Assembly: GCA_030827135.1 (NCBI GenBank) | Contig: JAURFE010000001.1 | Span: 876,368-940,367, forward strand | Direction: 5' to 3' | Source: Vicinamibacterales bacterium | GTDB lineage: Bacteria > Acidobacteriota > Vicinamibacteria > Vicinamibacterales > SCN-69-37 | Length of the DNA: 64,000 nucleotides | Part shown: positions 1 to 64,000 of the stretch, in pieces | Layout: each line of letters opens with the position of its first letter | Position numbering within the stretch: position 1 is the first letter of the stretch | The notes under the pieces: generated by a model | Told to the model about the DNA's origin: nothing | What the model saw: only the letters and a program-made list of their open reading frames with translations | The model's database searches: none | Translations under genes and position numbers: made by a program

Positions 1-318
1 CCCACACCGCCGATATCCGCGCTGCCGTTTGAACCCGCGCTTGACCGCACGTTCACGGCTTCAGATACGCTGCGCCTCTTCTTCAAGACCGCGCAGCGTC
101 AGCGCAAGCCGCTGCTCGCCACGGTGTCAGCGCTCACCGCCGACGGCGCAACGGTCGTGACGTTGGATCGCGACCTGCCGAATGACGGCGCACTCGACAT
201 CCGGCTGCCGCTCGCGCAGCTGACGCCGGGCGCGTACATCCTGAGAGTGGTTGTCAGTGATGGCACACGAACCGCGCGGAAAGAGCTGGGGTTCGTGGTG
301 GAAAAGCACCCTTATTGA
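1..318 (+). CDS. C-terminal fragment of an exported or VWFA-type protein (partial)
   Basis: The frame is open from base 1 to a TGA at 316-318, giving the last 105 residues of a protein whose start lies left of the window. The visible part is a beta-rich tail: a stretch reading roughly as short strands, then a segment ending in GAYILRVVVSDG and ARKELGFVV. This resembles the C-terminal beta-sandwich of acidobacterial VWFA-related proteins, in which a final strand ends in a similar 'RRxxxFxV' pattern. That assignment rests only on overall resemblance. It is the convergent neighbour of the LVIVD protein, with a hairpin repeat between the two stop codons. Confidence 0.45.
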   Translation, partial: PTPPISALPFEPALDRTFTASDTLRLFFKTAQRQRKPLLATVSALTADGATVVTLDRDLPNDGALDIRLPLAQLTPGAYILRVVVSDGTRTARKELGFVVEKHPY

Positions 319-373
319 GGATTGAGGATTGAGGATTGAGGATTGGGAATTGCCCAATCCTCAACCCTCAATA
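313..373. repeat. GATTGAG tandem repeat ending in a hairpin between convergent genes
   Basis: Four head-to-tail copies of GATTGAG run into a perfect 10-bp stem (GAGGATTGGG at 338-347, CCCAATCCTC at 353-362, loop AATTG). The outer ends TATTGAGG (313-320) and CCTCAATA (366-373) are also complementary. It overlaps the last codons of the left gene and lies 10 nt from the stop of the right gene, so it probably works as a bidirectional terminator. There is no T tract. Confidence 0.6.
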
Positions 374-382
374 ACGCCGCGC

Positions 383-2173
383 TTACTTCAACGTTCCTGC
401 GTAGCCGGTAATTGTCGCGATCAACGACCGGTACTTTTTCGCGTCGATCGGGTTCGCCTGCTTGGCGTCCGTCTCGAGGCCCTGGATGAGTTTGGTCAGC
501 GCCTCGGCCGCCGTCGCGCGCGCGGCGCCGGTCGCCTTTTCGGCGGCGGCGAGCGCGTTCGCCACCTCGGTTCCCCGCGCCATGGTCATCCCACGGCTGC
601 GCGTGAGCTGGTCGATGTAGGCGCGCGCCACCACCGGGCTGTTGGGCCACGCCATCTTCGGCTGCGACTGCGCGTTGAACTCCTGCATCCGCACGAGCTT
701 CGCGGCGTCAATCTCGTTCTGCGACAGGAATTCGCTGGGCTTCAGCTCAAGCACGTCCACGCCACGGGCGATCTCCGAGCCGTAGATGTGGCCGTTGTAC
801 CAGTACACGGACCAGTAGCCGGCCGTGATGAGCTTCTCGGCGCTGACCGGGCCGCGATCAAAGAACGCGATTTCGACCGGACGGGTCGCGTCGGTGAAGT
901 CGAACACCGAGAGGCCTCCCTGGTACCACGCCTGCACCTTGATGTCGCGGCCGGGCACAGGAATCAGGGACCCGTTGTGCGCGACGCAGTTCTCCGTCGC
1001 CGTCTGCGCGGCCGGCAGCTTGAAGTAGCTGCGGAAGATCATCTTCTTGTTGTGGATCTCGAAGATCGCGTTGGCGCCCCAGCTCGGCAGGTCCGTGTCG
1101 CGGCAGCGCGGCGACGTGCCGCCGCCCCACTCGTCAGTGAAGATGACCTTCGTACCGTCGTTGTTGAACGTCGCCGAGTGCCAGTAGGCAAAGCTCGGAT
1201 CGCTGACCGCATCCAGACGCACCGGGTTCACGGGGTCGGACACGTCAAGCAAGATGCCGTTGCCCGAGCAGGCGCCGGCGGCCAGGCCCAGCTCCGGGTA
1301 CACCGTGATGTCGTGGCACTGATTCGTGGTCGACGTGGCCTGGGTGCCTTCGCCGTGCCGTCCGCCGGGCCACAGGCCCGCGATGGCGCCCGTGCCGTAG
1401 TCCTGGAAGATGCGGGGGCGGGAGACAATGCGCGCCTGCTCGGGGTTCTTGAGCGGCACTTCGATGACGTCGATGCTGAAGAGCGCGGTCTCCGGGTTCT
1501 CACCGGGCGCGCCGCCCGAGCAGATCGCGAGTTCGTCGGTCTGACGCACGCCGCTCGTGCCTGACCCGTAAACGTACAGGACGTCTGGATTCTTGACCGA
1601 CGGCACGAGCGAGTGCGTATGGGACCCGCGGCAGGTCTGCACCGCCGCCACCTGGCGCGGCTTGTCGAGGTCGCTGATGTCGAAGATGCGCACGCCGCGG
1701 AACCGCTCGGGGTTCGGCTTGCCCATTTCGCCGGTGCCCTGTGTGCCGCAGTCCACGCGGCCGTTGCCCTGCTCGACCGACATGAACAGCAGGTTGCCGT
1801 AGACCGACAGGTCGCCCTGGCCGCCCGGGCACGGAATCGACGCGCGCAGCCGGATCTTACGCGGGTCCTCGATGTCGTAGAAGTTGAACCCGTAGAAGTT
1901 GCCGAGGAACAGGGTCGTGTCCTTGAACGCCAGGTCGGAGTTGGCGAAGTTCAGGCCACCCGACATCGGGTCGCCGAAGTTCTCGGGACGCGGCATGTTC
2001 GCCAGCAGTTCGATGTTCTTCGCCGCCACCCCGGCATCCTTCAAGCCGGCCTTCAGGCCCACCCGGGGATCGGTCGGCGACGGCGGCGCCTGCTGTGCGG
2101 ATATCTGTATCGCCCCAACGGCCACGACGGCCACACACACGGACCACATCAGTCTCTTTGTCATCTGCGTCAT
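383..2173 (-). CDS. Secreted LVIVD-repeat beta-propeller protein
   Basis: 596 residues. It has an N-terminal signal peptide (hydrophobic VCVAVVAVGAIQ, then SAQQA) and a long body with repeating units of the LVIVD type: phrases such as GFNFYDIEDPRKIRLRASI, VRIFDISDLDKPRQVAAV and GLSVFDFTDATRPVEIAFFD recur about every 50 residues. This is typical of a seven-bladed propeller exported to the periplasm or cell surface. The C-terminal 90 residues are Ala/Lys-rich and probably helical. No catalytic residues are evident, so the substrate or partner is unknown. Start: ATG at 2173; a second ATG three codons in is equally usable. It is transcribed alone, upstream of the hairpin repeat at 313-373. Confidence 0.75.
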   Translation of the reverse strand: MTQMTKRLMWSVCVAVVAVGAIQISAQQAPPSPTDPRVGLKAGLKDAGVAAKNIELLANMPRPENFGDPMSGGLNFANSDLAFKDTTLFLGNFYGFNFYDIEDPRKIRLRASIPCPGGQGDLSVYGNLLFMSVEQGNGRVDCGTQGTGEMGKPNPERFRGVRIFDISDLDKPRQVAAVQTCRGSHTHSLVPSVKNPDVLYVYGSGTSGVRQTDELAICSGGAPGENPETALFSIDVIEVPLKNPEQARIVSRPRIFQDYGTGAIAGLWPGGRHGEGTQATSTTNQCHDITVYPELGLAAGACSGNGILLDVSDPVNPVRLDAVSDPSFAYWHSATFNNDGTKVIFTDEWGGGTSPRCRDTDLPSWGANAIFEIHNKKMIFRSYFKLPAAQTATENCVAHNGSLIPVPGRDIKVQAWYQGGLSVFDFTDATRPVEIAFFDRGPVSAEKLITAGYWSVYWYNGHIYGSEIARGVDVLELKPSEFLSQNEIDAAKLVRMQEFNAQSQPKMAWPNSPVVARAYIDQLTRSRGMTMARGTEVANALAAAEKATGAARATAAEALTKLIQGLETDAKQANPIDAKKYRSLIATITGYAGTLK

Positions 2174-2237
2174 ATCCTCACCCTGTCGTGGGAAGCCTCA
2201 ACCCAGGGCTGCCCTGCGTACCCAACCTGACCCACCC

Positions 2238-2897
2238 CTACTTGAGGTCCTTGAGCATTTGCGTCATGCGCGCAATTTCCATGCGCTGATCCGAGTCCAC
2301 GTGCGACGCGAAATCAAAAATCTCCGGCTGCTGCGCGGCGCCCGGCGAATGAAACAGCTCCTCGACCATGACCAGCGCGCCCATGTGGTGCTTGATCATT
2401 CCTGTGAGAAACAACCGATCAAACGCCACGCCTTTCGCGGCCGCAAGCGTCGCCATTTCGGCATCAGTCAGCATGCCCGGCATCATCCCGCCCGGCATGT
2501 GATGGGCGTGTTCGCTCGGCAGCGGCTGCTTGCGTTCCTGCAGCCACCCGCGCATCCAGCCGATTTCATCGTTCTGCGACACTTCAATGCGCAGCGCCAT
2601 CATGCGCATCGATTCGCTCTCCGTGCGCGACTTGAGCAGGTTCACCATTTCGATGGCCTGCGCGTGATGCGTGATCATGCCGGAAATGAACGCGACATCG
2701 CCCGGCGCAAACGGCAAGGTCACGCCCGTGCCGGCCGTGCTCATCGGTGCCGTGGTGCTCGCCTCGCCCGGCCTCCCCATCGTCACCACGACCGGTGCGC
2801 CCGCCTGCCCAGCCGGGGCCATCGTCTGGCACGCGGACAAGGTGGCGGCGGTGACGGCCAGACTGGCGATCTTCCACAAATGAGTGCGCAGGCTCAA
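2238..2897 (-). CDS. DUF305 family lipoprotein
   Basis: 219 residues with a lipoprotein signal (LSAC lipobox at about residues 20-23). The mature part has two copies of the DUF305 helical unit: HHAQAIEMV around residue 78 and MIKHHMGALVMVEEL around residue 165. The paired histidines and several methionines between them are the family hallmark and suggest binding of a metal, possibly copper. DUF305 proteins have a ferritin-like four-helix fold and are exported; their function is not settled. Its stop lies 64 bp upstream of the LVIVD gene, on the same strand, so co-transcription is possible. The ATG at 2897 is the first start after the repeat-rich spacer. Confidence 0.85.
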   Translation of the reverse strand: MSLRTHLWKIASLAVTAATLSACQTMAPAGQAGAPVVVTMGRPGEASTTAPMSTAGTGVTLPFAPGDVAFISGMITHHAQAIEMVNLLKSRTESESMRMMALRIEVSQNDEIGWMRGWLQERKQPLPSEHAHHMPGGMMPGMLTDAEMATLAAAKGVAFDRLFLTGMIKHHMGALVMVEELFHSPGAAQQPEIFDFASHVDSDQRMEIARMTQMLKDLK

Positions 2898-2935
2898 ACT
2901 CCGCTCAAGAGAATACCTGATGAATGGCCCACGTG

Positions 2936-3092
2936 GTTCATGGTGCTGTTTCCGGGTTCAGGGGGGCCAGGCGCGGGGTTCCGGTTTCGGGCCTCCAAGG
3001 CCGCTGTGGGCAGGCGCCGCGACAGCACCCAGAACCCCGGAACCTGGAACCTGGAACAGAACCACCGAACCATGAACCGATGAACCATGAAC
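2936..3092. repeat. GGTTC/GAACC low-complexity intergenic repeat, inverted halves
   Basis: The left half is made of GGTTC(A/C)GGG-like units and the right half of GGAACCTGGAACC and ACCATGAACC units (for example ACCATGAACCGATGAACC). The two halves are roughly complementary and could fold into a long imperfect hairpin between divergent genes. Similar GGACCC/GAACCC repeats recur at 36.6, 45.8, 54.8 and 57.7 kb. Confidence 0.6.
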
Positions 3093-3114
3093 CCGATGTG
3101 TGTACCATCGCCGC

Positions 3115-4494
3115 ATGCCCACTCACGCCGACCTGCTGAAACGCACCGCTGATCACGCCATCGTCTACCTGGACACCATCGGCGAACGGCACGTCGGCGC
3201 GATGTCGTCGGCCGATGACCTTCGACGCCAGTTGGCCGTGCCGCTGCCGGACTCGGGCGACAGCGAGGACGCGGTCATCGACGCGCTGGCATCGGCTGGC
3301 GCACGTGGCACGGTGGCCACGCAGGGCCGCCGGTACTTCGGGTTCGTGGTTGGCGGCAGTGTGCCGGCCGCGACCGCGGCCGACTGGCTCGTCTCGGCAT
3401 GGGACCAGAACGCAGGTGTCTTCGTCCTCTCCCCGATCGTGTCCGTCGTGGAAGACGTCACGGCCGGGTGGTTGAAGGATCTCGCCGGGTTGCCGGCGGG
3501 GTGGAGCACCGGATTTGTCACGGGGTGCCAGGCCGCGAACTTTACAGCCCTGGCCACCGCACGCCACCACGTCCTGAACCAGGCTGGCTGGGATGTCGAG
3601 GCCAGCGGCCTCTACGGCGCCCCATGGGTACATGTCGTGTGCAGCGAGGAGTCGCACTACACGATCTTCAACGCGCTGAAGCTGCTGGGATTCGGGGCGG
3701 ACCGGGTCACGCGTGTTCCCGCTGACGAGCAGGGCCGCATGCGCGCAGACGAACTTGCGCGCACACTCGCCGCGGTCACCGGCCCGACGATTGTCTGTGC
3801 GCAGGCCGGCAACGTGAACACCGGCGCATTTGATCCGATCGACGAGATTGCCACCATTACTGCAGCGCACGGCGCCTGGCTGCACGTGGATGGCGCGTTC
3901 GGGTTGTGGACAGCCGCGAGTCCCACGCGAGCGCACCTGGTGGCCGGCACTGCGCGCGCTGACTCGGTCGCCACCGATGCACACAAGTGGATCAACGTGC
4001 CGTACGATTCCGGGGTCGTCTTCACCGCACACCCGGCGTCACATCGTCGGGCGATGACGTTGTCGGCGGCGTACATCATCGAGTCGGCGAAGGAACGTGA
4101 TCCGCATGAGTTTGTGCCTGAGGAATCACGTCGCGGCCGCGCCGTGCCGATTTATGCGGCGTTGAGGACGATGGGCCGGAAGGGGTTTGGGGAGCTCATC
4201 GACCGCTGCTGCAATCACGCGACGCGCCTTGCGGCCCGGCTCCGCGCAGATGCACGGCTCGAAGTGCTCAACGACGTGGTCATCAACCAGGTGCTGGTGC
4301 GCGTGCGTGGCACCGACCCCGATGCCGCCACACGCGCGATGGTCGAACGCCTTCAGCAGGAGGGCACGTGCTGGGCCAGCGGCACCACCTGGAAAGGCAT
4401 GGCTGCGCTGCGGCTCTCGGTCAGTAACTACTCCACCACCGATGCCGACATCGACCGCACGGCCGAGGCGATCCTCAAGGTGACGACGCCCTGA
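3115..4494 (+). CDS. Pyridoxal-dependent decarboxylase / aminotransferase-family enzyme (group II)
   Basis: 459 residues from the ATG at 3115 (MPTHADLL); an upstream in-frame ATG at 3100 adds only five codons. It is a fold-type I PLP enzyme of the aromatic-L-amino-acid decarboxylase family. The cofactor lysine is in VATDAHKWINVPYDSG (K at about 291). The Asp that contacts the pyridine nitrogen is in WLHVDGAFGLW, about residue 260, and the family's TGCQAANFTALATAR segment lies near residue 140. It is cytosolic, with no signal peptide. The substrate cannot be read from sequence: bacterial members act on aromatic amino acids, glutamate, aspartate or diaminobutyrate. The length is normal for the family. 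It is apparently a single-gene unit. Confidence 0.85.
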   Translation: MPTHADLLKRTADHAIVYLDTIGERHVGAMSSADDLRRQLAVPLPDSGDSEDAVIDALASAGARGTVATQGRRYFGFVVGGSVPAATAADWLVSAWDQNAGVFVLSPIVSVVEDVTAGWLKDLAGLPAGWSTGFVTGCQAANFTALATARHHVLNQAGWDVEASGLYGAPWVHVVCSEESHYTIFNALKLLGFGADRVTRVPADEQGRMRADELARTLAAVTGPTIVCAQAGNVNTGAFDPIDEIATITAAHGAWLHVDGAFGLWTAASPTRAHLVAGTARADSVATDAHKWINVPYDSGVVFTAHPASHRRAMTLSAAYIIESAKERDPHEFVPEESRRGRAVPIYAALRTMGRKGFGELIDRCCNHATRLAARLRADARLEVLNDVVINQVLVRVRGTDPDAATRAMVERLQQEGTCWASGTTWKGMAALRLSVSNYSTTDADIDRTAEAILKVTTP

Positions 4495-4633
4495 GCACAT
4501 CGGCGTGTCTTCGGAGCAGGGCCGCCCTCCACAGCATGTCGACCGGAACGTACGCCGGTGTGGCGCGCCGGGGGGTGTAGCGAAGTAGACAGACACCGTC
4601 CTCCGGGGCCACTAGGCTGGTCCTGAGGTAACG

Positions 4634-5086
4634 GTGAACGCCGAACAATTCAACACGCTCAACCTGTGGATGGCCATCCTGGCAATTGCCGCGGTGGTGC
4701 AACTCCTCGCGATGGCCGCGATCGCCATCCTGGGGTATCGCCTCTACGCCAAAGCCAGTTCGACGCTGGGGGACCTGGAGCGACGGCACATTGACCCGCT
4801 CACGCAGAGCGTCAACAAAGTGCTCGACAACGTGAACGCCGAGGTCGCCCGGGTGCGACACCTCGGCGACAAGGTGGAGCGCACCGCCGAGGCAGTGACC
4901 GGCGGCATCAGCAGCGCCGCGTCATCAGTCAGGGACGCGGTGTTGCCGGGCTACGCGGTCACCCGTGGGGTGTTCGCGGCGGTATCGGCGTTTCGCAACG
5001 GCGGCAAACACGCGCGGCAGCAGCAGCTGGCACGGCGCGAGAGTGATTTCGATAACAACCAGGCAATCAACGAAAGAAGGCAATGA
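4634..5086 (+). CDS. Small single-pass membrane protein with coiled-coil tail
   Basis: 150 residues. The GTG start at 4634 is preceded by TGAGGTAAC, a fair ribosome binding site. Residues 10-35 form one transmembrane helix (WMAILAIAAVVQLLAMAAIA). A long amphipathic segment follows with regularly spaced hydrophobic residues, then a basic C-terminus. This arrangement resembles DUF948-type proteins. It overlaps the YtxH gene by 4 nt (ATGA), so the two are translationally coupled and probably work together as envelope or stress-associated proteins. No precise function can be given. Confidence 0.65.
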   Translation: MNAEQFNTLNLWMAILAIAAVVQLLAMAAIAILGYRLYAKASSTLGDLERRHIDPLTQSVNKVLDNVNAEVARVRHLGDKVERTAEAVTGGISSAASSVRDAVLPGYAVTRGVFAAVSAFRNGGKHARQQQLARRESDFDNNQAINERRQ

Positions 5087-5424
5087 TGCGCGAAATGAAG
5101 ACGAATGACACTGAAAGCCGCAACAGCGGTTTTGTGATGGGGATGCTGGTCGGCGCCGCTGTGGGTGCGACCGTGGGTCTGTTGCTGGCCCCGAAGTCCG
5201 GCTCGGAACTGCGGCACCGGCTGTATGAATCGACCGGTCGTCTGCGCCAGACGGCGGTGAAGGGGTACGACGCCGCCGTGGAGACCGTCTCGCACGCCGT
5301 GGACAACGTCGTCGAGCGGGGCAAGGCAGCCGCGCAACAGGGCCAGGAAGCCTACGACAACGTCCGCAAGTCGGCCGCAAACGGCGCAGACAACGTCGCC
5401 AAGGCCGCAACCGGCCGGCTGTAG
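5083..5424 (+). CDS. YtxH domain protein
   Basis: 113 residues. Residues 15-45 carry the YtxH signature: a glycine-rich transmembrane segment (FVMGMLVGAAVGATVGLLLAP) followed by KSGSELRHRL. The rest is a polar helical tail with many Ala, Lys and Gln, resembling LEA or apolipoprotein-like helices. YtxH proteins are small membrane proteins often found among general-stress genes; their biochemical role is unknown. The ATG overlaps the stop codon of the preceding membrane protein, and a strong terminator hairpin follows 25 nt after its stop, so the two genes form a closed bicistronic unit. Confidence 0.85.
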   Translation: MMREMKTNDTESRNSGFVMGMLVGAAVGATVGLLLAPKSGSELRHRLYESTGRLRQTAVKGYDAAVETVSHAVDNVVERGKAAAQQGQEAYDNVRKSAANGADNVAKAATGRL

Positions 5425-5449
5425 CACCGGTCGTCGGTGTTATTTGGCG

Positions 5450-5477
5450 CGCCGAGGGGGCACTGGCCCCCTCGGCG
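5450..5477 (+). terminator. Strong terminator hairpin after the YtxH operon
   Basis: A perfect 12-bp stem, CGCCGAGGGGGC (5450-5461) with GCCCCCTCGGCG (5466-5477), and a 4-nt loop ACTG. The downstream sequence is not T-rich, so it may be a factor-assisted or weakly intrinsic terminator. Confidence 0.75.
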
Positions 5478-5512
5478 TCGTCGCGTCTGTGGGCCTGCGT
5501 TAAGCTGAACAG

Positions 5513-7141
5513 ATGCGCGCCTTCACGCAAATCGTCGTCGTACGCCTCACCGCCGCAGCACTGCTTCTTCTGGCAGCGGCCTCGCCGTTCTCCGCCCAGT
5601 CGCCCGCGCCACAGCGGGACCTCCGCAACGGCTGGGAGGTGCATCGCGAACTCGTGGTGCCGCCGCAGGCGCGGATCGAGGCGCCGAAATACTTTCCGAG
5701 TTTTTTTGAGTACCACGACTTCGTGATGTTCCATCCGACCGTGGGCTACTACGCCGCCGGTCGCGTGGACTTCGTGGATCACTACCGCACCTACCCTGTC
5801 GTGCTGGCGCCGCTGTTCGGCCACATGATCGCGGAGCAGATCTTCACGATGTGGAACGGCATGCGCAAGGCCGGCACGCTCACGCCGGGCGAACGCTTCA
5901 CCATCGCCGAGTTCGGCCCGGGCGACGGCGCCCTGGCCGAGGCGATCCTCGACTACCTCGTGCGCAAGGCCGAGGGCGACACGGCGTGGCGGGCCTTTGC
6001 CGATCAGGTGCTCTACGTCTGTTACGACCGCTCCCCATCCCTCAACAAGGTGCAGCTGGAGCGGAACAAACGATTTGGCAGGCGGTTCGAGGCGCGCGTC
6101 GCCGATGCCACCAACATGACGGCCACGGTCGCTAAAGGCAGCCTGAAGGGCATCATCCTTTCGAACGAACTGCCGGACGCGTTCAGCGTCCACAAGATCA
6201 TCCTGTCGGCCGACGGCGTGGCGGAAGTGGCCTTTGTGGTGCCCTCGCTGCCTGCGGACACCTGGCGGACAGTGCAGCCGCTGCTGCCGGCGGCCGTGGC
6301 GCGGGCGATTGACGGCGACGACCGTGCGATCGAAGACCGGTTCCTCGACGGGCAGCGCGAAGGGAATGTCTATCTGACCCGGTCATCGTTCGTGACGTTG
6401 CTCGAGCAGCTTCGGACCAGCCGCGTCTACGACGACACCGCAAACGCGATGCAGTTCCGTGAGCTGTACGCACCGGCAGCCACCGTGCCGGTCGTGGCTG
6501 ACCATCTGAGTCGCTACGCCGACCTCTACGCCGGCGTCCTCGCGCGAGACCGGCGTGGCCTTGTCAGCTACGTCAACCCCGGTGCTGAGAGCTTCATTCG
6601 CGAGTCGGCCGCCGTCCTCACCGCCGGGTACATGTTAACGATTGACTACGGCGGCAACTGGGAGGAAATGCTGAATCAGCAGACCTACCCGCGTTTCCGC
6701 ACCTACGGACCGTCACAGCAGACGGGGGCGCACCTGGCGCCGAACCAGATCGACACCTTCGCCCCGTACGTCGGGCCGACGCTCAACGACTTCACGACCG
6801 ACGCCAACTTCACCCTGCTCGCCGCCGAAGGGGAACTCGTCGGGCTGCGTCCGATCTACTACGGCGCCCAGCGCGCGTTGCAGGCCGGCACCAGCGTGTC
6901 GCTCGACACCGTGCCTGAAGCACGTGTGCGCGAGGGCAACACGTCCGAATTCCAGGGTTGGGCGCAGAGCTTCGCCGGTCCGAGCGTCTACAAGATGTTG
7001 CTGCAGCAAAAGGCCGGCACCGATCCGGCCTACCGCTTCGCCGGTCAACACGCCGAGCCACTTGCACTCGACATGAGCACGTTGAATGCCGAACAGCGGG
7101 CACGGGCGGAGGCGATCGCGCTGCGCCTCAAGAAGAAATAG
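5513..7141 (+). CDS. MidA/NDUFAF7-like SAM-dependent methyltransferase with a signal peptide
   Basis: 542 residues. The MidA (DUF185) family marks are present: motif I AEFGPGDGALAEA at about 132-144, the family motif SNELPDAFSVHK near 217, and LTIDYGGNWEE near 376. YFPSFFEYHDFVMFHPTVGYY matches the N-terminal 'F..YM...LY.P..GYY' segment. MidA/NDUFAF7 proteins are protein arginine methyltransferases that assist complex I assembly and act in the cytosol or mitochondrial matrix. Unusually, this one begins with a clear Sec signal peptide (LTAAALLLLAAASPFSAQ, AxA-like cleavage near residue 29). It is about 150 residues longer than typical MidA. Export is predicted from sequence only. It converges with, and overlaps by 14 nt, the gene on the other strand. 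Confidence 0.75.
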   Translation: MRAFTQIVVVRLTAAALLLLAAASPFSAQSPAPQRDLRNGWEVHRELVVPPQARIEAPKYFPSFFEYHDFVMFHPTVGYYAAGRVDFVDHYRTYPVVLAPLFGHMIAEQIFTMWNGMRKAGTLTPGERFTIAEFGPGDGALAEAILDYLVRKAEGDTAWRAFADQVLYVCYDRSPSLNKVQLERNKRFGRRFEARVADATNMTATVAKGSLKGIILSNELPDAFSVHKIILSADGVAEVAFVVPSLPADTWRTVQPLLPAAVARAIDGDDRAIEDRFLDGQREGNVYLTRSSFVTLLEQLRTSRVYDDTANAMQFRELYAPAATVPVVADHLSRYADLYAGVLARDRRGLVSYVNPGAESFIRESAAVLTAGYMLTIDYGGNWEEMLNQQTYPRFRTYGPSQQTGAHLAPNQIDTFAPYVGPTLNDFTTDANFTLLAAEGELVGLRPIYYGAQRALQAGTSVSLDTVPEARVREGNTSEFQGWAQSFAGPSVYKMLLQQKAGTDPAYRFAGQHAEPLALDMSTLNAEQRARAEAIALRLKKK

Positions 7142-8015
7142 ACGGCCGGTCCTCGTCGTCTTCCGTGTCCCACTGCCGCCGCAAGGCGGCGGTGCGCTGA
7201 CGCCGCCGATACCGGGCCATGGCGCCAAGCGCGATGATGACGAGCCAGACGACGGAGGAAGACGCCAGGAGGGGGACCCACAAGGTCCACCGGCGCTGAC
7301 GATCCCAGAAATCAGCGGCGACAGACGTCAGGGGGCGGCCGGTCAGCGTCGCCATCGCCACGTCGAAGGGTTGGCCGGATGCCACGTGCTGCAGGACCGT
7401 CGCCGGGAATGCCGGACCGTGGGTGGCCATGAGATCGCGCACCACCGCTGCGGACAGCACATAGCCGCGGGCACTCGACTGCGGAGTACCGTCAAACAGC
7501 GCGTCAATCTCCGCCAGCGAGCGCCGCGGGCCCGAAAGCATCGCGGACGCCAGACGCGCAGCGTCGCCAAGCGTCGACGGCCGTTCGGCAGCCTCCGATA
7601 AGCCCTCGTGAAACCAGCGCGGCACCGGATGTCCGCTCGCTGCGCGATCGATCAGAATGTGTGTGACCTCGTGCCGCAGCACATCCTCAAGCGTGTCATG
7701 CGGCCACGCAGGCGCTCGCGAGGGGAAAAGCACGATGAGATCGTGCGCGCTGACCGCGTATCCACCCACCCAGGCGGGGACTCGCCGGGCCTCCGCGCTG
7801 TCGTCGGTCGCCAGCACCACGCGAATCGGATCGCCGGCGTCACGGAGCCCCACGAGGGCGACGATGCGCCGGAAGCTGTTGAGGTTCCATGACTCCAGGC
7901 GCGTCTGCACAGGGCGCAGTGAAGGCGACGCCTCGAACAGCAACACCGGGACCGGCTGGGCCGACGTCACCGAGGCGGTCAGCAGCGCGATCACACACAG
8001 GCACGTACGCGGCAC
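7128..8015 (-). CDS. Membrane-anchored gluzincin metallopeptidase (peptidase MA-like)
   Basis: 295 residues from the GTG at 8015, which overlaps the TAG of the upstream GNAT gene by one base (TAGTG). The order is: signal peptide (CVIALLTASVTSAQ); a beta/alpha domain; the zinc motif HEVTH at about 114-118 (VLRHEVTHILID); the third ligand in WFHEGLSEAAE some 20 residues later; and a C-terminal transmembrane helix (WVPLLASSSVVWLVIIALGA) followed by an RRRQR cytoplasmic anchor. The HExxH...E arrangement is that of peptidase MA-type gluzincins. The enzyme is probably tethered to the membrane with its active site outside. The natural substrate is unknown. Confidence 0.75.
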   Translation of the reverse strand: MPRTCLCVIALLTASVTSAQPVPVLLFEASPSLRPVQTRLESWNLNSFRRIVALVGLRDAGDPIRVVLATDDSAEARRVPAWVGGYAVSAHDLIVLFPSRAPAWPHDTLEDVLRHEVTHILIDRAASGHPVPRWFHEGLSEAAERPSTLGDAARLASAMLSGPRRSLAEIDALFDGTPQSSARGYVLSAAVVRDLMATHGPAFPATVLQHVASGQPFDVAMATLTGRPLTSVAADFWDRQRRWTLWVPLLASSSVVWLVIIALGAMARYRRRQRTAALRRQWDTEDDEDRPSISS

Positions 8016-8536
8016 TATGAAAGCTCGCGGGTCATCTCGACCATCGTGGGACTGAAGCCGTGTGCGGCAAACAGCTTGCGCGCCTTTTCGTTCGGCGCGG
8101 CGGTCCACAACAGAACGCGAGGCACGCCCTGTTCACGCAGCCAGGTGACGGCGGCCTCCAGCAGGCGCGGCCCCACGCCCGCTCCGCGCGCATCGTCGGT
8201 CACCAGCAGATCGTGAATGTAGCCCGCGCGTTCGCGGAGTTCCTTGAACGACTGCGGTTCGATGCCGGCGTAGACGTAGCCGGCGATGTCGCGTCTCCCG
8301 GGCTGACGCCCGGGCGCTTCATCAGATCGCTCCGCGACCAGCACGAGCATCGCAGGGTCCTGCAGTTGTGCATCGAGAAATTGCGCGTAGCCGTGTTCCG
8401 GCTGATCACCAGGCGCCATGAACCGGCGCTCGTTGAACGCAAAGTGAATACGCATCAACGACGCGCCAAGCAGCCCCAATGCAGGCAGGTCTCGTTGTTC
8501 GGCGCGGCGAATGATGACGCCGTCAGATTCGCTCAC
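8015..8536 (-). CDS. GNAT family N-acetyltransferase
   Basis: 173 residues from the GTG at 8536. This start is fixed by AGGAGGA located 4 nt upstream, inside the last codons of the symporter gene, so the two genes overlap by 14 nt. It has the GNAT fold: N-terminal IIRRAEQRDLPALG, the central strand IHDLLVTDDARGAGVG with the acetyl-CoA-binding R/G-x-G-x-G/A loop, and NEKARKLFAAHGF at the C-terminus. The acceptor substrate is unknown. A perfect inverted repeat (8297-8314) lies inside the gene and encodes APGRQPGRR in what is probably a surface loop. It is the middle gene of a symporter-GNAT-peptidase operon. Confidence 0.85.
   Translation of the reverse strand: MSESDGVIIRRAEQRDLPALGLLGASLMRIHFAFNERRFMAPGDQPEHGYAQFLDAQLQDPAMLVLVAERSDEAPGRQPGRRDIAGYVYAGIEPQSFKELRERAGYIHDLLVTDDARGAGVGPRLLEAAVTWLREQGVPRVLLWTAAPNEKARKLFAAHGFSPTMVEMTRELS
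8297..8314. repeat. CCCGGGC-TGAC-GCCCGGG inverted repeat inside the GNAT gene
   Basis: A perfect 7-bp inverted repeat with a 4-nt centre lying in frame within the acetyltransferase coding sequence. It encodes a Pro/Gly/Arg loop between two beta strands. It looks like an inserted palindromic unit, though chance cannot be excluded in such GC-rich DNA. Confidence 0.45.
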
Positions 8537-9887
8537 GAAATCCTCCTGCCAGATACAGCGCCACCGACGTGCCCAGTGACGTGATGAACGGATACGGCAA
8601 CGCGATTGCCGTTGCGCCCGCGTACGCGGCCAGTCCCCCAAGCAGGGTCACCACGGCAGCCCGAGCCCCGCCGTAGCGTGTGAACAGACCGAACGTCACC
8701 ACCACCAGCGTACCTGCCGTGCCGAATGACGACGACTCCTGCACCAGTTCGGCAACGCCGCGCCCCCCAAGGGCGAGATACAACGCCACGATGCCGAAGA
8801 ACAGCACGCCCATCCGCGCAAGCCGGAGCCTGGTCCGTTCGTCAGTCACCTTCAACAGGGGGCCGACCAGGTTGTGCGCCAGCAGGCCGCCGGCGACGAG
8901 CAGGATGGTGTCCACGGTGGAGAGAATCGCGGAGATGAGCGCGCCAAGGAACACCACGTACCCGGCCGTCGGCAGAAGTTCGAGAGCCAGGGCCGGAAGA
9001 AACTGCTCGGCATCCGGGAGGTTCGGGACCAGGCGCGCGGCGGCGAGGCCGAGCACGACAGGAATGACACCGATCAGGATGTACAAGCCGCCGGCCACCA
9101 CGGCCCCGTTGCGCGCGACCTCGGGGCTGCGCGCGGCGATCACGCGACTCAACAGTTCGACGGCCACGACCGACCCGGCGATCGGAATCGCGTACTCCTC
9201 AAGCATCCCGAAAAACGTCGGGGTGACCTCGGGGTTGACGATGGTGATGCGCGAGGGGTCGATGGCGGCGAGCGTGGCGGAGACTCCGCCCAGGGAGGTG
9301 ACGGCCACGGCCAGCAGGACACCGAGACCGAGGATCAGCACGGCCCCCTGGATCAGGTCGGTGATCGCATCTGCCAGCAGGCCGCCAAGCACGGTGTAGA
9401 CAATGCAGAACGCGGCGGCGATGGTGATGGCCATCCCGATCTCCATCGTGGTCACCGTCGTCAGGACCTGGCCGAAGCCGCGCAGCTGCGCGGCGGCCCA
9501 CAGGACGCCCGGGGGGATCAGCATCAGAGCCGCGACCTTCTCGACGCGCGGGTCGAATCGCTGCCGGAAAAAATCCGCCATCGTCGTCAGCTTCAGGCGC
9601 CAGATGGGAACGGCGAAGATGACGCCGGTGAGCATCAAGGTGATGCCGTAGGCAAAGGGCTCGGCTGAGGTCAGCGAGAAACCCTCTTCGTAGGCGCGGC
9701 CGGCCGACGCGATGCACGTCTCTGCACCGAACCATGTCGCGAAGATCGAGAAGATGGTGAGCGGGTAGCCGAGCCGCCGGCCCGCGACCAGGTAGTCGGA
9801 CTCCGTATGGATTTTCGGCGCCAGCCACGCCCCGATCGCCAACTGGATGGCCAGGTAGCCACCCAGGGCCAGTAACACCCAGTTCAC
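8523..9887 (-). CDS. Sodium:solute symporter (SSS family)
   Basis: 454 residues, with about 13 predicted transmembrane helices along the whole length. It has the SSS-family features: an N-terminal TM followed by ESDYLVAGRRLGYPLTIFSIFATWFGAET (TM1 region, residues 29-57) and the GGLLADAITDLIQGAVLI segment near residue 180. It catalyses Na+-coupled uptake across the inner membrane. The solute could be a sugar, amino acid, carboxylate or other small compound and cannot be deduced. The GTG start at 9887 (MNWVLLALGGY) opens the first TM directly. It overlaps the GNAT gene by 14 nt at the 3' end and is the first gene of a three-gene operon. The short spacer upstream leads to the tRNA gene on the other strand. 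Confidence 0.9.
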   Translation of the reverse strand: MNWVLLALGGYLAIQLAIGAWLAPKIHTESDYLVAGRRLGYPLTIFSIFATWFGAETCIASAGRAYEEGFSLTSAEPFAYGITLMLTGVIFAVPIWRLKLTTMADFFRQRFDPRVEKVAALMLIPPGVLWAAAQLRGFGQVLTTVTTMEIGMAITIAAAFCIVYTVLGGLLADAITDLIQGAVLILGLGVLLAVAVTSLGGVSATLAAIDPSRITIVNPEVTPTFFGMLEEYAIPIAGSVVAVELLSRVIAARSPEVARNGAVVAGGLYILIGVIPVVLGLAAARLVPNLPDAEQFLPALALELLPTAGYVVFLGALISAILSTVDTILLVAGGLLAHNLVGPLLKVTDERTRLRLARMGVLFFGIVALYLALGGRGVAELVQESSSFGTAGTLVVVTFGLFTRYGGARAAVVTLLGGLAAYAGATAIALPYPFITSLGTSVALYLAGGFRERI

Positions 9888-9922
9888 GGGCGCTAGTCTA
9901 CCCGGCCCGCAGGCGGATGGCG

Positions 9923-9944
9923 CCCAGGGGCTTCAGCCCATGGG
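9923..9944. repeat. CCCAGGGGCTTCAGCCC palindromic motif
   Basis: A short imperfect palindrome (CAGGGGCTTCAGCCC) between the symporter start and the tRNA. A near-identical palindrome (CAGGGGCTACAGCCCCTG) lies at 63387-63404 across the stop of the TolC-like gene. This suggests a small dispersed repeat family. Confidence 0.4.
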
Positions 9945-9960
9945 ATACACTGGGTCTCAG

Positions 9961-10038
<78 letters not shown>

Positions 10039-10124
10039 TTCCCGCCTTTTTTACCGCTCTTTTACGTCCGCGCGTTAACCGCGGGTCTTCCGGCGTCGTC
10101 ATATCTGACAGAACGGAACGCGGT

Positions 10125-10202
10125 ATGCGACTCAACATTGTGCTCATCGTGATTGGCGTGGTGCTGGCCCTGGGCGGACTCAGTCTGCTGGCGGCCTCAT
10201 AG
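10125..10202 (+). CDS. Possible 25-residue membrane peptide
   Basis: A short ORF between the tRNA and the hydrolase gene. It encodes an almost entirely hydrophobic peptide (MRLNIVLIVIGVVLALGGLS, then LLAAS), enough for one transmembrane helix. There is no clear Shine-Dalgarno sequence. Such orphan TM peptides occur in real genomes, but by sequence alone this could be chance. Confidence 0.25.
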   Translation: MRLNIVLIVIGVVLALGGLSLLAAS

Positions 10203-10257
10203 CCGGCGCCAAGCACCGCGTGCAGATCGCCCTGCCGCGTGTGACAATGGCGCCACC

Positions 10258-11349
10258 ATGCGCACGTTCAGACTCCTTCTCGTAGTGGTGGTGGCAGCCG
10301 TGTTCGTGGCGGCGCCGCTGGCTCAGACGCCGGCCCAGCCGGCAGCGCCCCAGGTCACCGAGGGCGATTTCATTGTACGGAACTACACGTTCCAGTCGGG
10401 TGAGGTGTTACCCGAGGTCCGGCTGCACTATCGCACGCTGGGCACACCACGCCGGGATGCGGGCGGCCAGGTCACCAACGCCGTGTGGATTGGCCACGGC
10501 ACGGGCGGCACCGGCACACAGTTTTTGTCGCGCAACTTCTCCGGTGAGCTCTTCGGCCCCGGACAACCGCTGGATGTGACGCAGTACTACATCATCTTGC
10601 CCGACCACATCGGCCACGGAGCCTCGAGCAAACCGTCGAACGGCCTGCGCGCGAAGTTCCCGAAGTACGGGTATCGCGACATGATCGACCTGCAGTACCG
10701 GCTCGTCACCGAGGGGCTCAAGGTCAACCACCTGCGCCTGGTGATGGGCACATCCATGGGCGGCATGCACGCGTGGCTCTGGGGGCAGATGCATCCGGCG
10801 TTCATGGATGCGCTGCTGCCGCTCGCGAGCCTGCCCACACAAATTTCCGGCCGGAACCGCGTGTGGCGCCGGGTGTTGATCGACGCCATCCGGAACGACC
10901 CGGCGTGGGACAACGGCAACTACACGACGCAGCCGCCGAGTCTGCGCGTCGCCGCACAGATGTTGTGGCTGGCGAGCAGCAATCCGGTGCGGCGACAGAA
11001 CGAAGGCCCGACACTCGCGGATGCCGATCGTGTCCTGGACAACTACGTCGCCAACTACATCAAGACGGCCGACGCCAACGATGTGCTCTATTACTTCGAA
11101 GCGTCACGCGACTACGACCCAGGGCCCGGCCTCGAGAAGATCGTCGCCCCACTGGTTGCGATCAACTTCGCTGACGACATCATCAACCCGCCGGAACTGG
11201 GCATCTTCGAACGTGAGACCGCGCGAGTAAAACGCGGCCGCGCGGTCACCTATCCCGCCACCGAGCGCACCGCCGGCCACGGCACCCACACCATGGCGGC
11301 GGTCTGGAAGGACGAACTCGTGCGACTGTTAAAAGACACTGCACGGTGA
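10258..11349 (+). CDS. Exported alpha/beta hydrolase, MetX/homoserine-acetyltransferase-like
   Basis: 363 residues from the ATG at 10258 (MRTFRLLL). A Sec signal peptide (LLLVVVVAAVFVAAPLAQT) ends near residue 24. The mature part is an alpha/beta hydrolase related to the homoserine O-acetyltransferase group: LPEVRLHYRTLG, the HIGHGASS oxyanion region, nucleophile elbow GTSMGGMHA (Ser at about 165), a candidate acid in NFADDIINPPE (about 305) and the catalytic His in GHGTHTMA (about 340). Because it is exported and lies in no methionine gene cluster, a periplasmic esterase or acyltransferase role is likelier than methionine synthesis. It appears monocistronic, and a palindromic repeat follows at once. 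Confidence 0.8.
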   Translation: MRTFRLLLVVVVAAVFVAAPLAQTPAQPAAPQVTEGDFIVRNYTFQSGEVLPEVRLHYRTLGTPRRDAGGQVTNAVWIGHGTGGTGTQFLSRNFSGELFGPGQPLDVTQYYIILPDHIGHGASSKPSNGLRAKFPKYGYRDMIDLQYRLVTEGLKVNHLRLVMGTSMGGMHAWLWGQMHPAFMDALLPLASLPTQISGRNRVWRRVLIDAIRNDPAWDNGNYTTQPPSLRVAAQMLWLASSNPVRRQNEGPTLADADRVLDNYVANYIKTADANDVLYYFEASRDYDPGPGLEKIVAPLVAINFADDIINPPELGIFERETARVKRGRAVTYPATERTAGHGTHTMAAVWKDELVRLLKDTAR

Positions 11350-11359
11350 GTAGCGAGGT

Positions 11360-11416
11360 GCATGTAGGGCGTTGTAGTGCGCCGTGATGGCGCGCTCAAA
11401 CCCAGCGCGCCCTGCA
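11360..11416. repeat. TACGTAGGGC-family palindromic repeat (copy 1, partial)
   Basis: The outer arms are ATGTAGGGCG and CGCCCTGCAT (one mismatch). Inside is an intact 8-bp hairpin GGCGCGCT (11389-11396) / AGCGCGCC (11404-11411) with loop CAAACCC, and a shortened second hairpin ending TTGTAGTGCGCC. It is the same architecture as the complete copies at 41968-42070 and 58626-58687, with 7 nt missing from the first hairpin. Confidence 0.8.
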
Positions 11417-11477
11417 TCAACTCGCGCACGGCCCGCGCTCCCCGTGGCGTCTTCGTCTCGCCGAGCGAATCGAGTCG

Positions 11478-11708
11478 GTGCCGGTACAACGCCTCATCAT
11501 CGGTGCGATTGTCATCGACGCCGTGGGCCTGGGGCTCAACCTCTTCATCGGCATCATCGTCTCGACGATGCAGGAGCTGTCGGTCCTGCCCGACCAGACC
11601 GAGGCCAACCGTGAAACCCACGAACTCCTCGAACGCATCGAAGGGGACCTGGCCGCCTTGCGGAAACAGATCCGCAGCAGCTCCCTCAGCGGGCCCACCA
11701 ATACGTAA
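11478..11708 (+). CDS. Small membrane protein with a helical tail
   Basis: 76 residues from a GTG. Residues 5-30 form one transmembrane helix (LIIGAIVIDAVGLGLNLFIG). Residues 35-68 are a charged amphipathic helix, probably a short coiled coil. The gene converges with the DUF5916 gene and overlaps its stop by 23 nt. No family was recognised. The membrane helix followed by heptad-like spacing makes a chance ORF unlikely, but the start is uncertain. Confidence 0.5.
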   Translation: MPVQRLIIGAIVIDAVGLGLNLFIGIIVSTMQELSVLPDQTEANRETHELLERIEGDLAALRKQIRSSSLSGPTNT

Positions 11709-13920
11709 CCTTCACCGCCAGTGAGCGCCCGCGCGTCCGCAAATCGCGGGGGCCCGGCGCATCCGTCTCCCATCCCTGGTTGTAGACGATGTAGAGGTCG
11801 CTGCCGGGGCGATAGATGTACCAGAACAGCAGGTTGAGGCTGGAGGTGCGCGTGGTGTCGTTGTACTGGACGAAGCTCTTGACGAACAGGTCGGGCGAAA
11901 ACGAATAACTCACCCGCGTGCTGAGCACGTTGGTGATGTACGGCGCAGCGCCAGGCAGCACGATCCGGTTGCGGGTGTAGAAGTTCTCAAGCAGGAGCGT
12001 GTCTTTCGGTATCAGGGAGACCTCGGCCCGGTACGTCTGTTTGTCGCCGTTGTAGTAACCGCCGATATCGACACTCGCGGTTCCGTACACGCGTCTGGAC
12101 TGCACCGAGGTGTAGGACCCGCGCACGTTGCGCCAGGCGTAGCCCCCGCGCGCGAGCACGGTGCCCGCCGTGGTCCAGTCAGCCGGCAGGTTGTCGAAAT
12201 GTGAATCGACACTGACACGAACGACGGAGCTGTCCTGTCGCGTCAGGCTGACATCCAGCCCGGTGCTCTGTGATTCCTTCCGGCCCGCGTGGTTCTCGAA
12301 GTACGACGTATCGACGTTCAGTCGCAGCTGGCGCACGCCCGGCCACGCCGGCCTGGGGGCCCATGCCGCCTGGGCCTGCACGTTGCGGATGTCGGTGCGG
12401 GGCACGAAGCCCATCTCCGCATTAAATCGCTCGCCGATATCGGCGTACGTCACCGACGCGTCAAAGACATCCGCCGTCCACTTCGCCTTGGTGAGTGCGG
12501 CCCAGTCCTTGCCGCGCCGGCCGGGGTTGAACGTCTTCGCCGCGAACGCGACCCACTCGAGGTGTTTGCCGAACGTGAAGATCCCATCGAGTCCGATGGC
12601 GCGATGGTCCGGGCGCCCGCCACCGGTGCGATTCACCACGATGCCCCCAATCGTGGATTTCGACAGCACGTCCTGCTTGACGCGCACGACCGAGTAGTTC
12701 GCCCGGGGCATCGGCGTGGTCCCGACCGTGGCGGCATCCGTGGTGATGCTCATGGCGCCGATGGTGGTGTGGCCGGTGCGGCCGGTCACCCGCGCACCGC
12801 CGAGAATCGGCACCTCTCGTCCTTCCTGCAGACCGATGCGCCGGCTGTAGAAGAGTGACAGGAGGCCCGCGCCCACACCGGAGCCGGCGTTCTGGCTGTA
12901 GTCGAAGATGCCCGCGCCTTCGGTGAAGAACTGCCGCTTCTCCGGGAAGAAGAGACTGAACCGCGACAGGTTGACGACCTCCTGATCGGCCTCCACGTGC
13001 GCGAAGTCCGTGTTGTAGGTGAAGTCCGCGTTGAAACTCTGCGACAACCCGACGCGCAGGTCGAAGCCGACTTCCTTCGTCGTCCTTGTCGGCGTCCCGG
13101 CGTCGTAGTTCCGGGAGACGTGCGGACTGGCAAACGGCACAAACTCCAGGCGCCGCCTGGGCTGCAGCCCGCGCAGACCGGTGAGCAGGCCCGAGGCCGA
13201 CATGCGCGCGAACCCGAGCGCCAGCCATTCGCGGGGATAGGGCACCCAGTAGGACTCTTCGTTCTTGCGGATGATGATCCGGCAGATGTTCAGCCCCCAG
13301 ACCGTGTCGCCCGGGCCGCCGGCGAATCGCAACTGGCTGAGGGGTATCGCAATTTCGACGTACCAGCCCTTGTCATCGATCGTGGTGCGATTCTCCCAGA
13401 CCGCGTTCCAGTCGTAATTGATCGTCCGCCCCTCCTCCACCGAGTGCGCATCCTTGAGCGCGCCCAGAGGATTGGTCGAGAAATAAAACGCGTTGCGATG
13501 GTCGTGAAACGTGTCGAGCACAATCTTCAGCTGGTCGCCCTTGCGCAGCCCTGAATCGCGCTTCAGTTCGCTCGCGATGATGCCGTCGGGGTCCGAGTCG
13601 TACGCCCATACGCCGAAGTAGAGGGTCTTGTCGTCATACAGAATCCTGAACTCCGTCCGCTCGGTGCTTTCCCAGCCGAACTGCGGCTCCCGTTGCACGA
13701 ACCGCCCCTGCACCGGCGCCAACGCCCACTCGGCATCATCAAGCCGGCCGTCGACCTTCGGCGCTCTGCCGTCGGGCAGTCGCGCGGCGATCGCCTTGAA
13801 GGTATGTGGATCAATTGTGGTGATGTCGGTGACGACCGGCCCCTGCGCAGCGGCGGAAGACGCGAAGCGCAACAGGCCGAACACCCAGCATCCCACCACA
13901 ACGACCCAACGACGACTCAT
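11686..13920 (-). CDS. DUF5916 outer-membrane protein with N-terminal CBM9-like domain
   Basis: 744 residues from the ATG at 13920 (MSRRWVVVV). The frame stays open upstream, but the signal peptide starts here. The domains are: signal peptide (1-27); a carbohydrate-binding-module-9-like sandwich (about 45-240) beginning APKVDGRLDDAEWALA and including LYFGVWAYDSD; then a DUF5916 region of repeated amphipathic strands (about 250-744) ending in an aromatic-rich segment (YIVYNQGW ... KVTYWWAR). The final aromatic strand is typical of an outer-membrane beta-barrel. DUF5916 proteins are common in Acidobacteriota and Bacteroidota and are thought to be outer-membrane proteins of unknown substrate. 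It is transcribed alone. Confidence 0.85.
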   Translation of the reverse strand: MSRRWVVVVGCWVFGLLRFASSAAAQGPVVTDITTIDPHTFKAIAARLPDGRAPKVDGRLDDAEWALAPVQGRFVQREPQFGWESTERTEFRILYDDKTLYFGVWAYDSDPDGIIASELKRDSGLRKGDQLKIVLDTFHDHRNAFYFSTNPLGALKDAHSVEEGRTINYDWNAVWENRTTIDDKGWYVEIAIPLSQLRFAGGPGDTVWGLNICRIIIRKNEESYWVPYPREWLALGFARMSASGLLTGLRGLQPRRRLEFVPFASPHVSRNYDAGTPTRTTKEVGFDLRVGLSQSFNADFTYNTDFAHVEADQEVVNLSRFSLFFPEKRQFFTEGAGIFDYSQNAGSGVGAGLLSLFYSRRIGLQEGREVPILGGARVTGRTGHTTIGAMSITTDAATVGTTPMPRANYSVVRVKQDVLSKSTIGGIVVNRTGGGRPDHRAIGLDGIFTFGKHLEWVAFAAKTFNPGRRGKDWAALTKAKWTADVFDASVTYADIGERFNAEMGFVPRTDIRNVQAQAAWAPRPAWPGVRQLRLNVDTSYFENHAGRKESQSTGLDVSLTRQDSSVVRVSVDSHFDNLPADWTTAGTVLARGGYAWRNVRGSYTSVQSRRVYGTASVDIGGYYNGDKQTYRAEVSLIPKDTLLLENFYTRNRIVLPGAAPYITNVLSTRVSYSFSPDLFVKSFVQYNDTTRTSSLNLLFWYIYRPGSDLYIVYNQGWETDAPGPRDLRTRGRSLAVKVTYWWAR

Positions 13921-13997
13921 GCGGCTGCATTCTGACCGATCGGCCCCCACAGTGCCAGCGGGTCGCACCCGCACAGGCCGCACAGTATGATGCCGCC

Positions 13998-15197
13998 GTG
14001 CCGACCCGCCGAACCGTCCTGAAGCTCGCCACCGCCCCTTTTCTGCTTGGTGCCCCGGCGTTCCACGCGCAACCGCGGCACGTGGTCGTCGTCGGCGCCG
14101 GCGCATTCGGCAGCTGGACGGCGCTCTGGCTGGCCCGCCGGGGGGCGCGGGTCACCATCGTCGACGCCTGGGGGCCCGGCAACATGCGGTCCAGTTCCGG
14201 CGGCGAGACGCGGGTCATACGCGGGTCCTACGGCGATCGCGCCATCTACACACGGATGGCGGCGCGTGCGCTGCGCCTCTGGCGGGAGTACGAGCAGGAA
14301 TCGGCGCGGCGATTCTTCGTCAGAACCGGCGCTCTCTGGATGTTCGGGACGGACGACACCTTCGCCACGACGTCGGCACGGCTGATGGCGGCTGAGGGCT
14401 TGCCGGCCGAACGCCCCACACTGGAGGAGGCGCGACAGCGATGGCCCCAGATCGACTTCACCGGCGTGACCTCGCTCATGTTCGAGCAGGAGGCGGGCTA
14501 CCTCCTCGCGCGTCAGTCGTGTGCCCACGTCGTGGACCGCGCGAAGGCGCTTGGCGCAGACTACCGTGTGGCGTCGGCGCGGCCGGCGGAACCCGGGGGA
14601 ACGATGACGAGACTCGCGCTCGAAGGCGGTGGATCGATCGAAGCCGACGCATTTGTCTTCGCCTGCGGACCGTGGCTGGGACGGCTCTTCCCAGGGGTTG
14701 TCGGCGCACGCGTGCGCGCCACGCGGCAGGAAACGTTCTACTTCGGGGCACCGCAGGGAGACACACGATTCGGCGAGGATCAATTGCCTGTGTGGGTGGA
14801 CTACGGCGAACGCCTCGTCTACGGCGTGCCGGGAAACGCGCACCGCGGATTCAAGATCGCCGACGACACCCCGGGCCCGCCGTTCGATCCGACAGACGGC
14901 GACCGCGCCACAACCCCGGCCCAGATTGACGCCGCCCGCGCGTTCCTCCGTCGCAGGTTCCCGGCCCTGGCCGACGCGCCCATGCTCGGCGGCGAGGTCT
15001 GCCAATACGAGAACTCCCCGGACTCACACTTCATCGTCGACCGGCATCCCGCCGCAGAGAATGTATGGCTGGTCGGGGGCGGATCAGGACACGGATTCAA
15101 GATGGGGCCCGCGCTTGGTGAGATGGTCGCCACCCTGGTGCTGACTGACGGCACGCCCGATCCGCAACTGCGCCTGGCACGATTCGACCGGAAGTGA
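13998..15197 (+). CDS. Tat-type FAD-dependent amine oxidase, sarcosine/N-methyltryptophan oxidase-like
   Basis: 399 residues, GTG start. A twin-arginine-like leader (TRRTVLKLATAPFLLGAPAF) precedes the dinucleotide fold VVVVGAGAFGSWTALWLARR (GxGxxG at about 34-39). SSGGETRVIRGSYGD near residue 72 matches the FAD-binding loop of monomeric sarcosine oxidase and MSOX-type enzymes. The C-terminal SPDSHFIVDRHP and GGGSGHGFKMGPALG segments complete the DAO fold. It should oxidise a secondary amine or N-methyl amino acid in the periplasm, with FAD loaded before export. The stop overlaps the start of the following DUF885 gene (GTGA), so the two are co-translated. Confidence 0.8.
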   Translation: MPTRRTVLKLATAPFLLGAPAFHAQPRHVVVVGAGAFGSWTALWLARRGARVTIVDAWGPGNMRSSSGGETRVIRGSYGDRAIYTRMAARALRLWREYEQESARRFFVRTGALWMFGTDDTFATTSARLMAAEGLPAERPTLEEARQRWPQIDFTGVTSLMFEQEAGYLLARQSCAHVVDRAKALGADYRVASARPAEPGGTMTRLALEGGGSIEADAFVFACGPWLGRLFPGVVGARVRATRQETFYFGAPQGDTRFGEDQLPVWVDYGERLVYGVPGNAHRGFKIADDTPGPPFDPTDGDRATTPAQIDAARAFLRRRFPALADAPMLGGEVCQYENSPDSHFIVDRHPAAENVWLVGGGSGHGFKMGPALGEMVATLVLTDGTPDPQLRLARFDRK

Positions 15198-16957
15198 AGG
15201 ACATGTTGATGATGCGACGTCTGACCGGATCCATGGTCCTGCTGCTTGCGCTGTGCGCGGCTGCCGTGCCGCTGGCCATGCCCGCCGGCCAACCACACGC
15301 CGAACTGGCGCGCCTCGCCGAAGAATTCCGCGCGCGAAGCGGACCTGGGTTCTGGGGCGACACCACGGGGCCACTGGTCCGCGAACGGCTGCGCGAATTG
15401 TCCGCCTCGGCCGCGACCGACGACGCCCGCTGGGCGGCCGGCTTCCTCGAGCGTGTGAACACCATTACGCCGGAGACACTCACCCACGAAGATTGGGTCA
15501 CCTGGTCACTGCTGCGCTGGGAAGCCGCGTTGGGGGCCGCGCACGGAGAGTTCTACTGGCAGGAGGTGCCGATCGCACCGTACTCGACCCCGCTCCGGAC
15601 GGTGGCGACCGGATTCGCTGCGGCCGCACTGAAGACCGCAGATGAACGCCTGCGGTATCTCGATGGCCTTCATCAGCTGCCGACGATGCTGGCGCAGATC
15701 GAGACCAAACTGCGCGGGCAGATGGCGCGCGGCATCGTGCTTCCGGCCGCGCAGGTGGACGCGATCGTCCCGATGATTCGATCATTTGCGGCGGCTCCCG
15801 CGGCCTCACCGTTTGCCGTGCCGCGGGCGCGACTCGAGACCGTGCCGCCGGATGCCCGGGAGGGCTTTGCGGCATCGGTCGGCGACGCCATCGCGACCTC
15901 CGTCACCCCGGCGTTTGAACGCCTCGCGGCCTTCGTCGATGGCCCGTACCGTCGGCTCGCAGGCGACCGTGTGGGCGTCGGACACTATCCGGAGGGGGAG
16001 CGGTACTATCGCTTCCTGATCAGGCTGCATACGGGCCTTGACCTGAGCGCGCAGCAGATTCACGCCATCGGCCTGGAGGAAGTCGCCCGGCTCGAGCGGG
16101 AACTGGATGCCGCCAGACGGGAGGCGGGGTTCGCAGGGTCGATCGGGGAATTCCGGACGTTCCTGAAAACCAACGCGCGGTTCTTTCCGACGCAGCCCGA
16201 GCAGATGGGTGACGCCTTGATGGCCGCTGCGGCGCGTATCGAGCCGATGCTCGGGGAGTGGTTCCTCGAGCGCCCGACGGCGCCGTACGGCGTCAGGCGC
16301 CTCTCGCCCGCCCTCGAGCCGGTGATGACGTACGGCTACTACCAGCGTCCGACCCCTCCGCAGGATCCCGGCGGCTACTACCTGTTCAACGGATCAAAGC
16401 TTGAAGAGCGATCGATGCTCAACGCGGCAGCGCTGTCGTATCACGAGTTGGTGCCCGGGCATCACTTCCAGGTCGCGCTGACGCTTGAGAACGGTCGCCT
16501 GAGTGAGTTCCGAAAAAACGCGATGTACACCGCCTTTGTCGAGGGCTGGGCCGAGTATGCGTCGGACCTCGCGGGGGAGATGGGGATGTATGAGGCCCCC
16601 TACGATCGTGCCGGACGGATTTCGATGGATCTGTTCCTCTCGACCCGCCTGGTCGTCGACACGGGCATGAACGCGCTCGGCTGGAGCCGTGAGCGCGCCA
16701 TGGACTACATGCGCGCGCACACCTTTGAATCCGAGACCCAGATTCAGACCGAGTCGCTTCGTTACTCGACGGACTTGCCGGGGCAGGCGCTCGCCTACAA
16801 GATGGGGAGCCGGACCATACGGGACCTGCGCGATCGCGTGCGCGCGGACCTCGGCCCCGCGTTTGACATCCGCCGCTTCCATCAGGCCATCCTTGGCCAT
16901 GGCGCCATGCCGCTCGGCGTGCTGGAACAGCACGTCTGGCGCACGATGCGGCGATGA
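15194..16957 (+). CDS. DUF885 family exported peptidase-like protein (copy A)
   Basis: 587 residues if translation starts at the GTG that overlaps the previous stop; an ATG three codons later (15203) is the likelier initiator. A signal peptide (GSMVLLLALCAAAVPLAMP) precedes a mostly helical domain. The family signature YHELVPGHHFQV at about 415-426 has the HE...HH pattern of a zinc site, and EGWAEYASDLAGEMG follows about 40 residues later and supplies another acidic ligand. DUF885 proteins are predicted metallopeptidases of the M32/M3-like gluzincin clan; no substrate is known. It forms an operon with the upstream FAD oxidase. One of three intact DUF885 genes in this window. Confidence 0.85.
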   Translation: MKDMLMMRRLTGSMVLLLALCAAAVPLAMPAGQPHAELARLAEEFRARSGPGFWGDTTGPLVRERLRELSASAATDDARWAAGFLERVNTITPETLTHEDWVTWSLLRWEAALGAAHGEFYWQEVPIAPYSTPLRTVATGFAAAALKTADERLRYLDGLHQLPTMLAQIETKLRGQMARGIVLPAAQVDAIVPMIRSFAAAPAASPFAVPRARLETVPPDAREGFAASVGDAIATSVTPAFERLAAFVDGPYRRLAGDRVGVGHYPEGERYYRFLIRLHTGLDLSAQQIHAIGLEEVARLERELDAARREAGFAGSIGEFRTFLKTNARFFPTQPEQMGDALMAAAARIEPMLGEWFLERPTAPYGVRRLSPALEPVMTYGYYQRPTPPQDPGGYYLFNGSKLEERSMLNAAALSYHELVPGHHFQVALTLENGRLSEFRKNAMYTAFVEGWAEYASDLAGEMGMYEAPYDRAGRISMDLFLSTRLVVDTGMNALGWSRERAMDYMRAHTFESETQIQTESLRYSTDLPGQALAYKMGSRTIRDLRDRVRADLGPAFDIRRFHQAILGHGAMPLGVLEQHVWRTMRR

Positions 16958-17097
16958 CCGACCGGGAAAAGGGGGCATACGGTCGCTCGGATCCGGGGGC
17001 ATGGGGGTCGTGGATGAGGCGGAGGACACCCGCCTGGGCCGCCGGGAACCGGCGTATCCTGCGCGCGCGTCGGCCACGACGGCCGATCGCCACCCCC

Positions 17098-18570
17098 CTA
17101 CTTCGTACTGCGAATCGAATAGAGCCGGTGCTGGGTCCTGATGAGGAGCCGGTCGCCGACAATCGCGGGCGTGGCCATGGCAAAGTCGTCGAGGGCGTTG
17201 ACCCGCACGAGGCGGTACTCGTCGGCCGCCTCGATCACGAATGTGTCGCCTTCTTCGCTCATCACGAAGACGTGGCCGTTGTAGGCCCACGGTGAGGCCG
17301 TGAACGCGGACGCGCCTGGTGCCACGCGTGCCTGATAGGTGCGCTCACCGGTCCCGGCGTTGTGGCGCGCAAAGATGCCCTTGTCGTTGAGTACGTACAA
17401 CGCATTCCTGTAGATCACCGGCGTGGGCAGGTACGTACCGCCGGCACGCCGGTCGTACCACACCACGTGTGCGTTGTGTGTCTCCGCGTCCGGCGGCGTA
17501 ATATCACCGGACCCGCCGGCGCGGATCGCGGTAATCGGCTTGTTGTCGTCGGCGCCGCTGCCGGAGGTCACAAACAGCAGGTCATTCCACGCGAAGGGAC
17601 TCTGAATCGCGTAGCCGCCCATCCGATGCATGCGCCATAACTCGCGGCCATCCAGACTGTAGCTGATGGCAACACCTGGCCCGAGCGTGACCAGTTCCGT
17701 GCGCAGGCGGTGCTCCCAGACAAACGGCGTTGACCAGCCGGTCTTGCGCGCCGGCTGCACGGTGCGGGGTGTGCGCCAGAGCTCCTGGCCGGTCCGGGTA
17801 TCAAACGCGGCGACGAAGCTCTGCTCCTCGTTGTCGTTCAGGACGAACAGGCGATTCTTGTGCAGCGCCGCAGAGGCGCCGGTCCCCCAGTCACGCGTGG
17901 TGGCGTGGGACGTCAACGGCGTCACCCAGGACGGCTTCCCGTCGAAGTCGTACGCAAACAGACCGTAATCGGTCAGATACACATACACGCGCTCGCCGTC
18001 GGTCGTCGGCGTCTCGGACGCGAAGCTGTTCTTGCTGTGGCGTCCGCCGGCGGGGCGCCCCTTGTACATCTGGCGTTCCCACAGTTTGGTGCCGCTCTCG
18101 AGGTCGTAGCAGTACAGCATCAGACTGATGATGAGTTCGTCGGGCATCTCGCGATCACGCTCGTAGAGCTTCTTGTTGATCTCCGCCTGCGAGAGCCCCT
18201 GCTGCCGCAACTCGGCCATGTATTCGTTGCTGTAGTCGACGCCGAGCGAAGGTGGCTTCATCGGCGTGTCGCTCGTCGCGGCGGTGAGGAAGACACGGGA
18301 ACCCCAGACCACCGGTGACGACCAGCCGACCCCGGCCACGTCCGCGACCCACTCGACGTTCTCGGTCTTCGACCAGCTGAGCGGCAGCCTGGGATTGTCG
18401 GAGATTGGATTTGCGCCCGGTCCCCGGAATTGCGGCCACTGGGAATGACGGGCGGCATCCGCCGTCGGCGTCGACTGGGTGTTCGAGGAGGAGCTGAGCG
18501 GCGCCGCGCTGAGCGCCGCGAGTACCATCAGAAACGGGATGCGATGTCGCATGTGGGGCATCATATCCAC
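17098..18570 (-). CDS. Exported PQQ-like (BamB-type) beta-propeller protein
   Basis: 490 residues. A signal peptide (IPFLMVLAALSAAPLSSSS) is followed by WPQFRGPGANPISD, the usual opening of PQQ-like quinoprotein propellers of planctomycete/acidobacterial type. Blade motifs recur: GTKLWERQM, GQELWRTPRT, GRELWRMH, TPVIYRNALYVLNDKG. No Cys-Cys pair or catalytic Asp of true quinoprotein dehydrogenases is visible, so it is more likely a structural or scaffolding propeller than an alcohol dehydrogenase. ATGs at 18570 and 18552 both fit; the second starts right at the signal peptide. Transcribed from the same strand as the decayed regulator, with only 7 bp between them. Confidence 0.85.
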   Translation of the reverse strand: MDMMPHMRHRIPFLMVLAALSAAPLSSSSNTQSTPTADAARHSQWPQFRGPGANPISDNPRLPLSWSKTENVEWVADVAGVGWSSPVVWGSRVFLTAATSDTPMKPPSLGVDYSNEYMAELRQQGLSQAEINKKLYERDREMPDELIISLMLYCYDLESGTKLWERQMYKGRPAGGRHSKNSFASETPTTDGERVYVYLTDYGLFAYDFDGKPSWVTPLTSHATTRDWGTGASAALHKNRLFVLNDNEEQSFVAAFDTRTGQELWRTPRTVQPARKTGWSTPFVWEHRLRTELVTLGPGVAISYSLDGRELWRMHRMGGYAIQSPFAWNDLLFVTSGSGADDNKPITAIRAGGSGDITPPDAETHNAHVVWYDRRAGGTYLPTPVIYRNALYVLNDKGIFARHNAGTGERTYQARVAPGASAFTASPWAYNGHVFVMSEEGDTFVIEAADEYRLVRVNALDDFAMATPAIVGDRLLIRTQHRLYSIRSTK

Positions 18571-18577
18571 GATCGGG

Positions 18578-18874
18578 TCACACGTCGTCGACCGACAACA
18601 CCCCCTTGCGCACGGCGTAGCGGATCAGCTCGGACCGCGTGTGCATGTTGAGCTTCTCCATGACATTCGTCCGATGGGTCATGGCGGTCTTGAGGCTGAT
18701 CGACAGGTATTTCGAGATATCCCGGCTCGTCTTGCCCTCGGCGTCCTCGATCGAGCGGCCGGCCGTGACGAGATCGACGAGGCCGTCGGCGACCGAGGGG
18801 TGGAGGTAGCGCTGGCCGGCGTAGACGGTCCGGATGGCATCCTTCAGGTCCGAGGCCACGCTGCGCGAGAGCAT
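18578..18874 (-). pseudogene. Truncated NarL/FixJ-type response regulator remnant
   Basis: 98 residues from the ATG at 18874. The C-terminal part is a recognisable LuxR-type helix-turn-helix: EGKTSRDISKYLSISLKTAM, then HRTNVMEKLNMHTRSELIRY. It is preceded by the linker DLKDAIRTVYAGQRYLHP that normally joins receiver and output domains. The phospho-acceptor receiver domain is gone. The first HTH helix, normally LTxREREVLxLIA, is degraded to LVTAGRSIED. An upstream frame into the DUF885 tail encodes nothing receiver-like. It is most likely a decaying gene; a surviving stand-alone DNA-binding stub is possible but lacks the usual first helix. It lies between the DUF885 gene and the PQQ propeller gene. 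Confidence 0.65.
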
Positions 18875-18902
18875 GTACAGGGTGATTCTACGCCCGCGCA
18901 CG

Positions 18903-20657
18903 TCAGCGTCTGGCGTCGATCCAGGCGGTGACGTGCCGATCCAGCAGGTCAAGCGGCAGCGGGCCGTTGGCAAGGATCGCTTCGTGGAACGCCCGGATGT
19001 CGAACCGGTCCCCCAGTGCCGCCTCCGCCCTGGCGCGCAGGTCGAGGATCTTCAGGAGGCCGAACGTGTACGCCAGACCCTGCCCCGCTTCGGTGATGTG
19101 ACGGTCGGTCTCGGCCGTCGCCGGGCCACGCTGGAAGCCCGTGTTGTCCGCCATGTACGCGATGGCCCGTTCGCGCGACCACCCGAACGCGTGCACGCCG
19201 CTGTCCACGACCAACCGGACCGCCCGCCAGATTTCGTACGTCAGGCGACCAAAGTCACTGTAGGGATCTGTGTAGAACCCGACATCCCGACCGAGCCGTT
19301 CGGCATACAACCCCCAGCCTTCGGTAAAGACCGTGATGCCGAGTCCCTTGCGGAAGCTGCTCAGCGTCGTGCTCTCCTGCGTCCGCATGATCTGCAGATG
19401 GTGTCCGGGCGCGCCCTCGTGAAACGTGAGCGCCTCGACCACATACAACGGACGCGCGGCGAGGTCGGACGTATTGATGTTGACCCAGCCGGCACGGCTC
19501 CCGTCTGCCGCGCCGGAGTCGTAGTAGCCGGCAGACTGCCGGATGGCGATGTGCTCCGGCATGGCGCGCACGCCAAACGGCGTCCGCGGCAGATTCGAAA
19601 ACAATCGCGGCAGTTCCCCGTCCATCCGTTTCGCCGCCATCGCCACGGCCTGCAGATACGCCTCTTCGGTGGACACCCGGAACGTCGGATCCGTCTGCAG
19701 GAAGCGCATGAACTCGGCGAGTGTGCCCGCGAATCCCGCGCGCGCCTTCACCTGCTCCATCTCGGCGCGCAGCCGGGCGACCTCACGCAGGCCCGTGTCA
19801 TGCACCTCGCGCGGCGACAGCTCAAGCGTCGTATGCATGCGAATGCGGTGGCGATAAAACGCTTCACCATCCGGCATCGCCGACAACCCCATCGTCGTCG
19901 GCGCGCCAGGGATGTATTCGCGACGCAGGAATTCGAGGAAGTCCTGAAGCGCAGGCATCACCGACTCGCGCAGCGCGGCCGCGCCGTCGCGACGGATCCG
20001 CGCCGTGTCCTCTGCCGAAAACCTCTCGGGCACCTGCGTGAAGGGCCGATACAGCGGACTGGCGGTGATGTCGGAATGAATCTGCGCGGCGACCGGCGCG
20101 TCGTAGTCGTCGAGCACCTGCCGCGGCAACGCCCGACCCGCTGTCAACCCCGCGCGCATGGCGGCGATGCGCTGTGCCGTGTGCGCCCGGAACGACTGGA
20201 GGGACGCGATGTAGCTGTCATACGCCTCGACCGAGGTGAACGTAAAGCGATCCGGCAGCGCCGGCAGGCTGAAGTGGAATCCTTCGCGGCTGCCGACCGG
20301 CATCTCGAAACCCCGAAACCGCAGTTCGTTGATGCGGTCGCGCAGTTGCCGGCTGAGAATCTCGGCGTCCGTCTGCACGGCCGGCGGCAATGTGGCGCGG
20401 TCAATGGCCGCCAGTCGCGCCGCGAATCCCTCCAGCGCCCTCGCTTCGTTGTCATACCGCTCCGCGGAGACATCCTCCATCCGCCGCGCATACCGCGCCG
20501 GCGTGCCCTCGGGCGCCGCCAGCGTGACACTGCGGCCCCGAAACGCCTGCACATCCTGCAGCAGCCGCTCAAACGTGTCCTGCGGCGCACTCGCCGCGAC
20601 CGCCACGCCACAGGCCAGCACACACAAGACGACGGCGGTTCGGACAACGTGAGTCAT
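18903..20657 (-). CDS. DUF885 family exported peptidase-like protein (copy B)
   Basis: 584 residues. A signal peptide (VVLCVLACGVAVAASA) is followed by the all-helical DUF885 domain. The zinc-site signature TFHEGAPGHHLQIM lies at about 409-422, with the downstream EGWGLYAERLG supplying the acidic residue. It is clearly paralogous to copy A at 15.2 kb (shared motifs YGYY/AGYY, RERAxxYM, QALAY/GLAYTFG) but not close to it. Its predicted role is as a periplasmic metallopeptidase. It is the last intact gene of a minus-strand run that begins with TldE (24.86 kb), with 9 bp between it and the M29-like gene upstream, so it is probably part of the same peptidase operon. Confidence 0.85.
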   Translation of the reverse strand: MTHVVRTAVVLCVLACGVAVAASAPQDTFERLLQDVQAFRGRSVTLAAPEGTPARYARRMEDVSAERYDNEARALEGFAARLAAIDRATLPPAVQTDAEILSRQLRDRINELRFRGFEMPVGSREGFHFSLPALPDRFTFTSVEAYDSYIASLQSFRAHTAQRIAAMRAGLTAGRALPRQVLDDYDAPVAAQIHSDITASPLYRPFTQVPERFSAEDTARIRRDGAAALRESVMPALQDFLEFLRREYIPGAPTTMGLSAMPDGEAFYRHRIRMHTTLELSPREVHDTGLREVARLRAEMEQVKARAGFAGTLAEFMRFLQTDPTFRVSTEEAYLQAVAMAAKRMDGELPRLFSNLPRTPFGVRAMPEHIAIRQSAGYYDSGAADGSRAGWVNINTSDLAARPLYVVEALTFHEGAPGHHLQIMRTQESTTLSSFRKGLGITVFTEGWGLYAERLGRDVGFYTDPYSDFGRLTYEIWRAVRLVVDSGVHAFGWSRERAIAYMADNTGFQRGPATAETDRHITEAGQGLAYTFGLLKILDLRARAEAALGDRFDIRAFHEAILANGPLPLDLLDRHVTAWIDARR

Positions 20658-20666
20658 TGGCGCATT

Positions 20667-21830
20667 CTAGGCGAACAGCCCCGGCACGTAATCATTGGCC
20701 TCGATAATCGTCCGGCGGTCGCCACCGGCAAAGACCAACTCGGCGCGAGCCACCGATACCAGGGGCTGACAGGCCGGCACATAGATGCGATCGATGTGCA
20801 CGACGGCGTCGTGCGAGGAAAAGGCACCGGGCCCCACCTGGCCGCCGAAGTGGTCGCTGCGGCCGAACGCGATGTGCAGGCCGAGTTTCTCGTCCAGCAA
20901 GCCTGTGCCAATGGGTGTGACGCCGAACGCGGCGAGCACACCGAGGCCCAACTCGGCGATGTTGCCGTAGGCCGGCTCCGCCCGAAGGCACTCGGCCTCG
21001 GCCGCGGCCTGCGGGCCACCCGGCACCACGGCCACCGCGCGGTTACCGACGACCGTGTATCTCACCACCTCGCCGTGAAACTCGACCGGAAGCACTCCGG
21101 CCGTGCGACTGGGGTCGCCGGCCCGCTCGCCCTCGTAGGGCACGATATAGGCCTCGCCGGAGGGCAAGTTGCCCGCCGTGCCGGGCTCGGGCAGCAGACC
21201 GCCCGATGCATGGCCCGTACGGTGCCGCAGGTCGAGGTGCAGAAAAGCCTCACCGTCGGGCGTGGTGAACAGCAGGTCCGCGCCCTCGGCACTGGTCAGC
21301 AGCGCCGCAAGCGCCACCACGCGCCGATTGATCTCGGTGTAGTCGAGTCTCAGCGCCGGAATCATCTCCGCCCGGAACCCCGGCATGGTCGCCGCCCGGA
21401 TGGCGAACGTGCGCGCGGCGACTTTCAGCGGCGCAGTGGCCGAGAACTGCGTGGGTGCGAACAGAATGGAATGGCGCGTGAAGACCTCGGCCCAGGGCAC
21501 CCGCGGCACCGCCTCAAGCGCCTCGGCGGTCTCGGGCAGTGGGCCTCCCTCGTGAATCCAGGCGCCGTCGGCCGGAAGCTCTCCGTTGTTGGTGTGGGCG
21601 TTTCGATACAGGAGCAACCGCGTCGGTAACCTGAGCGTGGTCTGTGCGGCGGCCAGGCGCGTGACCCATTCGGCCGCCATCACCCGGCGAGCCCGCCACG
21701 CCGGCTGGTCCGGCGCGACGGCGTCGGGCAGGTCAATCAGCATCCCGATGCCGGTGTCATCGGGCCGGGGCACAAACACGCGGCGGACGAGGGCGACGAG
21801 ATCTGCCGAAGCGAAAGCGTCGGCCTCCAT
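20667..21830 (-). CDS. M29-type aminopeptidase-like protein
   Basis: 387 residues from the ATG at 21830 (MEADAFASAD); the frame upstream is open only because it runs antisense through TldD. The C-terminal half carries the aminopeptidase T/M29 pattern: GTAGNLPSGEAYIVPYEGE near 225, AELGLGVLAAFGVTP near 295, and EKLGLHIAFGRSDHFGG followed by SSHDAVVHIDRIYVP near 325-355. These contain the Glu/His/Asp residues that bind the dinuclear metal centre in M29 enzymes. There is no signal peptide, so it is cytosolic. It sits 16 bp after the stop of TldD and 9 bp before copy B of DUF885, suggesting a shared peptide-breakdown operon. Confidence 0.65.
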   Translation of the reverse strand: MEADAFASADLVALVRRVFVPRPDDTGIGMLIDLPDAVAPDQPAWRARRVMAAEWVTRLAAAQTTLRLPTRLLLYRNAHTNNGELPADGAWIHEGGPLPETAEALEAVPRVPWAEVFTRHSILFAPTQFSATAPLKVAARTFAIRAATMPGFRAEMIPALRLDYTEINRRVVALAALLTSAEGADLLFTTPDGEAFLHLDLRHRTGHASGGLLPEPGTAGNLPSGEAYIVPYEGERAGDPSRTAGVLPVEFHGEVVRYTVVGNRAVAVVPGGPQAAAEAECLRAEPAYGNIAELGLGVLAAFGVTPIGTGLLDEKLGLHIAFGRSDHFGGQVGPGAFSSHDAVVHIDRIYVPACQPLVSVARAELVFAGGDRRTIIEANDYVPGLFA

Positions 21831-21846
21831 TACGTGACGGGCTCCG

Positions 21847-23538
21847 TCACTGGAAGGCGGCGCCCACCATGATGCGCCGCACGCGCAACCACGGCGACCC
21901 GTGTGACACGGCCTGGCCCTGTGTGGGCTGGCCCTTGGCATCACCACCCACACCGAACTGCTGCCACGAGGCCTCGCCGGACACGGCATCGAGATTCGCG
22001 AAGAAGTCGGTCGTGATGGCGTTGTAGGTGACGTTGGTGACCGCGCGCGTCTTCTTGCCGTTCTTGATTTCCCAGAACGCCTGCCCACCAAACTGGCCGT
22101 TGTAGCGCTGCTGGTCGATCGAGAAGCTGCCGGATCCGTCGATGAGCACACCGTCCTTGGTGTCGGCGATCATCTCTTCCGGCGTGGGCGATCCCGCCGG
22201 CCCCGCGTCAATGTGCACGTTCGGCATCCGGAGGAACGGATAGTCCCGCCATGAGCTCGCCTGCGTGCACCCGCGGCTCTCCTTGTCGCCGATGTAGTGC
22301 GCGGTCTCACGATTGCTTGAGACACCGACCAGGATGCCGTCGCGGATCATCGGGAACACCGACGTCTTCACCCCGTCATCGTCATATCCCACCGTCGCAC
22401 GACCGCCGGGTTTGACCTTGTCCCCCGTGACGTTGAGCAGCCGCGATCCGTACTTCAGCCTGCCGATGTCCGGCACCTTCACGAAACTGGTGCCGGCATA
22501 GTTGGCCTCGTAGCCCACGATGCGATCGAGCTCTGTCGCGTGGGCGATGATTTCGTGAATCGTGAGCGCCATGTGCGACGGCGTCAGGATCAGGTCGCGG
22601 GTACCCGGCGTGATCGGGGTGGCGGCGGCGAGTTCGTGGGCCTCCTCCACCACCTGGTCGACGCTGCCCCGCATCCGCTGCGCTTCGACGAGTTCCCAGC
22701 CTCCCATGCCGCCGGGGATGCCCAGTGAGCGGGTCGCCGTGACGTCGCCCCGCCGGCTCGTCACGGAGAAGTTCGCCGACGTGCTGAGCAGGTCCTGCTC
22801 AATGTAGGACCCTTCCGACGTCGCGAGGTACTTCCACTCCGTATTAAACGCCGCCGACGCGTCGGCAGCCACGACGCCGCTGCTCTTCATGGCGAGATCC
22901 ACGACCGACTGCAGAGCCGACTGTTTGTCGGCCTGCGACATGGTGAGCGGATCCATCGATGTCTCCGTGCGCCAGTACACCTGGTACGCCGGCACCGGTG
23001 CGAGCCGCACGTCGAACTTCTTGGCGATCGCCGAGGCGCGCGCAACGTCGATGGCGAGCCTGGCAATCCGTCGAATCTCGTCTTCGGTGACGATTGGGCT
23101 GCTCGCAAAGCCCCACACGCCGCCGTGAATCACGCGCACGCCGAACCCGGCCGCGCGCGGTGTCCCGTCCGGATCATTGGGCGGCCCAGCCTGACCGCCA
23201 CCGCCCCGCCCGCCAAATCCGCCGCCGAATCCCCCGCCGCCCCCGCGGCCGCCCCCACCGCCCACCCCGCCACGCCCACCGCGACCGACGCCGGCCCCCG
23301 GGGCGCCGGCCGTGGCCGCCACGCCTGGCATCGCCAACGTGCGCGTGAACCGGATGTCGTAATACGAGCAGCCCGCCTTGCGGCACTCATCAAGCGCGAT
23401 GTCGGAGAGGCCCTTGAAGCGGGACTGCATCGCGCGCCCCGGCGACTGCGCGAGCAGCTCGCCGATGAGGTCGCTCGAAGCGAGAACGAGACCAGAAGCC
23501 GCGGCGGCCTTGATGAACGTGCGTCGTGAAGTAGCCAT
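21847..23538 (-). CDS. tldD: TldD family metallopeptidase with Tat signal and Gly-rich insert
   Basis: 563 residues. The N-terminus has a twin-arginine leader (SRRTFIKAAAASGLVLAS). The TldD zinc motif HEIIAH is at about 327 (LTIHEIIAHATELD), and the family segment GCTQASSWRDYPFLRMPN is near 425. Between residues 80 and 108 there is an almost pure glycine/arginine insert (VGRGGRGGVGGGG and similar), absent from ordinary TldD. TldD with TldE forms a heterodimer that degrades unfolded peptides, as in microcin and leader-peptide processing. Here, Tat export would place this TldD outside the cytoplasm, which is unusual. TldE lies 21 bp upstream in the same operon but has no signal peptide; it could be carried out as a complex with TldD. 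Confidence 0.9.
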   Translation of the reverse strand: MATSRRTFIKAAAASGLVLASSDLIGELLAQSPGRAMQSRFKGLSDIALDECRKAGCSYYDIRFTRTLAMPGVAATAGAPGAGVGRGGRGGVGGGGGRGGGGGFGGGFGGRGGGGQAGPPNDPDGTPRAAGFGVRVIHGGVWGFASSPIVTEDEIRRIARLAIDVARASAIAKKFDVRLAPVPAYQVYWRTETSMDPLTMSQADKQSALQSVVDLAMKSSGVVAADASAAFNTEWKYLATSEGSYIEQDLLSTSANFSVTSRRGDVTATRSLGIPGGMGGWELVEAQRMRGSVDQVVEEAHELAAATPITPGTRDLILTPSHMALTIHEIIAHATELDRIVGYEANYAGTSFVKVPDIGRLKYGSRLLNVTGDKVKPGGRATVGYDDDGVKTSVFPMIRDGILVGVSSNRETAHYIGDKESRGCTQASSWRDYPFLRMPNVHIDAGPAGSPTPEEMIADTKDGVLIDGSGSFSIDQQRYNGQFGGQAFWEIKNGKKTRAVTNVTYNAITTDFFANLDAVSGEASWQQFGVGGDAKGQPTQGQAVSHGSPWLRVRRIMVGAAFQ

Positions 23539-23559
23539 ATGTCTCTGCTTTCCTGTGCC

Positions 23560-24861
23560 TTACACCGCGGGCGAAAGGGACGTCATGTAGAAGTCTTCCA
23601 TCCGCACCGGAGGCACCAGCGCCGATCCGCTGCCGTCGTAGGACTCGCCCAGGTGCATCGGCACCGGTTTCCCGACGAGCGAGATGTTGTTGTAGCCGAC
23701 CAGCGGCGACATGTTCCAGCGGAAATTCTGCACGGGCATCGTGATCTCGCCGTTTTCGATCAGGAACAATCCGTCGCGCGTCATCCCGGTGTTGAGCAGA
23801 ATCGATCCGTCGACGTTGCGGATGTACCAGAGGAACGTGACGAGCAGACCGCGGCGCGTCTGCTTGATCATGTCAGCCACCTCGAGATTGGTGCCGTCCA
23901 TGACCAGGCTCATGTTCAGGTTTGCGGGCGGCGCGTCCGGACCGCCCGCCAGATTGCGCAGCACACCCTTCTCAAGCCAGGTCACGGGCTTCGCCGGCGT
24001 GTTGTTCGGCAGCATCGTCGTCTGCCGCAGCGTCTGATTGCCGATGTCGCTGCGCAGCGTCACGAGATCGCTGAAGATCTTGTCGCCCGGCTTTTTGTCC
24101 TTCATGAACGCCAGGTTGCCACCCGCGTTGAAGACACCCGTCACCAGCGAGAGGAACCGCGCGTGCGCGCGCGGTTCAAGAATCACGGTGTACCGCCCGG
24201 GCTCGAGGGCTTTGGCATTGCGGCTGCGCAACGCCTTCTGCGACGCCACTTCCGTGAGCGCCACCGGATCGATCACGCCGGGGTCCTTGATGCCCGTCGT
24301 GCCCGCCCAGCCTGACCCGCTGCCGTCCGGCATGCGGCACGTCAGCGTGAACGCCGTCTCGGCGTACCGGTAATACGCGAACAGTCCCCTGGTGTTTGCC
24401 GTGCAATTGGTCTGGTCCGTCTTGGGGATGTACCCCGAGCCGAGCACGCCGTGTTTTTCCGAGACCTCCACGCTGGCCTTGACCATCATCGCGCGCTCGC
24501 GCGGTCCGAAATTGACGCCGCTCGGCAACGCGGCATCGATCGGAATGTACTCCTGCGCGCCCAGCCACTCCGGCAGCGCCGCGTTCTCAGCCGCGCCTTT
24601 GGCCTCGGCGATGGCCTCCGTCACCGCCTCCTTCAATCCGGCGTCACTGAAGTCACGGGTGGTCGCCCCACCCTGGCGGCCACCGGACCGCACGGTGATC
24701 GACAATTGACGGTCGTACTGAATCAGGTTGGTTGTGATCGTCGAGTTGGCCCACCGTGTGCCGGACCGCTCCGAGCCGGAGAGGTCCACCTCCACCTCGT
24801 GGCCCGTCGCCATATTGAAGATCTTGTCGGTGATGGCCTTGACGTCGTCGCGTGAATACAT
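23560..24861 (-). CDS. tldE: TldE/PmbA family protein, partner of TldD
   Basis: 433 residues from the ATG at 24861 (MYSRDDVKAITDKIF). It shows the PmbA/TldE pattern: RWANSTITTNLIQYDRQL near 30, GGRQGGATTRDFSDAGLKEAV, and the C-terminal half with GLFLIENGEITMPVQNFRWN. It lacks the HExxxH motif, as expected, because TldE is the non-catalytic half of the heterodimer. TldD follows after 21 bp. It is the first gene of a four-gene run (tldE, tldD, M29-like, DUF885) devoted to peptide breakdown or processing. The divergent PlsC gene starts 101 bp away, so the promoter lies in 24862-24962. Confidence 0.9.
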   Translation of the reverse strand: MYSRDDVKAITDKIFNMATGHEVEVDLSGSERSGTRWANSTITTNLIQYDRQLSITVRSGGRQGGATTRDFSDAGLKEAVTEAIAEAKGAAENAALPEWLGAQEYIPIDAALPSGVNFGPRERAMMVKASVEVSEKHGVLGSGYIPKTDQTNCTANTRGLFAYYRYAETAFTLTCRMPDGSGSGWAGTTGIKDPGVIDPVALTEVASQKALRSRNAKALEPGRYTVILEPRAHARFLSLVTGVFNAGGNLAFMKDKKPGDKIFSDLVTLRSDIGNQTLRQTTMLPNNTPAKPVTWLEKGVLRNLAGGPDAPPANLNMSLVMDGTNLEVADMIKQTRRGLLVTFLWYIRNVDGSILLNTGMTRDGLFLIENGEITMPVQNFRWNMSPLVGYNNISLVGKPVPMHLGESYDGSGSALVPPVRMEDFYMTSLSPAV

Positions 24862-24962
24862 GGTGCGAAGCGTAGGAGCGCTCGCTGGCGCTGTCAAGCG
24901 GACGCGGAGGGACACGGGCTCCGATTGCGTGTCGTAGCGCGCGGCGATTACGATCAGGGGGC

Positions 24963-25676
24963 ATGGCATTCCCGCGCTGGACACGGTCACCGGTGTCGCG
25001 CCTCGTGCGGCGGGTCACGTTGCCCACGGTGCTGCTGCCGTTCACGCGCCTGTTCATGCAGCTGGAGGTGCATGGGCTCGAACACGTCACGGCCGTGCGC
25101 CGGCCGGTCATGTACGCGGCCAATCATCAGAGCCACATGGACACGCCGGCGATCTATGCCGCGTTGCCGCCGCACCTGCGGTACCGGATCGCGCCGGCGA
25201 TGGCCAAGGAATTCTTCGCGCCCCACTTCGGCCTGGCGCCGGGATCCCTCCGCGATCGATGGATCAGTGGGCTCGCGTTCCATCTGGCGTGCCAGTGTTT
25301 CAACGCGTTCCCACTCCCGCAGCGCGAATCCCCACGAGCCGCCTTCCGCTACATGCGGGAGCTGGTCGATGACGGCCACGACATCCTCATCTACCCCGAG
25401 GGCCAGCGCACCGATGACGGCCGCATGGTGCCGTTCAAGCGCGGCGTCGGCACCCTCGCCATTCACCTCGGCCTGCCGATTGTGCCGGTCCGCCTCGAAG
25501 GCCTGGAGTGGGTCTATCCCAAGAAGGTCCCGTTCCCGGTCCGCGGCCCCGTCCGCGTCACCTTCGGCCCGGCCATCCACCCAGGGACGGACGACGCAAC
25601 GACCCTGACGACGAGGGTGGAGACGGCGGTCCATGCCCTGGGGTCATCAAAGCCGCCGAAATTCAGGCGACCGTAA
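24963..25676 (+). CDS. 1-acyl-sn-glycerol-3-phosphate acyltransferase family (PlsC-like)
   Basis: 237 residues. The acyltransferase motifs are in order: block I NHQSHMD (about 54-60, the HX4D catalytic pair), block III YPEGQRTDDG near 145, and block IV GLPIVPVRLEG near 168. It transfers an acyl group to lysophosphatidate or a similar acceptor at the inner membrane; the family also includes enzymes with other acceptors. There is no long TM helix, only a hydrophobic N-terminal patch (LPTVLLPFTRLF). The GGDEF gene follows 21 bp later on the same strand and may be co-transcribed, though the two have no obvious shared role. Confidence 0.85.
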   Translation: MAFPRWTRSPVSRLVRRVTLPTVLLPFTRLFMQLEVHGLEHVTAVRRPVMYAANHQSHMDTPAIYAALPPHLRYRIAPAMAKEFFAPHFGLAPGSLRDRWISGLAFHLACQCFNAFPLPQRESPRAAFRYMRELVDDGHDILIYPEGQRTDDGRMVPFKRGVGTLAIHLGLPIVPVRLEGLEWVYPKKVPFPVRGPVRVTFGPAIHPGTDDATTLTTRVETAVHALGSSKPPKFRRP

Positions 25677-25697
25677 AGGCGCTACACTCCACTGCAC

Positions 25698-27086
25698 GTG
25701 TTCGGTCACTTTCTGGTTGTCCTCGGCATGGTCTTCGCGGCGGGACTCGGTCTGCCAGTACCGTTTCTCGCGCCAGACCAGGCCGTCGGCTGGGCCCCGT
25801 CGGCCGTGGCCCTGGCAGGCGCGCTGATGCTCGGCCCCCGGGCTGGTGCCGCGATCTTCGTCGGTGCCGTGGCCGGATTCTGGTGGCACGGCATCGCCCC
25901 CACCGCCGCCGCAGGCCTTGCCCTCGGACAGGTGCTGGCCTCGGTCAGTGGTGCCTGGCTCATCGAACAGTTGGCCAGGGGCCCCCGCGCCTTTGAACGG
26001 GGAGGCCATGTCCTGCTCTACGCGGGCATCACGGCGATCGTGTCATCGACACTCGGATCCCTCACGGTCGTCTGGGTATTGGCCGGCACGGCACCGGTCG
26101 AGATAGCGGCCCTCGAGAACGCGGCCCTGTCGTGGTGGTGGGCGAACACGACCAGTTGCCTGCTCGTCGCTCCGGCGCTGATTCTCTGGAGCCTGCGCCC
26201 CCGGCTCGCCCTCGCGCGGCGCCGGGGCGATCGTCGTCCCGCGGAACGGGGCCTGCGCGCCTGGACCCACGAACGCGCCAGGGAAGGGTGGGCACTCGGG
26301 CTGGTCACCATCGCGGTGGCGCTCGCCATCTTCGGCCCGTGGCTGTCCGCCCCCCTGCGCCTCCTGTCCGCGGTCCTCGCGCCATTCCCGCTTCTCGCGT
26401 GGTCGGCGATGCGCTACGGTGCCCGTGAGACCGCGACCGTGGTGTGCGTGCTGATGGCAGCCACGATCTGGGGCTGGCTGCGCGGAATCAACCCCTTCGC
26501 CCCGGTGGATCCGACCCTGCGTGTGGTGCAACTCGCCTTGATCGGACATGGACTCACCGCGCTCGTCCTGGCGGCGTCGATCGATCACCGCAACAGGCAG
26601 GACTCGGAGATGCACCTGCTCGCCGTCACGGACCCGCTCACGGGATTGGCCAATTACCGCCATCTGACGCATTCGATCGACCGGCAGATTCGACGCACCA
26701 GACAGACAGGAGAACCGTTCGCACTCCTGCTGCTCGACGTGGACAACCTCAAGGTCATCAACGATCAACTCGGACACAACGTGGGCAGCCGGCTGCTCGT
26801 GCGTCTTGCCGACGCGCTGCGCGCCTCCTGCCGGGTCACCGACCTGATCGCCCGCTACGGCGGCGACGAATTCGCCGTGCTCCTGCCCGGGTGTGATGAA
26901 AAGGCGGCGCGGCTCCAGGCCGCGCGCGTCCAGGCGGCCCTGGAAGCGGACGCCACCGCGCCGCCTATTGCCGCCAGCATGGGCGTGGCCGTGTTCCCGC
27001 GGGACGGGGACACCGCCGATCAACTGCTCGACCGGGCCGACGACGAGTTGTATGCAATGAAGGGCCGCGGTTCACGGCAGCAGTGA
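25698..27086 (+). CDS. MASE1-GGDEF membrane diguanylate cyclase
   Basis: 462 residues, GTG start. Residues 1-300 hold about eight transmembrane helices with the MASE1 pattern, including LGPRAGAAIFVGAVAGFWWHG and WWANTTSCLLVAPALILW. Residues 305-460 are a GGDEF domain opening DPLTGLANYRHL and carrying RYGGDEFAVLLPG (about 386-398). The catalytic signature is intact, so it should make cyclic di-GMP from GTP. The RxxD inhibitory site five residues upstream of GGDEF reads VTDLIARYGGDEF, so no clear I-site Arg is present and product inhibition may be weak. MASE1 is an integral-membrane sensory domain of unknown ligand. The stop overlaps the convergent RluA gene by 15 nt. Confidence 0.9.
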   Translation: MFGHFLVVLGMVFAAGLGLPVPFLAPDQAVGWAPSAVALAGALMLGPRAGAAIFVGAVAGFWWHGIAPTAAAGLALGQVLASVSGAWLIEQLARGPRAFERGGHVLLYAGITAIVSSTLGSLTVVWVLAGTAPVEIAALENAALSWWWANTTSCLLVAPALILWSLRPRLALARRRGDRRPAERGLRAWTHERAREGWALGLVTIAVALAIFGPWLSAPLRLLSAVLAPFPLLAWSAMRYGARETATVVCVLMAATIWGWLRGINPFAPVDPTLRVVQLALIGHGLTALVLAASIDHRNRQDSEMHLLAVTDPLTGLANYRHLTHSIDRQIRRTRQTGEPFALLLLDVDNLKVINDQLGHNVGSRLLVRLADALRASCRVTDLIARYGGDEFAVLLPGCDEKAARLQAARVQAALEADATAPPIAASMGVAVFPRDGDTADQLLDRADDELYAMKGRGSRQQ

Positions 27087-27782
27087 CAGGAACTCCGCGT
27101 GCGGCGGCACATCGAAGGCCCACGACCGCTCCCGCCACGTCCACGCCAACCGGCGCGCGTGCAGGGCATGGCACGTCACACGCAGCGCCTGCACATCCGC
27201 GGGAGTCATCGCGCCGACGACGAACCGCAGATACCGCTCCTCGTCCTCGCCATAGAGCTTGTCGCCGACGATCGGATGTCCCGCATGCGCGAGATGGATG
27301 CGAATCTGGTGTTTGCGCCCGGTGCGCGGTGACACGTCCAGCAGCGTGAGCGGGCGCCCGGCATGCCGCCAGCGCTGAATCACGCGCGCATGCGTCTCAG
27401 CGGCGGCGCCGTCGTCGCGCACGCACGCCTTGATCGCCACCGGACTCTCGTCGTCGTTCCCGAGAGCGCCGGCCATGACGAGATCATCCGTGGCTACATG
27501 ACCGTCCACGACCGCCCAGTACGTCTTGTGGATGGCACTGCCGCTGAACAGCCGGCCGAGTTCGCCGGCAACGGCGGCGGACTTCGCAATCACCACGAGC
27601 CCGCTGGTTTCACGGTCCAGACGGTTGACCAGCCGACCATCACCGTGACCGAGATGCAGCCGAACCCGGCCGATCAAACTGGACATTTCTCCGGTTTTTG
27701 TCGGATGGCACACCAGCCCGGCGGGTTTATCCACCACCAGCAGGTCGTCATCCTCGTGCACCACATCGAACAGAACGGCCAC
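27072..27782 (-). CDS. RluA-family pseudouridine synthase
   Basis: 236 residues from the GTG at 27782 (VAVLFDVVHEDD). The longer frame runs antisense into the next gene, so it was trimmed. The domain starts with LLVVDKPAGLVCHPT. The catalytic motif RLDRETSG is at about 52-59, where the Asp attacks uridine C1'. PRTGRKHQIRIHLAHAGHPI near 150 is the second family motif. It isomerises specific uridines in rRNA or tRNA; whether it is RluA, RluC/D or TruC type cannot be fixed. It lacks the N-terminal S4 domain of RluC/RluD, which favours a small RluA/TruC type. It is divergent from the NlpC-like gene, with an 81-bp shared upstream region. Confidence 0.9.
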   Translation of the reverse strand: MAVLFDVVHEDDDLLVVDKPAGLVCHPTKTGEMSSLIGRVRLHLGHGDGRLVNRLDRETSGLVVIAKSAAVAGELGRLFSGSAIHKTYWAVVDGHVATDDLVMAGALGNDDESPVAIKACVRDDGAAAETHARVIQRWRHAGRPLTLLDVSPRTGRKHQIRIHLAHAGHPIVGDKLYGEDEERYLRFVVGAMTPADVQALRVTCHALHARRLAWTWRERSWAFDVPPHAEFLSLLP

Positions 27783-27863
27783 ATCGTCACTGTACCCGCT
27801 CGATACGCTGGGGTAGTAGTGTCTGACTCCGCGGACCGGGTTTCCGTATGATGGCAGGAACGC

Positions 27864-29132
27864 ATGGCGACTCCCCGTCCCTCCTCCCCTGCCCCTGCGG
27901 CGAATACTGTGACACTTCCCAAGTCGTGGCTCGTGACCATGGCGGCCCTTGTGACCGTGCCCTGGCTCGTTGTGGCCTGGCTCTACGTCGGAGCCGGGGC
28001 CGGTCGCACGGACCCGGGGGCCGGCGGCGCGCCGGCACCCGAGACCACCAGCGCCACGGGCCCCTGGGGGCACCTGGTGCGGACCCCGATCGTGATTTCT
28101 CCACCGCTGGAGTACGTGCCGGCCGACTGGGGCCGGAACGCGCCGGCTGAATGGGTCTTCCCCGATGCGACCGTCGAGGTGGTCACGGCATTTCTCTCGT
28201 CCTCCGGCTTCTCGCCCGAACAGATCGCGCAACTTGGCCCGCACACGCGACGCGAGGCGCAGGTGCGCGGCGTCGTGATCAACCCACCGGCGGACCTGGT
28301 GCGGGCGCTGTCGCCGGACGTCCGGTCGCGGCTGTACACGCAGCTGTCACGAAGCATGCTGAACTTCGATCAGGCGCAGTCCTTCCGCTTCCGAGGCAAG
28401 ACCCCCGACGACTGGCTCAGCGGCACGTTGATGTCGGCCGACACGCGACGACTCGTCGAACCGCTGATCTATTCGGATTCGAACTTCCTCCACTTTGCGG
28501 ACATCGAATCAATCCGTTCGCAGATTGCGTCCCCGCTGGAGCGGCAGTATCTGGCCAAGGGTCTGCTGCGCAATGCCACTGTCATGGTGCGGCTTTCCGT
28601 CGACTCGCCGGACGAAGTCAGCGGACTGGCGAACTATTGGGGCACCGGTGGCCGACGGACCGACATTCGTCCACTGCTGGAGTCCATTTCGGAGGCCAAC
28701 GACGGCCGATCGATCGACATCGTGCATCTGCTGCCCGCCTTCGCACGCAGCCATCTGTACCGGTTCCCGAAGGTCCAGACGATGGACCTGACGCGGCCGC
28801 TGTTGGCGAACTGCCTGTGGAGTTCGCTGAATTTCTTCGAGGAAGTCCCCGAGGATCGGTACCTCGACGTGGACTACGCCCTCAACGCCCTGCGAACCGG
28901 CTACTATATTGTCGAACACGGCTACCAGCTCGGAGACATCGTGGCCCTGGTCGATGACGAAGGCGACCTGTTTCACGTGGCGGTCTACCTGGCCGACGGC
29001 CTGCTGTTCACCAAAAACGGCACGTCACCAGTCGCCCCCTGGACCATCATGTCGGTCGACGAACTGACGGACTTTTACCACCGTCGGGCCCCGGCCCCCC
29101 GGGTGATTTACCACCGTTTGAACGCGTACTAG
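27864..29132 (+). CDS. Unrecognised membrane-anchored protein with an NlpC/P60-like C-terminal domain
   Basis: 422 residues. One N-terminal TM helix (LVTMAALVTVPWLVVAWLYV, about 22-41) with a cytoplasmic basic/Pro-rich start places the rest outside the membrane. Residues 60-300 are a helical, charged region of no known family. The tail from about 310 looks like a cysteine-peptidase fold: LLANCLWSSLNFFEE (Cys at about 316), then GYQLGDIVALVD near 355 and FHVAVYLADGLLFTKNG (His at about 370, polar residue in TKNG). The spacing Cys, ~54 residues, His, ~16 residues, polar matches NlpC/P60 and CHAP layouts. If active it would cut peptidoglycan or an amide. This is inference from motif order. Followed by the response regulator 25 bp later. 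Confidence 0.55.
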   Translation: MATPRPSSPAPAANTVTLPKSWLVTMAALVTVPWLVVAWLYVGAGAGRTDPGAGGAPAPETTSATGPWGHLVRTPIVISPPLEYVPADWGRNAPAEWVFPDATVEVVTAFLSSSGFSPEQIAQLGPHTRREAQVRGVVINPPADLVRALSPDVRSRLYTQLSRSMLNFDQAQSFRFRGKTPDDWLSGTLMSADTRRLVEPLIYSDSNFLHFADIESIRSQIASPLERQYLAKGLLRNATVMVRLSVDSPDEVSGLANYWGTGGRRTDIRPLLESISEANDGRSIDIVHLLPAFARSHLYRFPKVQTMDLTRPLLANCLWSSLNFFEEVPEDRYLDVDYALNALRTGYYIVEHGYQLGDIVALVDDEGDLFHVAVYLADGLLFTKNGTSPVAPWTIMSVDELTDFYHRRAPAPRVIYHRLNAY

Positions 29133-29157
29133 TAGACTACGCGGTAGTGGAGGCGCT

Positions 29158-29598
29158 GTGGCCAAGGTCCTGATCGTCGACGACGAACCCCGTGTGCGTC
29201 AATTGATGCGACGCCATCTCGAACATTCCGGACATGAACTCTATGACGCTGAAGACGCACAAGCGGCGCTGGATGCCATGGTGCAGGTGCCCTGTGACGT
29301 CATCTACTGCGACATCCAGATGCCCGGCCGGGACGGCCTCTGGCTGACGGCTGAACTGCGCAAGTTGTATCCGATGTCTGCAGTCGTGCTCGCGACGGGT
29401 GTGAGTTCGGTGCCGCCACAAATCAGCATGCAGGCCGGCGTGCTGGCGTATCTGGTCAAGCCTTTTACGCGCCAGGCGCTGCTGACGGCGCTCGACACGG
29501 CCGTCAGGTGGGTGGAGGACACGCGGACCCACGGCCCCAAAGCCGAGGATCAGGGCGACAACGTCACCGACTGGCTCGACGAACTCAAGGAGTTGTAG
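29158..29598 (+). CDS. Single-domain response regulator
   Basis: 146 residues, GTG start. A complete receiver domain: acidic pocket DDEPRVR at 8-14, phospho-acceptor Asp in YCDIQMPGRDG (about 57), the Thr switch in VLATGVS (about 80) and the Lys in YLVKPFTRQAL (about 103). The C-terminal 30 residues are an acidic tail with no DNA-binding or enzymatic domain. It probably passes phosphate or binds a partner protein. No kinase is adjacent. The NlpC-like gene precedes it by 25 bp, so the two may be co-transcribed. A bidirectional hairpin closes the unit. Confidence 0.9.
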   Translation: MAKVLIVDDEPRVRQLMRRHLEHSGHELYDAEDAQAALDAMVQVPCDVIYCDIQMPGRDGLWLTAELRKLYPMSAVVLATGVSSVPPQISMQAGVLAYLVKPFTRQALLTALDTAVRWVEDTRTHGPKAEDQGDNVTDWLDELKEL

Positions 29599-29619
29599 GC
29601 CGAACCTGCAGGTCCGGCC
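29598..29619. terminator. Bidirectional hairpin between convergent response-regulator and fhs genes
   Basis: GGCCGAACC (29598-29606) pairs with GGTCCGGCC (29611-29619) around TGCA, with one A-C mismatch. It lies between the stop of the response regulator and the stop of formate-THF ligase, only 6 bp from the latter. Confidence 0.6.
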
Positions 29620-29625
29620 TGACGA

Positions 29626-31302
29626 TCAGAACAACCCCACGACGCGGCCGCTGGCGTCGAGGTCAATGGCCTCGGCCGCAGGCACCTTCGGCAACCCGGG
29701 CATGGTCATGATGTCGCCGCAGACCATGACGACGAACTCGGCACCGGCGGCCAGTCGCACTTCGCGCACGTTCACCGTGTGGCCGGAGGGCGCGCCGCGC
29801 AGACCGGCATCCGTCGCAAACGAATACTGCGTCTTCGCCACACACACCGGGTAGTGCCCGTAGCCCTCGTCCTGGAGGCGCTTGATCTGTCCCCGCACCT
29901 TCGCGTCGGCGGAGATGTCCGCTGCGCCGTAGATCGTGGTGGCGACGGTTTTCATCTTGTCCCACAGCGACAGCGAGTCCTCGTAGACGAACCTGAATGT
30001 CGACGGGCCGGCCTCAACGACACCGACAACCGCCTTCGCGAGGTTCTCGGCACCGGCGCCGCCATGAGCCCAGTGCGTCGCCAGTACAACGGGGACCCCG
30101 CTCTGCGCCATGATCGCGTCGAGTCTGGCGATCTCGGCGTCGGTGTCGTCGGGGAACCGGTTGATCGCGACAACGGCGGGCAGACCGTAGTGGTTCCGGA
30201 CGTTGTTCACGTGCCGCTGCAGATTGGCGAGTCCCCGTTCCAGCGCGGACAAATCCTCCCGTCCCAACGCCGCACGGTCCACACCGCCGTGGTACTTCAA
30301 CGCGCGAATGGTCGCCACGATGACGCACGCGTCCGGGCGCAGCCCGGACTTGCGGCACTTGATGTCGATGAACTTCTCGGCGCCCAGGTCGGCACCAAAC
30401 CCGGCCTCGGTGACGACATAATCGGCGAGTTTCAGGGCCGCCTGCGTGGCCATCACGGAGTTGCAGCCGTGCGCGATATTCGCGAACGGACCGCCATGTA
30501 CAAACGCCGGGTTGTTTTCGAGCGTCTGCACCAGGTTCGGCTTGAGCGCATCCTTCAGCAGCACGGTCATCGCGCCATGCGCGTTGAGGTCACGCGCGCG
30601 CACGGGCTTCTGCTCGCGGGTGTAGCCCACGACGATGTTGCCGAGCCGTTCCTTCAGGTCGTGCAGGGACGTGGCCAGACAGAAGATCGCCATGACTTCG
30701 GACGCGACGACGATGTCGAACCCATCTTCGCGCGGATAGCCGTTGCCCGTGCCGCCGAGCGACACCACGATGTCGCGCAGGGCGCGATCGTTCATGTCCA
30801 CAACGCGCTTCCACTGAATGCGGCGCACATCGATGCCGAGCGCGTTCCCGTGGTGGATGTGGTTGTCGAGCAGCGCGGCGAGCAAATTGTTCGCCAGGGC
30901 GATGGCCGAGAAGTCGCCGGTGAAGTGGAGATTGATGTCCTCCATCGGCACGATCTGGGCGTGGCCACCGCCGGCCGCACCGCCCTTCATGCCGAACACG
31001 GGTCCCAATGAAGGCTCGCGCAGACAGATGATCGTCTTCTTGCCGATCCGGTTGAGTGCGTCTCCCAGTCCGACGGTCGTCGTCGTCTTGCCCTCGCCGG
31101 CCGGCGTGGGGCTGATGGCGGTGACGAGAATCAACTTGCCGTCCGGCCGGTCCTTCAGGCCCTGGACGAAGTCCAGCGAGATCTTCGCCTTGTAGTGCCC
31201 GTAGGGTTCGAGCTGGTCCTCGGGGATTCCCAGGCGCTCAGCGATCCCGGTCACTCGCTGCATCGTCGCAGCCTGGGCAATTTCGATGTCGGACTTCGGC
31301 AC
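29626..31302 (-). CDS. fhs: Formate--tetrahydrofolate ligase
   Basis: 558 residues, the usual length. The GTG start at 31302 has AAGGAG 6 nt upstream. The ATP-binding P-loop is [13 protein letters not shown] (about 60-72). Downstream family segments are intact: [19 protein letters not shown] near 95, the folate-site FHLTGDFSAI-like segment ([11 protein letters not shown] near 125) and [18 protein letters not shown] near 300. It makes 10-formyl-THF from formate, THF and ATP, or in reverse. It is the last gene of the formate dehydrogenase operon (44 bp after the Fe-S subunit), which ties formate/CO2 interconversion directly to one-carbon metabolism, as in the methyl branch of the Wood-Ljungdahl pathway or in formate assimilation. 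Confidence 0.97.
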
Positions 31303-31347
31303 GGGAGACTCCTTCGAAAGGAGATGATATCCCGGGACTGCGGACTG

Positions 31348-32226
31348 CTAGCGGTTCTGCACGAACTGCCACCCAAAGCGGCCCTTGATGCACAGGTTGC
31401 CGCTGGTGACGTCATGGTCGTGGGGCGACAGCACTTTGACGATGGTGTTGTCCTGGACGTGGAGTGAGAGCGTGCAGCCGACACCGCAGTAGGGGCAGAT
31501 GGTGTCGGTGGCGGTCTGTTGTGACTCGTCCCACGTGCCGGCGGCGCGCATGTCGTGCTCCGTCCTGAACATGAGTGCGCCGGTCGGGCAGACGCCGATG
31601 CAGTTGCCGCAGTAGACGCACGCGGAGTCTGGCAGACCAGTGTCAAACTCGGTGGAAATGGTCGCGCTGAAGCCCCGCCCCGCGACGGCAATCGCGAACG
31701 TGTGTTGCGCATCGGTGCCGCACGCTTCGACGCACTTGTAGCACAGCACACACTTGGAATAGTCGCGGACGTAGAGGTCGTTGTCGATCTTGACCGGCTG
31801 CTGCACCGTCGCCGGCGCGCCGTGACTGGAGTGGCCGGCCGGCGCCAGCCGCCCGGGCGTCGCACCGTACTTCTCCATGTCCGCTTTGAAGCGGGGTTCC
31901 GCCGTCGAGAGGTCCACCGAGGATGCCAGCAGCTCGAAGACGAGTTTCCGGCTGTGACGCACACGTTCGGAGTCGGTATGGATGACCATCCCGGGGTCGA
32001 CGGGCCGGGAACACGCGGGCACCAGCACGCGCGAGCCTTCGACTTCCACCACACACACCCGGCACACATTCACCGGGGTCAGGTTTTCGAGATAACAGAG
32101 CGTGGGCGTCTCGATGCCGATGGTCTTGCAGGCATTGACGATGGTGGTCCCTTCGGGCACGCGCACGGTCCGGCCGTCGATGGTGACCTCGACGGTGCGC
32201 ACAAACGGTAGAGGAACGGCGGTCAT
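31348..32226 (-). CDS. Formate dehydrogenase Fe-S subunit: N-terminal half of the large subunit
   Basis: 292 residues from the ATG at 32226, overlapping the previous stop (TGATG). In order: a plant-type [2Fe-2S] ferredoxin domain (Cys in PTLCYLENL, VNVCRVC and LVPAC, residues about 35-70); two [4Fe-4S] clusters in SKCVLCYKCVEAC (about 157-169) and SACVYCGNCIGVCP (about 201-214); then CPYCGVGC ... SGNLCIKGRFGWQF (about 244-288), which is the Fe4S4 domain that normally opens the molybdopterin subunit of FdhF/FdhA. The protein stops right after it. The molybdopterin part is a separate gene two cistrons upstream. It should relay electrons from the active site to the NuoEF-type module. Confidence 0.9.
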   Translation of the reverse strand: MTAVPLPFVRTVEVTIDGRTVRVPEGTTIVNACKTIGIETPTLCYLENLTPVNVCRVCVVEVEGSRVLVPACSRPVDPGMVIHTDSERVRHSRKLVFELLASSVDLSTAEPRFKADMEKYGATPGRLAPAGHSSHGAPATVQQPVKIDNDLYVRDYSKCVLCYKCVEACGTDAQHTFAIAVAGRGFSATISTEFDTGLPDSACVYCGNCIGVCPTGALMFRTEHDMRAAGTWDESQQTATDTICPYCGVGCTLSLHVQDNTIVKVLSPHDHDVTSGNLCIKGRFGWQFVQNR

Positions 32227-34022
32227 CACGAGCGGTGCTCCAGGGGGAACTTCTTCAGCGCGCTTTCCACGGCACTGGCCGCGGTCTGGCCAAGACCACA
32301 AATCGACGCGTCTCGCATGACGCGCGCGAGGTCGGCGATCAACGTCTTCTCCGTCGCGCGGTCACCGGCCGTCCTGGCCGAGACCAATCGATGGAGCGAT
32401 TCCTCCTGCCGGATGGTGCCGATGCGGCAGGGCACACACTGGCCGCAGGATTCGTCGCGGAAGAACGAGGCGATGCGGATCAGGATGTCGCCAAGGTCCA
32501 CGCGGTCGTCGAACACCATGACCACACCGGACCCGAGCGTCGCGTTGGCCGCCCGGGTGCCCTCGAACGTCAGGGGCATGTCCAGTTCATCCGGCGTCAC
32601 AAACACGCCGGCCGCGCCGCCGAGCAGAATGGCCTGCAGGGGCCGGCCGCCCTCCACGCCACCGGCCATGTCGAGCAACCCACGGAGCGTGATGCCGAAC
32701 GGCACTTCATAGACGCCGGGCTTTGTCACACACCCCGACAGGCAGAACAACTTGGAGCCCGTCGAGGCGGCCGTGCCGATGCCCGCATACGCCGGACCGC
32801 CTTCGAGCACGACGTCGATCACGTTCACGAGGGTCTCGACGTTGTTGATCACCGTCGGCTTGTGGAACAGCCCCGACTGCACGGGAAACGGCGGCTTGTT
32901 GCGCGGTTCGCCGCGAAACCCTTCGAGCGAGTTGAAGAGGGATGTTTCTTCGCCGCAGATGTAGGCGCCCGCGCCGCGACGGAGATCCAGGTGGAACCGC
33001 GCGCCCGCGCCGCCGATGTGGTCGCCCAGCCAGCCGCGGAGCGCCGCCTGCTCAATCGCCGACTGCAGGCGCATCGTCGCCCGCGGATACTCGCCGCGGA
33101 TGTAGATGAACCCCTGCTCGGCGCCAATCGCGAGACCGGCGATGGTCATGGCCTCGACGAGCGCGAAGGGGTCCTCTTCCATCAGGACACGGTCCTTGAA
33201 GGTGCCCGGCTCGGATTCGTCCGCGTTGCACACGAGGTAATGCGGACGCACGGGTGACCGCGCAACAGCCTCCCACTTGCGGCCCGTCGGAAACGCGGCG
33301 CCACCGCGCCCCAGCAACTTCGAATCGGTGATTTCGCGCAGCACCGCTTCGGGACCGATGTCGAGCGCGCGCCTGAGCGCCTGATAGCCGCCGTGGGCGC
33401 GATAGTCGTCGAGGCTCGCCGGATCCGCGGCCCCGACGCGCCGAAGCAGGCGCAGCGCCGGAACGCGAGGCGCGTCTGCCTGCGGCACGGCCCGGCCGAA
33501 AGGTTCAGGCACCACGCCGGCCGACACGGCCGCCGTCAACACGGGCAACGTGGCCTGCGTGATCGTCCGGTCCACCGGGGCCGCACCAGCGTGCTGCACA
33601 AGCGCCACCGGTGCCTGCTCGCAGTAGCCAAGGCACGGGGAACGTTTCCAGGTCCCCTCCTCGCCGCTGCCGGCCGGCCCGAACTGCGCCTCAAGGGACC
33701 GACAAATCCCCTCGGCGCCTTTCACGCGGCACGCGATGTCGTCGCACACGTGCACAACGCGCGGCGCCTGGCGCTCTGTCGAGAACAGGTGATAAAACGT
33801 CGCGACGCCGTAGGCCTCCGCCGGCGGCACCGACAGTTGTGCACAGATGTGGTTGAGCGCACCCTCGCTGATCCAGCCGGTGCACGCCTGCGCGGCATGG
33901 AGGGCCGGCAGCAGCATGTGACGCGTGCCCGGTCCGGTGCCCGCCACCGCCGCGATGGCGGCATCAATCGCCGCACGTTCCTCAGCCGACGCGCTCGCGC
34001 CGGGTATCAGGTGTAAATCCAC
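32226..34022 (-). CDS. NuoE-NuoF fusion: NAD(P)-linked diaphorase subunit of formate dehydrogenase
   Basis: 598 residues from the GTG at 34022, one base after the TAG of the catalytic subunit. Residues 1-160 are NuoE-like, with thioredoxin-fold [2Fe-2S] cysteines in VCDDIACRVKG and SPCLGYCEQAP. Residues 200-598 are NuoF-like: LLGRGGAAFPTGRKWE (FMN/NADH loop), VCNADESEPGTFKDR, YICGEETSLFNSLEG (NADH site) and the [4Fe-4S] set SCGQCVPCRIG plus a later ICGLGQ. It should pass electrons between formate dehydrogenase and NAD(P)+ in the cytosol. The fusion of both halves is like FdsB-type and HoxF-type subunits. The middle gene of the operon. Confidence 0.95.
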   Translation of the reverse strand: MDLHLIPGASASAEERAAIDAAIAAVAGTGPGTRHMLLPALHAAQACTGWISEGALNHICAQLSVPPAEAYGVATFYHLFSTERQAPRVVHVCDDIACRVKGAEGICRSLEAQFGPAGSGEEGTWKRSPCLGYCEQAPVALVQHAGAAPVDRTITQATLPVLTAAVSAGVVPEPFGRAVPQADAPRVPALRLLRRVGAADPASLDDYRAHGGYQALRRALDIGPEAVLREITDSKLLGRGGAAFPTGRKWEAVARSPVRPHYLVCNADESEPGTFKDRVLMEEDPFALVEAMTIAGLAIGAEQGFIYIRGEYPRATMRLQSAIEQAALRGWLGDHIGGAGARFHLDLRRGAGAYICGEETSLFNSLEGFRGEPRNKPPFPVQSGLFHKPTVINNVETLVNVIDVVLEGGPAYAGIGTAASTGSKLFCLSGCVTKPGVYEVPFGITLRGLLDMAGGVEGGRPLQAILLGGAAGVFVTPDELDMPLTFEGTRAANATLGSGVVMVFDDRVDLGDILIRIASFFRDESCGQCVPCRIGTIRQEESLHRLVSARTAGDRATEKTLIADLARVMRDASICGLGQTAASAVESALKKFPLEHRS

Positions 34023-34023
34023 G

Positions 34024-35949
34024 CTACCGTCTGCCTCCGGCGCCCACCGGTTCAGGCACACCGAGTTTTTCGATCCGGATGGCCGCCGCCTTGAACTCCG
34101 CTGTTCCCGACTTCGGGTCCACTGCGTCAATCGTGAGGATGTTGGTCTCCACCTCATCCGGAAAATGCATCGTGATGAACGTCAGCCCGGGACGCAGACC
34201 CGGATCGATCTTGATGGGCGCTTCGATCGCGCCGCGTCTGGAGACGATGCGTACGACCTCGCCTGGGACCACGCCCAACCGGGCGGCATCCTCGGGTGAC
34301 ACCTCAATGCGTTCACCATGGCGCAGGGGCGACGTGTAGCCACCGGTCTGCACGCCGGTGTTGAACGAATCCAATCGGCGTCCGGTCGTGAGCCGCAGCG
34401 GGAACTCGTCGGTCAACGTGTCGACCGGAGGCGAATGATGCACGACCTGGAAACCGGCGCGGGCGCCTTCCACCGGATCGGACCACAGGCGCGTATGCAG
34501 TGTCGGACTTCCCGGATGGTCGAGTGTCGGGCACGGCCACTGCAGGCCGTTCTCCGATTCAAGCCGGTCATAACTCATGCCACCGTGCCACGGCGAAAGG
34601 CGCTGCACTTCCTTCCACACCTCGGCGGCCATTGGGGCACCCCAGTCCCGGCCGAGCTTCTTCGCAAGCAACGCGAGGATCTCCAGGTCGTCCTTCGCCT
34701 GGCCAGGAGGGTCGAGCGCTTTGCGCACGCGCTGCACACGACGTTCGCTGCTCGTGACGGTCCCTTCCGATTCGCACCACGACGCCGCGGCCGGCAGCAC
34801 CACGTGCGCCACCTCGGCCGTCTTGGTCAGGAAGATGTCCTGCACCACCAGATGCTCCAGCCCCTCAAGCAGCCGGCGGGTGCGTTTGGCATCCGCCTCC
34901 GACTGCATCGGGTTTTCGCCAAGTACATACACGGCCTTCAGGTCGCCGTGCTCCATCGCCTCGAACATCTGGCTCAGATGCCAGCCGCGTCTGTCGGGCA
35001 CGGTGGTGCCGTACTCGCGCTCGAACTTCGCGCGCAGCACCGGATCTTCGACGTCCTGGCCGCCGACGAACTTGTTGGGAATCGCCCCCATGTCGCCGCC
35101 ACCCTGCACGTTGTTCTGCCCACGAAGCGGCACGAGCCCGGATCCCCACCGGCCGACATGGCCGGTCAGCAGCGACAGGTTGATGATCGCAAACACGTTG
35201 TCCACGGCGTTGTGGTGTTCCGTGATCCCGAGCGTCCAGCAGATCTGTGCACGATCCGCGCGCGCATATGCATGCGCCATCTCGCGGATCACCTCCGCCT
35301 TGACGCCGGTCAGCGCCTCACCCCGATCAAGCGTGTACGAGTCCACGGCCGTCTTGTAGGCCTCAAACCCCTCCGTCGCACGCTGGATGAACGCCGTGTT
35401 GCAGAGCCCCGCCGCGATAATCTCCCGACCAATCGTGTTCGCCAGCGCGACGTCGGATCCGACCTCAAGCCCCAGCCACACGTCGGCCCACGCGACGGAA
35501 CTGGTCCGTCGCGGATCGATGGCGTACATCCGCGCGCCGTGCTTCTTCCCCTTCAGCAGGTGGTGGAAGAAGATCGGGTGCGTCTCACGGGCGTTGGATC
35601 CCCACAGGATGATGAGGTCGGTTTCCTCGATCTCCTGGTAGGCGCTCGTGCCGCCACCCGCCCCGAACACCGTCGTCAGACCGACGACGCTGGGAGCGTG
35701 TCAAGTTCGGTTGCAACTGTCGATGTTGTTGCTGCCGAGGACGCCGCGGGTGAACTTCTGCGCCAGATAGTTCACTTCGTTGGAGGCCTTCGAGCAACTG
35801 AACATCCCGAAGCTCCAGGGGCCGTGCTCACCGACGATGCGGCCGAATCCGTCGGCCGCGCGTGTCAGCGCTTCGTCCCAGGACGCCTCGCGCAGTCGGC
35901 CGTGCTCACGCACGAGCGGCTGCGTCAGTCGCGTGTATCTCTCGCTCAT
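34024..35949 (-). CDS. fdhA: Formate dehydrogenase catalytic subunit, selenocysteine-containing (TGA read through)
   Basis: 641 residues counting Sec. Read naively, the frame breaks into two ORFs at a TGA (35701-35703). The break falls in IDSCNRT-(TGA)-HAPSV, exactly where formate dehydrogenases carry the Mo/W-ligating Cys or Sec followed by His, so residue 83 is Sec. A hairpin with loop GGTCT lies 11 nt downstream (35671-35689). Other family marks are intact: WGSNARETHPIFF (conserved Arg), GITEHHNAVDN, RGQNNVQGGGDMG, and the C-terminal molybdopterin-dinucleotide domain (FPLRLTTGRRLDSFNT). It oxidises formate or reduces CO2. The usual N-terminal Fe4S4 domain is missing here; it is on the subunit at 31348-32226. 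ATG start at 35949 gives RYTRLTQPLVRE, which follows that domain in one-piece enzymes. Confidence 0.93.
35671..35689 (-). promoter_or_regulatory. SECIS hairpin for the formate dehydrogenase UGA
   Basis: On the minus strand a perfect 7-bp stem CGTCGTC / GACGACG encloses the loop GGTCT. The stem begins 11 nt, and the loop 18 nt, after the TGA. Bacterial SECIS elements need a short stem-loop with a G at the start of the loop at about this distance, and the GGUCU loop is the one I recall for E. coli fdhF. It lies within the coding sequence, as bacterial SECIS elements do. Confidence 0.88.
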
Positions 35950-36019
35950 GCGACGAAGTTTACCCCAACCAGCCCTGATACCATCCGGCGTACGTGCTGT
36001 CCCGCCTCAGGAGGTCCCC

Positions 36020-36577
36020 ATGGTGTCCGTGATGTCGCTCGCAGTGCCGATCGTCCTCTCCGCCGTAGTGGTGTTTCTGGTCAGTTCGGTCATTCACATG
36101 GCGTTGAACTACCACAATGCCGACTACGCGGTCCTGCCGAAGGAAGACGAGATCCTCGAGACGTTCCGGCGGCTCAACGTGACACCCGGCGACTACGTCG
36201 CGCCCTATGCCAATTCCCCGGAGTCGATGAAGGCGCCGGCGTATCTGGAGAAGATGCAGCGCGGCCCCGGCCTGGTGGTCACGGTCTGGAAGACCAGCCA
36301 CTTCAACATGGGCGCGACGCTCGGGCAGTGGTTTGTCTACCTGCTCGTTGTCAGCCTCTTCACGGGGTATGTGCTGAGCCGGGTGTTCCCGCCTGATGCG
36401 CACTACATGCATGTCTTCCGTCTCGCCAGCACCGTGGCATTCATGGGCTACGCACTCGGCATGCCGCAGGCGAACATCTGGCACCGGAAGGACTGGGGCT
36501 CCACACTGCGGTCCATGTTCGACGGACTGCTCTACGGGCTCGTCACCGCCGGTGTCTTCGGCTGGCTCTGGCCGTAA
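36020..36577 (+). CDS. Four-helix integral membrane protein of unknown function
   Basis: 185 residues from the ATG at 36020, which has AGGAGG 5 nt upstream and so fixes the start. TM segments are predicted at about 5-27 (LAVPIVLSAVVVFLVSSVIHM), 97-120 (LGQWFVYLLVVSLFTGYVLS), 131-150 and 165-183 (LLYGLVTAGVFGWLW). A soluble stretch (residues 30-95) with LNYHNADYAVLPKEDEILE and YVAPYANSPESMKAPAY separates the first two. I do not recognise a named family. It is divergent from the formate dehydrogenase gene (70 bp apart) and upstream of a P-type ATPase. Confidence 0.7.
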   Translation: MVSVMSLAVPIVLSAVVVFLVSSVIHMALNYHNADYAVLPKEDEILETFRRLNVTPGDYVAPYANSPESMKAPAYLEKMQRGPGLVVTVWKTSHFNMGATLGQWFVYLLVVSLFTGYVLSRVFPPDAHYMHVFRLASTVAFMGYALGMPQANIWHRKDWGSTLRSMFDGLLYGLVTAGVFGWLWP

Positions 36578-36597
36578 ACCACGTTGAGAGAGCATCG

Positions 36598-36630
36598 GTT
36601 CAGGGTTCTAGGTTCCGGGTTCGGGGTTTT
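36598..36630. repeat. GGTTC(A/C)GGG-type low-complexity repeat
   Basis: About four degenerate units (GGTTCAGGGTTCTAGGTTCC and onward) in the 66-bp spacer between the membrane protein and the P-type ATPase. The same kind as 2936-3092. Confidence 0.5.
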
Positions 36631-36643
36631 ATACAGTGGGTGA

Positions 36644-39316
36644 ATGAAGACGGTCGAGGTCCGGACGTGGCATGCCGAGACGGGTGACGACGTCTGCGGC
36701 ATACTGCGCACCTCGCCGGAGGGACTCGACGACGCGCAAGCCACCGAACGGCTCCGCGACTACGGAGCCAACGAACTCAGGTTCGCCCCGCCCACTCCCG
36801 CGTGGCGGATTCTCATCGCGCAGTTCCGCAGCGTGGTGGTACTGCTGCTGGCAGGCGCGGCGCTTCTTGCGTGGCTGATCGGCGATTCCCTTGATGCGTG
36901 GGCGATTGGCGCGGTGCTCGTCCTGAACGCGGCCATCGGGTTCATCACCGAGATGCGCGCCCGGCGCGCGATTGAATCACTGACTTCGCTGACACCGAGA
37001 CGCGCCACCGTGAAGCGTCCCGGCCACCCCACCGGTGTCGAGGTCGACGCGCGCGTGCTCGTCCCGGGAGATGTGGTGATCGTCGAGGCCGGCAGCGCGG
37101 TCCCGGCCGACGCCAGACTCCTCGTCGAAACCGGACTCCGGGTCAACGAATCGCCGCTGACCGGCGAGTCGGTGCCGGTCAGCAAGACGACCGTGCCGCG
37201 GCTGCCAGCCACCGCACTCGCCGATCGCGCCACCATGGTCTACACCGGCACGACGGTGGCCGACGGGCGCGCCACCGCCGTCGTGGTCGCGACCGGCATG
37301 CAGACGGAAATCGGGCGCATCGGTGGCCTCGTGTCGACGATCAAGGAAGGACGCACCCCCCTTGAGCACCGGTTGGATGCGCTCGGTCACCGTCTGGTCT
37401 GGCTGGCGATCGGCATCGCCATCGTCGTCGGGGCACTCGGATGGTCGCAGGGATTGCCATGGTCCGTTGTCATTGCCACAGGCCTGGCCCTCGCGGTGGC
37501 GGCGGTGCCGGAAGGACTCCCGGCGGTCGCAACCATTGCCCTGGCGGTCGGCGTACGGCGTATGGCCGGACGACGAGCCCTGGTGCGGCGGGTGCCGGCC
37601 GTGGAATCGCTCGGCTCGGTCACCGTGGTGTGCACCGACAAGACCGGCACACTCACCGCCGGCAACATGGTGGCGACCCGCCTGTGGGTGGGCGGACGCC
37701 ATCACACCGTGGCGGGCACGGGGTACGAACCGGCCGGAGAGATCACGCCGCCACTGGCGGCCGGTGCGCGTCTGGCTGTTGAGGCCGCAGTCCTCGCCGG
37801 CCGTGGCGAGGCCGTCCAGGATGCCACCGGATGGGTCGCACACGGCGATCCGACCGACGTGGCGCTGCTTGTCCTTGGCCGCCGGGTCGGGGTTGATCGC
37901 TCGGCCCTCAGCGCGCGCTGGCCGGAAACCGGCGAGGTGCCCTTCACGAGCGAACTGCGGCTGATGGCCACCTTCCATCGCGACGCCACCGGCGCCGACG
38001 CCGGCCCCGTGCGAGTCGCAGCAAAAGGCGCGCCGCAGGCCATCCTCGACCGCTGCACCTCCTGGATCGATCCCGAAGGCACGGCGGCGCCGCTGACCCC
38101 CGACGACCGCGCGGCCATCGAGGCCGTCAACGCCGCGTACGCGTCCGCCGGCCTGCGCGTCATTGCGATGGCTGAAGCACGGGGCACGGCCGATGCCGAG
38201 CGCGCGCTGCACGGCATGACATGGCTGGGCCTCGCGGGCCTCATCGATCCGCCGGCGGACGGCGTGCGCGACACCATTGCCCGGTTCCGGCAGGCCGGCA
38301 TCCGCACCGTGATGATCACCGGCGATCAGGCGCTCACCGCGCGGGCCATCGGCCTCGAACTGGGTGTCATCACTGACGAGGAATCGGTCGTCACGGGAGA
38401 GACGGTCGACGGCTGGTCGGACCCGGCTCTGGCGGACGCGCTCCCGTCGGTCGGGGCGTACTCGCGCGTGAGTCCCGACGCCAAACTGCGCATCGTCACC
38501 GGCCTCCAGGCCCGGGGGGACATCGTCGCCGTGCTCGGTGACGGCATGAACGATGCGGCGGCATTAAAGCAGGCGGACGTCGGCGTCGCGATGGGGCGTC
38601 GCGGGACCGATGTTGCACGCGATGCCTCCGATGTGGTGTTGCAGGATGACTGGTTTCCGACGATCGGTGCGGCGATCGAGGAAGGCCGCGTCATCTACGA
38701 CAACATTCGCAAATTCGTGTTCTACCTGTTCTCGTGCAACCTCGCCGAGATCATCGTGCTGCTGGTGGCAGGATTGTTCGGCGCTCTGCCCCTCGCCGCC
38801 ATTCAGATCCTGTGGCTCAATCTGGTGACCGATACGTTTCCAGCACTCGCCCTGGCGATGGAACCCGCCGAGCCTGGCGTGATGACCCGGCCCCCGCGGC
38901 CACCCGGCGCCGCGCTGCTGACGCGGAGGTTTCTCCGCTCCGTCGCGACCCACGCGTCACTCATCGCAGCCGTCACGCTTGGTGCGTATGCCTGGGCGCG
39001 GTCCGTCCACTCCGCAGACGCATCGACGGTGGCCTTCATGACGCTGGCTCTGGCGCAACTCTTCCACCTCGGCACCGCGCGCAGCCACGACCCCGTCGTC
39101 ACCCCGGCCCGCGTCGTCTCGAACCCGTGGGCCCTCGGCGCCGTCGCACTGGTGGTGGGCCTGCAGGTTGCGGCGGTCACCGTCCCCCCGCTGCAACGTG
39201 TGCTCAAGACGGACGCCCTGAGTGGTGTGGCGTGGGCCGTCGTCCTGGCCGCCGCCGCCCTGCCGGCCGTCGTCGCACAACTCTGGCGCCATTGGCGAGC
39301 GTCGCGGGAGTCCTAG
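36644..39316 (+). CDS. Cation-transporting P-type ATPase, Ca2+ (P2) type
   Basis: 890 residues. The order is: N-terminal cation-ATPase domain ([19 protein letters not shown]), TM1-2, actuator domain with [13 protein letters not shown] (about 168-180), TM4 with [15 protein letters not shown] (about 288; the PEGL motif is typical of P2A Ca2+ pumps), phosphorylation motif [12 protein letters not shown] (Asp at about 331), nucleotide domain with [11 protein letters not shown] and KGAPQA, hinge [18 protein letters not shown] (about 631), then four or more C-terminal TMs. All catalytic motifs are intact. It most likely pumps Ca2+, or another divalent cation, outward with ATP. The Na+/Ca2+ antiporter gene follows with no spacer, so the pair appears to form a cation-export operon. 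Confidence 0.92.
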
Positions 39317-40306
39317 ATGTCGCTGCTGAGCGTCGCGTCATTGTTCTTTCTGTGTGGCCTCGTCATCGTCGTCAGCGGCGTCCGCCTGTCGTACTACGGC
39401 GACGTGATTGCGGAACGGTCAGGGCTGGGACAGGCCTGGGTCGGGGTCATTGCGATGGCGTCGGTCACATCGCTGCCCGAGTTGGTCACCGGCGTCAGCG
39501 CTGCTGTCATCCACGCGCCGGAAATCGCGCTTGGAGACATCGTCGGCAGTTGTCTCTTCAACCTGCTGATCCTGGGCGTCCTCGACCTGATGACGCCCAC
39601 GCCACTGCTCAACAGGCTGCGTCCCGTGCACACCCTGTCGGCGGCGCTGGGGGCGCTCCTGCTGGCGATGCTCGCCATCGCCATCCTGACGGCGGGGCGA
39701 TGGCCGTCCCTCGGCTGGGTGGGCGTGACCAGTCCGATCCTCTTTGGCGGGTATCTGCTCTCGATACGCGCCCTTTATCTGTTTGAGCGCACGCACGATC
39801 AGGTGGCGGACGACAACGTGCTGGCCGGGAAGTATGCCCACCTGTCGTTGCGCGGCGCCATCGTCCGGTACCTGGGCGTGGCCGCGGTGCTGGTGACGGC
39901 GGCGGCCAACCTGCCGTCACTCGCCGTCCGGTTCGCGGCCCTGACCGGGCTGGACCAGGGGTTTGTCGGCACAGCCTTCGTGGCGCTCTCGACATCCCTG
40001 CCGGAAGTCGTTGTGTCGGTCGCGGCCGTGCGGCTCGGCGCGTGGGACATGGCTGCCGCAAACATTCTCGGCAGCAATCTGTTCAACGTGGCCATTCTCG
40101 CGATTGATGACGTGGCATTTGTCGGCGGGCCGCTGCTCGCCTCCGTCTCACCGGGTCACGCGGTGACGGCGCTGGGCGCCGTCATGATGAGCGTGGTGGT
40201 CATCGCCGGTCTGGTCGTCAGGCCCAAACCCATCGCCGGCCGCCTGACCCTGCCGCTGCTGGCGCTGCTGCTCACCTATCTCGTGACGACCTGGCTCGCG
40301 TTTTGA
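39317..40306 (+). CDS. Sodium/calcium antiporter (CaCA family, YrbG-like)
   Basis: 329 residues, with ten or so predicted TM helices in two inverted halves. Each half carries an alpha-repeat: SVTSLPELVTGVSAAV (about 50-65) and STSLPEVVVSVAAVRLG (about 224-240), with the conserved Glu of each in LPE. GDIVGSCLFNLLIL and ANILGSNLFNVAIL complete the ion-binding repeats. It exchanges Na+ or H+ for Ca2+ across the inner membrane. The ATG is the very next base after the stop of the P-type ATPase, so the two are translationally coupled. The C-terminus overlaps the convergent universal stress gene by 35 nt. Confidence 0.92.
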   Translation: MSLLSVASLFFLCGLVIVVSGVRLSYYGDVIAERSGLGQAWVGVIAMASVTSLPELVTGVSAAVIHAPEIALGDIVGSCLFNLLILGVLDLMTPTPLLNRLRPVHTLSAALGALLLAMLAIAILTAGRWPSLGWVGVTSPILFGGYLLSIRALYLFERTHDQVADDNVLAGKYAHLSLRGAIVRYLGVAAVLVTAAANLPSLAVRFAALTGLDQGFVGTAFVALSTSLPEVVVSVAAVRLGAWDMAAANILGSNLFNVAILAIDDVAFVGGPLLASVSPGHAVTALGAVMMSVVVIAGLVVRPKPIAGRLTLPLLALLLTYLVTTWLAF

Positions 40307-41237
40307 CGGGCGCCCCCTCCGGTGTCGCGTCGGCGAACCCGGTCGGCTTCAGGGCGACGATGGAGCAGCGGACCTGACGCAGGACGCGTTCGGCGGTGTT
40401 GCCCACGACGAGGCCGGCCAGACCGGTGCGCCCCACCGTGCCCATGACCAGCACCGACGCGCGCTTCACTGTGACGAATGTCGTCAGCACTTTGTCATTC
40501 ACGCCCTCGAGCAGGTGCCGCTTCGCTGTGGCCGGGACCCCGGCGTCCCGGCAGAGGGCGTCAAACCGCGCGGAGGCATGGTCGCGACACGCGGCGTAAT
40601 GCGCCAGCAGATCCTTCTTGCTGGCGCGCGAGGCCAGGATCTGGTGGCCGAAGGCCGTCCACGCGTGCACAAGATGCAGCGTCGCACCACTGGCGGCCGC
40701 CAGCTGCATGGCTGTGCGTGCCACCCGCACACTCAGGTCATGGCGGGGCGCGTTCTGGGGCTCGGGGTCGACTGCGGCGACCACAACGCGCTCCCCCTCG
40801 GCGCTGCGAGGAGTAACGAGCCAGACGGGACACGGACACCGCCGCAACACCTGACTATCAACCGGACCTGCCGGAATCGCCGCCGCGCCATGCACGCCGT
40901 GCGAGCGCATCAACACATCGGCGGGCCACGTTACAGCCGCCTGAATCAGCGCGGTCGCTTCGTCGCCGTCGAGCAACGTGGATGTGCATGGGATGTCCCA
41001 CCGGCGAGTCTCCGCCACGGCCTCCGCCAGGTGATCGAGCATTTTCTCGCGCAGGAGCCGCGCAAACGGCGGCGTCTGTCCGCCGGGGGCGGGCAGGGGC
41101 GGCAACACGTCCACGAGCCGAATCGACGCACGCGCGGCTTTCGCCAACGTCAGCGCGCGCCGGAATGCCGGCTGCGTGGCGGCAGTGGTGTTCAGGTGGA
41201 CGAGGAGACGCGAGAAGGACGGTGTGCGCTCGGCCAT
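40272..41237 (-). CDS. Tandem universal stress protein (two Usp domains)
   Basis: 321 residues from the ATG at 41237 (MAERTPSFSRLLVHL). It has two Usp domains in tandem, about 1-140 and 150-300. The second has the ATP-binding pattern VMGTVGRTGLAGLVVGNTAERVL (G-2x-G-9x-G-S/N). The first has a degenerate version (MRSHGVHGAAAIPAGPVDSQVL). This is UspE-like. Such proteins bind ATP and support survival in stress. It is alone on its strand; upstream lie gene remnants on the other strand. Confidence 0.88.
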   Translation of the reverse strand: MAERTPSFSRLLVHLNTTAATQPAFRRALTLAKAARASIRLVDVLPPLPAPGGQTPPFARLLREKMLDHLAEAVAETRRWDIPCTSTLLDGDEATALIQAAVTWPADVLMRSHGVHGAAAIPAGPVDSQVLRRCPCPVWLVTPRSAEGERVVVAAVDPEPQNAPRHDLSVRVARTAMQLAAASGATLHLVHAWTAFGHQILASRASKKDLLAHYAACRDHASARFDALCRDAGVPATAKRHLLEGVNDKVLTTFVTVKRASVLVMGTVGRTGLAGLVVGNTAERVLRQVRCSIVALKPTGFADATPEGAPVKTRARSSRDR

Positions 41238-41279
41238 GACCCATCGTATCGCGGGACGACGTGGTGGCATCCGCGACCG

Positions 41280-41599
41280 ATGGGGCACACGCTCGAACCC
41301 GCGCCGCCGGGCCACGCCACGTGCCGCAGGTGCGGACAGAAGCTTCAAGCGGCCACGCTGCAACTCGTTGAACAGGTAATCCGTTTTCGGAGGACGGTGG
41401 CATGACCACCCGCTGGTATCACCCGATCTGCGGCGCCTATCGACGGCCGGAGACGTTTCTGGAAGCGCTGGCCACGACCCCGGCGGCATTTGACGGGCGA
41501 GAGACCCTCGCGCATGAAGCGCAACTCAGCGTGACACACCGGCGTGCGCCACGGGTGTACTCCGCCGGCCTCGCGACGACAGGCCGCGGCGGCCGTTGA
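41280..41599 (+). pseudogene. Frameshifted PARP-type zinc finger protein
   Basis: Two overlapping frames, 41280-41405 (41 codons) and 41402-41599 (65 codons), join to give one zinc-finger domain. CRRCG is in the first frame and WYHPICGAYRRPETFLEAL in the second. The ligands are Cys-x2-Cys, 29 residues, His-x2-Cys, which is the zf-PARP pattern. Adding one T to the run at 41384-41387 restores a single frame through FSEDGGMTTRWYHP. So either the gene lost a base or the assembly has a homopolymer error. The sequence after RAPRV runs to a TGA at 41597-41599. DUF885-like sequence then begins, so the original 3' end is lost. Bacterial zf-PARP proteins are of unknown function and may bind nicked DNA. 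Confidence 0.65.
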
Positions 41600-41962
41600 C
41601 GGCCTGCGGACCTCGGTCGCGACGGTCTGATACTCAACCTCGCCGACGAGATGATTCCCTACTCGCCCGAGGAACTCATCGAACCGGGTCACCGCGAATT
41701 TGCGTGGACGGTGAAGGAGATGGAGAAGGCCGCCGCAGCGCTGGGCTTCGGCGGCGACTGGATGAAGGCGCTCGAACATACAAAGAACACCGCGATGCCC
41801 CAGGGCAAACGGCCCGAGATGATCCGCGACCTCGTGTATCACGCGGCCGACGACCTCATCCTCAACGACCTCATCAGTGTGTCGCCGGTCAACCGCGAAG
41901 CCCTCCGCATGGGCATGAACCTCGACTGGAAGTTCTACGGGGACATTCAGGTGGGGAGATGA
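41600..41962 (+). pseudogene. Internally deleted DUF885 remnant
   Basis: The frame reads LILNLADEMIPYSPEELIEP then HREFAWTVKEMEKAAAALG, closely matching the intact DUF885 protein at 46.2 kb (IFDLANEMIPYTPEELIRL, REFAWTVAEMEKAATEMG). After REALRMGMN it jumps to LDWKFYGDIQ, which matches the last ten residues of the intact protein (VDWKFYGDLSS). About 230 residues, including the zinc motif, are missing, as are all the sequences before residue ~420. The first ATG in this frame is 41651. It is a remnant of a paralogue that underwent a large in-frame internal deletion. Confidence 0.75.
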
Positions 41963-41967
41963 GGAGG

Positions 41968-42070
41968 TACGTAGGGCACGCTGGGTTGTAGCGTGCCGTC
42001 ATGTGTACGTAGGGCACGCTGGGTTGTAGCGTGCCGTCATGGCGCGCTCAAGTTCAGCGCGCCCTACGTA
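41968..42070. repeat. TACGTAGGGC-family palindromic repeat (copy 2, complete plus a tandem half)
   Basis: A 36-bp unit (TACGTAGGGCACGCTGGGTT and onward to CGTCATG) occurs twice in direct tandem (41968-42003 and 42006-42041). The second is followed by hairpin GGCGCGCT/AGCGCGCC. The outer arms TACGTAGGGC (42006-42015) and GCCCTACGTA (42061-42070) close it. Inside are hairpins GGCACGCT/AGCGTGCC (loop GGGTTGT) and GGCGCGCT/AGCGCGCC (loop CAAGTTC), so the single strand can fold as a three-way junction. The symporter's stop codon and last four codons lie in its right arm. Confidence 0.85.
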
Positions 42071-43478
42071 ACACCGACGCGGCCAACGCCAGAACGACCG
42101 TCAGCGACGCCCCGATGGCGGCATACCAGGGCCATGCCACGGTGGTGAACGCCCACACCGAGAACACGGTCACCCAGGACGCGAGCATCGCGCCGGCGAC
42201 GGACCAGGGGTCGACGCGCCGGCGCATCACGGCCACAAGAAACGCCCCAAGCACCGGCCCGGCTCCCAGACCGAGCACCGCCAAACCGGCGTCCAGCACC
42301 GACTGATTGAGCTGCGTCGCCAGCAACGCGATCCCGATCTGCACCACGCCCCATCCGATGGTCGCGCGATGGGCAACACGCAGCATCTGGCCATCCGTGG
42401 CATCAGGCTGCCAGTACTTGAGATAAAAGTCGTTGACGGTGGTCGCCGCCAGCGAGTTAATCGAGGGCGACAACGCCGCCGCCACGATGGCGGCGACAAC
42501 AAACCCGGCCAGTCCTGCCGGCACGTAGTCGCGCACAAACGTCGGAATCAACATGTCCCCGCGCGTCAGGGTGGGCGCACCGACGTGCTGATAAAACGCC
42601 GCGAGCGACACACCGATGAACAGAAACAGCGCGAACTGGAGGAACACCAGGATGCCGCTCAGCGACAGGCCGGCCTGCGCCTGTCGCTGTGACTTCGCCG
42701 TGAGCAGCCGCTGCACGAGGAACTGGTCCGTGCCGTGCGTCGCCAGCGTCAGCGCCACGCCGCCGACCATGCCCGCCCAGAACGTGTAGGCCTTGAAGAA
42801 GTCCAGCCGGAAATCAAAGACCTCAAACCGACCCGTAGCCGCGCCGAACTCCAGCACCTCGGTGACGCCGCCAGGCACACCGGCCAGCGCGAACCACAAC
42901 ACGATCAGCGCGCCCGCCAGATACACGAACATCTGCACCACGTCGGTCCAGATCACGGCGGAGGCGCCGCCATAAAACGTGTAGACGATCATCGCGATGC
43001 CCAGCACAAGAATGGCCGCCCAGACCGGCACACCAACAAGGGTCGCCACCACCGCGGAGGTCGCGAACAGGCGGATGCCGTCGGCCGAGCTGCGCGTCAC
43101 CAGAAACATCGCCGAGCCGAGGTTGCGCACCGGCGCGCCAAACCGCTCATGCAGCACCTCATACGAGGTGAGGAGTTCCCGCGCGAAGTACTTCGGAATA
43201 AACAGCGCGCTGATGATGAAGCGGCCGGCAATATACCCGATCGCCAGTTGCAGGAACGCGAAGTTCCCGTTGGCCGCATACGTCTGCGCGGGAATCCCGA
43301 TGAACGTCAGCGTACTCGTCTCGGTGGCGACCACGGTGAAACACACCGCCCACCACGGTACCGACCGGCTGATCAGAAAATATTCGGACGCCGTCGTCTG
43401 CCGCTTCGCAAAACTGGCGCCCAGCCAGATGATCAGCGCGATGTAGATCCCGATGATGAGGTAGTCAAGGCCAGCCAT
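42054..43478 (-). CDS. Sodium:solute symporter (SSS family)
   Basis: 474 residues, about 13 predicted TM helices. Family marks: SEYFLISRSVPWWAVCFTVVATETSTLTF (TM1-2 region, residues about 31-60), the Na+-site region ASAVIWTDVVQMFVYLAG near 185, and AALSPSINSLAATTVNDFY near 330. It imports an unknown solute with Na+. It is not close to the symporter at 8.5 kb. The C-terminus ends LRRAR*; the final codons and the TGA come from the palindromic repeat at 41968-42070, so the original end of the protein may have been replaced. ATG start at 43478. Single gene, with the RDD operon stop 37 bp upstream. Confidence 0.9.
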   Translation of the reverse strand: MAGLDYLIIGIYIALIIWLGASFAKRQTTASEYFLISRSVPWWAVCFTVVATETSTLTFIGIPAQTYAANGNFAFLQLAIGYIAGRFIISALFIPKYFARELLTSYEVLHERFGAPVRNLGSAMFLVTRSSADGIRLFATSAVVATLVGVPVWAAILVLGIAMIVYTFYGGASAVIWTDVVQMFVYLAGALIVLWFALAGVPGGVTEVLEFGAATGRFEVFDFRLDFFKAYTFWAGMVGGVALTLATHGTDQFLVQRLLTAKSQRQAQAGLSLSGILVFLQFALFLFIGVSLAAFYQHVGAPTLTRGDMLIPTFVRDYVPAGLAGFVVAAIVAAALSPSINSLAATTVNDFYLKYWQPDATDGQMLRVAHRATIGWGVVQIGIALLATQLNQSVLDAGLAVLGLGAGPVLGAFLVAVMRRRVDPWSVAGAMLASWVTVFSVWAFTTVAWPWYAAIGASLTVVLALAASVLRRAR

Positions 43479-43515
43479 TCGCTGGCCCTCACTATAGCCG
43501 CGCCGCCCGCTGTTG

Positions 43516-45165
43516 TCAGATGGTCGGTGTCAGCGGGGCCTGATCCTTGATGACCCAGGTGCCCACGGCCTTGTCGTGCCAGCCCTGACGGGCAGGCTGG
43601 CCGTCCGGTGCCAGATCGTCGCTGCGCAGGATCCACAGGACGCCGATGCCGAGTGCGACAAACGACAGCACGCCCGCCAACGCGCGCACGATGGCGTCGG
43701 CCGACTCAAACGGCGCGCCGTTCACCTTGACGATGCGGAGCTTCATGATGATGCCGCCAACCGTCGTGCCCTTCCACGTCCAGAACGCAATGAAGTAGAT
43801 CAGCAGCAGCGGAAAGAAAAACTCCGAGTAGCGCGGAAAGACCGTGCCGCGCAGTCCCTCGTGAGCAATCGCAACCAGCATCACATCCAGGCCCAACGCC
43901 GCCGCCCGCTCAAGAAACGTCGCGCGAAGCAGAGGGTACGAGGACGCAGGTGGTGGGGGTGGTGCCGGCGGTGCAGACGGTGCAGACGGTGTGGGGGGTG
44001 TGGGGGGTGTGGGTACGTAGGGCGCGCTGAACTGTAGCGCGCCGTGTTCGTCGGGGGAGGCCGGGTGAGGTTGGGCGGGTGGCGTGGGCCGCGGCGTCTC
44101 TTTCCGCCACGCCGACAGGAACGCGAGCACAGCGGCGCCGAGGCCGAAGACGCCAACCAGTCCCCAGGCCACAAACCCGAGCACGGGCACCATGTAGACG
44201 AGCGTGAGCAGCGCGAACCCCACGACGAACGACCGCAGGGCGATCAGGCGGTTCGACGAGTCGTGGGGCGCAATCAGGCTCTCGCCAATCCAGCGCATGA
44301 CTGCCACACGGCCCACCATGGCGGCGACAATCAGCGCACAGAGGAAAAACGGCACCACGACAAGTCCGACGAGGGTCACCGCGAGCAGGGCGGAAATCGG
44401 CGCCCACAGGAGCAACATCAACAGACCGGCCAGAAACGTCCCAAACGGCCGCCGCGACAACTCTGCGGTCGTCGCCCGCACCGGCTCATGCAGCAGCAGG
44501 TTCACGACCAGATACACGACAAAGAAGAAACCGACGATCGACCAGACCCACCCGAGGCTGGGCACGATCGGCCGTCCCCAGATCAGGCCGCCGGTGACCC
44601 ACGGCAGCACCGACCGCATCCAGTCGCCGAGGATGCCGGTGCCAATGACGATGTGTTCGCCGGCAAAGATGAAGTCATCCGGGAATCCGATATCAGCCCC
44701 GAAAGTGACCACGTCATTCCTCACAAGCGCGCCATTGTCGACGTCGGCCTCACCGCCGACGACGACAAACGCCCCCTCGATCACGGCAGTGCTCGCCAGG
44801 CGGGCGCTGCCCATGACCACCACAAGATCGCCCTCCACGCGACCTTCAATCCGCGCGTTGCCAAACACGACGGTGACATCGCGAACCGACTCCCCGGCGC
44901 GCAGCGTGTAGCCCTGTCCGACACGCAACACGTGGCGCCAGGACCGGCCGGACACGAACTCACGGTCAAACTGATCAATCACCTCGCGCACCAGGTCGTC
45001 AGACACCGGCGCCGGTGGGGGCGGATTGGTGCGGGTCGGTCTGGTGGGCTCAGGGGAGCTCGGGGGCGGCGGTGCCGTCTGAGGCGTCATCGCCGCGGAC
45101 ACACTGACGGAGGCAACGGCGAAGGCCGCAATGGCCGCGACTCGGAACAATCTGGATCGAATCAT
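43516..45165 (-). CDS. Membrane protein with bactofilin-like and RDD domains
   Basis: 549 residues from the ATG at 45165. In order: signal or anchor (VAAIAAFAVASVSVSA); Pro-rich linker; a right-handed repeat resembling bactofilin/polymer-forming domains (GRVEGDLVVVMGSARLAS and similar, about 95-150); four to six TM helices (about 185-370); a linker of Pro/Ala/Thr that includes a palindromic repeat insert (GALQFSAPYVP) and microsatellite-like codons; then an RDD domain with three TMs (about 420-545, TTVGGIIMKLRIVKV). Overlaps the preceding gene by 4 nt. It is the third gene of an ECF sigma operon and probably its target or regulator. The soluble part likely faces the periplasm. Confidence 0.75.
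   Translation of the reverse strand: MIRSRLFRVAAIAAFAVASVSVSAAMTPQTAPPPPSSPEPTRPTRTNPPPPAPVSDDLVREVIDQFDREFVSGRSWRHVLRVGQGYTLRAGESVRDVTVVFGNARIEGRVEGDLVVVMGSARLASTAVIEGAFVVVGGEADVDNGALVRNDVVTFGADIGFPDDFIFAGEHIVIGTGILGDWMRSVLPWVTGGLIWGRPIVPSLGWVWSIVGFFFVVYLVVNLLLHEPVRATTAELSRRPFGTFLAGLLMLLLWAPISALLAVTLVGLVVVPFFLCALIVAAMVGRVAVMRWIGESLIAPHDSSNRLIALRSFVVGFALLTLVYMVPVLGFVAWGLVGVFGLGAAVLAFLSAWRKETPRPTPPAQPHPASPDEHGALQFSAPYVPTPPTPPTPSAPSAPPAPPPPPASSYPLLRATFLERAAALGLDVMLVAIAHEGLRGTVFPRYSEFFFPLLLIYFIAFWTWKGTTVGGIIMKLRIVKVNGAPFESADAIVRALAGVLSFVALGIGVLWILRSDDLAPDGQPARQGWHDKAVGTWVIKDQAPLTPTI
44014..44043. repeat. TACGTAGGGC-family hairpin inside the RDD gene (in frame)
   Basis: TACGTAG followed by GGCGCGCT (44021-44028), loop GAACTGT, AGCGCGCC (44036-44043). 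It equals one hairpin of the complete element. It is in frame with the coding sequence and encodes GALQFSAPYVP on the minus strand. Confidence 0.8.
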
Positions 45166-45587
45166 CGGGACGCCCCTCCAAGGGCGACGCGGGTCAACAA
45201 CGCGCCAACGGTGGCGCACACCAACACAGTCGCCGTGACAGCGACCACCAACCACAAGACCAGCGGCTGCCACACCGACCGGAAGAACAGCGTCGTCACC
45301 CGCACTGCATCCGTGGACGTGACATTGCTGGTCACACGCTCCACCAACGGCGACACGAGCGCTGCGGACGCGACCAGCGCCACAAATCCCACGAATGACG
45401 CCAGTTGTGCCCAGACAGGCCAGTCAAACCATGTCGGCGCCACGCGGGCGGCCGCACGCGCCTGCACGAGGGCCATCACCCTGGGCGCGAGGGTGCGGGG
45501 GGCGCGCGGCGACGGCAACGCACGCAGCGCCTGCCCGAGTGCGTCCTCCCGATCTTGGCGTTCGCCTTCGAGGTCTGACCACGTCAT
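45162..45587 (-). CDS. Membrane protein, probable anti-sigma factor partner
   Basis: 141 residues. The first 50 residues are soluble and charged (DREDALGQALRALPSPRAPRTLAPRVMALV), then two TM helices (about 58-80, VWAQLASFVGFVALVASAAL, and about 107-130, WQPLVLWLVVAVTATVLVC). There is no HxxxCxxC zinc motif. Its position directly after an ECF sigma gene with a 4-nt overlap (ATGA) and the TM topology suggest a membrane anti-sigma factor, but the sequence itself does not prove this. It overlaps the next gene, for the bactofilin-like/RDD protein, by 4 nt, so all three are coupled. Confidence 0.6.
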   Translation of the reverse strand: MTWSDLEGERQDREDALGQALRALPSPRAPRTLAPRVMALVQARAAARVAPTWFDWPVWAQLASFVGFVALVASAALVSPLVERVTSNVTSTDAVRVTTLFFRSVWQPLVLWLVVAVTATVLVCATVGALLTRVALGGASR

Positions 45588-46111
45588 CGGAGGGACTCCT
45601 GACCGGCCGGACCAAGTGCAGCACGCAGTGCCTCACGGCCACGAAGAATGTCGGTCTTCACCTTGCTGAGGGAGACACCGAGTCGATCGGCAATCTGCTG
45701 GTAACTCAGCTCGTCAAAGTGGAACAACACAACAGGCACACGCTGCGCGGCCGGCAGGCGGCGCAAGGCGGCGTCCAGACGCATGTTGGGGTCCGGGGTC
45801 CAGGGTCCAGGGTTCAGAGTCCGGGGGTCCGGGGTTCCGGGGTCCGGTGGATGTTCCATCTCGCTGAAGAAGCGCCAGCGGTTGCGATACCGCGAGAGGT
45901 GATTGAGGCATTCGTTGGTGGCAACCGTCTTGAGCCAGCCCGGAGCGGACGGATTGCCGTCGAGTTGCGCGAACCGTTCGAACGCCTTGAGGAATACCGT
46001 CTGCGCCACGTCTTCAGCCTCCGCTGGGTTACCGAGCAGACGCATCGCCGTGGCATACACCATGTCCTGGAACTCAAGGAGGAACGCCTCGAACTGCTCG
46101 GCCACGGTCAC
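45584..46111 (-). CDS. ECF-type RNA polymerase sigma factor
   Basis: 175 residues from the GTG at 46111 (a second GTG at 46105 also fits). Region 2 is FEAFLLEFQDMVYATAMRLL, then GNPAEAEDVAQTVFLKAFERF (about 10-50) with the -10 recognition helix WLKTVATNECLNHLSRYRNR. Region 4 is LRRLPAAQRVPVVLFHFDEL, then SYQQIADRLGVSLSKVKTDI (about 110-165), the -35 HTH. Between them a run of Pro/Asp/Thr residues (about 88-107) is encoded by a GGACCC-type tandem repeat, longer than the usual linker. It is the first gene of a three-gene operon with overlapping stop/starts. Divergent from the DUF885 gene; the 122-bp spacer holds GTTGCAAC (46167-46174) and the inverted repeat GGTCG-GAATT-CGACC (46178-46192). Confidence 0.88.
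   Translation of the reverse strand: MTVAEQFEAFLLEFQDMVYATAMRLLGNPAEAEDVAQTVFLKAFERFAQLDGNPSAPGWLKTVATNECLNHLSRYRNRWRFFSEMEHPPDPGTPDPRTLNPGPWTPDPNMRLDAALRRLPAAQRVPVVLFHFDELSYQQIADRLGVSLSKVKTDILRGREALRAALGPAGQESLR
45788..45850. repeat. GGTCC(A/G)GGG tandem repeat inside the sigma factor gene
   Basis: About seven degenerate 8- to 9-bp units (GGGGTCCGGGGTCCAGGGTC and onward). On the minus strand they encode the Pro/Asp/Thr-rich linker between sigma regions 2 and 4. The reading frame continues through the repeat with no stop. Confidence 0.75.
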
Positions 46112-46233
46112 GGCTGACCTGCGTCGGCAACGGTCATTGCCTGACAAACACCGCAGGGGAAAAAAAGTTGCAACGCTGGTCGGAATTCGACCGCGGCGGT
46201 ACACTACCGGCCTTCGGACCCAGGGGAGCGACG

Positions 46234-48498
46234 ATGAGCATGACGTGCTGGCAGCGAGTGAGCGTGTGGGCAGTGGTGGTGACCGTGGGCACGGTGACAT
46301 GGACGGCAACACCCCGGGCGGCGTTCCAGGCGGCGCCTCAGGCCGCGGCCCAGCCCGCTGAAGAGGTCCCCACCGACCTTCGCCCCCTGCTCTCCCCTCC
46401 CTTGAGCGAGATGCGGCTCGTGGTCCAGCGGTACACACTTGACCGGAACACGCTGAATGGGAACTTTCTACCGGGATCGGGCCGTCAGGGCGGCGGCGGA
46501 CGCGGGGGCCGCGCCGGTGGTGCACCGCAGGCCGCACCCGCAGCGACGCAGGGATTCACGGTTTCGCTCTCCCCGAACCGGATCGCACGGCTGAAGCGGT
46601 TCGATCTCGATTGGCAGTCGGCGTTGGCAGGCGTCAGTGCCGCGTCGCTCAGCGCGTCGGCGCAGACCGATCTCGCCGGCCTCAAGACGACGATTGCCGC
46701 AAATCTCGCGCAGCTTGATGCGGACGCGGCGGCGATCGCCACCGTCATGCCCGTGGTGCCATTTGCGGCTGAGGTCATCGCCCTCGTCGAACACCGCATG
46801 CGCATGGGCGACATGGATGCGCAGGCGTCGGCGGGCGCGCTGGATCAGATGACGAAGTCGGTGGCCCGGGTGCGCGCGTCGCTCCAGGCCGGATTGCCGG
46901 CCGGTCCCATGGCGTCAGGAGCGCTGCGGGTGACGCCGGTGATGGCGCGCAGTGGCGCGGATGCCGTGGATGCCATGCGCGCGGGCCTGAGCGAGTGGTT
47001 GAACCACTACAACACGTTTGATCCGCTGTTCACGTGGTGGGTACCGATGCCGTGGACCCACCTGGAAAAGGCGCTGACCGAGTACGCCGCGTTCCTGCGC
47101 GAACCGGTTGTCGCCGCGAATCACGCCGCGGCCAGTGTCACGATCACAACGCCCGCCATCGGGCCGGCCGTCGCGCCTGCGATGTCAAGCGTGCCGAACC
47201 TCGCGGAGATCATCGCGTTGCCGTCGGACGAAATGGCGCCGGTGGTCCAACGGTTCCGCGGTGCGGCCGGCGGCCGAGGGGCGGCGCCCCAGGCGCGTCC
47301 CGTCAGCTACTACGAACGCTGGCTGGCGGCGCTCAAGACCCTGGACTTCGATCGGCTGACCCGCAACGCGCAGGTCTCCTATCTCTATGTAAAGAAGATG
47401 GCCGAGTTGGAGATCGCGCGGGCGGCGTTCCGCCCCGATCCGAACGCCCCGCGCAAGGCCGACACCAGCGGCATTGAAGGCGAGGCCAGAGGGCGCGCCG
47501 GCCTGATCTTCGACCTCGCCAACGAGATGATTCCCTACACACCGGAAGAACTGATCCGGCTCGGCGAACGCGAGTTTGCATGGACGGTCGCCGAAATGGA
47601 GAAGGCCGCGACAGAAATGGGCCTGGGCACCGACTGGAGCGCCGCGGTCGAACGTGTGAAGAACATGTACGTCGAACCTGGCCGCCAGCCGGAGTACGTG
47701 CGCGACCTGCTGTTTGAGGCCGTCACCTACCTTCGCAACAACGACCTGATCACCGTGCCGGCCGTCGCGAGTGAATCCTTCCGCATGGTGATGTTGTCGC
47801 CGGAACGCCAGCTGACGGCGCCGTTCTTTCTCGGCGGGTCGCAGATCCTCGTCGCGTTCCCGACCAACACGCAGGAGTACGACACGCGCATGCAGGTCCT
47901 GCGCGGCAACAACAAATTCTTCTCCAACGCCGTTGCGCACCACGAGATGATTCCCGGCCACAACCTGGTGGGCTTCATGGGCGCACGCTTCAACGGCTAT
48001 CGCGCCGGGCTGGGAGGCACGCCGTTCCTCGGGGAAGGCTGGCCGCTCTACTGGGAAACCATCCTCTATGACAAAGGCTTCCACGACTCCCCGGAGAAGA
48101 AGGTCGGCGCGTTGTTCTGGCGGATGCATCGCGCGGCGCGGATCATCTTCTCGCTGAAGTTCCACATGGGCCAGTGGTCGCCCCAGGAGGCCATCGACTT
48201 CCTCGTCAACGAGGTGGGCCACGAACGCGACAACGCGACGGCGGAAGTGCGCCGGTCATTTGGCGGCCAGTACGGCCCGCTGTACCAGATGGCGTACCTG
48301 GTGGGTGGCCTCCAGATTCGTGGCATGAAGCGGGAGATCGTCGACTCCGGCATGCGCACGGAAAAGGACTTCCACGACGAGATCATGCGGCAGGGATCGA
48401 TGCCGGTCGCCTTCCTCCGCCTCGCGGTGTCAAAGATGCCGCTGATGCGCGACATGGTCGTCGACTGGAAATTCTACGGAGACCTCAGCAGCCAGTAG
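46234..48498 (+). CDS. DUF885 family exported peptidase-like protein (copy C)
   Basis: 754 residues from the ATG at 46234, which has AGGGGAG upstream. A signal peptide (WAVVVTVGTVTWTATPRAA) is followed by a 70-residue Gly/Ala-rich linker with RQGGGGRGGRAGG near 90. The DUF885 body contains NEMIPYTPEELIRLGEREFA near 430, the zinc motif AHHEMIPGHNLVGFM near 568 (HE...GHN; the usual final His is Asn here), and GEGWPLYWETILYDKG near 600. It is longer than copies A and B. A remnant of a close relative lies 5 kb upstream at 41600-41962. Divergent from the ECF sigma factor operon; no other gene follows on the same strand for 127 bp. Confidence 0.85.
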   Translation: MSMTCWQRVSVWAVVVTVGTVTWTATPRAAFQAAPQAAAQPAEEVPTDLRPLLSPPLSEMRLVVQRYTLDRNTLNGNFLPGSGRQGGGGRGGRAGGAPQAAPAATQGFTVSLSPNRIARLKRFDLDWQSALAGVSAASLSASAQTDLAGLKTTIAANLAQLDADAAAIATVMPVVPFAAEVIALVEHRMRMGDMDAQASAGALDQMTKSVARVRASLQAGLPAGPMASGALRVTPVMARSGADAVDAMRAGLSEWLNHYNTFDPLFTWWVPMPWTHLEKALTEYAAFLREPVVAANHAAASVTITTPAIGPAVAPAMSSVPNLAEIIALPSDEMAPVVQRFRGAAGGRGAAPQARPVSYYERWLAALKTLDFDRLTRNAQVSYLYVKKMAELEIARAAFRPDPNAPRKADTSGIEGEARGRAGLIFDLANEMIPYTPEELIRLGEREFAWTVAEMEKAATEMGLGTDWSAAVERVKNMYVEPGRQPEYVRDLLFEAVTYLRNNDLITVPAVASESFRMVMLSPERQLTAPFFLGGSQILVAFPTNTQEYDTRMQVLRGNNKFFSNAVAHHEMIPGHNLVGFMGARFNGYRAGLGGTPFLGEGWPLYWETILYDKGFHDSPEKKVGALFWRMHRAARIIFSLKFHMGQWSPQEAIDFLVNEVGHERDNATAEVRRSFGGQYGPLYQMAYLVGGLQIRGMKREIVDSGMRTEKDFHDEIMRQGSMPVAFLRLAVSKMPLMRDMVVDWKFYGDLSSQ

Positions 48499-48625
48499 CG
48501 AGCTGGCCTCCCCGTCCAGGCGATCCCCCAGGCGACGGTCGTCCGGAGTCCAGCCGCGGCTGTGTGCGGCGACCGCCGCCCGCACCCTGCCGGCACAGAC
48601 AGGTCCTCGTCACCCACACGATATA

Positions 48626-49744
48626 GTGGTCGCCGTGACTCCCCGACCGATGCGCCGGCGCCTGGCCGGCCTCACGCTGCTGGCCGCAGTGGCGGCATGC
48701 GGCGACGCTCCGCCGCCCGCGCAGGAACTGAGTGGCGCGATCGAAGTGGCCGTGGTGCCGGCGCGCCTGAGTCTGCTGCGACACGTTGTGACGGCCAATG
48801 GCACCATCACACCACACCCCGACGCTGAGTGGACCATTCACGCCACCGACACGGCCATTGTCGCCGAGTTGCCCATTGCCGAAGGCGACCCGGTGGCCGT
48901 CGGCGACGTCGTCGTGCGATTCGAGGTCCCGAGCCGATCGGCGGCGATTCAGGCTGCGGAATTCGAGGTGTCCACGTGGATGCCACGGCTGGAGACGGCG
49001 CGCGCACAGGTGGCCGAACGAACGTCAATGCTGCAGCGAGGCCTGATCGCCCGCGTCGAACTCGACGCCGCCAAGGGCGACCTGGCCACCGCGGAGACGA
49101 CGATGGCAGCAGCTCAGGCGGCGTTGACGAGCCTGCGTGCTGCCGAGAGCCGCGACACCATCCGCGCCAGGTTCCCGGGCATCGTGCTGCGGCGGTTTCA
49201 CTATCAGGGGGATCTGGTCACCAACTCGGGTACCGACCCCGTCCTGCAGATTGTGGATCCGACGCGCATGCAGGTGACGCTCGACGTGCCGGTCGCCGAC
49301 GCCGGCAAGTTGATGCCGACACAGCGGGTGACGATCATCACGGCCGGGGCGGCCCCCATGGTGACGACGGTCTCCGCCGTGTTGCCCGTGGCCTCGCCGG
49401 ACGCAACCACAACGCGCGTGCTTGTGGCCCTTCCCACCACCCAACCCACCCAACCCACCCAACCTTCGTCAAAAATCGGCGAGGCGGTGCTTGGGGAGAT
49501 TCTGATCGCCGAGGTGCCGGAGGCGATGGTGGTGCCGACACGTGCCATTCTTCGGGTGGCGGGTACGTCCTATGTGCTTGTCGCCGGGTCAGACGGCCGC
49601 GTGGCACGGCGAGACCTGCGCCTCGGCGTGGCGACGCCGGATCTCACGCAGGTGCTGGACGGATTGCAGCTCGGCGAATTCGTGATCACCTCCGCCCTCA
49701 CTGAACTGAACGAAGGCGACATCGTTCGGCACAATCAGGGCTAG
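48626..49744 (+). CDS. Lipoprotein periplasmic adaptor of an efflux pump (HlyD/RND type)
   Basis: 372 residues. The signal ends in a lipobox (AAVAACGD, Cys at about 25). GTGs at 48626 and 48635 and an ATG at 48650 are possible starts; the ATG begins MRRRLAGLTLLAAV. Domains: barrel-sandwich hybrid (IVAELPIAEGDPVAVGDVVVRF, about 75-100), coiled-coil hairpin (ETARAQVAERTSMLQRGLIA, about 120-170), second half of the lipoyl fold (RARFPGIVLRRFHYQGDLV), beta-barrel, and membrane-proximal domain. A microsatellite encodes TTQPTQPTQP at about residue 270. No pump or outer-membrane partner is adjacent, so it is an orphan adaptor. The NtrY/NtrC-like regulators next door may control it. Confidence 0.85.
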   Translation: MVAVTPRPMRRRLAGLTLLAAVAACGDAPPPAQELSGAIEVAVVPARLSLLRHVVTANGTITPHPDAEWTIHATDTAIVAELPIAEGDPVAVGDVVVRFEVPSRSAAIQAAEFEVSTWMPRLETARAQVAERTSMLQRGLIARVELDAAKGDLATAETTMAAAQAALTSLRAAESRDTIRARFPGIVLRRFHYQGDLVTNSGTDPVLQIVDPTRMQVTLDVPVADAGKLMPTQRVTIITAGAAPMVTTVSAVLPVASPDATTTRVLVALPTTQPTQPTQPSSKIGEAVLGEILIAEVPEAMVVPTRAILRVAGTSYVLVAGSDGRVARRDLRLGVATPDLTQVLDGLQLGEFVITSALTELNEGDIVRHNQG

Positions 49745-49755
49745 TCCGCAGCGGC

Positions 49756-51099
49756 TCACCTTGGCGTCAGCGGCAGCCGGATCGCCGCGCGGCAGCCGGG
49801 CGCACCGACGCGGTTCGTCAGCGTGATCGTGCCCCCGTGCGCTTCGGCGATCTGCCGGCTCAGCGCAAGGCCGATGCCTGAGCCATTCGGCTTGGTGGTG
49901 AAAAACGGCACGAACAGATTCGAACTATCCGGCAGTCCCTTCCCCTCGTCATCCACCACAATCTCGACCCAGTCGCCATCCGCGCGCCACCCCACCGACA
50001 CCCCGCCATGGGTCTCCAGGGACGCGTCCACCGCGTTGCGCACGATGTTGATGAGCGCCTGCTCGAGTTGATCGGAGTCCGCCACGAGATCGATGTCCGC
50101 CGCACGTGCCACGCTGACTGGCAGGCGCTTCTCAAGCTCGACGATCCGGGTCATGAGCGGCGTCACCTTGAACGGCTTCGGTTGCGGTTTCGGCAACCGG
50201 GCCAGCTGCGCATACGAGCGGAGGAACCGGCCGAGGGCGCCTGATCGGTCTTCAATGAGCGACAGGCCCTGGGAGACCTCGTCCTGGCGCGGAAACACAT
50301 CCGCGCGGTCCACAATGCGCCGCAGGGAGTGGGCGATCGACTTGATCGGCGTCAGCGAGTTGTTGATCTCGTGCGACAACACGCGCACGATGCGTTGCCA
50401 GGCTGCCTGTTCTTCTTCACGCAGCGCCTGACTGAGGTCGGCGATCACGATGAGGTGGTGCGGACGACCGTCGCGGTAGAACATCGCACGCCGCACTTCA
50501 TACCGGCCCGGCCGGCCGTGAAACGATCGATCCACCAGGCGCCGGGAATCTCCCGAGAGATACTCGTCCACTGTCAATGCCGACGCGGCCGACCCGAGCA
50601 GCTCCGCCGACGACTTGCCGAACAGACGCTCGCCGGCCTTGTTCACCAGCAGCAGTTGATGCGTGGGATCAAACGCGAACACCGCGACGCCGATTTCCTC
50701 CATCACATGCGTCAGCAGCGCCGTGGACTCCACCGCCTCGGTGCGCTGACGCTGCAGCGTGGACCCGAGGTCGTTGACCTCGCGCATGACCATGGCCATG
50801 GAGCTGCCGCTGCGCGCGCTGAGACCACGGATCGAATAGTCCCCCTCGCGCAGGGCGCCGAGCAGGTTGGCGATCAGGTTGAGCGACCGCACCACCAGTT
50901 GGCGCGCGGCTGAGGCCGCCGCCAGCCACACGACCACCACGATGGCCGTGAGTGTCCAGCGTACTTCGGGTGGCAGATCCGTGCGCCACAGATAGAAGAG
51001 CGACACAGCCACCGCCGGGGCCGCGCCGCCCAGCACGAGCAATGTGAGTGCGAGTTCGAGATTGCGCGCCTGCGGGGCGCCCCGGCGGGAGTCCGTCAT
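49756..51099 (-). CDS. Membrane sensor histidine kinase (NtrY-like, PAS domain)
   Basis: 447 residues. Two TM helices (LTLLVLGGAAPAVAVSLFYL, about 18-37, and WTLTAIVVVVWLAAASAA, about 48-65) bracket a very short loop, so it probably senses within the membrane. Then a HAMP-like linker (about 70-120), a PAS domain (about 130-200, GVAVFAFDPTHQLLLVNKAG), the phospho-acceptor H-box VLSHEINNSLTPIKSIAHSL (His at about 241), and the ATPase domain with INIVRNAVDASLE (N box), VDDEGKGLPD (G1) and GSGIGLALSRQIAEAHGG (G2). It is translated from an ATG overlapping the stop of the NtrC-like regulator (ATGA), so the two are a cognate pair. Confidence 0.93.
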   Translation of the reverse strand: MTDSRRGAPQARNLELALTLLVLGGAAPAVAVSLFYLWRTDLPPEVRWTLTAIVVVVWLAAASAARQLVVRSLNLIANLLGALREGDYSIRGLSARSGSSMAMVMREVNDLGSTLQRQRTEAVESTALLTHVMEEIGVAVFAFDPTHQLLLVNKAGERLFGKSSAELLGSAASALTVDEYLSGDSRRLVDRSFHGRPGRYEVRRAMFYRDGRPHHLIVIADLSQALREEEQAAWQRIVRVLSHEINNSLTPIKSIAHSLRRIVDRADVFPRQDEVSQGLSLIEDRSGALGRFLRSYAQLARLPKPQPKPFKVTPLMTRIVELEKRLPVSVARAADIDLVADSDQLEQALINIVRNAVDASLETHGGVSVGWRADGDWVEIVVDDEGKGLPDSSNLFVPFFTTKPNGSGIGLALSRQIAEAHGGTITLTNRVGAPGCRAAIRLPLTPR

Positions 51100-52460
51100 A
51101 ACCCGAAGTGCTGCAACCGGCGATACAGCGCACTGCGGCTCACACCGAGCTGCTCGGCGGCCTTCCGCACGTCGCCGCCGTGCCTGGCGAGCACCTTCTG
51201 AATAAAGAGTTTTTCGGACTGCTCCAGGGTCATGTCGTCCGATGCGACCACTGGCGGCGCGGCCCCGCCGGACAACCCGAGGTCCTGCGCGGTGATGTGA
51301 CCGGTCTGCGCCATCAGGACGGCGCGTTCGATCGCATGGTCGAGCTCACGCACGTTTCCCGGCCACAGATGCGAATCGAGGGCCTGACGAGCGGACCGAT
51401 CAAAGCCCTCGAACGGCCGTTTGTACCGGCCACCGTACTTGGCGAGCGAGTGCTCAGCCAGCGGCAGGATGTCCTCACGCCGTTCCCGCAGCGGCGGCAG
51501 ATGAATCACCACGGTGTTCAGGCGGTACAGGAGATCCTCCCGAAAACGACCGGCCGCAATCTCGGCAGGCAGGTCGGCATTGGTGGCCGAAATCACACGG
51601 ACGTTCACAAACAGCACGCGCGACGAGCCGACCTTCTGCACTTCGCCCGTCTCCAATACGCGCAACAGCTTTGGCTGCAGACGCGCCGGCATGTTCGCGA
51701 TCTCGTCGAGGAACAACGTGCCCTCATCGGCGAGTTCAAAACAGCCGATACGATCCGTCCGGGCATCGGTAAACGCCCCCTTGACATGCCCGAACAGTTC
51801 GCTTTCGGCCACGCCCTCCGACACCCCCCCCGCATTCATCGTGACCAGTGTCTTCGACGCGCGCTGCGACAGACGATGCAGCAGACTGGCGACCACTTCC
51901 TTGCCGGTGCCGTGTTCGCCGGTGATGAGTACGCTGGCATCCGACGGCGCCACGCGCTCGATCGTCTCGCGCACCTGACGCATGGACGGGGCTTCCGCAA
52001 TGAAGGTGGGCAGGTCGCGCCGGTGCAGCCGCGCGTTTTCCTCCTGCAACCGCCGGCTCCGGCGCAACGCACGACGCAGTTCAAGTTGCGTCTGCACCGC
52101 CGCCAGCAACTTCTCGTCGTCCCACGGCTTCTCGATGTAGTCGCGCGCGCCGCGGCGCATGGCTTCAACCGCGCCCGCCACACTGCTCCACCCGGTCATC
52201 ACCAGCACCGGCAGCGTGGGGTCGATGGCCTTGATTTGCTCCAGCAGGGCAAAGCCTTCCTGCCCCGACGTGGTGTCGCGGCTGTAGTTCAGATCGATCA
52301 GGGCGACATCGAAGTCAGCGCCTTCAAGGGTGGCCACAAGCGCCTTCGGCGACGCCGCTGTCGCGACGTCGTAGCCTTCCCCGCCCAACAGCAGCCGCAG
52401 CGCATTAAGCACGTCCGCCTGATCGTCGGCCACCAACACGCGGCCTTGATGGTTTGCCAA
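51096..52460 (-). CDS. Sigma-54-dependent response regulator (NtrC family)
   Basis: 454 residues. The start is probably the TTG at 52460 (LANHQGRVLVADDQ), preceded by GGGAGGG; no ATG or GTG with a site lies before the receiver. Receiver domain (1-120) with Asp in VALIDLNYSRDTTSGQEGF (about 55); this loop is longer than the usual DxxMPxMDG. AAA+ domain (about 145-370) with Walker A GEHGTGKE (about 178), ESELFGHVKGAFTDA, where GAFTGA is changed to GAFTDA, Walker B GTLFLDEIAN, and ATNADL. C-terminal Fis-type HTH (DVRKAAEQLGVSRSALYRRL). It activates sigma-54 promoters. It is first in an operon with the kinase and faces the SpoIIE-type regulator across a 159-bp spacer. Confidence 0.92.
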   Translation of the reverse strand: MANHQGRVLVADDQADVLNALRLLLGGEGYDVATAASPKALVATLEGADFDVALIDLNYSRDTTSGQEGFALLEQIKAIDPTLPVLVMTGWSSVAGAVEAMRRGARDYIEKPWDDEKLLAAVQTQLELRRALRRSRRLQEENARLHRRDLPTFIAEAPSMRQVRETIERVAPSDASVLITGEHGTGKEVVASLLHRLSQRASKTLVTMNAGGVSEGVAESELFGHVKGAFTDARTDRIGCFELADEGTLFLDEIANMPARLQPKLLRVLETGEVQKVGSSRVLFVNVRVISATNADLPAEIAAGRFREDLLYRLNTVVIHLPPLRERREDILPLAEHSLAKYGGRYKRPFEGFDRSARQALDSHLWPGNVRELDHAIERAVLMAQTGHITAQDLGLSGGAAPPVVASDDMTLEQSEKLFIQKVLARHGGDVRKAAEQLGVSRSALYRRLQHFGL

Positions 52461-52471
52461 ACACCCTCCCG

Positions 52472-52496
52472 TAGTTCCGAAGTCCCGAAGTTCCGG
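52472..52496. repeat. AGTTCCGA tandem repeat in the regulator spacer
   Basis: Three 8-bp units AGTTCCGA, AGTCCCGA, AGTTCCGG (52473-52496), just upstream of the NtrC-like gene's ribosome binding site. Similar to the GGTTCC-type repeats elsewhere in the window. Confidence 0.55.
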
Positions 52497-52591
52497 GGTG
52501 CGAGTCCCAGTATCGGGATTATGGCGCGTCCAGCCCCGGCAAAACGCCGATTCAGCCCAATGAATAGGAAAAGCCGTGCCAAGTTTCCGGG

Positions 52592-52606
52592 TGGCACAAG
52601 GATTGA
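52592..52606 (+). promoter_or_regulatory. Possible sigma-54 promoter upstream of the SpoIIE-type regulator
   Basis: TGGCAC-AAGGA-TTGA fits the -24 element TGGCAC exactly with the right 5-nt spacing; the -12 element is TTGA instead of TTGC. It lies 13 nt before the GTG start, so the leader would be very short. GTGCCA (52576-52581) and TGGCAC (52592-52597) form an inverted repeat that could be an operator or a coincidence. The adjacent NtrC-family gene makes a sigma-54 promoter plausible. Confidence 0.4.
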
Positions 52607-52619
52607 AGCAGCAGTCGCC

Positions 52620-53744
52620 GTGACTCCTCGGATCCTTGTTGCCGACGACCAGCCAGACATCCTGCAGGCCTTGCGGCTCCTTCTTGTGGACGCGGGCTAT
52701 GACACCGACCTGGTCAGTTCGGTGGATGCCGTGATTGACCGGGTGTCGGCCCAGCCGTACGACCTGCTGCTGATGGACCTCAACTACACCCGGGACACCA
52801 CGTCGGGCCGCGAGGGCCTCGAACTGCTCGATCGGGTGCGCGCCAGGGACGCCGCCCTGCCCGTGGTGGTGATGACGGGCTGGGGCAGCATCGACACGGC
52901 GGTTGAAGCCATGCGGCGGGGTGCCAGGAGCTTTGTGCAGAAGCCCTGGGACGACACCACGCTGGTCGACGTCGTCCAGCGGGAGGTCGCCGAGGGCCAG
53001 GCCGCGCGGCGGCGTGACACGCGCTTTTCCCGCGACTACGAAGAAGCCAGGCAAATTCAGCGCGCGTTGCTGCCGGCGGCAATGCCGACGCTGGCGGGAT
53101 GTCAGGTCGCGGCGCGCTGGACGCCCGCCGCCGGAATCGGCGGTGACTGTTATGACGTCATCCGCTTCAGTGACACGCGACTCGCGGTGTCCATCGCGGA
53201 CGTGGCCGGCAAGGGGCTGCCGGCTGCGTTGCTCATGTCGAATCTGCAGGCCGCGGTACGCGCCTTTGCCACGGCGTCGGCCGATCCCCATGATGTCTGC
53301 GGATCCGTCAACCGTCTGCTGTGCCGCAACATCGCGTCGGGCAAGTTTGTGACGTTCTGTTACGTCGTGGTCGACCTGGCCGCGCACCAGGTCCTCTATG
53401 CGAACGCCGGCCACAATCCTCCGCGGCTGATTCGCGCGGACGGCCGCATCGACGCCCTCGGCACCACCGGCCTCGTGCTGGGCGTCTCCCCGGACTGGAC
53501 GTACACCACGGGCACATCTCCCTTTCATCCCGGCGACCGCCTCGTGTGCTTCACCGACGGGATGACCGAAGCGCGCAATCCCGCCGACGAGGAATTCGGC
53601 GAAGACCGGCTGGCGGCCCTGGCGGCCGCAACCCGCGCGGGCTCCGCCGAGTCGCTGGCCGACGTGCTGACCAGAACTGTCATCGCGTGGACCGCGGGCG
53701 ACGCACAGGATGACGCGACATTGATTGTGGTGGAATCCGTATAA
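52620..53744 (+). CDS. Response regulator with SpoIIE/PP2C-type phosphatase domain
   Basis: 374 residues from the GTG at 52620 (VTPRILVADDQPD). The receiver domain (1-120) carries Asp in LLMDLNYTRDTTSGREGLEL (about 54), the same unusual loop as the NtrC-like protein next door, so the two receivers are likely duplicates. After a linker (about 120-145), a SpoIIE-type PP2C domain (about 150-374) has metal-binding Asp in GIGGDCYD, DVAGKGLPAALLMS and CFTDGMTEARN, and ends AGDAQDDATLIVVES. It is expected to dephosphorylate an anti-anti-sigma or similar protein under control of phosphorylation. The exported methyltransferase begins 21 nt after its stop on the same strand. Confidence 0.92.
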   Translation: MTPRILVADDQPDILQALRLLLVDAGYDTDLVSSVDAVIDRVSAQPYDLLLMDLNYTRDTTSGREGLELLDRVRARDAALPVVVMTGWGSIDTAVEAMRRGARSFVQKPWDDTTLVDVVQREVAEGQAARRRDTRFSRDYEEARQIQRALLPAAMPTLAGCQVAARWTPAAGIGGDCYDVIRFSDTRLAVSIADVAGKGLPAALLMSNLQAAVRAFATASADPHDVCGSVNRLLCRNIASGKFVTFCYVVVDLAAHQVLYANAGHNPPRLIRADGRIDALGTTGLVLGVSPDWTYTTGTSPFHPGDRLVCFTDGMTEARNPADEEFGEDRLAALAAATRAGSAESLADVLTRTVIAWTAGDAQDDATLIVVESV

Positions 53745-53764
53745 TGGCGGCAGGAGTTCCCAAC

Positions 53765-54322
53765 ATGATGCGTCGATTCACGACCCTCGCTCTTGCGCTG
53801 CTCGTCGTCGGACTCACCCAGAGCGCGCCGCTTGCGCAGGCGAAGTCCGGCCTGCGATCGCCGGATGTGATCTATGTGCCCACGCCACAGACGGTGGTGG
53901 ACGCCATGTTGAAGATGGCGGGCGTCACGGCAAAGGACGTGGTGTACGACCTGGGCTGCGGCGATGGCCGCATCGTCGTCACGGCCGCCAAGCAGTTCGG
54001 CGCCCGGGGCGTCGGCATCGACATCGACCCGCAGCGCATCAAGGAATCCAACGAGAACGCGGCCGCCGCCGGCGTGACCGACAAGGTCCGCTTCAGCAAC
54101 GATGACATTTTCTCGGACAGCGTCAACTTCAGCGACGCCACGGTGGTCACGCTGTATCTGCTGCCCTCACTCAATGTGAAGCTGATGCCCAAGCTGCTCG
54201 CGCAGCTGAAGCCGGGGTCGCGCATCGTGTCGAACAGCTTCCAGATGGGCGAGTGGGAACCGGAAAAGACGATGGAAGTCGAAGGCCGGATCCTCTACTT
54301 CTGGACGGTGCCCAAGTCATAA
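53765..54322 (+). CDS. Exported SAM-dependent methyltransferase
   Basis: 185 residues from the ATG at 53765, which has AGGAG 7 nt upstream; an earlier ATG at 53744 overlaps the previous stop but lacks a site. The first 25 residues form a clear Sec signal peptide (FTTLALALLVVGLTQSAPLA). The domain is a Rossmann methyltransferase: motif I VVYDLGCGDGRIVV (about 58-71), GIDIDPQRIKESNENA, NDDIF (motif II-like), VTLYLLPSLN, and GSRIVSNSF. The substrate is unknown. Export of a SAM enzyme is odd because SAM is made in the cytosol; this resembles the MidA-like exported enzyme at 5.5 kb. It may be co-transcribed with the SpoIIE-type regulator. The stop overlaps the NUDIX gene by 6 nt on the opposite strand. 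Confidence 0.8.
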   Translation: MMRRFTTLALALLVVGLTQSAPLAQAKSGLRSPDVIYVPTPQTVVDAMLKMAGVTAKDVVYDLGCGDGRIVVTAAKQFGARGVGIDIDPQRIKESNENAAAAGVTDKVRFSNDDIFSDSVNFSDATVVTLYLLPSLNVKLMPKLLAQLKPGSRIVSNSFQMGEWEPEKTMEVEGRILYFWTVPKS

Positions 54323-54787
54323 CCCCCGCAGCAGGTCCACCAGCCGATCAAGCAGTCTGGCCTGACCGGCATTGATCGCGACGCGTGCGTCGTCGATCGA
54401 AAAAAACGCGACGCGATCCACTTCGGGCACTTCGATAAACCGTCCGGAGCGCGGCGGCCATTCCGTGGTGGTGGTAATGCTGATGGCCCGGGTGGGGTCG
54501 CAGTCCCCCTCGAAGGCCCAGGCCCAGACGACCTTGCCGGATCGCTGCGTGATGCGGCCCAGTTCGTGGAAGGGGCCCGCGGGATCAAATCCTGTTTCCT
54601 CTCTGAATTCCCGAAGCGCGGCCTCCAGGAGCGTTTCCGCGCTGTCCCGGCCACCCTTGGGAATCGACCACGCCCCGGCGTGGCGGCTCTCCCAATAGGG
54701 TCCGCCGGGATGCGCCAGTAACACCTCCGGCTCCGGCGCCACCGTGCGCCTGAACATCAGTAATCCGGCACTCTCCTTCCGACGCAT
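54317..54787 (-). CDS. NUDIX hydrolase
   Basis: 156 residues from the ATG at 54787 ([12 protein letters not shown]); an ATG at 54799 would add four codons. The NUDIX box is complete: GGRDSAE, then seven residues, then REFREETGF (about 47-69), matching G-x5-E-x7-REUxEExGU. The start SAGLLMFRR and the early [21 protein letters not shown] segment are typical of the diadenosine/nucleotide-sugar-type NUDIX group. It hydrolyses a nucleoside diphosphate linked to some other moiety; the substrate is unresolved. No signal peptide. Single gene, convergent with the exported methyltransferase; a GGACCCCT repeat lies upstream. Confidence 0.9.
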
Positions 54788-54802
54788 CACTGTATTCATT
54801 AT

Positions 54803-54850
54803 GGACTCCCGGACCTCTGGACCCCTGGACCCCTGGACCCCTGGACCCCT
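54803..54850. repeat. GGACCCCT tandem repeat
   Basis: Six head-to-tail 8- to 9-bp units, the last four nearly perfect (TGGACCCCTGGACCCC and onward), filling the 63-bp spacer between the divergent NUDIX and molybdoenzyme genes. Confidence 0.7.
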
Positions 54851-54862
54851 ATACTTTGCGGC

Positions 54863-55339
54863 ATGCCTGTCACATTTACCGTGAACGGAAAGTCGACGAC
54901 CGTCGACGTCCCGGCCGAGATGCCCCTGCTCTGGGTCCTGCGCGACGTCCTGAATCTCCATGGCACCAAGTACGGGTGCGGCACCGGACAATGCGGCGCC
55001 TGCACCGTGCATCTACGCGGACGCGCGGTGCGCGCGTGCCAGACGCCGGTGGCAAATGTGGCCGGCGCGGCGGTGGTGACGATCGAAGGGTTGTCGCCGG
55101 ACGGCAGCCATCCGCTGCAGAAGGCGTGGATGGACCTCGACGTGCCGGAATGTGGCTACTGCCAGGCCGGCCAGATCATGGCGGCCGCGGCCCTGCTGGC
55201 GCAGCGTCCGAAGCCGACCGACGCCGACATCGATACGGCGATGAACACCAACCTCTGCCGGTGCGGCACCTACATCCGCATCCGCGAGGGCATTCACCAG
55301 GCCGTGCGCAGCGTCGCAGACGATGAGGTGTCCAAGTGA
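54863..55339 (+). CDS. [2Fe-2S] subunit of a xanthine-oxidase-family molybdoenzyme (IorA/CoxS type)
   Basis: 158 residues. The plant-type ferredoxin cluster is [13 protein letters not shown] (about 39-51) plus the Cys in ACQTPV (about 59). The second cluster is ECGYCQAGQ (about 99-107) and [10 protein letters not shown] (about 130-139). It carries electrons from the molybdenum site to a cytochrome. There is no signal peptide, which is normal for isoquinoline-1-oxidoreductase-type enzymes where the large subunit bears the Tat signal. It overlaps the large-subunit gene by 4 nt. The first gene of a three-gene operon. Confidence 0.93.
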
Positions 55340-57585
55340 GCACAGTGACTCTTCCCCGCGTCGATCGCCGCAGCTTTCTGAAGGTCACCGCGCTGGCCGG
55401 CGGCGGCTTCATGATCGCGTCCTACCTTGACCCGCTTGACGTCCTCGCACAGGGCCGCGGCGGCAATCAGGCCCCGTTGAACGCGAATGCGTTCGTCTCG
55501 ATCGATGCCAATGGCATCGCGACGATCATTGCGAAGAACCCGGAGATCGGGCAGGGCGTCAAGGTGATGCTCCCGATGTTGATCGCCGAGGAACTCGACA
55601 TCGAGTGGAAGGATGTCCGTATTCAGCAGGGCGACCTCAACCCGGCGAAGTACGGGGTGCAGTCAGCCGGTGGCTCGACGGCGACGCCGAACAACTGGGT
55701 GCCGATGCGGCAGATGGGTGCGGCCGCGCGTCACATGTTGATCGCGGCCGCCGCACAGGCGTGGGGCGTGCCGGCTTCGGAGATCACGACAACACCGGGA
55801 CGCGTGGTGCACGCGGGTTCGAACCGTTCGGCCGGGTACGGAGAGTTCGCCAGCGCCGCGGCCACGATGCCCGCGCCGGTGCTCGCCGATCTCAAGCTGA
55901 AGGATGCAAAAGACTACCGCATCATCGGCAAGCCGATTCCCGGCGTGGACAACTTCAGGATTGTGACCGGTGCGCCGCTCTTCGGCAGCGACATCAAGGT
56001 GCCGGGCATGCTGTATGCGGCCTACCAGCGCTGCCCGGTCATCGGCGGCAAGGCCATCAGCGCGAATCTCGACGCCATCAAGGCCATGCCCGGCGTGAAA
56101 CACGCGTTCATCGTGCCTGACAGCCACGGGGGCGGTTCGATGAGCGGTGTGGCTGTCGTCGCCGACAGTTGGTGGTACGCCGACAATGCCCGAAAGAAAC
56201 TGCAGGTCGTCTGGGACAACGGCATCACCGCGAGCGACAGCAGCGCGGCGTTCTCCGCGCGTGCGGCACAGCTGGCGAAGGAAGCGCCGCACTCCACGTC
56301 GCGCACCGACGGCGACCCGGACGCAGCACTGGCAGCAGCCGCCAAGGTCGTCGAAGCGAGCTACGAATATCCCTTCCTCGCCCACGCGCCGATGGAACCC
56401 CCCAATGCGACCGCCGTGTTTGATGCGGCCAACGGCACGCTTGAGATCTGGGCGGGCACCCAGCAGCCAGGCGGCATCGTGAACACCATGGCGAGCGCCC
56501 TGGGCATCACGCCCGAAAACATCACGATGCACCTGCCCCGCATGGGCGGCAGCTTCGGCCGCCGTCTCTACAATGACTACGTCGTCGAAACCGCCGTCAT
56601 CGCGAAGACGGTGGGCGCGCCGGTGCAGCTGCGGTGGTCGCGTGAGGACGAGATGCGGCATGAAGTGTTCCGGCCTGCCGGCTATCACTTCCTCAAGGGG
56701 GGCGTGGACGCCGCAGGCCAGCTCGTGGCGTGGCGCAATCACTTCATCACGTTCAGCGTGGCGGGTTCGCCGGCGACGAATGCGCAGGGCCAGCCGGTGG
56801 CCCCGCGTCCGGCCGGGTCGGCCACACTGAGCCCCACCGAATTCCCTGCGCGCTTCGTGCCCAACTTTGCGACGCACGTGTCGATGATGCCGCTGGGCGT
56901 CAACACCGGCGCGCACCGCGCCCCGGGTGCGTGTGCGCTCTCCTTCGTGATGCAGTCGTTCCTCGACGAGTTGGCGCACGCGGCCGGCAAGGACCCCGTG
57001 CAGTTCCGGCTCGACCTGATGGCCCGGACACCGATCGCCCTGCAGGGCGGCGCCGGCGGTTTCAACGCGGAGCGCATGACCGGCGTGCTGAAGATGGTCG
57101 CGGAGAAATCCGGCTGGGGCAAGCGCACGTTGCCTGCCGGCAGCGGCATGGGCGTGGCATTCCACTTCAGTCACAGCGGCTACATCGCCGAAGTCGCCGA
57201 GGTGAATGTCGATGCCAACAAGCGCATTCGCGTGAACAAGGTGTGGGTCGCCAGCGATGTCGGCCGGCAGATCGTCAATCCGCTGAATGCTGAGAGCCAG
57301 GTCCACAGTGCCGTCATGGACGGCATGAGCCAGCTGATGCTGGAACTCACGGTGGACGGCGGCGCGGTCACCCAGGGAAACTTCGACTCGTATCCGGTTC
57401 TCCGGATGCGCCAGGCCCCGCCGTCAATCGAGGCGCACTTCCTGCTGTCGGACAACAACCCGACGGGCCTTGGTGAGCCGCCGCTGCCGCCGATTCTTCC
57501 GGCGATCACCAACGCGATCTTCGCGGCCACCGGCACCCGCGTGCGTTCCCTGCCGCTGAGCAAACACGGATTCAGCTGGAGGTAG
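55336..57585 (+). CDS. Molybdopterin subunit of a xanthine-oxidase-family enzyme (IorB type), Tat-exported
   Basis: 749 residues, GTG start. A twin-arginine leader ([20 protein letters not shown]) shows export of the folded holoenzyme. The body follows the isoquinoline 1-oxidoreductase/aldehyde-dehydrogenase large-subunit pattern: [58 protein letters not shown] (MGGSFG is the cofactor-binding loop), [20 protein letters not shown], and [15 protein letters not shown] near the end with [10 protein letters not shown] (catalytic Glu in GLGEP). It hydroxylates an N-heterocycle or aldehyde; the substrate is unknown. Overlaps its Fe-S subunit by 4 nt. The cytochrome c gene follows after 2 bp and is its likely electron acceptor. 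Confidence 0.93.
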
Positions 57586-57587
57586 GC

Positions 57588-58073
57588 ATGGCCCAGCGCG
57601 CGTTTATCGGCTTGCTTGCAGGCCTCGCAGTCGTGTGGTCCGCCGCAGGCATCACCGCGTCCTCATGGACCCCAGGCCCCCGGGCCCAGAACCATGAACC
57701 CTGGCCCCTGGACCCGGGACCACAGAAGACAAGTAATGATGGCGTGTATTCAAAAGCCCAGGCCGATGGCGCCAAAGCGCAGTTCGACAAGCTGTGCGCG
57801 GAGTGTCACGCCTTCACCGTGGCGGCGAAGCGCAAGGCCGAAGACCTGCCGCTCGGTGACGAGCCCTTCTTCAAGAACTGGGCGGGCAAACCACTCGCCG
57901 AGTTGGTGTCGCTGATCGTGTTCACGATGCCCAACGACGGGCGTGCCGCCATTGACGAGGCAGAAGCGCTGAACCTGGTCGCCTACATGCTCCAGCAGAA
58001 CGGCTTTCCCGCCGGCACAACACCGCTGACCAGGGACACCGCCTCCGCGATCGTCGCGCGCCCGAAGACGTAA
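57588..58073 (+). CDS. Exported c-type cytochrome, electron acceptor of the molybdoenzyme
   Basis: 161 residues. A signal peptide (IGLLAGLAVVWSAAGIT) is followed by a repeat-derived linker (about residues 27-45, rich in Pro and Asp) and one cytochrome c domain. The haem motif CAECH is at about 70-74, and FTMPNDG near 112 provides the axial Met. Its place 2 bp after the molybdopterin subunit gene suggests it takes electrons from that enzyme in the periplasm. The linker is encoded by a GGACCC/GAACC-type repeat (57667-57723) inserted in frame between signal peptide and haem domain. YaeQ follows 5 nt later on the same strand, probably read-through. Confidence 0.9.
   Translation: MAQRAFIGLLAGLAVVWSAAGITASSWTPGPRAQNHEPWPLDPGPQKTSNDGVYSKAQADGAKAQFDKLCAECHAFTVAAKRKAEDLPLGDEPFFKNWAGKPLAELVSLIVFTMPNDGRAAIDEAEALNLVAYMLQQNGFPAGTTPLTRDTASAIVARPKT
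57667..57723. repeat. GGACCC/GAACC repeat inside the cytochrome c gene (in frame)
   Basis: Units such as GGACCCCAGG, CCCCCGGGCCCAGAACC, ATGAACCCTGG, CCCCTGGACC lie in tandem. They encode the Pro-rich linker between the signal peptide and the haem domain without breaking the frame. Confidence 0.65.
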
Positions 58074-58078
58074 CCGGC

Positions 58079-58630
58079 GTGGCCCTGACCGCGACCGTCT
58101 TCAACTTCGACATCGACCTGACCGACACGGACCGCGGCTGTTACGAGACACTCGCGCTCCGGGTCGCCCAACACCCGTCAGAAAGTGACGAATACCTGAT
58201 CGCACGCGTGCTCGCGTACTGCCTCGAATACGCGGAGGGCATCGCGTTCTCGAGTGGCGTTTCCTCTCCGGACGACCCCACGCTCTCGGTGCGCGACCTC
58301 ACGGGCACCATTCTGCTATGGGTCGAGATCGGCCTCCCCGACCCGGCGCGCCTTCATAAAGCCAGCAAGGCGGCACAACGCGTCGCCATCTACACGCACA
58401 AGGACCCGGGCCAGTGGCTGCGCCAGATCGCCGGCGAACGCATTCATCGCGCCGAGGCGATAGGTCTCTTCGAATTTGATCGCACGTTCGTCGCCGCGCT
58501 GGTGTCCAGGCTCACACGCCGCATGGCATTGAGCCTCTCGATCGCGGATGGACACATCCTCATCGCCATTGGCGACGATGTCGTCGAAAGCGACATCACA
58601 CGCCGGGCCCTGATGCAGGGTGGTTCGTAG
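58079..58630 (+). CDS. yaeQ: YaeQ family protein
   Basis: 183 residues, GTG start. The whole length matches the YaeQ family: ATVFNFDIDLTDTDRGCYE at the start, AQHPSESDEYLIARVLAYCL near 40, the WVEIGLPDPARLHKASKAA segment near 80 and HIHRAEAIGLFEFDRTF-like tail (RIHRAEAIGLFEFDRTFVAA near 120). YaeQ has a restriction-endonuclease-like fold with the EhE/GLPD site; E. coli YaeQ can act as a high-copy suppressor in rfaH mutants, and its enzymatic role is unknown. The TAG stop is inside the palindromic repeat at 58626-58760. Confidence 0.92.
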   Translation: MALTATVFNFDIDLTDTDRGCYETLALRVAQHPSESDEYLIARVLAYCLEYAEGIAFSSGVSSPDDPTLSVRDLTGTILLWVEIGLPDPARLHKASKAAQRVAIYTHKDPGQWLRQIAGERIHRAEAIGLFEFDRTFVAALVSRLTRRMALSLSIADGHILIAIGDDVVESDITRRALMQGGS

Positions 58631-58760
58631 GGCGCACTGGGTTGTAGTGCGCCATTGTCGGCGCGCTCAAGACCAGCGCGCCCTACGCGCTGACGTGGCG
58701 TGCTCAACTTCAGCGCGCCCTACGTACTGACCTGGCGCGCTCTCACCCGTCGCGCCCTAG
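58626..58760. repeat. TACGTAGGGC-family palindromic repeat (copy 3, complete plus two half units)
   Basis: A complete element with outer arms CGTAGGG (58626-58632) / CCCTACG (58681-58687). Inside are hairpins GGCGCACT/AGTGCGCC (loop GGGTTGT) and GGCGCGCT/AGCGCGCC (loop CAAGACC). Two further half units follow, with GGCGTGCT...AGCGCGCC and GGCGCGCT...GCGCCC. They fill the whole space between yaeQ and the VOC gene. The TAG stop of yaeQ (58628-58630) and the TAG of the VOC gene (58757-58759, minus strand) are both within it. Confidence 0.85.
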
Positions 58761-59587
58761 GCGCTGACGACACGCACGACCGTGCCCCACGGGTCAGTCA
58801 GACGCGCGTCGGCATCCTCCAGGGAGACGGCGTAGCCCGCCGCATGCACTCGATGTGCAATCGAGCGCACGTCGTCGGCCGTCGGCACGAGAAGGCGCCA
58901 CTCGAGCAGGCGCGCTTCGTCGTCACGCGCGGAAGGTCCCGCCGACCAGGTATTGGTGCCGAGGTGATGGTGATAGCCGTTGGCGGAGAGGAACAGCGCC
59001 CCCGGGTACGACCACACCGTTTTGTCGAAGCCGAGCGCGGCGTGGTAGAACGCCTCAGCCTCCATCAGGTTTCCCACATGCAGGTGGATGTGCCCCATCG
59101 TCGTCCCGGCGGGCATGCCGCTCCACGGGACGTGCCCACCGGCCGCGACCACCGACGCGAGGTCGAGGGGATCGCTGGTCATCTGCAGTTCCTGCCCGCG
59201 ATACTTCCACGTGGAGCGGGGACGATCGGCATAGACCTCGATCCCGAGGCCATCGGGATCGGTGAGATACAGCGCCTCACTCACGAGATGATCGGCCATC
59301 CCGGCCGCGACCGAGAGGCGCGCCAGATGTGCGGCGAATCGTCCGAGGGAGGCGCGGTCGGGCAACAGAATCGCAAAGTGGTAGAGCCCGAAGACGCCGC
59401 GACGTGGCACGGAACGAAGGCCCCGTTGTTCGTGCAGCACCACCAACTCCCTCCCGTCGGCAGCGCCAAGTGTCGCCGACCCGGTATCGGTGGATGTCAG
59501 CTGCAGCCCGAGCAGGTCCTCGTAGTATTCCAGCGACCGTCCGAGGTCGGCAATCTGCAGGTGAACCGGGCCAACGTGAGCATGCAC
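58757..59587 (-). CDS. VOC family ring-cleaving dioxygenase-like protein (CatE type)
   Basis: 276 residues. Two vicinal-oxygen-chelate halves, about 1-120 and 165-276. Metal ligands: His in VGPVHLQIADL (about 8), His in GTTMGHIHLHVGNL (about 167), Glu in DPDGLGIEVYADRP (about 118), all as in catechol-2,3-dioxygenase. The first half has YYEDLLGLQL, the second EAFYHAALGFDKTVW. It is most like the bacterial CatE/YfiE two-domain group, which cleaves catechols or related compounds with Fe(II). The physiological substrate is unknown. Single gene, ending inside the palindromic repeat. Divergent from the ZIP transporter with an AT-rich 54-bp spacer. Confidence 0.88.
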   Translation of the reverse strand: MHAHVGPVHLQIADLGRSLEYYEDLLGLQLTSTDTGSATLGAADGRELVVLHEQRGLRSVPRRGVFGLYHFAILLPDRASLGRFAAHLARLSVAAGMADHLVSEALYLTDPDGLGIEVYADRPRSTWKYRGQELQMTSDPLDLASVVAAGGHVPWSGMPAGTTMGHIHLHVGNLMEAEAFYHAALGFDKTVWSYPGALFLSANGYHHHLGTNTWSAGPSARDDEARLLEWRLLVPTADDVRSIAHRVHAAGYAVSLEDADARLTDPWGTVVRVVSA

Positions 59588-59641
59588 CTGCCAACCCTAC
59601 GCGTTTCGCCGTTTTTGATTAAAGCGTGATATAGATTTTGA

Positions 59642-60454
59642 GTGCTCGAAACGTTCACACAATGGCCAGCCGTCTGGCAGGCCCTCGCCGCTAGCCTGTT
59701 TACGTGGGGACTGACCGCCGTCGGCGCATCGGTGGTCTTTTTCTTCAAGGACATCAACCGAAAGGCGCTCGACACCGCGCTGGGGTTCACCGCCGGCGTG
59801 ATGATCGCCGCCAGCTTCTGGTCACTGCTCAATCCGGCCATCAACATGGCGGAGGAGATGGGCATGATCAAGTGGATCCCGGCCCTGGTGGGATTCCTTG
59901 CCGGCGCGTTCTCGATGCGGCTGGTCGACTACATCCTGCCGCACGTGCATCTCTTCGGAAAGATGACCGACGTCGAAGGTGTGAAGACATCGTGGCGCCG
60001 CACGACATTGCTCGTCCTGGCGATCACCCTGCACAACATTCCTGAAGGACTGGCAATTGGCGTGGCGTTTGGCGCCGTGGCCACCGGCTTTGATTCGGCC
60101 ACGCTCGGAGCGGCCATCGCCCTCGCCGTCGGCATCGGCATTCAGAACTGCCCCGAAGGCACGGCCATCGCCGTACCGTTGCGTCGCGAAGGCCTCTCGC
60201 GGTTCAAGTCGTGGTGGTACGGGCAGATGTCTGCCGCCGTCGAGCCCGTGGCCGCGGTGATTGGCGCTGCGGCCGTGCTGCTGATGCGTCCCCTCCTCCC
60301 CTACGCCCTCGCGTTCGCGGCCGGCGCCATGATCTTTGTGGTGGTTGAGGAAGTCATCCCCGAGTCGCACTCCGGCGGCAACGGCGACATGGCCACACTC
60401 GGGGCCATGGTCGGCTTTGCTGTGATGATGACGCTGGACGTCGCGCTGGGTTAA
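59642..60454 (+). CDS. ZIP family metal transporter
   Basis: 270 residues, GTG start. Eight predicted TM helices. The two metal-binding helices carry ITLHNIPEGLAIGVAFGA (TM4, HNxPEG at about 124-129) and GIQNCPEGTAIAVPL (TM5, NxPEG at about 170), the ZupT/ZIP signature. The loop DYILPHVHLFGKM (about 100) is a possible metal-binding site. It transports Zn2+ or another divalent metal into the cytosol. The spacer upstream is unusually AT-rich (TTTTTGATTAAAGCGTGATA and onward), where a promoter would be expected. The Met-rich exported protein follows on the same strand after 112 bp. Confidence 0.93.
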   Translation: MLETFTQWPAVWQALAASLFTWGLTAVGASVVFFFKDINRKALDTALGFTAGVMIAASFWSLLNPAINMAEEMGMIKWIPALVGFLAGAFSMRLVDYILPHVHLFGKMTDVEGVKTSWRRTTLLVLAITLHNIPEGLAIGVAFGAVATGFDSATLGAAIALAVGIGIQNCPEGTAIAVPLRREGLSRFKSWWYGQMSAAVEPVAAVIGAAAVLLMRPLLPYALAFAAGAMIFVVVEEVIPESHSGGNGDMATLGAMVGFAVMMTLDVALG

Positions 60455-60566
60455 TCGCCAACTCCCCCTCTGCACGTTCCTGATCACGTGCTCTTCTGCA
60501 CAGCGATCAGACTCCCCGCAGTGCGAACATCGACCGGTAACGTGTAAACCCGGAGGGAGTCCAATC

Positions 60567-60983
60567 ATGAGTGTGAAACAAATTCGACACGCGGTCTTCG
60601 TGGCGGTGGGTGTGCTGTCGGTCTCGGCGCTGGCGGCGCAGACGACGCAGATGCCCCAGCATCAGATGACGGATCAGATGAAGATGTCGCCTGACATGGC
60701 GAATAAGTGCCAGGCCAGGATGGCCGAACACGACAAGATGACGGCCGACATGAAAGCCGCCGATCAGAAGCTCGACGCGCTCGTGACAACCATGAACAAC
60801 GCGACGGCGTCAGCCAGGCCGGCCGCCACCGCCATCGTCGTCACCGAAATCGTGGCCCAGCGTCAGGCCATGCACGCCGGCATGATGACCATGCACCAGG
60901 GCATGATGAGCCACATGCTGGAGCACCTGGCCGACGGGAAGGAATCCATGGCGATGTGCCCGATGATGAAGCACAAGGGCTGA
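60567..60983 (+). CDS. Exported Met/His-rich protein, probable metal binding
   Basis: 138 residues. The signal peptide (HAVFVAVGVLSVSALAAQ) ends at about 25. The mature protein has about twenty methionines and ten histidines in clusters such as QMPQHQMTDQMKM, AMHAGMMTMHQGMMSHML and AMCPMMKHK. Met-rich and His-rich exported proteins usually bind copper or silver. It has no recognised domain. The neighbourhood (ZIP transporter, thioredoxin-like lipoprotein, heavy-metal-binding domain protein, TolC) points to metal handling. A strong hairpin follows 12 nt after its stop. Confidence 0.7.
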   Translation: MSVKQIRHAVFVAVGVLSVSALAAQTTQMPQHQMTDQMKMSPDMANKCQARMAEHDKMTADMKAADQKLDALVTTMNNATASARPAATAIVVTEIVAQRQAMHAGMMTMHQGMMSHMLEHLADGKESMAMCPMMKHKG

Positions 60984-60995
60984 TGTGACCGTAGC

Positions 60996-61020
60996 GCTCC
61001 GCCCCCGCAGGGGGCGGAGC
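60996..61020 (+). terminator. Strong hairpin after the Met-rich gene
   Basis: GCTCCGCCCCC (60996-61006) pairs perfectly with GGGGGCGGAGC (61010-61020) around GCA. An 11-bp stem with a triloop between convergent transcription units; no T tract follows. Confidence 0.8.
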
Positions 61021-61116
61021 GGCTCGCACTCATCCGCGCAGCTGAGGGCATGTCGATTCCATTGCCCGGCACGCCACGGGTACGGCCGACGCGGCCTTTA
61101 CGCCGGAAACATCCAG

Positions 61117-61491
61117 TCAGGATCGCAGCTTCGCCAGGGCCTCGAGAATCTGGGCGTGGGACGGAACTCCGTCCCGGTAGAACCGTCAGGTGGGTGGCGG
61201 CAGCGGCGGCTTCGGCTCGGCCAGGCCGAACACATCGCGACTGGCAAACAGCAGTGTCGGCGTGGGATACCCTCGCCGCACGTCGTCAGGCGGCAGCGTG
61301 TCGAGGTCGACGACGGTAAACGCCACGGGTGGTGCCAACGCCTGCGCGGCCGTCTCAAGGCTCGTGCGCATTTTCTCTGAGTCCATACATCCTGCGCGCG
61401 TCAGCAACACGACTGCGCCGTCAGGCGAAGGCGTCCCCGCACAGGCCGACATCAGCAGCACGCCCACTCCAAGCAGTGATCCCAGGCGCAC
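61117..61491 (-). CDS. Thioredoxin-like lipoprotein, candidate selenoprotein (TGA at residue 102)
   Basis: Read with the in-frame TGA (61186-61188) as Sec, this is 124 residues; without it, 101. The GTG start at 61491 overlaps the upstream stop (TAGTG). Lipobox LMSAC at about 16-20. A thioredoxin-like core follows: VVLLTRAGCMDSEKMRTSL (about 30-48), FTVVDLDTLPPDD, YPTPTLLFASRDVFGLAEP. It continues past the TGA with RFYRDGVPSHAQILEALAKL, ending TGA at 61117-61119. That tail looks like the end of such proteins, and related sequences as I recall have Cys before R-x-Y-x-x-G-V-P-S. A hairpin follows the TGA (61158-61175). There is no second Cys in the CMDS motif, so Sec102 or Cys38 would be the redox residue. 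Confidence 0.6.
61158..61175 (-). promoter_or_regulatory. Candidate SECIS hairpin for the thioredoxin-like lipoprotein UGA
   Basis: On the minus strand GGGACGG / CCGTCCC form a perfect 7-bp stem with loop AGTT. The stem begins 10 nt and the loop 17 nt after the TGA; the second loop base is G. This meets the published bacterial SECIS model as I recall it (G in the first two loop bases, loop 16-37 nt from the UGA). Confidence 0.6.
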
Positions 61492-62084
61492 TAACGACTC
61501 TCGGGACTGAGTCCGCCGGCTGGTCGCCGCCGTGCCGCGGTTGCCGTGTGCCGGATCTTCCATGCGCCGCCGTCCTTCGAGAGCACAAAGGTCGCCAACC
61601 CGCCGCTGTCGAGCACGCGCTCGGCCATCCTGGCCTTGATCATGTAGTCAGCGGTCACGTACGCGGCATTGTCGGCCAAAACGTGGGGCACGACGTTTGA
61701 GTGCCCAAACTCCAGGTTCTCGAACGACTTCAGTTCAGGACCGAGGTGGGTTTCGCTGTAGTCCTTCCAGCCACGATCGATACCGCTCCCTTCATAGACG
61801 ACCGTCTCGGGCGAGTACATCGTCGCCAGTCTGGCCAGGTCCTTCGCGAGGAACGCCGCGTCATAGGCCTTGAAGAAGTCGACGAGTTCCTTCTCCACCG
61901 GCGTCATGGCGCGCGCCGTGAGCGCCATGGCGCACACCGAGCAGGTGCCGGCCTTCGTCTCAAGCACGTGCGGGTGCATCGAGCAGGTGAACAGCTCTGC
62001 TGCAGCCTGTCTCGCGGACGTGCCGGACGACACGGCGGTCAACATGACGACGAGCACGAACGCGATACGCCTGATGGATTTCAT
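61491..62084 (-). CDS. Exported heavy-metal-binding domain fused to a SnoaL-like domain
   Basis: 197 residues. A signal peptide (IAFVLVVMLTAVSSGTSA) is followed by a heavy-metal-binding domain, FTCSMHPHVLE and GTCSVCAMALT (about 32-55), with the C-x-M-H-P and C-x2-C-x-M pattern found in copper-efflux proteins such as CusB-type adaptors. Residues 65-180 are a SnoaL/DUF4440-like domain (FKAYDAAFLAKDLARLATMY, VVYEGSGIDRGWKDYSETHL, and GGAWKIRHTATAARRR). The combination is uncommon. Periplasmic metal binding is inferred. The stop overlaps the start of the thioredoxin-like lipoprotein by one base, so they are coupled. The sialidase-like gene lies 26 bp upstream. Confidence 0.85.
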   Translation of the reverse strand: MKSIRRIAFVLVVMLTAVSSGTSARQAAAELFTCSMHPHVLETKAGTCSVCAMALTARAMTPVEKELVDFFKAYDAAFLAKDLARLATMYSPETVVYEGSGIDRGWKDYSETHLGPELKSFENLEFGHSNVVPHVLADNAAYVTADYMIKARMAERVLDSGGLATFVLSKDGGAWKIRHTATAARRRPAGGLSPESR

Positions 62085-62110
62085 GGCCCCTCCAATCGAG
62101 ATTCCAGTGC

Positions 62111-63355
62111 CTACTTTACGACTGCCGTGCGTACCTGGGTCGTGGGCCGCGAACCCGGGGTGACCGCCATCACCTCGGTCCAGGCGAACAGGAGCTGATT
62201 GCCGTCGCGGGCGACGCGCGGGTAGCCGCTGGACCGTGACGCCGCGAGGTCGGCGACTTTGATGGCCGCTCCCCTGACGCCGTTCGGTTGAATGCGGCGC
62301 ACCTTGAACTCGGCCTTCTTTTCAACCAGTTCAATCCACGTCGCCATCGCCGAACCGTCGGGCATCAGTTCCACATCCACACGCCCGAGCGTCGCCACCT
62401 CGTCGACACGAATCGGCGCACTGAAGGTGCGGCCGGCGTCCTTCGAAAATGCCACGTAGGCGCGGCCTGGGTCGTCCACGCCGGTGAACCAGCTGATCAC
62501 GACGTCCCGTCCCCGGGCGCTGAGCATGGGGCCGTTGACCGGGCACGCTGCGATCTGCCAGTTGTCGTTGTGCACGGCCCTGGGTTCGGTCCATTTGCCG
62601 TTTTCGAATCGCGACACATAGATATCCCGAATCTCGTCTTCCGTGCGATTGCGGAACGCGGCGATAAGACCGTCGCTTGTGACCGCGGCCGTCGTGGGAC
62701 AGCACTCACATACGCGTGTGTCGATCGGCATCTCCGACGTCTGCTTCCACGCCCCGTCGAACGTGCCGAACCGCACGGTCATCGCGCCGGTGCCGTGGCC
62801 ATCGTGGCCCTCGCCGGCCGCACCCGCCGGCGTCGTCTCACGTCCATCCAACCAGATGAGTCCAAGCCCGGCGCCCGGCACCTGGAACATCGACGCAAAT
62901 CCATGCTCCGTCTTGGTGCCATCGTGATGGGGCGTCACTGACGGCGACCACGTCTTGCCGTTGTCTGTCGAACGTGAGAGACGCACGTCATACGCGTAGG
63001 TCGATGCCCCACTCTTCTGCAACCAATGTCCAACGATCGACCCGTCGGCCAGTCGCAACACCGACGGCACGTCGGCCCAATTCACGAACCAGTCGGTGCC
63101 GGAGGCCACGGTCCTGACCTCGGACCAGCCCGTAGCGGTCTTCTCCGCGAACTTGAGCGACGCCAGATTGTTGTCACCGCGTTCGATCCAGCTCATCAAC
63201 ACGCCCTTGTCGGACACGGTGAGCTGCGGCGCTTCCGTGCGGGCACCGGCCGGCGACGTCAGCGGCTCGACCCGCGGCGACTGAGCCTGCGGGCTGACCG
63301 CCGCCACGGTCAACGACGACACAAGAACGGCGAAGGCGAAGAATGGTCGTTTCAT
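62111..63355 (-). CDS. Exported sialidase-like beta-propeller protein
   Basis: 414 residues. Signal peptide FAFAVLVSSLTVAAVSPQA. The six-bladed sialidase fold is indicated by Asp-box motifs: SRSTDNGKTWSPSV (about 128) and SKDAGRTFSAPIR (about 310), and by NDNW/YAYDV-type blade edges. The catalytic Arg triad and Tyr of true sialidases are not evident, so hydrolase activity is doubtful. An unusual CECC cluster (TRVCECCPTTA, about 218-221) could bind a metal, fitting the neighbourhood of metal-handling genes. It stands between the TolC-like protein and the heavy-metal-binding protein on the same strand, likely one operon. Confidence 0.8.
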   Translation of the reverse strand: MKRPFFAFAVLVSSLTVAAVSPQAQSPRVEPLTSPAGARTEAPQLTVSDKGVLMSWIERGDNNLASLKFAEKTATGWSEVRTVASGTDWFVNWADVPSVLRLADGSIVGHWLQKSGASTYAYDVRLSRSTDNGKTWSPSVTPHHDGTKTEHGFASMFQVPGAGLGLIWLDGRETTPAGAAGEGHDGHGTGAMTVRFGTFDGAWKQTSEMPIDTRVCECCPTTAAVTSDGLIAAFRNRTEDEIRDIYVSRFENGKWTEPRAVHNDNWQIAACPVNGPMLSARGRDVVISWFTGVDDPGRAYVAFSKDAGRTFSAPIRVDEVATLGRVDVELMPDGSAMATWIELVEKKAEFKVRRIQPNGVRGAAIKVADLAASRSSGYPRVARDGNQLLFAWTEVMAVTPGSRPTTQVRTAVVK

Positions 63356-63386
63356 AGGTGCTCCAGTCTAATGCCCAAATGGAGCC

Positions 63387-63404
63387 CAGGGGCTACAGCC
63401 CCTG
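63387..63404. terminator. CAGGGGCT-AC-AGCCCCTG hairpin across the TolC stop
   Basis: A perfect 8-bp inverted repeat with a 2-nt centre spanning the last codons and the TAG (63393-63395) of the TolC-like gene. It may terminate transcription or be a copy of a small repeat family (compare 9923-9944). Confidence 0.5.
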
Positions 63405-64000
63405 AGCTCCGTTCAGGATGCCAATCCAACTTTTCCACGCCAACTCAAGCGCCTCCGCCAGCGCTTCGCGCGTGCGAATCAGCCGTTCGCGAGCCATCAG
63501 GACCTGCGGATACGGAGAGGCCATCTGCTGAAAATTCTCCAGGTAGAGACGATACGCCTCTTCCGCCCTGGGGAGCACGTCATCCTGCAGCGCTTTTGCT
63601 CTGGCGGTGGCACTGGTGTAGTCGGCCCACAGCGTGGCGAACGTGTCCGCCATTGTCGCCTCGGTGCGATCAAGCGCCGCCTCTGCCGCACGCACACTCG
63701 CATTCGCCGCAAGCACCTGTCCGGCATTCCGGTCGAAGATCGGCAGACGCACACCGGCCTCGGCGCCGAAGCCCCAGCCTTTTGCGGATCCCCCACTCGT
63801 GCGCTCGCGGTCGAACCACGTTTCAGCCTTGAGCGCGAGGTCGGGCCACACGCCCTTCTGCGCGGATGTCACCAGCGTGCGCTGACGGGCAATCTCGAGC
63901 CGCGCCCCTGCCAGCATCGGGCTCTCCGCCATGAGGCGCGCGCGCGCGTCATCCCGGGAGAGCGCAGGGACGTCCGGCAACTGCGGCGCCCGTGCGCGAC
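63393..64000 (-). CDS. TolC-family outer-membrane efflux protein (partial, cut by the window edge)
   Basis: The last 202 codons of a longer gene whose start lies right of the window; the frame stays open to base 64000. The visible part corresponds to the second half of a TolC/OEP protein: long helical repeat with SPMLAGARLEIARQRTLVTS, then strands GWGFGAEAGVRLPIFDRNAG (the OEP beta segment), then long helices with Ala/Glu heptads (ASVRAAEAALDRTEATMADT) ending in KSWIGILNG. This is the outer-membrane channel of a tripartite efflux system; with the metal-binding proteins downstream, it is most likely for heavy metals such as copper. The pump and adaptor would be outside this window. Confidence 0.88.
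   Translation of the reverse strand, partial: RARAPQLPDVPALSRDDARARLMAESPMLAGARLEIARQRTLVTSAQKGVWPDLALKAETWFDRERTSGGSAKGWGFGAEAGVRLPIFDRNAGQVLAANASVRAAEAALDRTEATMADTFATLWADYTSATARAKALQDDVLPRAEEAYRLYLENFQQMASPYPQVLMARERLIRTREALAEALELAWKSWIGILNGAQGL

Follow-up and report, generated by a model that had tools for sequence, protein, structure and literature searches.

A reading frame that runs through a single in-frame TGA in the 64,000-nucleotide window (the whole stretch of DNA analysed) encodes FdhA, which we judge with about 95% probability to be a genuine selenoprotein and, by its sequence, the catalytic subunit of a formate dehydrogenase (FDH) that is soluble, uses molybdenum or tungsten and probably depends on NAD+. 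Selenocysteine (Sec) written by UGA is ordinary biology for this FDH; the most interesting part is a split that the first-pass annotation did not contain. FdhA itself lacks a [4Fe-4S] domain, and the alpha subunit is distributed over two genes. The features discussed below are the following.

29626-31302, minus strand: formate-tetrahydrofolate ligase, the next gene after fdhG, in the same direction
31348-32226, minus strand: fdhG (fdhC), 292 aa, 2Fe-2S and 4Fe-4S ferredoxin domains and a C-terminal Molybdop_Fe4S4 domain
32226-34022, minus strand: fdhB, 598 aa, NuoE-NuoF fusion (2Fe-2S thioredoxin-like, FMN/NAD-binding 51K and 4Fe-4S domains)
34024-35949, minus strand: fdhA, Moco/bis-MGD catalytic subunit matched by TIGR01591 and Pfam, 641 codons including Sec83, without an N-terminal Fe4S4 domain
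35671-35689, minus strand: bacterial SECIS hairpin, 7-bp stem and GGUCU loop, 11 nt past the UGA
35701-35703, minus strand: UGA for Sec83, the active-site metal ligand by homology
35960-36595, minus strand: hydrophobic predicted protein, 211 aa, family unassigned, directly upstream of fdhA

The in-frame UGA of fdhA and its conservation

The UGA is the only one in the 641-codon frame (35949-34024, minus strand) and stands at residue 83, flanked by CNRT and HAPSV when TGA is read as U. The first-pass annotation had placed it between these two motifs with the frame unchanged downstream, and was right in every detail. Its expectation that automated calling would break the gene was also borne out: the open reading frame list made with TGA as a stop holds only a 548-aa downstream piece starting at a GTG (35670), and this gene call lacks the first 93 residues, the catalytic one among them. 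In alignments U83 falls on the catalytic Cys/Sec of FDHs with known structures, and His-84, the catalytic histidine beside Sec, and Arg-276, the arginine of RGQNNVQG, are invariant in 21 diverse members. The protein matches the Pfam Molybdopterin and Molydop_binding domains and covers positions 51-672 of TIGR01591. A structure model of FdhA (mean pLDDT 77, pTM 0.81) gave TM scores of 0.85-0.86 against E. coli FDH-H and Rhodobacter capsulatus FdsA (0.86 against 6tg9_A). E. coli FDH-H (fdhF) has Sec at the homologous position and the same catalytic fold as FdhA.

Relatives drawn from public genomes all carry the codon in the first set (TGA at residue 83 in 109/109 loci, representing 100 distinct genes), and the TGA is present at this position in 120 homologues with at least 60% identity from about a dozen phyla. 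Two fdhA genes show damage close to the site, namely a frame change near residue 97 in genome G293 (locus L051, near 1504-1508) and an interruption around residue 86 in genome G616 (L152, between 1031 and 1190); both can be assembly errors or decay.

Two Actinomycetota genomes of about 9-10 Mb (G563 with locus L146, G596 with L147) encode a split FdhA with TGC in place of TGA, and in both the hairpin is eroded. No SelA was found in either genome, and all 13 neighbouring Sec members that were tested have one. L146 and L147 thus represent a natural Sec-to-Cys change and offer a natural test of SECIS function, with Sec-to-Cys members that lost the intact hairpin and genomes without SelA. In L147 the hairpin stretch still folds well with a changed loop.

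The hairpin behind the UGA and the Sec-decoding genes

The first-pass annotation described a 7-bp hairpin with a GGTCT loop at the expected distance from the codon; the hairpin (CGUCGUC-GGUCU-GACGACG, 35689-35671) does start 11 nt past the UGA, and its predicted fold agrees with the one described, with a computed energy of -9.8 kcal/mol (z = -2.5). In the SECIS of E. coli fdhF, too, the loop is GGUCU and lies about 11 nt past the UGA. Taken overall, the 39-nt fold shows no unusual stability (z = -1.1); we therefore gave no weight to stability by itself and relied instead on covariation and codon freezing. A scan of the window covering 1,758 TGA triplets on both strands for a stem of 6 bp located 9-14 nt downstream with a GGTCT loop found the fdhA site as its sole match; 20 shuffled windows gave 0.0 matches on average. 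The corresponding TGA...GGTCT pattern search in the genome returned five further sites, equal to the background rate of the controls, and the hairpin sequence itself occurs at the fdhA site only. In Rfam, the hairpin stretch had no matching SECIS model and gave one chance match below threshold.

Selection on the hairpin is evident from the alignments. Wobble entropies of codons 88-92, which form the hairpin, are 0, 0, 0.14, 0 and 0 bits, whereas the median for the gene is 1.37; besides the UGA and the Met/Trp columns, a single further fdhA codon lies below 0.2 bits. The loop reads GGTCT in 91/93 distinct windows and GGGCT in the remaining ones. Two-sided compensatory changes were observed in the wider family at three inner stem pairs (C-G to G-C, G-C to A-U and C-G to U-A), and this covariation signal was destroyed or weakened when the partner was slid by one to three columns. 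All six core stem pairs are kept in 130/130 Sec genes, while the complete hairpin and the GGTCT loop are each found in 0/11 Cys genes.

The genome encodes a 98-nt tRNA-Sec (selC) with anticodon TCA on contig C22, a SelB of 640 aa on contig C11 that scores above the curated cut-off and covers positions 2-578 of 581 in TIGR00475, the C-terminal RNA-binding part included, and a SelD of 349 aa on contig C70, above the cut-off and with a Cys active site. FdhD, which is needed for sulfuration of FDH, is also on contig C22. The selA gene is in two pieces, an N-terminal part at the end of contig C5 (L001) and a C-terminal part at the end of contig C4 (L002), with about 200 residues missing between them. 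The other two species sampled from this genus have an intact SelA, and the break is most likely an assembly gap. The earlier claim that the organism decodes UGA as Sec is therefore supported by selC, selB and selD, with a selA that is probably broken only by contig ends. Of the four genes whose joint absence the first-pass annotation had named as evidence against it, three were found whole and selA was found only as contig-end pieces.

SelA distribution agrees with this picture. In the Acidobacteriota sample, SelA is present in 30/30 genomes with this FdhA compared with 253/396 overall, an association to which no exact probability is attached because relatedness inflates it. The three genomes sampled from other genera of the window genome's family have neither this FdhA nor SelA; one of the three carries a fused FDH that is only distantly related and lacks an in-frame stop. 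Among a further 40 genomes, mostly from other phyla, 37 have SelA and the three without it are MAGs of unknown completeness.

A stop codon inside a frame, at which ordinary callers break the gene, could in itself reflect a nonsense mutation, an error in sequencing or the decay of a pseudogene. The conservation of the TGA in 120 homologues is comparative evidence that excludes mutation and error, and the frozen wobble sites, the covarying hairpin and the Sec genes in the genome also stand against this reading, which we regard as extremely improbable. An altered genetic code, in which UGA specifies an ordinary amino acid, would also explain why the frame runs on through the TGA; yet fdhB, the next gene of the operon, ends at a TGA that overlaps the ATG of fdhG, fdhA contains one in-frame TGA only, and a tRNA-Sec with a UCA anticodon is present. 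With TGA used as a stop next door, the altered code is refuted and its chance is negligible. The claim of a Sec-containing FDH thus holds, supported by the UGA at the catalytic position, the Sec genes, the homologues and the hairpin. It adds a confirmed selenoprotein, cut short by automatic annotation, to a phylum for which few had been listed: a 2006 survey gave three selenoprotein families and four proteins for Acidobacteria (PMC1794560). Earlier papers had already reported that Acidobacteria use Sec and that some Sec users are aerobic (PMC1794560, PMC5029168).

An alpha subunit divided between two genes

A Pfam domain search did not find Molybdop_Fe4S4 in FdhA. This domain of the alpha subunit is located instead at the C-terminus of FdhG, the product of the third operon gene, behind the NuoE-NuoF fusion. 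Residues 36-314 of FdhG (numbering of the longer ORF) align to residues 24-303 of 6tg9_A and residues 6-628 of FdhA to residues 307-933 of the same chain, so that FdhG followed by FdhA matches FdsA of R. capsulatus, a single chain, from end to end and the alpha subunit is cut between residues 303 and 307. TIGR01591 is likewise divided at model position 50|51, with positions 1-50 scoring 53.1 bits on FdhG. FdhA alone reaches 640.6 bits and as one chain falls below the curated cut-off of 666.25, as expected if 50 model positions lie on FdhG. The CxxCxxxC...CIKGRF motif, including Lys-281, is conserved at the FdhG C-terminus, and Lys-281 corresponds by motif to Lys-44 of E. coli FDH-H, a residue situated between metal and cluster that is needed for full activity (PMC12176258). 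The structure model of FdhG is poor (pLDDT 54).

The split form occupies one side of a single branch in a 73-row tree (SH-aLRT 100). Judging from record titles, its members belong to Acidobacteriota, Chloroflexota, Planctomycetota, Gemmatimonadota, Rokuibacteriota and Actinomycetota, with further members in Bacillota, Spirochaetota, Myxococcota, Eremiobacterota and Dormiibacterota. The phyla are intermixed in the tree, which suggests horizontal transfer. The sister of the split clade is the actinobacterial fused Sec-FDH (L148, L150, L153), which shares Sec and a GGUCU-loop hairpin with the enzyme here at 51-53% identity and differs in having Fe4S4 fused to the catalytic domain. The split version of the enzyme is widespread and little noticed; standard gene calling hides it twice, by taking the UGA as a stop and by the position of the domain on another gene. 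A literature search returned no description of a conserved class with the Moco and Fe4S4 domains on separate chains, which is not proof of absence. We consider it likely that these enzymes form a monophyletic, multi-phylum class of Sec-FDH in which the metal site lies on a different polypeptide from the nearest [4Fe-4S] cluster and Lys-281. If so, the first electron transfer step would cross a subunit interface, and the split alpha would provide a natural two-piece FDH active site, of possible use for work on the electron step from metal to [4Fe-4S].

Two side observations concern the compared loci. About 1-4 kb of extra DNA lies between the fdhA, nuoEF and fdhG parts in L071, L075, L105, L107, L112, L118 and L119, mostly from Chloroflexota. 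A public MAG titled 'Acidimicrobiia' (L052, VFZF01000004.1) equals L023 in the compared stretch and falls in the same genus as the window genome; other members place that genus in Acidobacteriota, and the record title of L052 looks wrong.

In R. capsulatus FdsABG, alpha is one chain with a cysteine at the active site. The FdsABG structures (6TG9/6TGA) contain the same domains, whose order is also that of FdhG followed by FdhA, and NuoE- and NuoF-like partners with an FMN/NAD site as here. The enzyme of the window differs in that the two partners are fused in one gene, alpha is made from two genes with the Moco part first, and Sec replaces Cys. E. coli FDH-H carries an Fe4S4 domain itself and lacks NAD-reducing subunits. 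A counterpart in layout comes from Actinomycetospora chiangmaiensis DSM 45062, for which three Sec-FDHs are reported, among them a cytoplasmic and predicted NAD+-dependent FDH3 with Sec in FdhA3; its subunits of 640/614/316 aa were all detected by proteomics, and formate removal by the organism depends on selenium (PMC7176365). Both enzymes have three subunits, with lengths of 641/598/292 here, and Sec in alpha; the organism is from a different phylum, and the likeness is one of lengths, subunit number and Sec. Other Actinomycetota members do fall inside the split clade.

Since most molybdopterin FDHs have the Fe4S4 domain at the N-terminus, its absence from FdhA could be put down to a mis-chosen start or an assembly error, the true FdhA being full length. 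We find this very improbable: no in-frame CxxCxxxC Fe4S4 motif exists upstream of FdhA in any of 80 loci (0/80), the order FdhA, NuoE-NuoF and FdhG with Fe4S4 is found downstream in a counted 56/80 (most of the remaining loci stop short of it or give no match), and the split form is one clade with a support of 100. The direction of catalysis is a separate matter. Here and in close relatives, fdhG is followed by the ligase gene in the same orientation, and the hydrogen-dependent CO2 reductase is among the closest chains of known structure, as would suit an enzyme acting mainly as a CO2 reductase that feeds formate to the adjoining formate-tetrahydrofolate ligase for C1 assimilation. In most other loci the FDH operon is not beside the ligase within the stretches examined, and FDH3 of A. 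chiangmaiensis, the only relative by layout that has been studied, is associated with the removal of formate (PMC7176365). A predominantly CO2-reducing role is therefore unlikely, and formate oxidation is presumably the main direction.

Proposed electron path and neighbouring genes

In the mechanism we propose, SelB and Sec-tRNA would bind the hairpin just behind the UGA and Sec would be inserted at residue 83, where it would ligate the metal. FdhA, FdhB and FdhG would assemble into a three-gene complex, and formate would be oxidised at the bis-MGD metal site of FdhA. Electrons would then pass from FdhA to the [4Fe-4S] cluster of FdhG, which would normally sit N-terminally on the chain of the metal site, onward through the ferredoxin-like clusters of FdhG and finally to the NuoE-NuoF fusion, whose FMN, by domain homology, would reduce NAD+. 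NAD+ as the acceptor is predicted solely from the NuoF-like subunit. The ligase as a neighbour, retained beside the FDH in close relatives only, leaves room for a role in C1 assimilation or for the CO2-reducing direction.

The 211-aa hydrophobic protein encoded at 35960-36595 has no Pfam or NCBIfam match and is grouped with the operon by position only. It was found only in the closest relative, where it is 52% identical, and is probably fast-evolving. Downstream, the open reading frame at 31251-32069 (minus strand) was rejected as a shadow and not a gene, the real gene there being fdhG at 31348-32226 on the same strand.
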